Of a DNA stretch of 35,438 nt, positions 1 through 35,438 are shown piece after piece; within the stretch, counting starts at the first letter, position 1; each line of letters begins with the position of its first letter. The notes under the pieces were generated by a model. That model did no database searches, was not told the DNA's origin, and saw only the letters and a program-made list of their open reading frames with translations. The DNA comes from a virus: positions 1-35,438 of the IMG/VR virus record IMGVR_UViG_3300030117_005456; one strand, given 5' to 3'. Both the position numbers and the translations under genes were made by a program.

Positions 1-111
1 TATTTACTAAGATGGTATCTTGATATAAGATTTAATGGTATAAAAAAGCAAATAGATATTGTAAATGAAACATTAAATGATGTTTTAGATGAATTAGAGG
101 AGGTTAAATAA
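1..111 (+). CDS. C-terminal end of an unknown small protein (partial)
   Basis: The frame is open from the first base and closes at TAA 109-111, giving the last 36 residues of a protein that starts outside the window. The visible part is one amphipathic helical stretch beginning YLLRW and ending in acidic ELEEVK. This loosely recalls the C-terminal helix of small phage DUF3310-type proteins (K-Y-L-x-R followed by a helix), but it is too short to assign. Its stop abuts the next start, and the GAGGAGG Shine-Dalgarno of the next gene lies inside its last codons, so the two are in one operon. Confidence 0.6.
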   Translation, partial: YLLRWYLDIRFNGIKKQIDIVNETLNDVLDELEEVK

Positions 112-585
112 ATGGGAATGGATGTATATGGAATTAATCCAAAAACAGACAATGGAGATTATTTCAGAGCAAATGTATGGTGGTGGAGGCCATTATGGGA
201 ATGTGTTGCTTATTACTGTGATGATATATTATCTGAAGAAGATATTATAGAAGGAACATATAATAATGGGTATGAATATAACGAAACAACTGCTTTAGAA
301 ATATCAGACAGATTAGAATCGTTGTTAAAAGATGGAACTCTGTATAGATACAAAACTACTAGAGATTCATATCTTGAAGAATTACCAGATGAAGAATGTA
401 AAATATGTGATGCAACAGGCAAAAGAAAAGAACCACCTAAAATTGGAGCTGGAAAAATAAAATGTAACGGATGCGATGGAAAAGGAAAAAAAGAAAATTG
501 GTCAAAAGAGTATCCCTTTGAAGTTGATTTTGTAATGGACTTTGCAAAATTCTGTGAACAATCTGGTGGATTTAGTATTTGCTAG
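112..585 (+). CDS. Phage protein with two DnaJ-like CxxC zinc motifs
   Basis: This 157-aa protein has an N-terminal block rich in Trp (NVWWWRPLW at 21-29). Its C-terminal half holds two CxxC-x-x-G motifs, C96-x2-C99-x2-TG and C118-x2-C121-x-GKG, which resemble the CxxCxGxG repeats of the DnaJ central zinc domain. Only two of the usual four repeats are present and there is no J domain, so it is not a chaperone DnaJ; one zinc ion could be held by the four cysteines. The MGMDVYG..P start with the WWWRPLW segment is, as I recall, common in small phage early proteins of unknown function. The strong GAGGAGGT ribosome site 6-8 bases upstream fixes the start. It is followed by the first structured leader. 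Confidence 0.8.
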   Translation: MGMDVYGINPKTDNGDYFRANVWWWRPLWECVAYYCDDILSEEDIIEGTYNNGYEYNETTALEISDRLESLLKDGTLYRYKTTRDSYLEELPDEECKICDATGKRKEPPKIGAGKIKCNGCDGKGKKENWSKEYPFEVDFVMDFAKFCEQSGGFSIC

Positions 586-730
586 CTAACCCGAGCAAAA
601 AGAAATGTAGGTTGGTGTTTAGGTTCTGAACCATGTTGCAGGTGAACGAACCAACAGCATCAGCCTATGTTTCGATTGATTCTAAACCTTGATATTATTA
701 AATTTACAACGCACTAAGGGAGAAAAAACA
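586..730 (+). promoter_or_regulatory. Structured leader upstream of the Cas4-like nuclease
   Basis: This 145-base gap is much richer in G and C than its surroundings and has no credible ORF. Possible pairings are 605-611 with 664-670 (seven pairs, two G-U), 612-616 with 650-654 enclosed by it, and a small GGTT/AACC hairpin with a CTG loop at 622-632. GTTTAG 617-622 can also pair with CTAAAC 682-687, which crosses the first two helices, so it would form a pseudoknot or an alternative fold. TTTGCT 578-583 with AGCAAA 594-599 is a further short stem without a T tract. GGTTC-T-GAACC is also a perfect 5+5 palindrome, so a protein operator is equally possible. I do not recognise a known riboswitch or a tRNA. 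Confidence 0.4.
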
Positions 731-1507
731 ATGGATATAAAGGCTATCTATGCCGCTTATTTAAAAAAAAGAGACTCTTTAAGACAAAGAGATAAAAATG
801 TATTTCATGCATCATCAGCAGGAAGTTGTTATAGAAAACAAATGTATTCTTATTACGATTTTCCATCAGACGACAAAGATGATAAATCATTTAGATTATT
901 AAGACTTGGAACATTAGTACATGCTGATTTAGAAAAAGCAATGTCTATGTATGAAGACAAGCTTGCTGATATGCAAAAACCAGATGCTCCAATTAAAACA
1001 AGTATTCATATAGAAGAAAAAGTAAAAATAAAAGATTATGATATTGTTGGAACGTTTGATGTTGGAGAACAAATAATAAACGATATAACAAAAGAAGTTG
1101 AGTTTAATCTTTATGATTATAAAACAGCAGCTGCTTATAAATGGACTACAAAGTTTGGAAGAGTTAAAAATAGAGTAGCAAGTACCGATACAAATTATAA
1201 ATTACAATTAGGTACTTATGCTCTTGGAATAAGACATAAATATAGTCCAGACAAAATTCATATGTACCTTGTTTGGTATAATAAGAATACATCTCAAATG
1301 AGAGAACAACTAGTTAGTAATGATTGGATAGAAAATGCACATATGTATTGGATGGGATTAAAAGAACTAAAAGATGATATGGAAAAACATTTTGAGGAGG
1401 AATTAATTCCAGAAATGACTGAAGGAGTTCCATTTATGGATTGGGAGTGCAGATACTGTCAATATTATAGTATTTGTCCAAGCAAATTAGCAGAAAAGAA
1501 AAGATAA
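731..1507 (+). CDS. Cas4/RecB-like PD-(D/E)XK nuclease with Fe-S cysteines
   Basis: This is a predicted DNA exonuclease of the Cas4/AddB-type PD-(D/E)XK family, probably resecting DNA ends for phage recombination. With the start at ATG 731 (GGGAG ribosome site just upstream) the protein is 258 aa. It shows the family order: an N-terminal GSC-YRKQMY segment with C33, a GTFD core Asp, a YDYKTA motif as the D/E-x-K active-site strand, and a C-terminal C240-x2-C243-x5-C249 cluster. One early Cys plus three late Cys is the classic 4Fe-4S arrangement of these enzymes. A longer frame from TTG 689 exists but would cover the structured leader and lacks a ribosome site. The next two recognisable genes are an annealing protein and an SSB-like protein, which fits an exonuclease/annealing recombination module. 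No cas1/cas2 or CRISPR repeats are seen. Confidence 0.9.
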   Translation: MDIKAIYAAYLKKRDSLRQRDKNVFHASSAGSCYRKQMYSYYDFPSDDKDDKSFRLLRLGTLVHADLEKAMSMYEDKLADMQKPDAPIKTSIHIEEKVKIKDYDIVGTFDVGEQIINDITKEVEFNLYDYKTAAAYKWTTKFGRVKNRVASTDTNYKLQLGTYALGIRHKYSPDKIHMYLVWYNKNTSQMREQLVSNDWIENAHMYWMGLKELKDDMEKHFEEELIPEMTEGVPFMDWECRYCQYYSICPSKLAEKKR

Positions 1508-1517
1508 AGGAGAGATA

Positions 1518-2138
1518 ATGAGTGATAATAAAAACGTAGTAATAATAGACCAAAAGAAATTAGAGGCTACTGATTCAATAAGAAAAGCTATAACAGATAA
1601 ACATAAAAAAGTATCATCTATGGCAACACCAAAACCATTTGTAAAAAAGAAAATGGGTATGGACTATGTAGAATTTTCTTATATGAGAGAAATAGCTGAT
1701 AAAGAATATCCAGGTTGGTCATGGACAATACAAAAAACTGAAGTATTAGGCAGTGAAGCTTATGTAGTTCATGGAAGATTAAAATGGTACGATGAAGGTA
1801 TTTGGAGAGAAGCTGATATGGTAGCAGCTCATAGAATACAAAAAAAAAGAGGAACTAATGAATTTGTAGACATTGGTAATGATATAAAAGCTTCTAATAC
1901 AGATTGCATTAAAAAAGCATTTAATATGTATTTAAATATTGCAGATGATGTTTATCGAAATCAAGTAGATGATTTAGAATTAAGTGATGAACAGAAAAAT
2001 GATATATTAGTATTAGCTGGTGAAATTAGTGAAGAAAAAATGTCTCAAATACATGAGTTAATAAAAGACCAATCAATAAACAATGCAAACTTTAAAGCGT
2101 CATTTGCCAAATTAGAAAGAGAGGCTAAAGATGATTAA
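1518..2138 (+). CDS. Rad52-like single-strand annealing protein (probable)
   Basis: This 206-aa protein is probably the annealing partner of the upstream nuclease. The core lies at about residues 48-150: an aromatic helix YVEFSYMREIADKEYPG followed by WSW (67-69), then beta strands (YVVHGRLKWY), then a polar helix with NDIKASNTDCIKKAF and ADDVYR. This order resembles the Rad52/Sak-type fold, where an A-x-x-x-A-KxA helix follows the sheet. A basic stretch KKKMG precedes the core and could touch DNA. The C-terminal 55 residues are acidic and helical. GGAGAG precedes the ATG. Assignment rests on pattern and context, since these families diverge strongly. A DUF1071- or Erf-like annealing protein is the main alternative. 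Confidence 0.65.
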   Translation: MSDNKNVVIIDQKKLEATDSIRKAITDKHKKVSSMATPKPFVKKKMGMDYVEFSYMREIADKEYPGWSWTIQKTEVLGSEAYVVHGRLKWYDEGIWREADMVAAHRIQKKRGTNEFVDIGNDIKASNTDCIKKAFNMYLNIADDVYRNQVDDLELSDEQKNDILVLAGEISEEKMSQIHELIKDQSINNANFKASFAKLEREAKDD

Positions 2139-2412
2139 TACAAGTATATCTTATGATGAAAACTTATTGAAAAAAGGAGAATGTTATTCAATAGGAACTA
2201 ATGATGGTAAAGAATTTAGGAGAGTAGTCTATAGAGGCACTAGACTCTTAAATGGTAAGCCTATGATGGTGTTTAAAACAGAAGATAATGTAAAATTAAC
2301 TGTTAATCCGTCATTTCATACTTACACAATAGAAGAACAACCGCTACCTCAGCCTGAGGATTTAGAATCAAAAGTGGATGTTTACATACAAAACAAAGCA
2401 AAAGGAGAATAA
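2131..2412 (+). CDS. Unknown small early protein, probable beta barrel
   Basis: This 93-aa protein is not recognised. Residues 15-70 alternate short beta-type strands (GKEFRRVVYRG, KPMMVFKTEDN, VKLTVNP), as in a small SH3- or Sm-like barrel, and the last 25 residues are a charged tail. It overlaps the annealing-protein gene by eight bases and has an AGAGG site before the ATG, so it is translationally coupled to it. Location between an annealing protein and an SSB-like protein suggests an accessory role in recombination or replication, which is inference only. Confidence 0.7.
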   Translation: MINTSISYDENLLKKGECYSIGTNDGKEFRRVVYRGTRLLNGKPMMVFKTEDNVKLTVNPSFHTYTIEEQPLPQPEDLESKVDVYIQNKAKGE

Positions 2413-2414
2413 TA

Positions 2415-2687
2415 ATGGGAAAAATATCAGCTAAAGATGCAGAAGCTCTTAGAAAGAGTGGAGTGCTATCTAATAAAGCAAAAGCTGAAATGGAAAAAAC
2501 AGGTCATATTAGCAAAACGAAAAAAGCTAAGAAATTCTTTAAGACTGCAGATGGGAAATTTGTATCCCCAATGCTGTATTTCAGAGGTTCTAAGAACACT
2601 ACTCCAAGCAAGAAAATGGATGAGTTCGTAGCTAATTATGAAAAACTCGTAGATAAATACGCAACAACTAAAACAACTAATAAATAG
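2415..2687 (+). CDS. Small basic unknown protein
   Basis: This 90-aa protein is very rich in lysine. It opens with a helical segment ISAKDAEALRKSGVLSNKAK, continues through the basic run KTKKAKKFFK and ends in a helix with a Thr/Lys tail. The charge pattern fits a nucleic-acid-binding accessory protein, but no motif identifies a family. AAGGAG precedes the ATG, and only two bases separate it from the upstream stop. The same operon carries the nuclease, annealing protein and SSB-like protein. Confidence 0.7.
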   Translation: MGKISAKDAEALRKSGVLSNKAKAEMEKTGHISKTKKAKKFFKTADGKFVSPMLYFRGSKNTTPSKKMDEFVANYEKLVDKYATTKTTNK

Positions 2688-2695
2688 GAGAAACA

Positions 2696-3319
2696 ATGGC
2701 TAAAACACTTGATGCCACTTACGACCCTTCTAATAAATGGACACCCATTGAAGAAGGAACTTACCCAGCACACATAACAAGCCTTGCAACTAAGGAAATG
2801 AATACAAGAGCTGGAGAAGCTATTATAGTGAATATGACTTATAAAGTCAATGAAGCTGTAGAAAAAGTAGAACAATTAGTATGGGAAATGGATGGATATA
2901 ACTATGTTAAAGATTCATCTGGAAATAGAGTTCCTGTACTTAATGGAGGCGACGAACAAGAAACAATATCTTGTGGACATTTAAAAGATAGAATATTCTA
3001 CGATAATGGTTTCTTTATATTCACAGATACATCTTCTGCTAGTAAAAATAGTAGATACTTTCAATTACTAGAAAATCTTGGCATTAAATGTGAAGATAGT
3101 AATGGAATAAAGAAGTTAGTTCTTTTAGAAGAAGATGATGTTGTAGGAGTTCCTGTGCATATTACTGTTAAGAGGCAAGAATATGTTACAAGCGATACAA
3201 AACATCTTCCACCTGACCAACAGGAAAAGAGAACTACGTTTAAAGTATCTGAACTAAAGAAATGGGAAAACGGCCCTACTTTAAGTTTAGAAGAACTAGA
3301 TGAGGATGTACCATTCTAA
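2696..3319 (+). CDS. SSB-like single-stranded DNA-binding protein (DUF669-like)
   Basis: This 207-aa protein probably coats single-stranded DNA during replication and recombination. The N-terminal two thirds read as a beta-rich OB-like domain (EGTYPAHITS, AIIVNMTYKV, QLVWEMDGYN, VVGVPVHITV), similar to phage DUF669-type proteins that start with an EGxY strand. The extreme C terminus is acidic and ends EELDEDVPF, matching the DDDIPF-type tip by which bacterial SSB recruits partner proteins; this is the strongest evidence. It lies 8 bases after the preceding gene with GGAGA before the ATG. It ends the first recombination block, and the second structured leader follows directly. Confidence 0.78.
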   Translation: MAKTLDATYDPSNKWTPIEEGTYPAHITSLATKEMNTRAGEAIIVNMTYKVNEAVEKVEQLVWEMDGYNYVKDSSGNRVPVLNGGDEQETISCGHLKDRIFYDNGFFIFTDTSSASKNSRYFQLLENLGIKCEDSNGIKKLVLLEEDDVVGVPVHITVKRQEYVTSDTKHLPPDQQEKRTTFKVSELKKWENGPTLSLEELDEDVPF

Positions 3320-3351
3320 ATGGTAATGAAAAACTAAGGTTATATTGATTG

Positions 3352-3357
3352 TATAAT
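3352..3357 (+). promoter_or_regulatory. Possible -10 element (TATAAT)
   Basis: A perfect TATAAT lies in the gap after the SSB-like gene and just before the paired leader. No TTGACA-like -35 box is found 16-18 bases upstream (the bases there are A-rich), and TATAAT occurs easily by chance at this composition. It is a weak candidate for an internal early promoter. Confidence 0.22.
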
Positions 3358-3374
3358 GCAAGATAATGTAAATT

Positions 3375-3447
3375 AGAGATGAGGGCGGTTGTATATATTC
3401 ACTATCTACTTCCTCTCATCTCTCCTTAGTGCCTCTTGGCCGCCCTC
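3375..3447 (+). promoter_or_regulatory. GC-rich switch-like leader with two exclusive stems
   Basis: AGAGATGAG 3375-3383 is exactly complementary to CTCATCTCT 3415-3423, extendable to 11 pairs with one G-U. GAGGGCGG 3381-3388 is exactly complementary to CCGCCCTC 3440-3447. The two helices share bases 3381-3383 and otherwise cross, so they must compete or form a pseudoknot. The loop contains TCTCCTT near 3420-3427, complementary to the AAGGA ribosome site of the next gene (3458-3462). No T tract follows, so it is not an ordinary terminator. It is in the right position to control translation of the 82-aa gene. Confidence 0.45.
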
Positions 3448-3467
3448 AATCCCAAAAAGGAATAAAT

Positions 3468-3716
3468 ATGAAAGAATCAAGCGCAGTAATTAAACTAACA
3501 AAATCTGAAATAGAAATGGTTATAAAATCTTTGCAATTTACAGAAGATTCAGCAGAATTTTTTGATGCACCAATTATGTTTACACATAAAATAAAACAAG
3601 ATTTTATTCAAATAAGAACAGATATAATACAAGGAGAGAAAGACATTGAAACCAGAAACAAAACAGAAAAAGAAAATAGGAATGGCCCAGAAGCTTGCGA
3701 AAGCTGCGTTGATTGA
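3468..3716 (+). CDS. Small unknown protein behind the second leader
   Basis: The protein is 82 aa from ATG 3468, which has AAAAGG upstream; a longer frame from 3429 would run into the paired leader and is not preferred. Residues 1-50 form a compact domain (IKLTKSEIEMVIKSLQF, then FFDAPIMFTHKIKQDF), and the last 25 are charged and low in complexity. The family is not recognised. Its last 71 bases overlap the next gene in another frame, which is longer than the usual 1-14 base overlaps here. The charged tail may therefore have evolved on top of the next gene's start. Confidence 0.6.
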   Translation: MKESSAVIKLTKSEIEMVIKSLQFTEDSAEFFDAPIMFTHKIKQDFIQIRTDIIQGEKDIETRNKTEKENRNGPEACESCVD

Positions 3717-3945
3717 TAAACCAGTTTGGCCGCCTGCTAAAGGTTTTACTTACTTAAAAGATGTTGCTGTTGGGGAATTAGTTGACACAGGTACTCAAAT
3801 GCGTGCTGTTGTTGTAGGGCATTCAGAATGCGCATCTCTAGTGTTGGTATTAGATGCTAAAACTCAAAAACCAGAAGACAAACAATTCTATTTAGGTAGG
3901 CAAAGATGGGCATTAAAAACAGAAGTAAAAGTAATAGGAGATTAA
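3646..3945 (+). CDS. Unknown small protein, TTG start
   Basis: This 99-aa protein reads MKPETKQKKK at its start. TTG 3646 is chosen because AAGGAGAG lies about nine bases upstream; the first ATG (3682) has only a poorly spaced site. It has a basic N terminus, a PVWPPAKGF segment, then alternating strands (GELVDTGTQMRAVVVG, SLVLVLDA, QFYLGRQRW) that suggest a small beta-rich domain. It is not recognised as a known family. The next gene begins one base after its stop. Confidence 0.6.
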   Translation: MKPETKQKKKIGMAQKLAKAALIDKPVWPPAKGFTYLKDVAVGELVDTGTQMRAVVVGHSECASLVLVLDAKTQKPEDKQFYLGRQRWALKTEVKVIGD

Positions 3946-3946
3946 A

Positions 3947-4168
3947 ATGAATAAAGAAATAGTCACATCAAAAGCTCAAGGATATAAACTAGAAAGAGAT
4001 TGGTACAAACTTGCATTGGGAAATATTGAAGAAGTATTATCATGGGATATTGAAGACCAATATAAAATATTAAAAATAATTGATATTATAAGAGTTTATA
4101 CAGATGGAGAACCAACAACTGCAGATGAGCATAATAAAGGTGATGATATAGAGTATAGCTATGAGTAG
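3947..4168 (+). CDS. Small acidic unknown protein
   Basis: This 73-aa acidic protein has two likely helices (LERDWYKLALGNIEEVLSWD and QYKILKIIDIIRVY) and an acidic tail ending DDIEYSYE. The ATG has AGGAGA upstream. It belongs to a run of small early proteins between the SSB-like gene and the DUF932-like gene. Many phages keep host-takeover proteins in such runs, but nothing in the sequence points to a target. Confidence 0.6.
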   Translation: MNKEIVTSKAQGYKLERDWYKLALGNIEEVLSWDIEDQYKILKIIDIIRVYTDGEPTTADEHNKGDDIEYSYE

Positions 4169-4400
4169 AATGCCTAAAAAACAGCCATGGGGAGAAAAAG
4201 CACAAGACTCTAGAATAGCTGATAAAAGAATAAAGCATTGTAGGGAATGCAATAGATGTTGGGAAATATTATATTATGGTAATAAAGAAAATTTTTACTA
4301 TTATTATGATTTTCCAACATACGGAAAACAAAAAGAAATATGTAAACATTGTAAAGGAGAGAACAATGAGCAAAATGTCATGGATAAGTTACCTATGTGA
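4161..4400 (+). CDS. Small cysteine-cluster (zinc-type) protein
   Basis: This 79-aa protein has the cluster HC-x2-C-x2-C at about residues 27-33 and a second IC-x2-C near residue 62, spaced as in a small zinc ribbon. A Tyr-rich stretch (NFYYYYDF) lies between them. The ATG at 4161 overlaps the upstream stop by eight bases, and ATG 4170 is an alternative start with no better ribosome site. No family is recognised. A nucleic-acid- or protein-binding zinc module is the likely reading. Confidence 0.6.
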   Translation: MSRMPKKQPWGEKAQDSRIADKRIKHCRECNRCWEILYYGNKENFYYYYDFPTYGKQKEICKHCKGENNEQNVMDKLPM

Positions 4401-4605
4401 AACTGGTAATAAAAAAGAGCTAATTAATGAAGTGGGGAAGGAATTAGCTGAAGGGTTTTTAAAAGCTCATAACCAAATGAGAGAGAACAAAGATAACCCT
4501 GCATACAATAAGTTGAATGAAATTCACGATGAGATGCAAAAAAATATTGTTATCAATGATGATGGCCAAATATATGACCCTACGAATATTAAAGGTAGTG
4601 AATAA
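4366..4605 (+). CDS. Small helical unknown protein
   Basis: The start at ATG 4366 is fixed by an excellent AAAGGAGAG site; the frame is open upstream to 4276, but that part is a hydrophobic translation of the zinc-type gene in another frame. The 79-aa product is mostly helical and charged (NKKELINEVGKELAEGFLKAH, then YNKLNEIHDEMQK). It ends in a short tail with DDGQIYDP. It overlaps the zinc-type gene by 35 bases. No function can be assigned. Confidence 0.6.
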   Translation: MSKMSWISYLCETGNKKELINEVGKELAEGFLKAHNQMRENKDNPAYNKLNEIHDEMQKNIVINDDGQIYDPTNIKGSE

Positions 4606-4628
4606 TAAAATGCAAAAAGAGGTAAAAA

Positions 4629-5030
4629 ATGATAAAAGATACAAAAACATTTAATTGTCCAGCTTGCGGATTTAATGTATTTAAAAAATACAACAAATCA
4701 AAAGAAATAATGGGATTGTTATCAAAAAGAAGTAAAAAAACAAAAACTCTATTAAGACAAATATCAAGATTAATATCGCAAAATATAAATACAGAAAGCA
4801 GAGACACTTATTTTTATTTCTTATATGGATTAAGAGATGTAGAAGATGGAACTTTAAACTGGGCAATAGAACAATATTATCAAAGTAGACATTATTTACA
4901 AGGAAAAGGGTTTGCTTATTTAAGAAGTATTGTTCAAAATAGAGATAAAAACATGGAGTCTATCAAAGAAAATGAGAGGAAAAGACTTGGTAGCGCTCCT
5001 CCAATAATAAAACATGAAAAGGAGGTATAA
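4629..5030 (+). CDS. Unknown protein with N-terminal CxxC
   Basis: This 133-aa basic protein begins with an FNCPACGFNVFKKY zinc-knuckle-like segment (a single CxxC). A Lys/Arg-rich helix follows (KRSKKTKTLLRQ), then an aromatic helical region (DTYFYFLYGLRD, EQYYQSRHYLQG). The arrangement of a zinc knuckle plus basic helices is compatible with nucleic-acid binding. AGAGGT precedes the ATG. It forms part of the small-gene run and is followed one base after its stop by a 39-aa gene. Confidence 0.62.
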   Translation: MIKDTKTFNCPACGFNVFKKYNKSKEIMGLLSKRSKKTKTLLRQISRLISQNINTESRDTYFYFLYGLRDVEDGTLNWAIEQYYQSRHYLQGKGFAYLRSIVQNRDKNMESIKENERKRLGSAPPIIKHEKEV

Positions 5031-5031
5031 A

Positions 5032-5151
5032 ATGCCTAAGAAAACAACTAAAAAAAAGAATATTCCTAATAATTTTAGAGGCAAGGAAGATTTATTCTTT
5101 AAAAAAGTAAGAGATGGATTAAAGAAATTTTTAGAATCACCATTTAAATAA
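5032..5151 (+). CDS. 39-aa basic microprotein
   Basis: ATG 5032 follows a near-perfect AAAGGAGGT ribosome site, one of the strongest in the window, and the frame closes at TAA 5149-5151. The product is strongly basic at its N terminus (MPKKTTKKKN) and continues with a short amphipathic helix (LFFKKVRDGLKKFL) before ending SPFK. It is too small for family recognition. Start strength and gap-free placement support a real gene. Binding to nucleic acid or to a host protein is a guess. Confidence 0.55.
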   Translation: MPKKTTKKKNIPNNFRGKEDLFFKKVRDGLKKFLESPFK

Positions 5152-5169
5152 CATAAAAAGGAGAGAGAT

Positions 5170-5970
5170 ATGTTACAAAAAGCAATGTTTCCAGTAATGG
5201 AAATACCAGCATTAGGAGTTTTGCCAACAGACCCAAATAGTGAAGATGGTTTTCTTCATAATACTGGACATAAATTTATTGTCAGGCAAGACACTGGAGA
5301 AGTTCTTAGTTGTATGACAGATAGTTACAGATTAGTTACAAATGAATCTATCATTAATGCAGCTGAACCAATTGTAAAGAAACATGGTGGAAAAGTAAAA
5401 GAAGTATCTATATTTAGTAATGGAAGGTCAGTTCATATGAAATGGAATTTTCCTAAACATATGATAAAAATTGGTAAAGATGACGAAATGACACCTGAGA
5501 TTGTTGTAGGCAATAGTTATGATGGTACTCTTGGAGTAAATATTATGGCTGGAGCATTTAGATTAATCTGCTTAAATGGTACTGTTATAGGTATAGTTGC
5601 TGCTAAATACAAGAACAAGCATATTAAATCCAATATCTCTTTTGATGATTTCGATGAAGTAATCTCGGAGACTATGGATAAAACAAAACTAATCTTTAAA
5701 GAAGAATTTCCTGTATTACAGGGAACTAAATTTAGAGATAGACATGTTATTGATTTTCTAAAAATGTTTCCAATACAAGCAAATGAAATGGTTACACAAT
5801 CATTAATAGCTAATGCTCCGAAATCATTTTGGGATTTGTTTAATGTAGGAACTAACGTATTAACTCATCATATGAATAGAAATGCTCAATCCACTCACAA
5901 TATTGAAGGAAAGTTATATCCTACAATTAAAAAGTGGGCAGAAAAAGAGGCTAAAATTGCCGTCGCATGA
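5170..5970 (+). CDS. DUF932-like phage/plasmid protein
   Basis: This 266-aa protein resembles the DUF932 (phage/plasmid-like, TIGR03299-type) family, found widely in phages and plasmids with unknown biochemical role. Family-like features are the early segment with LSCMTDSYRLVTNESI, the strand VVGNSYDGT near residue 115, the RLICLNGTV motif near 135 and helices in the C-terminal third. Slightly short compared with typical members of about 300 aa. GGAGAGAG lies just before the ATG. The end overlaps the methyltransferase start by 14 bases, and no frameshift is seen. Confidence 0.7.
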   Translation: MLQKAMFPVMEIPALGVLPTDPNSEDGFLHNTGHKFIVRQDTGEVLSCMTDSYRLVTNESIINAAEPIVKKHGGKVKEVSIFSNGRSVHMKWNFPKHMIKIGKDDEMTPEIVVGNSYDGTLGVNIMAGAFRLICLNGTVIGIVAAKYKNKHIKSNISFDDFDEVISETMDKTKLIFKEEFPVLQGTKFRDRHVIDFLKMFPIQANEMVTQSLIANAPKSFWDLFNVGTNVLTHHMNRNAQSTHNIEGKLYPTIKKWAEKEAKIAVA

Positions 5971-6790
5971 TTGGTATGACTGTCCTATCGTAATTCCTTA
6001 TTATGGGGGGAAGTATGAGATGAGTAAATTATTTGTTCCTCTTATACCCCCTCATAAAAGATATTTCGAGATGTTCGCTGGTGGTTTATCTATGTTTTTT
6101 AGAAAATCTAAAGCGGATTGGAATGTTGTAAATGATAAAGACAATAATATTGTAAACCTCTATATGTGTGTTATGCATAACTTAGATGATTTAATACATT
6201 ATCTTAATTGGCTTCCTAAATCTAGAAAATTGTTTTTGGATTTTCGCACCGAAATAAAAGAAGGCAGTGAGTTTAATATACCTGACCCATTACAAGCTGC
6301 TAAATACTTTTATTGCATAAGGCATAGCTTTAATAAGCTTATTCATACTCCGTTTTCTAAAAATAAAGATATGAATAAAGACTGGGAAACAGAACTAAAA
6401 TACTCAAGAGAGCATATTGGTGGGACAACTGTAGAAAATTTAGATTTTGCAGAATTGGTAGAAAAATACCCACCATCCAAAGATGATTTTTGGTACTTGG
6501 ACCCGCCATATTTCATAGCAACAGATAAAGGTGATTATTATATGAACAACTTTGACTCTGAAGACCATTTTAGATTTAAAGAAGCTGTTGATACAATAGA
6601 TAAAGGTGGGGCAAAGTTTATGATTAGTTATGACCATAGAGAAGAAGTAAAAGAACTATACAGTAATTACAATATTAAAACAATAGACTTAAAAAGTTAT
6701 TCTGGGACTACAGATGAGGCTAGATTAAAGAAAAGAAAGGAATACTTAATTCTTAATTACGAACCAAAATCCCAATTAGGGATGTTTTAA
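5957..6790 (+). CDS. Dam-like DNA adenine-N6 methyltransferase (D12 class)
   Basis: This enzyme transfers a methyl group from S-adenosylmethionine to adenine in DNA. The D12-class order is clear: IPYYGGKY near residues 13-20 (the family's P-x-x-Y-x-GGK start), the SAM-binding FEMFAGG at 37-43, and the catalytic DPPY at 182-185. TTG 5957 is chosen as start because AAAGAGG lies 6 bases upstream and the GGK motif must be included; no in-frame ATG occurs before it (the nearby ATGs are in other frames). The first in-frame ATG (6020) would remove the motif. The resulting 277 aa matches the usual 260-290. No restriction enzyme is next to it, so it is a stand-alone phage methylase. The target cannot be read from sequence; GATC is usual for close relatives, yet GATC appears to be absent from this window. 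Confidence 0.9.
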   Translation: MPSHDWYDCPIVIPYYGGKYEMSKLFVPLIPPHKRYFEMFAGGLSMFFRKSKADWNVVNDKDNNIVNLYMCVMHNLDDLIHYLNWLPKSRKLFLDFRTEIKEGSEFNIPDPLQAAKYFYCIRHSFNKLIHTPFSKNKDMNKDWETELKYSREHIGGTTVENLDFAELVEKYPPSKDDFWYLDPPYFIATDKGDYYMNNFDSEDHFRFKEAVDTIDKGGAKFMISYDHREEVKELYSNYNIKTIDLKSYSGTTDEARLKKRKEYLILNYEPKSQLGMF

Positions 6791-6799
6791 GGAGAAACC

Positions 6800-8125
6800 A
6801 TGGAAGAAAAACAAAACAACGAAATAAAAGTTATGCCTAATTCAGAAGAAGCTGAAAAAGCTTTGCTATCTTGTATGATAGAAGGAGGAGATAGAGAACA
6901 TGAAATAGCTATGGCTTGGATTCGTGAAGAAGAAGCGTTTTATTATAATGATAATAGAATAGTATGGAAAGCATTTAAAGAGTTATATAAAAACAATATA
7001 GATATTGACCTTGTAACATTAAATGATAAAGTGAAAGAATACAAAGGTGAAAGCATGGCTTATTACATAACAGGATTAAGTGATGTATTTACATCTAATT
7101 CTAATGTAGAAAATTATGCAAGAATAATATGGGAAAAGTACATACAAAGAGAAACTGCAAAATCAGCTCAATCATTATTAAATGCTAGTTACGAAGACTA
7201 TAAAGAAGTAGGAAATATATTGCAAAAGCATAGTCAATTAATTGACGAACTAAGGCAAATACAACCTTCCTATGAAAGAACAATGGAAATATTAATAGAA
7301 GAAATGAAATCTGTTGTAGAAGAAGATTCTAATTTAATACCATTTAATTTAGCTCATTTAGATATGTTTGCTGGTGGAATGACAAGAAAAGAAATAACTG
7401 TACTTGGAGGAAGACCAGGGCATGGCAAAACTACTCTTGTTATAAATATGATAAAGGGATTAATAAGTCAAGGATATAAAGTAATCTTATTTAATCGAGA
7501 AATGAGCAATACGGAGATGTTAAAGAAAATGGTAGTAATGGAGTCAACTGCATTAAAATATGGAGATATAAGACGAAATGACCTATCTGAAACAAGTAAA
7601 CAAGAGTTTGATTTAATAGCCGATAGAATGAAAAGTAACTATGAAAATTTAGTTATGTATGACAATGTTAGAACATTAAGTGATTGTTTAAGGGAAATAT
7701 CAAAACATAAACCAGATGTTGTAATAGATGATTATATTCAATTAATAGATGTTCAAGGTGTAAAAGAAGGTAGGAGATTTGAAATAGAAAAAATAATGCA
7801 AGAATATAAATGGATATGTAAACAAGAAGATTGTTCTGCAATATTGGTTTCTCAATTAAATAGAGAAATAGAAAAACGATTAGACCCTAGACCTCGTATG
7901 AGTGATTATGCAGAATCAGGTGTAATTGAACAAACTGCTGAATCAGCTATGTTTGTATTCTATGGACATAACTTTGACAGTGAAAGATATTCACCATATA
8001 AAAGTGAAATAATTGTATCTAAAAGCAGATATGGTAAAATAGGTACTCATATGGTGGGATTCAATGGAGGTAGATGTAAATTTTACATGAACTCCGATAT
8101 GGCTGAGAAAGATAATCTTGGTTAA
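6800..8125 (+). CDS. dnaB: DnaB-type replicative helicase
   Basis: This 441-aa protein is a hexameric 5'-3' replicative helicase of the DnaB/gp41 class, driving the phage fork. The N-terminal domain (about 10-150) carries the NSEEAEKALLSCMI segment typical of DnaB starts. The RecA-like C-terminal domain starts near residue 180. Its Walker A is GGRPGHGKTT with K210, followed by the NREMS motif (the DnaB SLEMS position), Walker B VVIDDYIQL (D310, D311) and VSQLNRE as the sensor/H3-like motif. A late arginine segment SKSRYGKIGTH follows. The length is normal. GGAGA lies just before the ATG, 9 bases after the methylase. No primase is seen in the window, so the phage may rely on a primase outside it or on the host's. 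Confidence 0.93.
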   Translation: MEEKQNNEIKVMPNSEEAEKALLSCMIEGGDREHEIAMAWIREEEAFYYNDNRIVWKAFKELYKNNIDIDLVTLNDKVKEYKGESMAYYITGLSDVFTSNSNVENYARIIWEKYIQRETAKSAQSLLNASYEDYKEVGNILQKHSQLIDELRQIQPSYERTMEILIEEMKSVVEEDSNLIPFNLAHLDMFAGGMTRKEITVLGGRPGHGKTTLVINMIKGLISQGYKVILFNREMSNTEMLKKMVVMESTALKYGDIRRNDLSETSKQEFDLIADRMKSNYENLVMYDNVRTLSDCLREISKHKPDVVIDDYIQLIDVQGVKEGRRFEIEKIMQEYKWICKQEDCSAILVSQLNREIEKRLDPRPRMSDYAESGVIEQTAESAMFVFYGHNFDSERYSPYKSEIIVSKSRYGKIGTHMVGFNGGRCKFYMNSDMAEKDNLG

Positions 8126-8426
8126 GAAAAGTTGTTACGGGTGCTTCTTTGAAGTTTCTTCCAAATGCTATTGGTTCTCTTTAGTGCAAAAGGAGCATCC
8201 GAAACATATTCCAGAAAATATAATGAATAAAGGCTGCGTTCAATATAAAAACAATGTATCTATTGGATATAAAGCTGGAAACGAATTAACTGATGAAATA
8301 ATAAATACATTTAACGGAGAAATAATAGGAGACAAGTACAAACCGCCAACAAAGAAAAGAAAAACATACAAAAAGAAGTATGTTAAAAGTCCACATAAAT
8401 ATTCACATAGAAAGGATGCACAATGA
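8118..8426 (+). CDS. Small Cys-rich protein with basic tail
   Basis: This 102-aa protein begins KKSCYGCFFEVSSKCYWF and later has NKGCVQY, giving C-x2-C-x7-C and a distant Cys that could hold zinc. The C-terminal third is very basic (PPTKKRKTYKKKYVKS), suited to contact with nucleic acid. The start is TTG 8118, overlapping the helicase end by eight bases; no in-frame ATG exists before the first cysteines. The end overlaps the resolvase start as ATGA. It may be a replication accessory, but no family is recognised. Confidence 0.6.
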   Translation: MVKKSCYGCFFEVSSKCYWFSLVQKEHPKHIPENIMNKGCVQYKNNVSIGYKAGNELTDEIINTFNGEIIGDKYKPPTKKRKTYKKKYVKSPHKYSHRKDAQ

Positions 8427-8902
8427 CAATAATAGGAATAGACCCTGGTGCTAGTGGAGCATTATGCTTTACTAATTCAGAAGAAAAAGACATACATACA
8501 CATAAATGCCACAAGCTAATAAGTGGTAGAAGGTTAACTGTTTCTATGGCTTTAAATGCATATAAGTCTAAAGAAGCTATAGTATATATAGAAAAAGTCC
8601 ATGCTATGCCTCACGATGGAAGAAGTTCATTGTTTAAATTTGGAGTAAACTATGGAGCATGGTTAGGAATACTTAATTCAATAAAAGGAATAAATAAAAT
8701 AGTAGAAGTATCACCACAAAAATGGATGAAATTTTGGCAAGATAAAATGGAATTTAAATTACCTAAAATAAAAAAAGATAGAAAAAATAAACTAAAAGAA
8801 ATAGCTTCAATTTATACAGAAAGACCTGCAACGCTATGGAATGCTGATGCAGTATTAATAACAATGTACGGAATGTACACAGAAATGGAGGAATCAAAAT
8901 GA
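8423..8902 (+). CDS. RuvC-like Holliday-junction resolvase / RNase H-fold nuclease
   Basis: This 159-aa protein has the RuvC signature: a first strand IIGIDPGASGA with D7, the strand VYIEKVHAMP with E57, and the late acidic helix WNADAVLIT with D142. These are the metal-binding carboxylates of the RNase H-like fold used to cut branched DNA. The ATLWNADAVL ending is typical of short phage and mitochondrial RuvC-type proteins. It is coupled by ATGA overlaps to genes on both sides. Its probable role is resolving recombination branches before packaging, together with the nuclease and annealing protein upstream. Confidence 0.87.
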   Translation: MTIIGIDPGASGALCFTNSEEKDIHTHKCHKLISGRRLTVSMALNAYKSKEAIVYIEKVHAMPHDGRSSLFKFGVNYGAWLGILNSIKGINKIVEVSPQKWMKFWQDKMEFKLPKIKKDRKNKLKEIASIYTERPATLWNADAVLITMYGMYTEMEESK

Positions 8903-9090
8903 AAAATACAGAACAATATGCAAATTATTTATATAAAATAAGTACTTTGTTAAAAGATATAGATATTTATAAATCAGAAAAAATAGATAAACAAAAAATA
9001 AAATTATTAAAAGGTTTACTTGATTCAACAAGTGCTTTAATTAAATTATTAGAGCATAAAGAAAAAACAGAACCAAAAGCTTTAGCATAA
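8899..9090 (+). CDS. Small helical unknown protein, last early gene
   Basis: This 63-aa protein is lysine-rich and predicted entirely helical (YLYKISTLLKDIDIYKSEKID, then IKLLKGLLDSTSALIKLLEH). It overlaps the resolvase stop by ATGA and has GGAGG just ahead. It is the last + strand gene, ending 51 bases before the convergent late cassette; its stop lies in the first of two tandem hairpins. No function is apparent. Confidence 0.6.
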   Translation: MKNTEQYANYLYKISTLLKDIDIYKSEKIDKQKIKLLKGLLDSTSALIKLLEHKEKTEPKALA

Positions 9091-9147
9091 CCTCCTTATT
9101 AATGCTAAAAGTAGGAAGGGTTGGTATTTAACTAGCCCTTCTTACTT
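9081..9147. terminator. Bidirectional terminator between convergent gene blocks
   Basis: Two tandem hairpins sit where the early and late blocks meet. The first is TTTAGCAT 9081-9088 with ATGCTAAA 9102-9109 (8 pairs, 13-base loop), covering the early stop codon. The second is 9109-9120 with 9136-9147 (12 pairs with one G-U, 15-base loop), followed on the + strand by TTCTTTTT, a rho-independent tail. On the - strand the same stem is followed by a short T run (TTTTAG). The second stem includes the stop codon of the 944-aa gene. This fits a shared terminator preventing read-through both ways. Confidence 0.75.
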
Positions 9148-11976
9148 CTTTTTATCCAATTCCCTCATGTACTTTAACATTCTATAATTAACAGGCTTAG
9201 CACCAGATTTCTTTTTTCTTCTTGTCCCTGTCACATCTAGCCATTTTTCACCAGCTATATCAAAAACAGGTTTTCCTTCATAAATATCAAATGGTAAATT
9301 AATTTTAGAAGTAGGGTACAAAGATAATTCATTAAAACCAACATCAATTGCATTTTTAATAGGATTTCTTTCGTTTTCAAATAACATTGGAATATGTCTA
9401 TTGTAAGCTCTTTTGCCAAATGCACTCATAGAAATAAGATTGTTAAGCATTTTAGTTCTGCTTCCAGTATGAGTTAAATCATCATCATATTTGTAACCTT
9501 GAACAGCATATAAATACTCATGCCAAGCTTCAGGTTCTGTTTCATTAATCATACCTATAGACATTCCTAGGTCAATCATATCCCCAAGAAGAGGGCCTCC
9601 AAATGTACTAATAATTGGCCCTTTGCCATAAAAAGCTTCATTAATTTTTTCTGGGTCATTAGAAAATAAAGTAGCCCATTGTGAAATTCTTTTTGCTGTG
9701 TCGTGCTCTACTAAATTATCAATATCCAATCCCATAACAATATAAGCCATTAAGGGAGCTAAACCATAAGCTATTCCCATTTTCATTGCTTGGTGGACTC
9801 CTTGCATTTCACCAAAACTTGCACCAGACCTAATATCAGCAGAAGCTTCTTTATAGATAGAAGTATTTCTTTCTAAAAATTCCATTCCATAATGTTGAAA
9901 TTGAAACATAAATCTTGTTATGTTCCCATATTTACCCAATGATTTAATATCGCCTCTCATAAGTTTGGATTTAGCATAATCAGCATAATCAAAATGATTT
10001 ACTAAAACCATATTTTTTGCATAATTAGTAGCTATTTCATTAGCCCTAGTTTCTAAATATTGCTTTTTATTTGCTACTTGAGACCTAAATTCAGAACTTT
10101 CCATTAATATTTTATGTAAACTTCCATAAGCAACTTTAAAAGTATGTTTTCTATTCCAATTTTCAGCAGCTCTGTGCAATACAGATGATTTTTTTGAAAC
10201 CCAACTCATACCTTCTGCTATTTTATGACCAAAATGTTCTTCTTTATATTGTATGTTACCATCTTCATTCATATACCTAGATTTAAACATGCTAGGTTTT
10301 TCTTTAATACCACTTTCTAAAAGTTCTGGTGTTATTTCTTTAAATAAAAATCCAGCTTCATCTAATATTTTATCAGCTTCTCTTACTCCACCCTCACCTT
10401 TAATACTATCAAAATAATTAACCGCTGCAATGCTTTTAGTAAATCCAAATCTTATATAATCCAAAGCTCTTTGAGTCATGTTTCTAGCTGCTCCACGAAC
10501 ATTCCATCCAAGTTTGGATGTAAATTCAAAAGCAAGTAATGTTTTCATTGCTAATTGAGCCGATTCTGACATTTTAGTATCACCATTAGCTGCTTTATGC
10601 ATATCTGCAATAAAATCTGAAACATTGGTCATGTATTGAGTTGGGCCTTTATCGCCATCTCTATACATTTTTAATACATCAAGTCTTGCATCCATAAAAG
10701 CTTCTTCTAAAAAAGCAGAAGTATTAAAATGATTTATATCGTCTATGTACCCTTTAACAACATCAAAAAAGTTTCTTGAATATTCTGGAGCATATTCTTG
10801 TTTTCTACTTTTTGCGTGATTAGTAACCCATTCATTTATTGATTGTATATCTTCTTTGAGAGTGGATGTTTTTCTTAATAATAAATCTTCACCAGAAGAA
10901 TCTAATTTTTTTAATCTTGGCAATAACCCTTCCATGAAGGTAGCATTTAAGTCTCTTACATAATGAGGAAAAAATCCCTGTTCATATCTAGGCATTAACT
11001 CTCTATTTAATCTTTCTCTTGTTTCTTTTAATAATTTAACATTCTCACTTTCTATTCCTCTGTTAAATTTTAATCTTTTTATTTTACTATTGATAACAGA
11101 GTTTATTCCTTTTTTTAAATTATCATATTGATTATCCATCATGTTATTATATTTCATTAAAGGGTCTGCATATCTTGTGTCCATTCCTAATTCAGACATG
11201 ATTTTTTCTAAAAATTTAACTTCATTTATTTTTAATAAAGCTTCACCGTTATCAACTTTTTCAAGGAATTTTTTAGAATCTTTAATTCTCATAGGTCTAA
11301 ATTCACCGCTTTCAATTTTTTCCCTATATTTCATTAATATATCTGGCATACCAGTTTCAATTAATACAATAAAATCATCAAATGCTTTTAATTTTTTATT
11401 GCTATCTACAAATTCTGATAATTCTTTTCTAGCAGCTGAAATTTCTCTATTGTTTTGTTTGTCAATAGCTTTAATAAGATTTAAATCTAATTTTCTTAAT
11501 TTTTTTATATCCCTATTAAAAATAGCTTTATCAATAGGCCCGGTTACTTTAGATATAACTTTAATCATATCTGTTATTTCTTTAAAGTCTTCAGCTGATT
11601 TCATTGTTCTAACTTTATCTTGACCAGATACATCTTGCAATCTTGAAAGCATTGAACCTATCGCTGGGTCTCTTTTACCAAAAGTAGTACCAGTCCAAAA
11701 CAACTTTGCAAAATCATTACTTGCAATGTCGCCTTGTTTTACTCTTTTATTTAATCTATATAAACTTTCAGTAAATTGTTTTATTTTTCCAGGTGTTAAA
11801 AGTTTTTCACCTTCATCTAATATAGCCCATTTTAATGGAACATAAAATTCAGATTCCCACATTTTAAACATAGCTGCATGAGGATTTTTAAAATTACTTA
11901 AAGTTTCTTTATCCCCAAGCCATGTATTTACTGCATTTATTAATTGAGATTTTTTTGTTGCTTTATTACAATCCAT
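9142..11976 (-). CDS. 944-aa probable internal virion (ejection) protein
   Basis: This large, helix-rich, charged protein ends the late cassette. It has no enzymatic motif I can identify. Features are a long helical N-terminal half and a segment LGWNVRGAARNMTQ near residue 489. An RFMFQFQHYGMEFL segment lies near 688-700, and a hydrophobic stretch (MGIAYGLAPLMAYIVMG) near 733-750 could insert in a membrane. The N-x-RN-T-Q and FQFQ style recalls the C-terminal parts of phage polyvalent/ejection proteins, though this is an impression rather than a match. It starts on the stop of the giant gene as TAATG with only a weak ribosome site, so its synthesis is probably coupled to that protein. A co-packaged, co-injected partner is the likeliest role. 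Confidence 0.6.
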   Translation of the reverse strand: MDCNKATKKSQLINAVNTWLGDKETLSNFKNPHAAMFKMWESEFYVPLKWAILDEGEKLLTPGKIKQFTESLYRLNKRVKQGDIASNDFAKLFWTGTTFGKRDPAIGSMLSRLQDVSGQDKVRTMKSAEDFKEITDMIKVISKVTGPIDKAIFNRDIKKLRKLDLNLIKAIDKQNNREISAARKELSEFVDSNKKLKAFDDFIVLIETGMPDILMKYREKIESGEFRPMRIKDSKKFLEKVDNGEALLKINEVKFLEKIMSELGMDTRYADPLMKYNNMMDNQYDNLKKGINSVINSKIKRLKFNRGIESENVKLLKETRERLNRELMPRYEQGFFPHYVRDLNATFMEGLLPRLKKLDSSGEDLLLRKTSTLKEDIQSINEWVTNHAKSRKQEYAPEYSRNFFDVVKGYIDDINHFNTSAFLEEAFMDARLDVLKMYRDGDKGPTQYMTNVSDFIADMHKAANGDTKMSESAQLAMKTLLAFEFTSKLGWNVRGAARNMTQRALDYIRFGFTKSIAAVNYFDSIKGEGGVREADKILDEAGFLFKEITPELLESGIKEKPSMFKSRYMNEDGNIQYKEEHFGHKIAEGMSWVSKKSSVLHRAAENWNRKHTFKVAYGSLHKILMESSEFRSQVANKKQYLETRANEIATNYAKNMVLVNHFDYADYAKSKLMRGDIKSLGKYGNITRFMFQFQHYGMEFLERNTSIYKEASADIRSGASFGEMQGVHQAMKMGIAYGLAPLMAYIVMGLDIDNLVEHDTAKRISQWATLFSNDPEKINEAFYGKGPIISTFGGPLLGDMIDLGMSIGMINETEPEAWHEYLYAVQGYKYDDDLTHTGSRTKMLNNLISMSAFGKRAYNRHIPMLFENERNPIKNAIDVGFNELSLYPTSKINLPFDIYEGKPVFDIAGEKWLDVTGTRRKKKSGAKPVNYRMLKYMRELDKKK

Positions 11977-14900
11977 TATTTAATACACCCACTCATTTCA
12001 GCCCAATCTTCAGCATCTTTATTTGTATGGTCAAGTAATCTTCCGTCATGAGCTGTGTTAAGTTCTCTTTCAAGTTGTTGCAATTTATTATATTTTGAAA
12101 TTAAACTAGATTCATTTACTTCTAATTTAAGACCTTTATCAGCAGCTGCTCTTTGTAAATATTTAAATCCTTTTGACAATTTAAAAGAATCATGTTGTTG
12201 TATTGGTACAACAGATTTTGATTCCGATACTGCATTTATTTCAGTTTGAACCATTTTTATATACATATTGTCTAATTTAAGCCTTCTCTCTATAAAATCA
12301 TAAGGGTCTAAGTAAACATTTGTAGCTAAGTCTCTATTTAATAAATCTATTTCATCAAGAAATTTTTGAAATCCAATAGAAAACTCATCACCAGCTAAAT
12401 TTGCTGTTTCTTGATAAAAATCAAGAACTGAATTATTCATTATGTTTAATGTATGTCTTGGAAACATATTCCTTGTCCAATTTATATCAGTATAAGAACT
12501 TAGCTTTCTTTCTAAATAAGAATCAAATTTACCTAATCCGTATTGTCTTACATCATTTTCTCTTGAAGTAAAAAGATTGTGATTTCTATCAAAATAGCCT
12601 CTATAATGATTTTCTGATTCAATTAATTTTGTTAATAATATTTGAGAAGGTATTTTTATATCCTCTGATTCACCAACAAGTTTTCTAGCTACTCTTATGG
12701 GGTTTTCTTCAGATGAAAAATCTTTAAAAGCAATTTCAGTAAGAACTCTTATCCCCATTCTAAATCTTTTTGAATCAACATATGGAATAGGAACTACTCT
12801 ATTATTAAAAACTCCAATTTTTTTTCTATTTAATGAAGGAGACATAAAAGCTAACATAAATTCTAATCCATATTGCTCAGTTTTTTCTTTTAAAAATTCT
12901 ACTTGCCATTTATAAAAATCATCAGTATCATATCTTTCTAATTGCTTTTTTAATTCTTTATCTTTAATTACTGTTTTAGCTCCAAATTCAAGTATGTCTT
13001 TTATGCTTCCATGGTCTCCATAAATTTTTCTTCTTAAATCTTTAAACATTGCCAAATCATCTTTAGCATTGCCTTCAAGCATTTGATAAAAATTATCAAA
13101 TTTATAGCCACCTATTAATTCAGATTTTAATAAAGAATGTATAGAATGATAATATATTGTTGATTCTGTTAATTCTTTTCCTTCTGCAATTAAATCTAAA
13201 AATTCATATTTTTGAGGGTCTTTTATATTTACTCTTCTTCCATATTCAGTATTTATTTCTGATTGAAGTTTATTTATAACATATTTTAAAGATTTAATTT
13301 TTTTATTTTTCCATTCTTGTTTGTATTTAGACCTAGCAATTTCGTTTATTTTTCTACTTAAATAAACAACACTTCCAACTTTTTTATTATGGCTTAAAAC
13401 TGCAGTAGTTAATTTTTCATTATGTTTGTCAGCTGATTCTTTATACGATTCCATTATCATATCATTATACCAATCATCAATCTGTATTTTATCTTCTCCT
13501 AGTAATCTAAAATCTTGTTTTTCTTCAAAATGATTTTTTCTAGCTAATTGAACAATTAATTGGTCTATATATGTTCCATTTGGATTTGTTGTTTCTTCAC
13601 TAATAAATCTTTCTGCATTATTACGAACATATTCAAAAGGGTCTTTGTTTAAGAATGTTCTTCTATACCATTTTCCTTTTTGTGGTTCTTTTTCAGTAAC
13701 AGCTCCAAATATTCTTTTTAATTCTTTAAAATCATTCCCACTTAATTTTCTTTCTTTAGTTAATTTTCTATATACTTTATTTTGAATATCTTTATGAAAA
13801 TCTATAAATCCCTGACCAGCTTGCATAAAATCATCATAAGACATTCTTCTAACATCAGCCCCATCATAAACATCTTTACCAGTTGCTTGTAATATTGTTT
13901 TATTATAATTATCCATTAAGGATTTAATAATTTCTTTTTCAGCTTTAGTTAATTCAATGTTTACATCTTCTGTCCACTTACCATCTTTTTTAACCATTCT
14001 TGAAAATATTCTTATTCTTTTATTATTAGAAGTTCCTTTTTCTTGGATGTCTTTTCTTTGATTAAATGATAAATTATCTGGCCTTTCTGATTGCGTTATT
14101 AGTGGAAATAAGAAATTATCTTTCCAATTAAATATATCATTTGCAATATTTGGATTTAATTTATTTTTACCATCAACAACATATTGCATTTCTAAAGCAC
14201 TTTGTATAAAAAAATCTATGTTTTTACTATCAATAGTAATTACTCTTTCATCACCATTTTTACTATCTGTTGTTCTAAATAAAATTCCAGGCCCATCAAC
14301 AGTCCCATCTTTATTTTCTCTTCTATAATTTGACCAAGCTTCTGATTCTTCTGGGCTAGCTGTCCAATTTTTATTAGAAAGCATATCTAAATAATTTAAT
14401 TGTCTTGGAGTTTTTTGAACAATGCCTATCATTTTTTTATAAGCATCTGCATTGCCCATAGATTCTATAATATTTTCACTTTGAGTTTCTGTATCTTGTA
14501 AAAACGTAAACGAAGCTGGAGTTTTCCATTTCTTTGGGTCTATTCCTTGAACCCAATATTTATTAGTTCTTTTAATATGGTCAAACATATAATCATTATG
14601 AGCAAAGAAATAATCTACTTTATCAGCATCATAATCACCTTCATATATATTTACTATATCAAGACTATTAACCATTGTAGAATTACCATATCCCTTATCT
14701 AAAAACCCAGCTAATCCAAGCAATGTAATATCATTAGGTCTTGTTCTTGGATTTCTTCTTGAAATAATACCAATTTGATATTTTCTACCAGTTGCTTTGT
14801 TAGCATCTTTTAAAAAGTTATGCACACTCCCAAGTGTGGAATTTTGAACAGATAAAGATAGTTCGTTCTTTTTATCTGATTCACCAACTCTTTCTTTATA

Positions 14901-17900
14901 ATCATCAAGAAATTCATCAACAGTCATAATTCTTTCATTATCAACTATTCTTATAGTTCTTCCCTCAAGGTCTCCAAGTTTTGTATCTTGTTCGTGAAAT
15001 GGGAGAGCTAACTCACCTCTCATTAACATATTGCCTTGTTTATCTACCAATGTAGGCAATAATCTATGATTTCTCATGTTTCCATTTCTATCTAAAAATC
15101 TCTGAGCATTCTGTATTATATAAGATTGCCCACCATATCTATTGCTTGTTACATTGCTTAATTCACCATGCCTTCCAGAACTTCTATTTGTAATAGACCT
15201 AGTGTTATTTATTAATCTATCTATAAATGTATTAAAAATTTTATTTTTTGTTTGATTGTCACTAAAGCTCATAGGATTAGCATTAGCATGATGTTCTAGG
15301 AAAAGATACATATTATTGATTGTCTGTAAAGAAGAAATACCATCATCATTTTGCATTTGTCCATTTGGTAACAATTCATCCATCATAAATTCCCTCATAG
15401 CGACAGAACTTCCAACAATATCTTCTATTGATTGTATCGCAAAGGATATATCTTTTTGCATTTCTTGTATTTTTAAATATCCTTCTTCAGCATTATGATA
15501 ATTAGCGTCAGCTGGTGAATCTTTAGCAGATGTAATAGAAGCATCTTTTTCTGGTTTTAATCCTATTGCATCTATATCTACAAATCTAATTTGATTTGGT
15601 TTTAAAATATTTTTACTAGTTGTTTTTAATTTATCAAGGGATATATTTAATATAGATTCATCATCTTTGTTTGAATTTCCATCAATATATTTTTCATCAT
15701 ATACCTTAGCTCCAGATTTTGTAAGTAAAATATCTAAATTATTTGCTTTAAGAAAATTTTCTAACCTTGGGTCATGTATAAACAACGTTTTACCAAGTAA
15801 TAATGTTTTACCTTCTCCCATAGATGAAATAACTGGTTTTATTGCATTTTTAGAATAAGGATTATGCCCCATTAATGTATGGTATTCCATCATAGCATCT
15901 TCTGTTAAGAAAGATATACTATCAAATGCACTAGCTTCTTCATGAGCAGTTCCTAAAATGTTTTCAAAAGACCATCCTTCTAAATCATAAATATCTTTAT
16001 ACTTATCTACAATTTGCTGAACTTCTGTTCTTATATTTGCATTATTATCATCATCCCAAATAGCAATAGAATACTTACCTTTCTTATTATATATTCTATC
16101 TTTTAAAAGATTGCCAGCTTCATCACCATCATTAATTAACAACCTTGCTTCTGCTAATGATAAATAATAATCAGAATCACCTCGTATAAAATTCTTTGTA
16201 TTTACAAGTTTTACCCTACTAATAACTTTATCAATTTCATCAGCGTCATTATTATTTAGAATTTCTTTAAGTTTTATATTAGAATCACTTCTTAACATTC
16301 TTTCAACTACTAACAATCTTGCTATTGATTCATAATCATAATCTGCAGAATACCTATCTTTGTCTGTGTCTTTTATTCTTTCTAATAAAGCTTCTATATT
16401 TGTTGTATCTTCATATAAATCTTTATTTCTTTCGTAAAAATTATTAAACTCTTCTGCTAGAATTTTTCTATCTTGCCCTGTTATAATTATACTATCAAAC
16501 TCTGGAACAAGATTTAATCTAATTAAGGGGTCTTTTCCAATAGAAACAACATCATCTTGAACTCCTAAAGATTCAAAAACTTCATCTTCTTTATCTTTTA
16601 TTCTGTTGTCTTTTAATATACCATCTACTATTGAATGATTTAGCAAATCATTTATTATTTGATTTTCTACTATCTTTACTTCATTTCGCATCCATTCTGG
16701 GAAATTCTCAGCTTTAGAAGTAAGATTAACAATCCTAGGTTCCATTCTTGAATTTTCTGGATTAAAAGGTTTTATTAATACATTATTATCAAATAAATAA
16801 TGTTTAATTTTTAAACCTGTAAATAATTCATATATTGGATTAGTTTGATGAAATTCAGGCTTGTCTGTAAATTTTATACCAGTACCAGCTACTTCAACAA
16901 CTTGGACTTCTACTTGCTTTCTTCTTCCAAAAAATACTTGAGTAGCATCTTCTAATATTTGATTTCTTAATCTTCCCCCCATACTTTCATATGGTATAGT
17001 TTCTTGTTTTTTATTTCCATCTGCATCTGTAATAATTCTTGTCGCAACTAAATTATTAATTAAATTAGATATAGCATTTCCTTTAAGAATGGCATTTGGA
17101 TTTTCTATTTCTGGAAAGTTTTTTGTTAATTCATCAAATTTCTTTATTTGACTTTCTTGACTCATTAAAGAATAATCTCTGTATTCTTTAAAATTTCCAT
17201 CTGAATCATTAATTATTACTTTATATTTTCTAAAAAATTCACCAACGCTCATTGATGGATTTGCAACATGGTCACTAGAATCATTTAAAAATCTTGGTTT
17301 CGATATTTGTTTTTGTTCAGAAATTTTTTGATTAATAAAGCCTTCTGTGTATCCAAATTGTCTTAATGATTTATCAACTTTTTTCCAATAATCTTCAGTA
17401 AGTATTTCTTTTTCTTCTACCTCAATTCTTCCACTATCTTCATTTATTTTTAATACACCTAAATCAAAAAGCATATTTTGAATTTTTGCTTGATTAATTT
17501 CTGGGGCAAGTGCAATATAATTTTTAATTCTATCTGAATAAAATCCTAAACCATTTTGAGTAAGTTTTTCAAGAACAGTGCCAAGTGCAACATTTGAATC
17601 ATAAGTATTTCTACCTAATGCAGATTTTTTCATTTCAGCTTGTAAAATAGGGATTTCCATAATTCCGACATCAATAGTTTCTTTTGATATTTCCACTAAT
17701 CCACCAGATTTATTTGCAATTTCAGATATAAAATTATTGTATTTCGTTGAAAAATCATCATTACCAAAAATTTCAATTCTTTTTAAAATAAAATTATTTG
17801 AAGTACCCTCTGGTTTTAAATTATTTTCTCCAAATCCAGAAGAAACAGCTTGTAAAACAAAATCTGTTTGACCTCCAGATAATCTTGAATCTTTAAATCT

Positions 17901-20900
17901 TTTAGTGTTAAGTATATTGATAAGGTATTCGTAATAAAAACTATCTAATTTTTTTACATCTAATCCAAAACCTTGCAAAGTTTTCTTTAATCTAACAAAT
18001 CCATCTTTATTTACAATTGTATTGCTAGATGTTAATTTGTCTGGAATATTTATAGAAGATTGCATTGTTAATACTTGACCTAATATTCTTTTCATAGAAG
18101 CTTGTTCTTCTTTTGAAACATCAGCTTTAACATCTTTAGAAAATTCTATTTGTTTTACACTTTTTATAATATTCCCATCTTTATCTATAAGGCCAGCTCC
18201 TTGCAAAGCTCCTAACAATTTTTGTCTTCCATTAAATTCTGGACTAAATATTTCTTGAATACTTTTAGAAACTGAAATTGCTTTGTTTTTTACCATACTC
18301 GGTAAATAATCCATGTAATCAGAATATCTAAATTCCCTAGAGACAAGGTCTTTCATTTCAAATGTTTTATTTACAGATTGTTCTGAATTTCTAACTATTT
18401 CATATATTTTTCTTAAAGATGCTTCGTTTTTTAGTTCCATTACATTTGCATTAGAACTTGTTTGAATAGCCTCTAACCCACTTGATAAAGATTTAATAAT
18501 AGATTGAAGACTCATTTTCATTTTTTCAACTTCATTTACAGCGTCATCTCCAGAACCAAGAAATTCAAAATCACCTTTTCTAATTTTATCTTTTAATTTT
18601 TTGTCTATTATTATTGTTTGTGGAGTAATAATCTTATCACCAGTAGTTGTTGTAAAGAACCCAGCTAAATCATCAAATTCACTTTCTTTATCAGCTACAT
18701 CAACAATTTTTTTAATAATACCAAGCATTTCATTTTCAAAATTTTCAGTTGCTTTTATTGTTGATTCTTCTTGCAAATCACGAAGTCCTTTCATGTCATC
18801 TTTCTTTATACCATGAACTTCTTCATACTTTTTAAGCATTGCATTTGCTTCTTTAACTGTTATTGCATCTAATGTTTTAGCAGTGTGGAAATCAGAGTTC
18901 ATTGCAGTAACAAGTTCTTGCAATATTCCATAATCTTCACTTTCCATTTGCATAGAGACTCTTACACTTTTTTCACCAGCTGGAACTGCAAAAGCATCCA
19001 TTTCCCTACCTTCAGCTTCATCGTTTGTAGCCAATCCATTTTCCACTAACCAATCTTGATATTCTTTTTTTCTTGAAGCTTTGTCAAATCTAGACCTAGC
19101 AATTGGAAAATTTTCATCTATATAAAAATTAGAATTTTTCCAATCTGGGTCTCCACCTAATATTTTAATACCTTCACGAATCCTATTTACATCTGTATTC
19201 ATATCCCATTTAGAAACATTGTCCTTTCTTTGGGTGTATGCTCCTATCATTAAATTTGTGAATACATCCCATCCGTCATAATCTTCGCCATATCCTCCTA
19301 AAAATTCACCAGTGTTCCAAGCATCTTGGGCTATCATACCTGCGTTAAAAACCATACCTCCATATAACATTCTAGGCCATTCTTGCGCAAAACTTCTAAA
19401 TGGTTCTTTTAAAGATTCACTTAATAAATCTCTAGCATATTGATTTTTTTCTTTTAAAAGATAATCCGTAACTTCTTTTTTATAATTACCACCAAGAACC
19501 TGTGTTAATTCTTTATGTAAAGATTTAATTCCATCTTCAGCATTTTCATAAGGAGTTCCACCTTGAGTTAAATCTATTTCTTTTTCAAACTTTCCTTTAC
19601 CAAATTTAACATGATGAGGTCTTCCATTTCTCCAAGCGTGATTTCCAAAATAAAATAAATCTTTGGCAAGCGGACGTCTTTCTTTTCCAGCATATGGATT
19701 TGATTGCCTCCAAGTTCTTATAGCTGATGCAAAATCAACTCTTGAATTTGCCATTTTACCTAATGGTTTAAATATAGCAGCTCCACCTGACAATCCTACA
19801 CCAGTTAACATTCCAAATAAAGTATCTTCAAAAAGTTGTCGACTAGAAAAAACATCAGAAAAAGATTGACCTTGCTCTCTTGCATAGTTCCATTGATTAG
19901 AGAGAGAAAATGCTCCATCAATAAAACTATATACAAAAGCATCATTTAATAATTGACCTGCAAATCTACCTTTTCTTCCAGTTCCATACATTACTTGACC
20001 TAATTGAAGCATGTTTTGTATTGGAACTCCTTTTTTCATCATTGTGTCAAACATACCTCTCATTATAGAAGCTTCAGCTTGAGTTATTTTACCTAAAGCC
20101 ATTTGAGATTGTATTAATACTTCAGATTCTTCTTTTAACGCTTTATTAAATGTTTTTTGCTTTAGAATAGGGTGCATTCTACTTTTAGAAGCGACTTGAG
20201 TATATTTTGAAGTTCCTAATTTTATAGCATTTTTAGATAAACCTTCTTTAGCTGCCCATTGCTCACCAGCCTTAGTTATTTGCTTTGTTGATTCAGTAGA
20301 AGCTTTATCTCCTATTTTTTTCTTAAAAACTTTTTTAGCAACTGGAAGAGTTGCTTTTGTAACAATATTTCCAGCTACTTTAAAAGGAAGACCTTTAACA
20401 AAACCTGCAAATGAACCTATGGCTGAACTAACTTTACCAGCAGCTAGTTCTTTTCTAGCTTCAGTTCTTTCTCTATATTCTTCTAATTCTTCGGGGTCTA
20501 CTCTTCCCAAAGTTTGTTCTAATAGAAAATCTTTTGTTCCAAATGTTGCAGTATCTACAAAAGCATCTAAACCTGCAAAAATAATCGCATCAAGATTTTC
20601 TCCAGTTTTATAAAGTAAAGATTTTTCTTCTTGAATTGGAGAATCTTCTTCTTGAAGAATATCAGCTTGTTCCATAATGTCAAGCATTGTTTGTGGATTC
20701 AAATCATTAGGTAAAGGTGGTTTTTCTTGATTTGGTTGATTTGGATTTGAATAAGTAACTCCAGTTGGATTTGCTAAGCTTCTTGAATTTCCACCTATTG
20801 CTTTTTTAGCTCTAGATGTATCTATTTCACTATAATAGTTTATTATTTCTTCTGGAGTCCAAGAAGGAGTTATAGTCTTATCTTCATCGTCAAACAATGA

Positions 20901-20933
20901 ATTATATAGAGATTTTTGAGGATTTAAAGGCAT
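11976..20933 (-). CDS. 2985-aa giant protein: candidate virion-packaged single-chain RNA polymerase
   Basis: I infer a double-psi beta-barrel (DPBB) RNA polymerase carried in the virion. Near residues 2059-2107 the order is R-R-N-P-R-x-R-P-N-D-I, about 30 residues, then YEGDYDADKVD, with D2100, D2102 and D2104 forming DxDxD. This copies the layout of the catalytic beta'-like barrel (R-x-P then DFDGD) in cellular enzymes, QDE-1/YonO-type and crAss-phage polymerases. Upstream, GKTLF (K1715) and SGAK (K1743) could be the paired lysines of the beta-like barrel; SSGRHG lies at 1918-1923. The first ~600 residues contain hydrophobic segments (around 330-340 and 375-390) more like an ejection protein. 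About 880 residues follow the active-site motif. It starts by TAATG overlap with the 397-aa gene, and the only ribosome site is weak. An EF-hand-like calcium loop is the main alternative for DxDxD. No T7/N4-type polymerase motif was seen. Confidence 0.62.
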   Translation of the reverse strand: MPLNPQKSLYNSLFDDEDKTITPSWTPEEIINYYSEIDTSRAKKAIGGNSRSLANPTGVTYSNPNQPNQEKPPLPNDLNPQTMLDIMEQADILQEEDSPIQEEKSLLYKTGENLDAIIFAGLDAFVDTATFGTKDFLLEQTLGRVDPEELEEYRERTEARKELAAGKVSSAIGSFAGFVKGLPFKVAGNIVTKATLPVAKKVFKKKIGDKASTESTKQITKAGEQWAAKEGLSKNAIKLGTSKYTQVASKSRMHPILKQKTFNKALKEESEVLIQSQMALGKITQAEASIMRGMFDTMMKKGVPIQNMLQLGQVMYGTGRKGRFAGQLLNDAFVYSFIDGAFSLSNQWNYAREQGQSFSDVFSSRQLFEDTLFGMLTGVGLSGGAAIFKPLGKMANSRVDFASAIRTWRQSNPYAGKERRPLAKDLFYFGNHAWRNGRPHHVKFGKGKFEKEIDLTQGGTPYENAEDGIKSLHKELTQVLGGNYKKEVTDYLLKEKNQYARDLLSESLKEPFRSFAQEWPRMLYGGMVFNAGMIAQDAWNTGEFLGGYGEDYDGWDVFTNLMIGAYTQRKDNVSKWDMNTDVNRIREGIKILGGDPDWKNSNFYIDENFPIARSRFDKASRKKEYQDWLVENGLATNDEAEGREMDAFAVPAGEKSVRVSMQMESEDYGILQELVTAMNSDFHTAKTLDAITVKEANAMLKKYEEVHGIKKDDMKGLRDLQEESTIKATENFENEMLGIIKKIVDVADKESEFDDLAGFFTTTTGDKIITPQTIIIDKKLKDKIRKGDFEFLGSGDDAVNEVEKMKMSLQSIIKSLSSGLEAIQTSSNANVMELKNEASLRKIYEIVRNSEQSVNKTFEMKDLVSREFRYSDYMDYLPSMVKNKAISVSKSIQEIFSPEFNGRQKLLGALQGAGLIDKDGNIIKSVKQIEFSKDVKADVSKEEQASMKRILGQVLTMQSSINIPDKLTSSNTIVNKDGFVRLKKTLQGFGLDVKKLDSFYYEYLINILNTKRFKDSRLSGGQTDFVLQAVSSGFGENNLKPEGTSNNFILKRIEIFGNDDFSTKYNNFISEIANKSGGLVEISKETIDVGIMEIPILQAEMKKSALGRNTYDSNVALGTVLEKLTQNGLGFYSDRIKNYIALAPEINQAKIQNMLFDLGVLKINEDSGRIEVEEKEILTEDYWKKVDKSLRQFGYTEGFINQKISEQKQISKPRFLNDSSDHVANPSMSVGEFFRKYKVIINDSDGNFKEYRDYSLMSQESQIKKFDELTKNFPEIENPNAILKGNAISNLINNLVATRIITDADGNKKQETIPYESMGGRLRNQILEDATQVFFGRRKQVEVQVVEVAGTGIKFTDKPEFHQTNPIYELFTGLKIKHYLFDNNVLIKPFNPENSRMEPRIVNLTSKAENFPEWMRNEVKIVENQIINDLLNHSIVDGILKDNRIKDKEDEVFESLGVQDDVVSIGKDPLIRLNLVPEFDSIIITGQDRKILAEEFNNFYERNKDLYEDTTNIEALLERIKDTDKDRYSADYDYESIARLLVVERMLRSDSNIKLKEILNNNDADEIDKVISRVKLVNTKNFIRGDSDYYLSLAEARLLINDGDEAGNLLKDRIYNKKGKYSIAIWDDDNNANIRTEVQQIVDKYKDIYDLEGWSFENILGTAHEEASAFDSISFLTEDAMMEYHTLMGHNPYSKNAIKPVISSMGEGKTLLLGKTLFIHDPRLENFLKANNLDILLTKSGAKVYDEKYIDGNSNKDDESILNISLDKLKTTSKNILKPNQIRFVDIDAIGLKPEKDASITSAKDSPADANYHNAEEGYLKIQEMQKDISFAIQSIEDIVGSSVAMREFMMDELLPNGQMQNDDGISSLQTINNMYLFLEHHANANPMSFSDNQTKNKIFNTFIDRLINNTRSITNRSSGRHGELSNVTSNRYGGQSYIIQNAQRFLDRNGNMRNHRLLPTLVDKQGNMLMRGELALPFHEQDTKLGDLEGRTIRIVDNERIMTVDEFLDDYKERVGESDKKNELSLSVQNSTLGSVHNFLKDANKATGRKYQIGIISRRNPRTRPNDITLLGLAGFLDKGYGNSTMVNSLDIVNIYEGDYDADKVDYFFAHNDYMFDHIKRTNKYWVQGIDPKKWKTPASFTFLQDTETQSENIIESMGNADAYKKMIGIVQKTPRQLNYLDMLSNKNWTASPEESEAWSNYRRENKDGTVDGPGILFRTTDSKNGDERVITIDSKNIDFFIQSALEMQYVVDGKNKLNPNIANDIFNWKDNFLFPLITQSERPDNLSFNQRKDIQEKGTSNNKRIRIFSRMVKKDGKWTEDVNIELTKAEKEIIKSLMDNYNKTILQATGKDVYDGADVRRMSYDDFMQAGQGFIDFHKDIQNKVYRKLTKERKLSGNDFKELKRIFGAVTEKEPQKGKWYRRTFLNKDPFEYVRNNAERFISEETTNPNGTYIDQLIVQLARKNHFEEKQDFRLLGEDKIQIDDWYNDMIMESYKESADKHNEKLTTAVLSHNKKVGSVVYLSRKINEIARSKYKQEWKNKKIKSLKYVINKLQSEINTEYGRRVNIKDPQKYEFLDLIAEGKELTESTIYYHSIHSLLKSELIGGYKFDNFYQMLEGNAKDDLAMFKDLRRKIYGDHGSIKDILEFGAKTVIKDKELKKQLERYDTDDFYKWQVEFLKEKTEQYGLEFMLAFMSPSLNRKKIGVFNNRVVPIPYVDSKRFRMGIRVLTEIAFKDFSSEENPIRVARKLVGESEDIKIPSQILLTKLIESENHYRGYFDRNHNLFTSRENDVRQYGLGKFDSYLERKLSSYTDINWTRNMFPRHTLNIMNNSVLDFYQETANLAGDEFSIGFQKFLDEIDLLNRDLATNVYLDPYDFIERRLKLDNMYIKMVQTEINAVSESKSVVPIQQHDSFKLSKGFKYLQRAAADKGLKLEVNESSLISKYNKLQQLERELNTAHDGRLLDHTNKDAEDWAEMSGCIK

Positions 20934-22126
20934 TAAATACCAGAACGTATTCTATTAAGAACTCTTTTTTGAATCCTTATTTGAGAAACAATATCATCTT
21001 TTCTATCATCATACTCATCAATTAATTGTTTTTGTTTATCTGTTGGATTCTTAGATTGCATAGCTTTATTATACAAAACAGCTAATTGGTCGAGAGATTT
21101 TTCACTATTTAAAATACTTTGTTGAATAGTTTTTATTCCTTGAGTCCCCATATAAGAAGGTGGAATATTATCAACATCTTCACCTCCCCTAATAACTGCA
21201 TCTAATAATTGAGCATCTTGAGGTGATATTTTTATATTAGAAACTTTATTTATATCAAATTTATAATCCCCAGTTCCAGCTTCAATTCTTTCATTTTGTA
21301 TATTTTTTTCTATTTCTTTTGCTCTTAATAATTCTACACCTAAAGATTGAAATCTTGTTAATGTAGGTTCATCAAAACCAGCCCTAAATATTTTATTATA
21401 TTTTTTTTCTTCAGACGTAAGTTTTTTCATTCTTTCATTTAAATTTTTACCGAATCTTGGACTGCCTAATTTCATACTAGCGCTAACATAATTAATTAAC
21501 ATATTTTCAAAATCATCAGTTTTTCCTTCAGTTTGAACCATTCCAAAAATACTATTTTGTATTTCTTTACTAAATTGTATTCTTTCTTTTCTTGATGTAT
21601 TATTTTTTAAATTTTTATACAAAGAACTTTTTTCAAAAGTACCTGTTATACCACTTCCTTCTTGAGCCTGTATAATAGATTCTTGTATTCCAAAAGCTCC
21701 AATAACATTTTCCATAATTTCTGCATGATTTCTTTCAGCAATTGTATCTAATTCATCTAACCTAGCATTAAATGTTTTTCTTCTAGCTTCTTCTGTTTGA
21801 GCTGTAATTTTGTCTATTTCAGCTAAAGTTGCTTTTCTTTGTAAATCAAGTTGTTCTGGTTCAGCTGCAAATTCACTAGTTAAAACTTGAGATTCTAAAA
21901 TTCTTTTATTTAATGCTCTATTTCCCCTTACTGACTTAGCTAATTCGCTATCACCTATTCCCAATTTTTGTTCTTCTAATTGAAAAGACCTATCTAAATT
22001 TCTTTGGTCTTGAGCCATTTTTAACATAGATAAAGATTCAGACACTTTTGTTTGCTGGCTCTGTTGTCTATATTGCAATATTCTATTTAGTGATGCTAAT
22101 ACATCAGCTCCGTAATAATTTGCCAT
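20933..22126 (-). CDS. 397-aa coiled-coil probable internal virion protein
   Basis: This Gln/Glu/Arg-rich, almost wholly helical protein has long coiled-coil stretches (QYRQQSQQTKVSESLSMLKM; LQRKATLAEIDKITAQTEEA). There is no signal peptide or membrane helix. A similar style is seen in T7 gp15-type and podovirus internal proteins, but no homology can be claimed. Its stop overlaps the giant gene's start by one base, tying the two in translation. Three successive genes (283, 239 and 397 aa) lie immediately before the giant polymerase candidate, as expected for an internal core/ejection cassette. Confidence 0.6.
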   Translation of the reverse strand: MANYYGADVLASLNRILQYRQQSQQTKVSESLSMLKMAQDQRNLDRSFQLEEQKLGIGDSELAKSVRGNRALNKRILESQVLTSEFAAEPEQLDLQRKATLAEIDKITAQTEEARRKTFNARLDELDTIAERNHAEIMENVIGAFGIQESIIQAQEGSGITGTFEKSSLYKNLKNNTSRKERIQFSKEIQNSIFGMVQTEGKTDDFENMLINYVSASMKLGSPRFGKNLNERMKKLTSEEKKYNKIFRAGFDEPTLTRFQSLGVELLRAKEIEKNIQNERIEAGTGDYKFDINKVSNIKISPQDAQLLDAVIRGGEDVDNIPPSYMGTQGIKTIQQSILNSEKSLDQLAVLYNKAMQSKNPTDKQKQLIDEYDDRKDDIVSQIRIQKRVLNRIRSGI

Positions 22127-22130
22127 AACT

Positions 22131-22850
22131 TTAATTAAAAAAATTCATTAAATTTTTACCTAAATACCAAGAATCAGCTTTATCATCAGCTAAATCTTTT
22201 TCTCTTTGAAGAGCAAGTCTGTCGCTTTCCAATCTAGCTCTTTCAGTTTTATCTCTAGCACTTAATTTACCCATTTCAGTTCCGTATGAAAATTGTAAAT
22301 CGCCCATTCCAGATTCTATTGTTTTATTTAACATTTCTAATTCTTCATCTCCCATTTCAACATTAGCAAATCCAGTTTGGCCTTTAGCTTTTGAAAGAGA
22401 TTGCCTAAATCCACCTTTTTTATATCCAAATGTTTCTGAAAAATCAGATAATTTTTTTCCAAATGAAGCAGTAAGAGCTTCTCTACTTGCTCTTGTAGAC
22501 TCACCTAATGCGGTTAGGGAAGTTTGTATCTTATCAAGACCCTCTTGAGCATAATCAGATGATACTTTTGCTGATTGTTCTTGAGCATATCCAGAAGCAG
22601 CTCCACTAATAGTTGAAACTGCAAGAGCGGCAGCTGGGATTAACCATACCCATTTTTCTTCTAATCCTGTTGTTGGATTAATAGTTCCAGAACCAACATT
22701 ATTTATTAATTCTTCACCATGTTTTCCATATGATTCTATTAATCTTTTTTCATCATTATTAACATGCCAAAGATTGCCATCAGAAGTTTTTACTATTTCT
22801 GTATCTCCATATCTTCCATGTTTAGATAAATATTTTTCAGCTATAGTCAT
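22131..22850 (-). CDS. 239-aa membrane-active probable internal virion protein
   Basis: The protein has a short N-terminal soluble domain (DGNLWHVNNDEKRL), then one strongly hydrophobic, Ala/Gly-rich helix near residues 67-90 (VWLIPAAALAVSTISGAASG). A long Ser/Ala/Gln-rich helical tail ends in charged coiled coil (RLESDRLALQREKDLADDK). One hydrophobic segment followed by an alanine-rich helical tail recalls T7 gp14-like and P22 gp7-like ejection proteins that open a path through the cell envelope. It stands next to other internal-protein candidates. Function is inferred from composition and position. Confidence 0.55.
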   Translation of the reverse strand: MTIAEKYLSKHGRYGDTEIVKTSDGNLWHVNNDEKRLIESYGKHGEELINNVGSGTINPTTGLEEKWVWLIPAAALAVSTISGAASGYAQEQSAKVSSDYAQEGLDKIQTSLTALGESTRASREALTASFGKKLSDFSETFGYKKGGFRQSLSKAKGQTGFANVEMGDEELEMLNKTIESGMGDLQFSYGTEMGKLSARDKTERARLESDRLALQREKDLADDKADSWYLGKNLMNFFN

Positions 22851-22852
22851 AA

Positions 22853-23704
22853 TTATCCCTTTTTACCAAGACCTGTTTGTTGTATATAATAACCACCTCC
22901 AGGTTGAGATAAATTAAAATCTTGAACATCTTCAATTTCATTCCAAATTGCATCATCCCACATTGAATCTAAATCAAGAACATCTTCTCCTTGTTGTTTC
23001 GGATAGGGTGGTATGTTAAACATAGATTTTATAGTATTTGAAGGTTCTCCATGTTTTTCAACATATTCATCATAAGAATTTATTTTTTTTGAACTAGAAT
23101 CAATTGAAAAACCATATTCATCCGTTTTTTGAATATCCTTTTTAGGAATAACATTAACATTTTTAAATACAGAAGAATCAGGTTTATTTGTTTGTATATT
23201 TTCTGATTCAGATTTTGGTATATTTTTATTTTCAATATTAGAAGTTTCTGGAAACATTTGATTATACATACTATTATATTTGCCAAATTTACCCAAAGCT
23301 TTTAAATCAGCTATATCATCTTTTCCAGAAAATTTTATATCGCCAAATTTATATTCTGCTGGAGCACCACTTAAATAATCCATAGCTTTTCTAAACCTGC
23401 TTCTTTTAATTTGTTCTAACTTAGTATCTGGAGAACCATGTATTTCTTGTAATTTTTTTTCAGCATATGGTATAGATTCCTTAAAGGAAGCTGTTTCTTC
23501 CATTCCAACAGCAACTGTGCCAGCTAATTCTAATCCTTTTGATAATGTATCTGTGACAGCTGATATTTTTTGTAAATTAAGGTCTAAATTCTTTTTTTCA
23601 AAATCTATATTTCTTAAAGATTCTTGTATTCCAATTTTTTCAGATTCATAATCGCCAATAGAACTTGCAGCTGAAGAAGCAATTGAATATAAATTATTTG
23701 CCAT
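22853..23704 (-). CDS. 283-aa unknown virion protein
   Basis: It begins with an Ala/Ser-rich helical segment (LYSIASSAASSIGDYESEKIG) and a coiled-coil region to about residue 80. A disordered Asn/Ser/Lys-rich middle (about 150-200) follows, then an aromatic/acidic C terminus (SMWDDAIWNEIEDVQDF) ending in a GGGYYIQQTG segment. No family is recognised. It begins the three-gene run of internal-protein candidates before the giant gene. A 60-base AT-rich gap separates it from the upstream 389-aa gene; I see no convincing promoter there. Confidence 0.55.
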   Translation of the reverse strand: MANNLYSIASSAASSIGDYESEKIGIQESLRNIDFEKKNLDLNLQKISAVTDTLSKGLELAGTVAVGMEETASFKESIPYAEKKLQEIHGSPDTKLEQIKRSRFRKAMDYLSGAPAEYKFGDIKFSGKDDIADLKALGKFGKYNSMYNQMFPETSNIENKNIPKSESENIQTNKPDSSVFKNVNVIPKKDIQKTDEYGFSIDSSSKKINSYDEYVEKHGEPSNTIKSMFNIPPYPKQQGEDVLDLDSMWDDAIWNEIEDVQDFNLSQPGGGYYIQQTGLGKKG

Positions 23705-23764
23705 ATTAATATATACTTTTACTATTTAATTTAATTAACATATGTTTTTTATCCAACAACATTA

Positions 23765-24934
23765 TTATGTGTGTTGAGTTTCAGAAATATCAAAATTTGC
23801 AGTTTCTCCAAATGGTTGAAATGAAACATTTATTTGAGGTCTTAAAATTGCTTTATCGGGATTTCCAGTTTGTGTAGCAGCTCCTTGTGGATTGTTTCCT
23901 CTAAGACCAATATCAATAACTAAATTCCAAAAACTTGTAATATGAGAACTTCGGCTACTATCATATGAATACACTCTTCTAAAAGAACCGCTACCTGGTG
24001 TTCCAGTTGTTGAATGAGATTCAAATGTTAAATTATGATTTCCATAAATTTTAATTGTATCTACAGGAGAATAATATGTATTACCATCGTTATTGCTTAT
24101 TGTTCCATCAGCTGCTTGACTTTCACCTGCTGTTCTTACACTTGATTCTATTCTTGTAAAACCAGTAACTCCATGACCTGGTTTAGAATAAGAAGCCATT
24201 CCTAAGTCTTCTCCTTGAGTATCTTTATCATCATATATACCGTGAGATAAAACATATTCATTCGTAACAGTAGCTGGGTCAGCTAAATTAACTACTCCAG
24301 CGGGAGATGTATAAGTTTGAACGTGCATAGGTCTACTTTTATAAAAATTAGGTCTAGATGATTGATTTAATCCATGTCCAGAAGCATTATTAATTCTAGA
24401 CAATAAATGGTATTTTATAAAATGAGAACAATAATCTCCAAAAGGATTTTCACCACTATTATCATTTAAAGTTGTCCAATTTCTAGTTTGGTCACCTGAT
24501 GGAACAGTTCCACTACCATCTACCCAAGTTGGTGAAGGCCCAGTATTATCTACAAATCCATTAGAAACTAAACTAGATAAATTGTTGTAAGTTGTGTGTG
24601 CTGTTGTAGGAGATGCAATTCCTCCAGATAAGCTCATACCACCAGCTACATGAAAGACAAAACAATCGTAATCTGCAAATGTATGCTTCATTCCTTCTCT
24701 ACCTCTATCTTGAAACGTTCCAGCTGATGAACCATCTGATGAAAAAGAATTAGAATGTTTAATTCCATTTCCAACAGTATGGTCATTACATTGTTGTATT
24801 AAATCGTCTTGAGCATCATTCCCTTCATGATTGACAACATTAACATATAGCAATCCAGATATAAGTCTCCTGTCTGGAATTTTAATATATCTAAATTCTT
24901 GAAATGTTCGTTTATTATTTGTACTTACTCCCAT
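23765..24934 (-). CDS. 389-aa unknown structural (tail/appendage) protein
   Basis: The composition is Ser/Gly/Asn/His-rich with many aromatic and few charged residues, typical of beta-rich virion surface proteins. It has short segments such as FRYIKIPDRRLISGLLYVNVVN at the start, a YSPVDTIKIYGNHNLTF strand region, and an ending FQPFGETANFDISETQ. No catalytic motif is visible. It follows two adjacent appendage-like genes with only two bases between stop and start. It could be a tail baseplate or receptor-binding component. Confidence 0.55.
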   Translation of the reverse strand: MGVSTNNKRTFQEFRYIKIPDRRLISGLLYVNVVNHEGNDAQDDLIQQCNDHTVGNGIKHSNSFSSDGSSAGTFQDRGREGMKHTFADYDCFVFHVAGGMSLSGGIASPTTAHTTYNNLSSLVSNGFVDNTGPSPTWVDGSGTVPSGDQTRNWTTLNDNSGENPFGDYCSHFIKYHLLSRINNASGHGLNQSSRPNFYKSRPMHVQTYTSPAGVVNLADPATVTNEYVLSHGIYDDKDTQGEDLGMASYSKPGHGVTGFTRIESSVRTAGESQAADGTISNNDGNTYYSPVDTIKIYGNHNLTFESHSTTGTPGSGSFRRVYSYDSSRSSHITSFWNLVIDIGLRGNNPQGAATQTGNPDKAILRPQINVSFQPFGETANFDISETQHT

Positions 24935-24936
24935 AA

Positions 24937-26298
24937 TTAACTCGGATATGTTTCAAAAGTAGTAGATTCTTCAAAATAACTTAATATTGAATAATTTTGT
25001 TTTAAATCAGCTTGCCCAGTTGTGAAATGATATTTATCTTTTTTATTCATTATACCATAATTTTGATATAATGTAACATCATAATTATGTAATTTTATAA
25101 AACCAGTTGTTCCCACATGGACAACAAGATTACTATTTGTTTTTATATATGTATCTCCTACAGAATCAATAGTTATATCAGCACTTCCATCTATTGTAAA
25201 ATTTCCTGTTACATCTATTTCTGGAGAACCATCATTTTGAAATGCAAATCTTTCTGTTCCTCCATTACTAAATACAACCTCGTTATCTGACCCAGCCGTA
25301 TCTAATGTTATACTATTAGCTGAAGTTATAGCAATATTACCATCAGCAGTTATATTTATATTAGCAGCTGCGGCTGCGTTATCTACCGTTGTAATATTTA
25401 ATACTCCATTAGAAGCACCTGCGATAGTAATTGTATCTGAATCAGATGGAGTCATTTGAATTTGGTCATCTGTAATAATTAATGTTCCAATAGTAAAATC
25501 AGTAGTTGCATCTATTGTTGTTCCTACTATAGTGCCAGCGGAAACAGCTCCTATTGCAGTAAAATCACCAGCAGCTTGACTATTTGCACCTACAACAGTT
25601 CCATCAATAGCTCCACTATCAATATCTACATTAGTCATTTCATGGTTATTAAAATCTAATTCAACTGTACCATCCCCACCAAATGTAAGTTTACCAGAAG
25701 CGTGAGTAAGAGTTACATCTCCAGAGTTCCAATTAATTACAGAGCCAGAAGAAGTAAGAAATAAATCATCTCCAACTGATACATCTCCTGCTATAATAAC
25801 ATTGTGATTAGCGTCTATAGAAAATGAATTATTTGCAAGAGTAGCATCAAAAGCATCATCCGTATTAATAACAAATGCATCTGAACTATCATCTATTCCC
25901 ATTATAGTTTTTAATGTAGAATGACCCCAAACAATACTTCTATCAGCCCCATCAGAGTCATCTCCAATTAACATTGTACTTGTCATTGCTCTAGTTCCGT
26001 CAATAAGTAAATATTGAGGATGGTCATCAATACCTAAACCAGATAAACCACTATGAATTGTAATAGAACCTGAAGAGGAAGGATTGACGGTGTTTCTAGA
26101 TTGCGGCATTGTTCCAGAAGAAGATATAGCTGTCCAATTACCATTTTCTTTTACATATTGAACAGTTCCAGAACCAGATACTTGTCTAAACGCTATATCT
26201 CCATCATGGCCTTCTTTAACATCTGGTTTATTTATTCCAAATGTAGGCTGTTTTGATTTTTGATGTAATAATTTTCTTTCTTCTCTTGTTAAAGGCAT
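24937..26298 (-). CDS. 453-aa tail-fibre/spike-like repeat protein
   Basis: The N-terminal 80 residues end in a GLGIDDHPQYLLIDGTRAM segment, a motif I recall from many phage tail fibres. Asp/Thr/Ala/Gly-rich repeats of about 20-30 residues follow (GDVSVGDDLFLTSSG, GKLTFGGDGTVEL, GTIVGTTIDATTDF, NINITADGNIAIT, GSADITIDSVGDT). These are the regular short strands of a trimeric beta-helix or fibrous shaft. The C terminus turns aromatic (YNVTLYQNYG-like, then FEESTTFETYPS), likely the tip. The start overlaps the stop of the 1153-aa gene as TAATG. Very likely a cell-surface-contacting appendage. Confidence 0.72.
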   Translation of the reverse strand: MPLTREERKLLHQKSKQPTFGINKPDVKEGHDGDIAFRQVSGSGTVQYVKENGNWTAISSSGTMPQSRNTVNPSSSGSITIHSGLSGLGIDDHPQYLLIDGTRAMTSTMLIGDDSDGADRSIVWGHSTLKTIMGIDDSSDAFVINTDDAFDATLANNSFSIDANHNVIIAGDVSVGDDLFLTSSGSVINWNSGDVTLTHASGKLTFGGDGTVELDFNNHEMTNVDIDSGAIDGTVVGANSQAAGDFTAIGAVSAGTIVGTTIDATTDFTIGTLIITDDQIQMTPSDSDTITIAGASNGVLNITTVDNAAAAANINITADGNIAITSANSITLDTAGSDNEVVFSNGGTERFAFQNDGSPEIDVTGNFTIDGSADITIDSVGDTYIKTNSNLVVHVGTTGFIKLHNYDVTLYQNYGIMNKKDKYHFTTGQADLKQNYSILSYFEESTTFETYPS

Positions 26299-29200
26299 TA
26301 TTTTACATTCTTTAATCTATAAACTATTGTTATATCGTTTAATTCAAATCCAGCATCTCCGCTTGAGGGGCCTAATTGCAATTGGAAAGAATAACAATTA
26401 TTAATATCATTATCTCCATATGAAGAAAATCTATATTCAGCTCTAGTCCATTTTGGATTATTATTTGCCAAAGGTGTTATTGCAGTTGCAGATTCAGTTG
26501 GAGTCGTATCTCCATTTAATCCATATTTAACAGCAAGTACACCAGCAGAACCAGATGTATATGTTATATATACTTTATATATTTTTTTCCTAACTGATGG
26601 ATGACCAAAATCAATATCTTTTGTTATATATTTACAAGTATTTCCATTAGCTGGAGTTGAATCCCATCTGTATATATCTGGAGTTGTATCTCCGCTTCCA
26701 TCACCACCTGTTAAATATATTAAATCTTGATTGCCATCTAATGTAAAATTGCTTCTATCAGCTGGATTGCTTCCCATGTATAATGCTAAATCAATTCCTT
26801 TTATCCAAGCTCTTAATATAAAATCATATATTAAAACATCACCATTAAAATTTCTAATTAATATTTGCCTTCTATTTGGAATATATCCAATATGAGCATT
26901 AGCTGTATTTGAATCATTAGCTGAGCCATCTCCAGATGAACCAGATATAGATGTTCCAATAGTTGTATTATGAGAGCCACTACTTCCTATAGTTATATTA
27001 TTGCTACTATTTGCAGTATCAGCTGTAACAGTCATAGTTGCTCCATTATTAGAAGCTGATAAATTAGACATAGAGTTTACTATTCCAGTCACATGTTCAC
27101 ATAAAGATTCAGCAAAATTTGCATCAAGAAAATTATCAACATAAGTATCAGCTATGTGGTCTCCTTGAAAATCTAATTGATTTGTACCGGCTCCATCTAA
27201 AAATTGTATAGTTTTTACTTGTTCACTTCCAACTTGAAAGGTGAGAGTAGATGTATTAGCTGGATGAGTATTTGAAAATTCTACAGTGTTTGAAGAATAA
27301 GTACCAAGATTTTCAGCATCCGTTATAAAAGAATCCCAATATTGTTCATTTATTATTCTTCTAGCATCTTTTTCTAAAAGATTAGAAACTCTTTGACCGT
27401 CATAAAAATACACACCAAATTTATTAAACCATGCAATGCCATAATCTGTTTTAGTAACATGGTAATCATAAAGACATCCTTTTCCTGTGTAAACATCTTC
27501 TAAAAAATCTACATTTTCAGATATGTTAATAATATATAAAGTTTTTTCCTTAAATTGTAATATTCTATCTGCATAACCTTCTAATTTAATTATACTTTCA
27601 CCATCATTAATTGCAACATCAACACTTCCAATTGTATCTGGAAAAACATCAAATTTATTTACTGCACTTTTTAACATTCTATCTGGATAATTTTTTCCAT
27701 CAGAACCAGAAGGTTGTCTTATGTTTCCTATGTAAGTTCTTCTGCCATGAACAACAGCTGTTTTAAATTTGGCATCTATATACCCAGTTGTTCCTCCATA
27801 TCCATTAATAGTTCTAAAAGTGTCTATTACATTAGCTGTATTTGGAGAAATTCCTTTTACAATAGCAGCTTTATTTAAAAGAGGAGATGCAGTGCTTGAT
27901 GTATTTGCCATAGAATATGCCATTTCATCACCTTCTGGTAACCATTTAAATCCATTATTTACATAATCTAATTCACCTATTAAATAATAATTATCGTTTT
28001 CTTGCATTTTATAATATAACCTAGAGCCTGTTATTCTTTCTGATATATTATAAGAACTTCCACCATTATTGTATGGATGTATATAGGCATCAAAATTAAA
28101 TAGTACAGAACCTCCAATTATGTTAATTTTATTAAAATCGTAATTTGAATTTACATCAATAAATTTAAATGGTATCGATTCTTGCTTTTGTTCATCATAT
28201 AAATAAGAATAATAAAATGTATATTCACCTGGTTGAAATCCAGTTAAAGCGGGATTAGTTGCTATGGCTATGCCAGAAAAATAAAAATCTAAAGTAGTAG
28301 TCCCCTTTCTAGGAACTAATAACTGCCAACTATCTAATCCTACACCAGTCGCATCTCCTTCTATAACATTTGATAAATTACAAACAAAAACATTCCAAGT
28401 ATTTGGCTTTACTTCATCTGGTTGAAACTCCCATTGTAAATTAGTAGAAGATGTGGTTTCTGTTGCTATAAATTGTATTTTTTCAAAATTAGAATGATTA
28501 GAAGAGTCTATCCATATTCCAAATAATATGCTTTTTTCTTCTGTTAATGTTATAGCACTAATTTCAGATAAAGAAGCTGTAGCTGAATTACTTGCTCCGT
28601 CTAAAAAAATATTATAACCGCCAAATAAAGGGTATATTGATATACCACCAGAGCCATCATCATCAGTTTTTGTAATATTAGCAGCACTATTATAATAAGC
28701 TGCGTTACCACCTCTATAACTATTATATTGCAATCCTACTCGCAAATTAACAGATGATAAATCAAGAACATCCCCACCAGACCCATCCGCAACATTTCCT
28801 ATATATTCAGAATTACTAGAATTAACTCCATCACTATCAGAACCAGCAGTCGGTGTGGATATTAAACAATGTCCTAATGTTGGTTTTAATATAGATTGAT
28901 TAGATTGATGAAATCCAAGAGGGTTTCCAGTTGTAACTACAGAAACTGTAAATCCAGAATTACCAGCATGTGCATCAGTTTTTTCACCGCTATCAATTAA
29001 TGTTATAGTTACTGTATTTGTGTCAGCACTTGCACTAAATTCTGAATTAGCATTAATAGCTGCAGCTACCCAAGTTGCGACTGTATTTGCGCTATCATTT
29101 GTGGAAATACCAGTCACTTCTATATTATGAATATAGCTTCCACTTCCAGAGGGTTGAGAAGTTCCACTATTATCTACATCTATCCATACTTGAGTCTTAT

Positions 29201-29759
29201 GATTATCAGCTCCATATATATCAAAATATTTTCCATCTAAACTATCTGAACTATCAGCTACACAAGCAACAGTTATTTTTTCCTTTCTTTCAAAACTTGC
29301 ATTTAAACCATTAAATCTATTTTCATTAATATATCCAAACCACTTATTATTAATAACATTATCAAATTCTCCATCTCCTATTCTTAAATTACCATCCCCT
29401 ACATAAAAAACAGGTAAATCGCTATCAAATCCACTTATTACCGCGCTATCCCAACCATCGCTATCTAATATATCTATAGCGTTAGTTCCATCATCATACG
29501 CAGCTATAAATGTTTCATTAGAATTAGTGCCGTCTAATTTTTTATCAGATTTAAATGAAAATAAACCACGATTAGGAAGAAGTTCTAATATATTGCTTTC
29601 GGCATCTCTATCAAATTGTCCTAAAGTTGTTATTCTTCCTATGTTAGTAATAGATAAATTTTCTATAGATACGCATTCATTATCTTCTATATCTCTAGGG
29701 TCTGAACCTGTGTTCATACCACCATGAAATTGTTTTATTTTATAGGTCTTTTTAGGCAT
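26298..29759 (-). CDS. 1153-aa tail tube/nozzle-like structural protein
   Basis: It opens with KIKQFHGGMNTGSDPRDIEDNE and later NLSITNIGRITTLG, the GG-x-D-P-R plus N-x-GR-x-x-x-LG layout of podovirus nozzle/tail tubular B-type proteins (T7 gp12-like, P22 gp10-like). Middle parts contain LPSSKGTTTLDFYFSG-like and GIAWFNKFGVYFYDGQRV strands. The latter is typical of the propeller-like core in these proteins. The Ser/Asp/Gly/Asn-rich inserts are beta-type and may decorate the particle. At 1153 aa it is longer than T7 gp12 (about 800). A tail hub or adhesin role cannot be excluded. Confidence 0.5.
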   Translation of the reverse strand: MPKKTYKIKQFHGGMNTGSDPRDIEDNECVSIENLSITNIGRITTLGQFDRDAESNILELLPNRGLFSFKSDKKLDGTNSNETFIAAYDDGTNAIDILDSDGWDSAVISGFDSDLPVFYVGDGNLRIGDGEFDNVINNKWFGYINENRFNGLNASFERKEKITVACVADSSDSLDGKYFDIYGADNHKTQVWIDVDNSGTSQPSGSGSYIHNIEVTGISTNDSANTVATWVAAAINANSEFSASADTNTVTITLIDSGEKTDAHAGNSGFTVSVVTTGNPLGFHQSNQSILKPTLGHCLISTPTAGSDSDGVNSSNSEYIGNVADGSGGDVLDLSSVNLRVGLQYNSYRGGNAAYYNSAANITKTDDDGSGGISIYPLFGGYNIFLDGASNSATASLSEISAITLTEEKSILFGIWIDSSNHSNFEKIQFIATETTSSTNLQWEFQPDEVKPNTWNVFVCNLSNVIEGDATGVGLDSWQLLVPRKGTTTLDFYFSGIAIATNPALTGFQPGEYTFYYSYLYDEQKQESIPFKFIDVNSNYDFNKINIIGGSVLFNFDAYIHPYNNGGSSYNISERITGSRLYYKMQENDNYYLIGELDYVNNGFKWLPEGDEMAYSMANTSSTASPLLNKAAIVKGISPNTANVIDTFRTINGYGGTTGYIDAKFKTAVVHGRRTYIGNIRQPSGSDGKNYPDRMLKSAVNKFDVFPDTIGSVDVAINDGESIIKLEGYADRILQFKEKTLYIINISENVDFLEDVYTGKGCLYDYHVTKTDYGIAWFNKFGVYFYDGQRVSNLLEKDARRIINEQYWDSFITDAENLGTYSSNTVEFSNTHPANTSTLTFQVGSEQVKTIQFLDGAGTNQLDFQGDHIADTYVDNFLDANFAESLCEHVTGIVNSMSNLSASNNGATMTVTADTANSSNNITIGSSGSHNTTIGTSISGSSGDGSANDSNTANAHIGYIPNRRQILIRNFNGDVLIYDFILRAWIKGIDLALYMGSNPADRSNFTLDGNQDLIYLTGGDGSGDTTPDIYRWDSTPANGNTCKYITKDIDFGHPSVRKKIYKVYITYTSGSAGVLAVKYGLNGDTTPTESATAITPLANNNPKWTRAEYRFSSYGDNDINNCYSFQLQLGPSSGDAGFELNDITIVYRLKNVK

Positions 29760-29994
29760 TGTGTTCGTATTCTATGTCTTCTATAATATGATTTTGAGCA
29801 TGTTCTGGTAATTCACATACAGTGCAATCACTTTCTGTAAAATCATATTCAGAATTTTCATCGTGGTTAAATACGTCTATACGCAATCCACCTTCAGTTC
29901 CTTCAATTCTACCACCGTTTCTTACTCGTAGCTTTTGGTCAATGGATTCCTGTAAGGAATCATCTTGTTCAATATATCTCGGCGCTTTTGACAT
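29752..29994 (-). CDS. 80-aa protein with Cys/His zinc-like motif
   Basis: The start is taken at ATG 29994, which has AAAGGAG eight bases upstream; a GTG three codons earlier would sit on top of that site. The sequence is acidic, with a CTVCELPEHAQNH segment near residues 56-68 reading C-x2-C-x4-H-x3-H, a compact metal-binding spacing. The rest is charged (RYIEQDDSLQESIDQKLRVR). It overlaps the tail gene by eight bases and the 59-aa gene by 73 bases in another frame. Function unknown. Confidence 0.55.
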   Translation of the reverse strand: MSKAPRYIEQDDSLQESIDQKLRVRNGGRIEGTEGGLRIDVFNHDENSEYDFTESDCTVCELPEHAQNHIIEDIEYEHNA

Positions 29995-30101
29995 CCTCCA
30001 CACTCCTTTATTTTGCCACGAGTGACAGTTTTAATTACTCGGCTAACTGTATCACCTAAACCTTTGTCATGCCCGAATAGGTCTATATTGTTCTTACCCA
30101 T
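29922..30101 (-). CDS. 59-aa CxxC-x-x-RR small phage protein
   Basis: The gene starts ATG 30101 with AAAGGA five bases upstream and overlaps the preceding stop by one base (TAATG). It ends at TAA 29922. The product runs from MGKNNIDLFG through GLGDTVSRVIKTVTRG to ECGGCQKRRDILNKMIPYRNP. The pattern GD-x-x...CxxC-x-x-RR-x-x-LN-x-x-P is one I recall from many small phage proteins of unknown role, often near virion genes. It probably holds zinc as a dimer or with other ligands, since only two cysteines are present. It is shorter than common ORF cut-offs, so it is easily missed. Confidence 0.68.
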   Translation of the reverse strand: MGKNNIDLFGHDKGLGDTVSRVIKTVTRGKIKECGGCQKRRDILNKMIPYRNPLTKSYE

Positions 30102-30409
30102 TAATATCCTTTAGGCCCGCTTTCAGATTGCCTTTTTAATTTTCTTTTCATTCTCCAATTTTTGGATTTAGCCATATCCCAACCAACTTTACTTTTTTGT
30201 TCTTTTGCAGAAGTACCAGCTTTCTGTGTTTTAACTTTTCCGTAATTCATGCAATCTTCCATGCTTTCGTAATTCATTTTTTTCCATTCTTTTGCACATT
30301 TTTCTTTACTTGGCATATTATACCTCCTGTTTATTCCACCTGTTTTTAATTGACTTCCCTTGCCTGTGTCAGGTGTTGATACATCAGACATTCCTATTAC
30401 GTCAGCCAT
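30101..30409 (-). CDS. 102-aa basic unknown protein
   Basis: This short basic protein starts with a Gly/Ser-rich segment (MSDVSTPDTGKGSQL). It contains CAKEWKKMNYESMEDCMNYG with two Cys, and ends in a strongly basic tail (NWRMKRKLKRQSESGPKGY). It is joined to both neighbours by TAATG overlaps with weak ribosome sites, implying translation by re-initiation. Not recognised. A virion-assembly or DNA-contacting accessory is conceivable from charge alone. Confidence 0.6.
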   Translation of the reverse strand: MADVIGMSDVSTPDTGKGSQLKTGGINRRYNMPSKEKCAKEWKKMNYESMEDCMNYGKVKTQKAGTSAKEQKSKVGWDMAKSKNWRMKRKLKRQSESGPKGY

Positions 30410-30558
30410 TACAATCCCATTCTACCCATTATTTTATTTACTTTGTCTTTTAATAATTTTAATTCTTCAAGTAAATAAATAATAGATTCTTGACACTCGA
30501 CTAATTCTTTAGAAACTTTAGGAGCTGCTTTACTTGTTTTCTTTTTAGCCTCAGGCAT
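30409..30558 (-). CDS. 49-aa basic coiled-coil microprotein
   Basis: The frame opens at ATG 30558 on the stop of the upstream 58-aa gene (TAATG) and closes on the start of the 102-aa gene in the same way. It reads MPEAKKKTSKAAPKV, then a leucine/lysine helix (ESIIYLLEELKLLKDKV). The coupling at both ends supports it as real despite its size. No function can be named. Confidence 0.55.
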   Translation of the reverse strand: MPEAKKKTSKAAPKVSKELVECQESIIYLLEELKLLKDKVNKIMGRMGL

Positions 30559-30734
30559 TATACACCAATCTTTTTAAGTAACACACTTTTAATTACTTTC
30601 CAAAGAGCCTCAAGTATTTTTTGTTCTGTTTTTTCAGAGATAATAGGTATATCAACTGCTTTATTGATTTCAGCAATTACCTCTGCTCCATTTTCATCTG
30701 ACAATAAGTCATCTGCTATTAGTTTTGCTAACAT
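30558..30734 (-). CDS. 58-aa helical unknown protein
   Basis: The ATG at 30734 has AAAGGAAAG about six bases upstream. The 58 residues begin MLAKLIADDLLSDENG and end ILEALWKVIKSVLLKKIGV, an amphipathic C-terminal helix with hydrophobic and lysine faces that could lie on a membrane. It sits in the cluster of tiny genes that probably includes lysis functions. It is followed by TAATG-coupled genes. Not recognised. Confidence 0.55.
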   Translation of the reverse strand: MLAKLIADDLLSDENGAEVIAEINKAVDIPIISEKTEQKILEALWKVIKSVLLKKIGV

Positions 30735-30735
30735 A

Positions 30736-30882
30736 TTAACTTTCCTTTATCTTTTTTGTTTTCAAATATAAATAATAAATTTGTATTGCAAACATAATAC
30801 ACATAAGTACACCAGATAATAAATCTGTCCAATAGACAAATCCTAAACTTGTACTTAATCCTGTTACTTTTAGACTATCCAT
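30736..30882 (-). CDS. 48-aa single-TM protein, holin-like candidate
   Basis: ATG 30882 overlaps the stop of the 79-aa gene (TAATG) and the frame ends just before the next start. The product has a short N-terminal tail (MDSLKVTGLS), one hydrophobic helix near residues 13-40 (GFVYWTDLLSGVLMCIMFAI) and a basic end KTKKIKES. Very short single-TM proteins with a charged C terminus are typical of class III-type holins or other phage membrane proteins. No endolysin is recognisable beside it, so the holin reading is only a candidate. Confidence 0.5.
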   Translation of the reverse strand: MDSLKVTGLSTSLGFVYWTDLLSGVLMCIMFAIQIYYLYLKTKKIKES

Positions 30883-31121
30883 TAATTTACGCTTTGTGAT
30901 TGTTTTACGGCTCCTTGGCCTGGGTTAAAATAACTAATTGTTTCAGATTCTTGTTGTTGATTAATCATCATTTTAGAATACAATAAATCTAAATGCCTTA
31001 CTAACATTGCCACTTCTGGCATATGAAGAACTAAATTAATTTGAGATTGTTTAGGTTCTTCTTTTTTTTCAACAGGTTTTTGTTTATATTGATTGTTATA
31101 TATATTTGCTAAAGTATTCAT
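30882..31121 (-). CDS. 79-aa unknown protein
   Basis: It has an Asn/Gln/Lys-rich N-terminal region (NNQYKQKPVEKKEEPKQSQ) followed by a helix with hydrophobic residues (INLVLHMPEVAMLVRHLDLLYSK-type) and a Gln/Ser tail. No full transmembrane span is seen. It overlaps the 92-aa membrane/coiled-coil gene by four bases (ATGA). Function unknown. Confidence 0.55.
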   Translation of the reverse strand: MNTLANIYNNQYKQKPVEKKEEPKQSQINLVLHMPEVAMLVRHLDLLYSKMMINQQQESETISYFNPGQGAVKQSQSVN

Positions 31122-31396
31122 TTTCTTAACCTATCTAATTCTTTTTCTAAATAATCAATTCTTTGATTTTGTTTTATATCAGCAGGTATTTCAGCATTTT
31201 GATTTGCTTTAGCATCTTCTTCCATTCTACCTATATGCTCTTCATTAATACTCACTTGGTATTCTAAAAAAGATATTCGAGCATTTAACTCTCCATATCC
31301 CCAGACCATAGCTCCAATTAATCCAATTGCTTGGAAAAGCATTGGAAGTGAAATATTAAGACTACTTGAATCTGATATTGGTTTAGTGTCTGCCAT
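31118..31396 (-). CDS. 92-aa TM plus coiled-coil protein
   Basis: A short polar start is followed by a hydrophobic helix near residues 18-36 (MLFQAIGLIGAMVWGYGEL) and then by a charged coiled coil to the end (RISFLEYQVSINEEHIGRM, RIDYLEKELDRLRK). It is the first of three genes with this plan, read upstream from here. It could be an inner-membrane spanin or a phage membrane stalk. The gene is coupled by overlap to both neighbours. Confidence 0.58.
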   Translation of the reverse strand: MADTKPISDSSSLNISLPMLFQAIGLIGAMVWGYGELNARISFLEYQVSINEEHIGRMEEDAKANQNAEIPADIKQNQRIDYLEKELDRLRK

Positions 31397-31700
31397 TTAT
31401 TCTACTCAAAGAACCTTTTACTTCTGATATTTGATTATCTAAATCATTTACTTCTTTAGTTAAAGCATCAAATTTTCTATCTAATTTGTCATCAGATTGA
31501 TTCCATCTATTAATTAATTTTATAATCATTCCTTCCATATTTTCTAAAGTTTCACTTTGTCCTTTATTTTCAACTTTTAAATTTTCTAATGTTTCTTGTT
31601 GTTTAGCTGCCTTGTTAGACATTTGCACTACTAAATATACAAACATTGCACCGACAACTCCAATCATTCCCGCTTCACCATATAGTGCTAAAAAATCCAT
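31383..31700 (-). CDS. 105-aa TM plus coiled-coil protein (BhlA-holin-like)
   Basis: An N-terminal helix near residues 9-28 (EAGMIGVVGAMFVYLVVQM) is followed by a long charged coiled coil with heptad-like Leu/Ile (KQQETLENLKVENKGQSETL, LDRKFDALTKEVNDLDNQI). This short-N-terminus, single-TM, coiled-coil layout is similar to BhlA/UviB-type holin-like proteins. It starts on the stop of the 108-aa gene as TAATG. Holin versus spanin cannot be decided from sequence alone. Confidence 0.55.
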   Translation of the reverse strand: MDFLALYGEAGMIGVVGAMFVYLVVQMSNKAAKQQETLENLKVENKGQSETLENMEGMIIKLINRWNQSDDKLDRKFDALTKEVNDLDNQISEVKGSLSRINGRH

Positions 31701-32026
31701 TATTTAATACCTCGCTTCTTTTTTCCCCAGCTTAATGGGTTTATATTTAATTCCTTTTCATAAAATTTTAATTTTTCTTCTAACGCTTCTAATTGTGCAG
31801 ATTCTTCCAACTGATGTTTAGCAAAGAGGCTGCGAATTTCATTATTAGCCTCCAATATTTCTTCTTCAAGTTTTTCAATTCTTTCTTGCAAACTAAACCA
31901 ACCGTACAAGATTGCACCACCAGCAATAAGGCAGTTAACCAAAAATTTAAAGTTAAAAGACAAAACAAGATTGTCGTCAATAACATTAGAGCGGTAAGAC
32001 CTAGCAGTTTGTGGTTTTTCATTCAT
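31700..32026 (-). CDS. 108-aa TM plus coiled-coil protein, inner-spanin candidate
   Basis: About 28 polar residues with Arg (TARSYRSN) precede a hydrophobic helix near 29-46 (LVNCLIAGGAILYGWF). A long acidic/basic coiled coil follows (RIEKLEEEILEANNEIRSL, EALEEKLKFYEKEL), and the tail is basic. This is the usual plan of an inner-membrane spanin with a periplasmic coiled coil. The start overlaps the end of a small lipoprotein frame by eight bases, which would be the outer partner. Spanins normally imply a Gram-negative host. Confidence 0.52.
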   Translation of the reverse strand: MNEKPQTARSYRSNVIDDNLVLSFNFKFLVNCLIAGGAILYGWFSLQERIEKLEEEILEANNEIRSLFAKHQLEESAQLEALEEKLKFYEKELNINPLSWGKKKRGIK

Positions 32027-32174
32027 TTATCTCTTCAATTATTACTTGTGTACTATCTTGTGATTTATCAAAAGCATATCCCATAACAGACCAACCTTCG
32101 CATCCTACAATATTAATTAGTATAAATGTAGCGAACAGGAATATTATAAGACGTACTTGGTTTCGTGTAAACAA
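32019..32174 (-). CDS. 51-aa lipoprotein, outer-spanin candidate
   Basis: The frame opens at TTG 32174, nine bases after a GGAG site, and reads MFTRNQVRL with two Arg, then a hydrophobic run (IIFLFATFILINIVG) ending in the lipobox I-V-G-C with Cys25. The mature part would be only 27 residues (CEGWSVMGYAFDKSQDS at its start) ending EEINE. Such tiny lipoproteins are typical of outer-membrane spanin subunits. It overlaps the 108-aa TM/coiled-coil gene by eight bases. The TTG start and the overlap with the 34-aa frame make the exact start uncertain. Confidence 0.58.
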   Translation of the reverse strand: MFTRNQVRLIIFLFATFILINIVGCEGWSVMGYAFDKSQDSTQVIIEEINE

Positions 32175-32217
32175 CTTTAAAATCTCCGTTTTTTAATTTT
32201 TTAATTTTTTTCTTCAT
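32113..32217 (-). CDS. 34-aa basic microprotein (possible)
   Basis: ATG 32217 overlaps the stop of the 96-aa gene as ATGA, the usual coupling arrangement here. The product is 34 aa, strongly basic at the start (MKKKIKKLKNGDFKV) and Tyr-rich towards the end. Its 3' part overlaps the lipoprotein frame by 62 bases. It may serve mainly to carry ribosomes towards the lipoprotein start, or be a chance frame. Kept with low confidence. Confidence 0.35.
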   Translation of the reverse strand: MKKKIKKLKNGDFKVVYTKPSTSYNIPVRYIYTN

Positions 32218-32504
32218 ATTTCTTTTATAACGTTATTAACTAATTCATGTTTACCTATCAACATTCTTCCTGTTCCTCCACCATGCTCATCTTTGCACTT
32301 ATCAACATATGCTTGTTCAATTGTGTTCCAATTATCGCTACGTTGTATTATTTCACCATTAAAAACAAGAAAATATTTTTTGCTAGAAGGATAAGCCAGG
32401 GTCTCTGTTGTACCATCTGGATACTTCTTTGTTCTAGTTGCATTTGGAGTTGTATTTCTATACAATTTCAAATCATGACCCTGTGAACTTTTCCTTATTA
32501 ACAT
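32214..32504 (-). CDS. 96-aa unknown protein
   Basis: A small protein with alternating strand-like segments (DLKLYRNTTPNATRTKKYPDG, KKYFLVFNGEIIQRSDNW) and a C-terminal charged region containing CKDEHGGGTGRM. There is no hydrophobic segment. It starts by TGATG overlap with the upstream gene. Not recognised. Confidence 0.58.
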   Translation of the reverse strand: MLIRKSSQGHDLKLYRNTTPNATRTKKYPDGTTETLAYPSSKKYFLVFNGEIIQRSDNWNTIEQAYVDKCKDEHGGGTGRMLIGKHELVNNVIKEI

Positions 32505-32776
32505 CAGCTTGCTTCAGCCTCCATCACTTCAGGCTCTAAAGCTTTTTTAAGTTCCATCACTCCTTTCTGATGTTTTTCCACAAACACTTTTTCACATTCA
32601 ATTAATTGTTGTCGCATAAAAGCATTTGTATTCAGTTTATTCTGAATATCGCTTACATGATTTTGGTACATAGCAACTTCTGATGCTAGTTCCTTTTGTG
32701 AATCAGTCATATCTTCGATAACATACTCTTTGCCATCAAGATTCAAGACTGGCTTTTCTTTTTCTTTTTTAGCCAT
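32504..32776 (-). CDS. 90-aa coiled-coil phage protein
   Basis: Begins with a short domain containing LNLDGKEYVIEDMTDSQKEL and continues as one helix (QNHVSDIQNKLNTNAFMRQQ, then Ile/Cys/Glu-rich), ending acidic (EVMEAEAS). The L-x-L-x-GKEY-x-I-x-D-L pattern followed by a coiled coil is one I recall from a family of small phage proteins (DUF6447-like), often beside tail-fibre genes. GGAG sits before the ATG. Function unknown. Confidence 0.6.
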   Translation of the reverse strand: MAKKEKEKPVLNLDGKEYVIEDMTDSQKELASEVAMYQNHVSDIQNKLNTNAFMRQQLIECEKVFVEKHQKGVMELKKALEPEVMEAEAS

Positions 32777-32795
32777 TTTCGACTCCTTGTGTTGG

Positions 32796-33179
32796 TTAAT
32801 TTAATTCAGCGTACTTTGCTTTTGCTTTAGTTAGCAATGCAGACTTAGCATCACTCTCTTTGTATTCTACGCTATGATTACTTAAATATTTTTGTAATTG
32901 TTCTTTAGTCCAACTATCTGCTGGTTCACCACTTGGATGTCCATTTTTTGAAACAAACCATGCTTCCTTTTCTGTATCACCCCACAATGCTTCAGCAATC
33001 TTTTTTACCTTTGCATCCTGTCCTTCCAAAATAGAATCTGGATGTACTACATGACGATGATAGCCTACGCTACCAATTTGTTTACCATCATCCAATACTT
33101 TTGTGGCTGTTCTCACTTGTATTGAGTATTCGCCTTTTACTTCTATTTGGTCTACCTCGACCACTTTTTCTAATGCCAT
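32796..33179 (-). CDS. 127-aa phage protein with C-terminal HeH-like domain
   Basis: The first ~65 residues form a small beta-type domain (EKVVEVDQIEVKGEYSIQVR, then VGYHRHVVHPDS) that resembles small phage proteins coded near tail fibres. The C-terminal part (about 88-122: SWTKEQLQKYLSNHSVEYKE, then SALLTKAKAKYAE) fits the HeH/LEM helix-extended-helix fold common in short phage proteins. AAGGAG precedes the ATG at eight bases. It could be a chaperone or accessory for the large fibre just upstream. That role is inferred from position. Confidence 0.62.
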   Translation of the reverse strand: MALEKVVEVDQIEVKGEYSIQVRTATKVLDDGKQIGSVGYHRHVVHPDSILEGQDAKVKKIAEALWGDTEKEAWFVSKNGHPSGEPADSWTKEQLQKYLSNHSVEYKESDAKSALLTKAKAKYAELN

Positions 33180-33200
33180 TTCTGACTCCTTTTTTGTTCC

Positions 33201-33223
33201 AACTTAATCAATCCAATTAAGTT
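33201..33223 (-). terminator. Hairpin after the fibre gene (weak terminator or pause)
   Basis: AACTTAAT 33201-33208 pairs with ATTAAGTT 33216-33223 across a seven-base loop. The stem overlaps the first base of the fibre stop codon. No T run follows on the - strand, and the next gene's ribosome site comes soon after, so it is at most a pause or partial terminator. Confidence 0.35.
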
Positions 33224-35438
33224 TAAGCTGATGTATCATAACTAACTTGAAAAGCGACCAATGTATCTGTGTCAAAGTGGTCTGCCATTGCTACTACTCC
33301 AGTCGCTAAACCACCACCTTCTCTTATTAAAAATCCAGCTAATGCTGTGCTACATTCTAAACCAACTGTTCCTGTAGTGTCTGATGCTGGAGAATACAAA
33401 ATAACTGAGCCTGAACTCAATGAAGAGGACTCAACTCCAGCAGAAATAACATAAGGCAGATTGGTAATAGAAACTTGACCACTTGGAGAACTAATTGCTG
33501 AAACTCCAATTCTACCTCCAACATGAACTACACTTCCTATTCTTTTGTACCAACAAGTATTCTTGTTTGGGTCTACTGTTATAGAACCACTTCCAGATGT
33601 AACTTGAAAAGTAGGATTCCATGTACCTTCTTCATACACCAAACCATCATCACCTGAAGGAGCATTTTCTACAGTTGCACCAGATACAGTTCCATGTAAA
33701 TCATTACCAGATTTATCAAGCCATTTATCAGATGCTATTCCACTTCCATCATATTCAGCTACTGCACCAATTCGAGTAATCGAAACACTATCAACCCAAA
33801 CTATATCACCAGTGCTTTTTGCAACAAGTATTAAATCAGTACTACCAGTCCCAGTCCATTCAATTGTTTGAACACCACTCCAACTTGTAGAACTTGCAAG
33901 GTCTGTTAATGTAGAACCACCATCTGTACCATATTGAAGAACATCCCCAGCAGTATTTTTATATATAAATTCTGCTCTGTATCTTTTTCCTTTAACAGTA
34001 TTCCAATTTTGCCTTATCCAAGCATTACCAGTTCCAGCAGTAATTTTAAGAGCTGGTTCTGCTCCACTTCCACTTGAACTATCAATTGTGAAGACTCTAT
34101 CAGTTCCACCAGAAGTCCAACCATCGGGGGGAGTTGTTCCAGATGCCCCTGTCCAAGCTGTACCACTACCAGCATCATTACTTTCAATTAAATCAGTCTG
34201 ATTAGCACCTTTATATTTAAATGGTACACTTGCACCACTATATAGTTCTTTTACTTCTGTAGCGTCAAGTACATGGTTGTGCATCTGAATACTGGCTATT
34301 TGACCTTTTGCATATTGAGAATCATAATTACCAATAAGTACATCTGCACCAGCATTAGGAATACCACTAAATGAGTTAGATAGACTTGCAGAAGCAACAA
34401 CTTCAGTAGAACCATTTACATAAAAAGTAAAATTCCCCGTTGAAGGAGAAGTGTTCCCATCATATGTTACTGCTAAATGAATCCATTTATTTTCCGAAAG
34501 AACATTTGTTCCAGTTATTGTATAAAAACCAGTAGAGCCATTTGCTACAAACATTTCTATTTTTCCATCACCACTTGTTCTTAAAGTATGTTCCCAGTTA
34601 GAGTTGTATTTCCCTTTTGTTAAAATAGGAAAATATTCTTTTTTCTCAATATATACCCAAGCTGAAAAAGTAAAACCATTTGTAAAAGTTAAATTGTCAT
34701 TATCTGCTATAGTTATTATATCATCCGTACCATCAAATCTATAATATGGAGATGACATTGTATTTGCTACATGGTTAGGTACATTTTGAGCGTGTACATA
34801 GGCTTGAGAATCTTGAGACATATGAACGCTTGTTACATCTGCATTACCTAATGTTACTGAGTTATCTGCTACCCCAGTTGCATTATATCCTATAACTGAT
34901 TGATTAGAACCATTTGCATCAGAAGGGTCTGTTGTTGAACCAATCAGAGTATTATATCTTCCAGCTGCATCACCACCAGCATTAGTAGCAATTACATCTC
35001 CTGATAAATATCCAACTGCTGTATTATGTGTAGCGTTTAATGCACCATTATTTCTTCTATATTGAGCAGTCAAAGCATTATAACCGATTGCAACATTATA
35101 AGCATCTTCTGTACAGGCACCAAGAGCATTATGACCAATTACTACATTTCGAGTAGTACCCCCATAACCTCTTAAATTATCAAGAGCGTAATTTCCAATT
35201 ACTATATTTTCATCAGCAGTATCAGCTAAATATAAAGCATTTTCTCCAATAACAATATTATTTTCCCCCCCACTTGCTAATGCGTTACCTGCCAATTTTC
35301 CAAAAATTGTATTTGAAGTACCACTATCATTATTAGATAGTGAGATTCTAGAGTTAGAATCAATTACAAATCTTGCTACTAAACTTGATACACTTGCATG
35401 AGCAGGTGCTACATAAAAATAATGTTTTCCACCATGTT
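33223..35438 (-). CDS. Chimeric tail-fibre/adhesin protein (N terminus outside window)
   Basis: 737 residues are visible; the frame is open to the right edge, so TTG 35295 is not the real start. About 35320-34850 encodes repeats of N-x-x-IG-x-x-AL (NIVIGNYAL, NVVIGHNAL, NVAIGYNAL), a YadA-head/trimeric left-handed coil pattern. About 34755-34200 is a LamG/concanavalin-like sugar-binding domain (YYRFDGTDD, FTFSAWVYIEK, KWIHLAVTYDG, FYVNG). A second beta sandwich resembling a CBM4/9-type module follows (WIRQNWNTVKGKRYRAEFIY). The C terminus has the phage-fibre end YEEGTWNPTF, then CWYKRIGSVVHVGGRI. It is probably a trimeric receptor-binding protein with several recognition modules. Confidence 0.8.
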   Translation of the reverse strand, partial: HGGKHYFYVAPAHASVSSLVARFVIDSNSRISLSNNDSGTSNTIFGKLAGNALASGGENNIVIGENALYLADTADENIVIGNYALDNLRGYGGTTRNVVIGHNALGACTEDAYNVAIGYNALTAQYRRNNGALNATHNTAVGYLSGDVIATNAGGDAAGRYNTLIGSTTDPSDANGSNQSVIGYNATGVADNSVTLGNADVTSVHMSQDSQAYVHAQNVPNHVANTMSSPYYRFDGTDDIITIADNDNLTFTNGFTFSAWVYIEKKEYFPILTKGKYNSNWEHTLRTSGDGKIEMFVANGSTGFYTITGTNVLSENKWIHLAVTYDGNTSPSTGNFTFYVNGSTEVVASASLSNSFSGIPNAGADVLIGNYDSQYAKGQIASIQMHNHVLDATEVKELYSGASVPFKYKGANQTDLIESNDAGSGTAWTGASGTTPPDGWTSGGTDRVFTIDSSSGSGAEPALKITAGTGNAWIRQNWNTVKGKRYRAEFIYKNTAGDVLQYGTDGGSTLTDLASSTSWSGVQTIEWTGTGSTDLILVAKSTGDIVWVDSVSITRIGAVAEYDGSGIASDKWLDKSGNDLHGTVSGATVENAPSGDDGLVYEEGTWNPTFQVTSGSGSITVDPNKNTCWYKRIGSVVHVGGRIGVSAISSPSGQVSITNLPYVISAGVESSSLSSGSVILYSPASDTTGTVGLECSTALAGFLIREGGGLATGVVAMADHFDTDTLVAFQVSYDTSA

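Follow-up and report, generated by a model that had tools for sequence, protein, structure and literature searches.

The question raised by this locus is what kind of element stands between an early gene and the DNA-repair nuclease operon that follows it in the same direction. The window is the whole stretch of DNA, from an uncultured phage, that was analysed (35,438 nucleotides), and the region in question lies at positions 586-730. From the sequence comparisons described here, we hold with moderate confidence that this region holds a copy of a structured-RNA module that is optional and exchangeable and that occupies a variable slot, after the early gene's stop codon and ahead of the nuclease operon's promoter. 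This module would probably shape the 3' end of the upstream transcript. The features of the locus are as follows (relatives are given L numbers):

112-585, + strand: upstream gene of 157 aa, co-directional (ORF; no Pfam or PHROG match)
578-599, + strand: small hairpin TTTGCT...AGCAAA, overlapping the upstream gene's stop codon (read directly; a minor feature)
602-619, + strand: 5' arm of the 18-bp outer stem (folding, pair conservation, cross-type covariation)
620-655, + strand: variable loop domain, or 'cargo' (deleted in L007, replaced in L032)
656-673, + strand: 3' arm of the 18-bp outer stem (folding, pair conservation, cross-type covariation)
676-704, + strand: promoter-like element, TTGATT (676-681), 17-nt spacer, TAAATT (699-704) (recurrence before the nuclease gene)
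716-722, + strand: Shine-Dalgarno-like AAGGGAG of the nuclease gene (read directly)
731-1507, + strand: gene for a PD-(D/E)XK / Cas4-like exonuclease, first of its operon, ATG at 731 (Pfam PF12705, E 8e-10; phrog_1706, E 3.5e-20)

We observed that the plus strand of 586-730 folded with an MFE of -37.2 and a z-score of -2.99 (1/200 shuffles was as good), while the minus strand, with a z-score of +0.51, gave no fold better than chance. The fold on the plus strand is a single continuous stem of 18 bp (602-619/656-673) that contains five G-U pairs and encloses a loop domain of 36 nt. A helix at 605-611/664-670 had been proposed in the first-pass annotation; the pairing was correct, but its placement was incomplete, as it forms only the middle of this longer stem. 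The same annotation had described the region as GC-rich, and this agreed with the base counts (0.38-0.41 over 551-700, against 0.22-0.36 in the preceding 100-base windows).

The stem was retained among relatives. Seven distinct sequences make up the type-A set, to which the window belongs (the window, L002, L003, L005, L006, L007 and L032), and all 18 pairs were intact in six of them, with 17/18 in L032. The small hairpin at 578-599 was left out of these pair counts, as the window has a 4-nt insertion there; it is retained in L014, where it lies outside the coding sequence. The outer 14 pairs were also aligned across types A, B1, B2, C and D, using 13 rows that became 12 distinct ones once identical rows were merged (near-copies within a type were left out). 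In this alignment 95.1% of 164 cells were paired, against a shuffle mean of 87.7 (0/2000 shuffles), and there were nine double-change cells (0/2000 shuffles) and five double-change pairs (35/2000), figures that are supportive and are not probabilities, since the shuffles ignore relatedness. Taken with the fold z-scores and the G-U pairs on one strand, this covariation supports 602-619/656-673 as a real RNA structure. The earlier suggestion of a structured RNA is thus supported, with covariation across relatives seen in the cross-type stem. At the gathering score, Rfam 15 (4227 families) gave 0 matches in the window and 0 in 20 relative loci, and at E 10 there was no credible match in 500-800 of the window or in 1930-2080 of L139. 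A tRNA/tmRNA search found none. The element DNA gave no more than chance-level matches in isolate phages, and a single match within the window's own record.

The remaining pairings that had been proposed for the region were not supported. Helix 612-616/650-654 can pair in the window, in competition with the 18-bp stem, and it was intact in only one of the seven type-A sequences, the others keeping three to four of the five pairs. The mini-hairpin GGTT-CTG-AACC, with 4/4 pairs in the window, kept 3, 3, 3, 2, 0 and 1 of 4 in L002, L003, L005, L006, L007 and L032, respectively. The competing pairing 617-622/682-687 was complete in the window (6/6), with 5, 5, 5, 5, 4 and 2 of 6 in the other type-A sequences; its 3' side lies inside the promoter spacer, and that spacer is conserved no matter which hairpin stands upstream. 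Of these seven sequences, only the window has the mini-hairpin and the two competing pairings in full, so the pseudoknot and the N4-type promoter that had been read into this region are unsupported.

The element had also been described as a leader before the nuclease. The stem ends at 673 and the -35 begins at 676, a gap of 2 nt, and the hairpin therefore sits upstream of the predicted promoter of the nuclease and would form the 3' end of the transcript that comes from the gene before it. A leader is not supported, given this position and the complete absence of the hairpin from 17 of 51 distinct upstream regions. The block TTGAYT-N17-TAAATT precedes the nuclease in most relatives (L127 is without the block). 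Over 504,774 bases of the window and its relatives, some of them near-identical, TTGAYT-N16..18-TAAATT occurred 55 times: 46 times just before the nuclease, five times before the next operon and four times elsewhere. Within the promoter-like element, 689-706 is a constant 18-mer, TTGATATTATTAAATTTA; a search of the 57 loci and the window, allowing at most three mismatches, found it only before the nuclease, and once per locus searched. A longer form of this 18-mer was found in 44 stretches of viral contigs. Judged by its sequence, the block is read as a sigma70-like promoter, and it may alternatively be the promoter of a packaged polymerase. Relatives of the nuclease were found in viral contigs, at 56 loci (by profile, the best 80 of 91); a DNA and protein search of isolate phages (50,697 phage records) and a search of the GTDB species genomes gave none. 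Several different genes occupy the gene position before the nuclease among these relatives.

The next operon begins with an arrangement of its own:

3345-3374, + strand: second promoter-like element of the same kind, at the start of the next operon (motif match)
3376-3445, + strand: leader of the next operon, capable of an H-type pseudoknot, GAGATGA/TCATCTC with GGGCGG/CCGCCC (covariation)

The leader pairs 3376-3382 with 3416-3422 and 3383-3388 with 3440-3445, and in 13 sequences 169/169 cells were paired, with double changes in four pairs. A near-complementarity of 3422-3433 to the nuclease ribosome-binding region (711-722) was considered and dropped, as L018 keeps the stretch while its own ribosome-binding region differs; judging from these sequences it is probably due to chance. 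In the window we also noted a protein of 2,985 aa (11976-20933, - strand) in which EGDYDADKVDYF, near 14610-14645, resembles the DxDxD motif of two-barrel virion RNA polymerases; this is motif evidence only, and the protein gave no significant profile match. Two-barrel virion RNA polymerases with this motif are described in PMC10770324, where AT-rich promoters are proposed for the enzyme of P23-45.

We further compared what stands upstream of the nuclease in the relatives, sorting the elements by eye into types A to J. Among 51 distinct upstream regions with the promoter block, 34 had a folded element (of about ten sequence types) and 17 had none. A sense z-score of -2 or lower was seen in 26 of the 51, all of them from the 34 with an element and none from the 17 without; on the antisense strand, 13 of the 51 reached this value. 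The sense z-score was below the antisense one in 28/34 element-bearing regions, but also in 14/17 element-less ones, so the strand asymmetry alone is weak. Most element-less relatives have an upstream ORF that extends to or into the promoter, and in 16 of the 17 this ORF ends 34-77 nt before the nuclease (224 in L044, by the ORF rule used). A survey of 625 intergenic windows between co-directional genes gave z below -2.5 in 112 on the sense strand vs 62 on the antisense strand, with a p of 1.5e-10 in a paired test, a value that is too small because the windows overlap and the loci are related.

Close relatives were also compared in pairs. L012 and L011 have a nearly identical nuclease and upstream gene, and L012 has about 145 nt more, cleanly inserted between matching flanks and containing a hairpin; over the wider contigs their main blocks are 88-97% identical, and further insertions and replacements differ. 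L014 and L015 (nuclease 99%) have both flanks in common, including the stem base, with different loop domains. As compared with L005, the loop domain is gone in L007 and exchanged in L032. The element type was the same in 13/24 pairs with a nuclease identity of at least 0.95. Type A was found only in the close relatives of the window, and the E motif only before the nuclease, apart from one contig of 309 kb (L142). Since relatives have other hairpins or none in this slot, the hairpin looks optional and exchangeable, and not like a fixed leader of the nuclease. For the L013 element, a resemblance to a hammerhead or box C/D RNA was considered by eye and dropped, as L017 and L049 break the motif.

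Two modules, B2 and F, recur in other intergenic places. B2 has the conserved core GGTG..NCNCGNGN..GTTGTAACTATCCA, and 7/18 pairs of its consensus show double changes. It lies before the nuclease in L010, L021, L033, L101, L103, L104 and L106 and at other places in L024, L028, L126, L131 and L134. The B2 model gave no match in the window, and the window's type A is thus not B2. A pattern scan for B2 returned 12 stretches. Four of them lay on contigs in which B2 had been found before (L130, L133, L088 and L091), and L131 and L134 were new B2 copies; those of L128, L129, L132, L135, L136 and L137 appeared by eye to be chance-like matches inside other sequence and were dropped. We also noticed by eye that the 8-nt NCNCGNGN is self-complementary and that its arms change together (GCACGTGC, TCTCGAGA, GCTCGAGC; with G-U, ACGCGTGT and GCGCGTGC) around a constant CG in L010, L021, L028, L033, L101, L103, L104, L126 and L131, L106 departing from this; the stretch is a possible kissing or dimer site.

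Module F was found before the nuclease in L035-L039, upstream in L022 and directly before uvsX in the T4-like L139-L141; in L139 (1975-2050) it lies between a gp32-like and a RecA/UvsX-like gene. It has three stems, with 96.8% of 155 cells paired and 12 double-change pairs (0/500 shuffles), and a possible pseudoknot of 3 bp is uninformative, since its pairs never vary. A search of GTDB genomes for the F motif gave none. Both modules have long invariant cores. Literature searches gave no description of these elements among the matches listed, and the RNA families that have covariation support (F, B2 and the pseudoknot leader at 3376-3445) had no match in Rfam 15; one of them, F, is shared with T4-like phages, in which it stands beside recombination genes. 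Two further observations concern the same neighbourhoods. L022 (2630-2970) and L106 (2640-2950) have three stem-closed elements in a row upstream of the nuclease, in the manner of a small array, and L098 (5830-6317) has about 490 nt without a called ORF, with a repeated CTAGACTCGGCAAGTCAATG, that is missing from its close relative L068.

We also evaluated whether the element could be a terminator, using a score of U-tract and stability with a cut-off of zero. A d score above zero, which reflects a U-rich tract just after the stem, is the cut-off for an intrinsic terminator. By this formula the window hairpin scored -14.8 and the loop-less L007 -2.0, near the cut-off, and only two of 38 element regions were above zero. 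Median scores were -26.6 among the elements and -35.0 on their antisense strands, as against -42.1 in 16 regions that lack an element. As a positive control, we used a hairpin of the window itself:

9109-9147, + strand: ordinary U-tailed terminator hairpin of 17 bp at the convergent early/late junction (score, pattern scan)

This hairpin scored 24.5, and those of three other convergent junctions 4.1, 9.0 and -12.3 (3/4 above 0). A terminator pattern scan detected the 9109 terminator and none at 586-730. The window hairpin is stable, and by this score its stem is not followed by a proper U-tract. Since the elements mostly score below zero whereas the convergent junctions mostly score above it, the 602-673 element is not a typical terminator. 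Ordinary terminators do exist in these phages, and the element is nevertheless closer to one than an element-less stretch is.

An ordinary intrinsic terminator of the upstream operon is therefore unlikely, even though a co-directional stop codon precedes the hairpin and a promoter follows it, its 5' flank is A-rich and its 3' flank moderately U-rich, and the loop-less L007 comes near the cut-off that 36/38 elements miss. Rather less probable is an operator or riboswitch-like leader controlling the nuclease gene. The element is directly upstream of the nuclease operon, module F stands directly before uvsX in L139-L141, and long transcripts from upstream would carry the element before the nuclease; against this, it lies upstream of a conserved predicted promoter, has no Rfam match, keeps none of the alternative pairings proposed for it, and is missing from a third of the distinct regions (17/51) and replaced by unrelated sequence in others. 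The clean insertion in L012 relative to L011, and the same module in unrelated places, would suit a mobile hairpin of the REP or IS200-end kind, inserted in the form of DNA, whose fold as RNA would be incidental. This we regard as highly improbable, given a one-strand fold with G-U pairs, changes from G-U to G-C or A-U, and neither a common end sequence nor a target duplication seen. A single-stranded DNA hairpin promoter of the N4 type, serving a packaged polymerase, is barely credible: the window does have the GGTT-CTG-AACC hairpin and the phage encodes the 2,985-aa DxDxD protein, but this hairpin is absent in L007 and L032, the giant protein carries a two-barrel motif and is not an identified T7/N4-like polymerase, and AT-rich promoters are proposed for the two-barrel enzyme of P23-45 (PMC10770324).

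A possible though tentative alternative is that the element is a trans-acting noncoding RNA, processed from the upstream transcript, that acts on its own, for example by inhibiting a host RNA-binding or defence protein or by serving it as a decoy or sponge, the rapid swapping of loops reflecting an arms race. The high variability of the slot, in which modules are cleanly gained, lost or replaced, would fit this, as would the invariant cores and covarying stems of modules unrelated to one another (12 double-change pairs in F, seven in B2) and the recurrence of modules outside the slot and side by side; on the other hand, type A is known only in close relatives of the window, and many relatives have no module in the slot. 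More doubtful still is the wider proposal that these phages have slots and arrays set aside for small stem-closed RNAs, a large and rapidly changing set that is cassette-swapped between near-identical genomes and shared with T4-like phages; the window hairpin would then be one cartridge of an arsenal acting on host factors.

The exchangeable module at the end of the upstream transcript is the reading that we prefer. A polymerase coming from the upstream genes would transcribe the module, which would fold as the 3'-terminal structure of that transcript, giving a protected or nuclease-processed 3' end and perhaps weak termination. In this way the upstream transcript would be kept apart from the operon, whose own transcription would begin anew near base 710 and give a short leader without structure. 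Sequence turnover would arise by recombination between the conserved flanks, as proposed for the promoter/stem-loop cassettes of T4-type phages. The plus-only fold, the covarying stem, the adjacent promoter block, the presence, absence and swaps among relatives and the modules elsewhere all point in this direction. Against it stand the poor terminator scores and the dispensability of the element as a 3'-end element; the invariant cores of B2 and F also count against a transcript-end role, because a mere transcript-end hairpin would not need them. If the reading is true, a plain-looking leader is a place where RNA parts are gained, lost and exchanged on a short time scale, and matched full, empty and swapped pairs are at hand for direct tests.

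Among known systems, the RNase III processing hairpins of T7 are irregular and long, lie between co-directional genes near promoters and have little sequence conservation. The window element may be likened to them in all these respects, the difference being that its presence is optional in the window's phage group. In phage intrinsic terminators, too, a sense-oriented hairpin follows a stop codon; the window element differs in its lack of a proper U-tract and its 36-nt loop domain, and other modules differ in their conserved cores. The early promoter hairpins of bacteriophage N4 (PMC4496689) resemble the short inverted repeat with a 3-base loop in the window, but the latter is unconserved (4/4 pairs in 1/7), present as a single copy and found with a candidate polymerase of a different type. 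The pseudoknot operator of T4 gene 32 (PMC3014915) is comparable to the 3376-3445 leader and bears no relation to 586-730.

The closest known form appears to be the PeSL (promoter early stem-loop) cassette of T4-type phages. These cassettes are reportedly the subject of Arbiol 2010 and Comeau 2014. They are cited in PMC4503421 and PMC3950731. In such a cassette a stem-loop stands beside a promoter between genes and is tied to sequence exchange between related phages. As to T4-like relatedness, the late-block proteins of the window gave no Pfam or PHROG match at E 0.001, and weak matches or none at E 1. Whereas PeSL cassettes occur in several similar copies per genome, the constant block is found here once per locus, before one gene. 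In the window's group it is the promoter block that stays constant and the stem-loop, without a terminator score, that changes; the hairpin itself is swapped between fixed flanks. By analogy, then, the locus would be like a PeSL cassette in its layout, with an intergenic stem-loop adjoining a promoter (673 vs 676), and not a member by copy number, its variable part being the hairpin.
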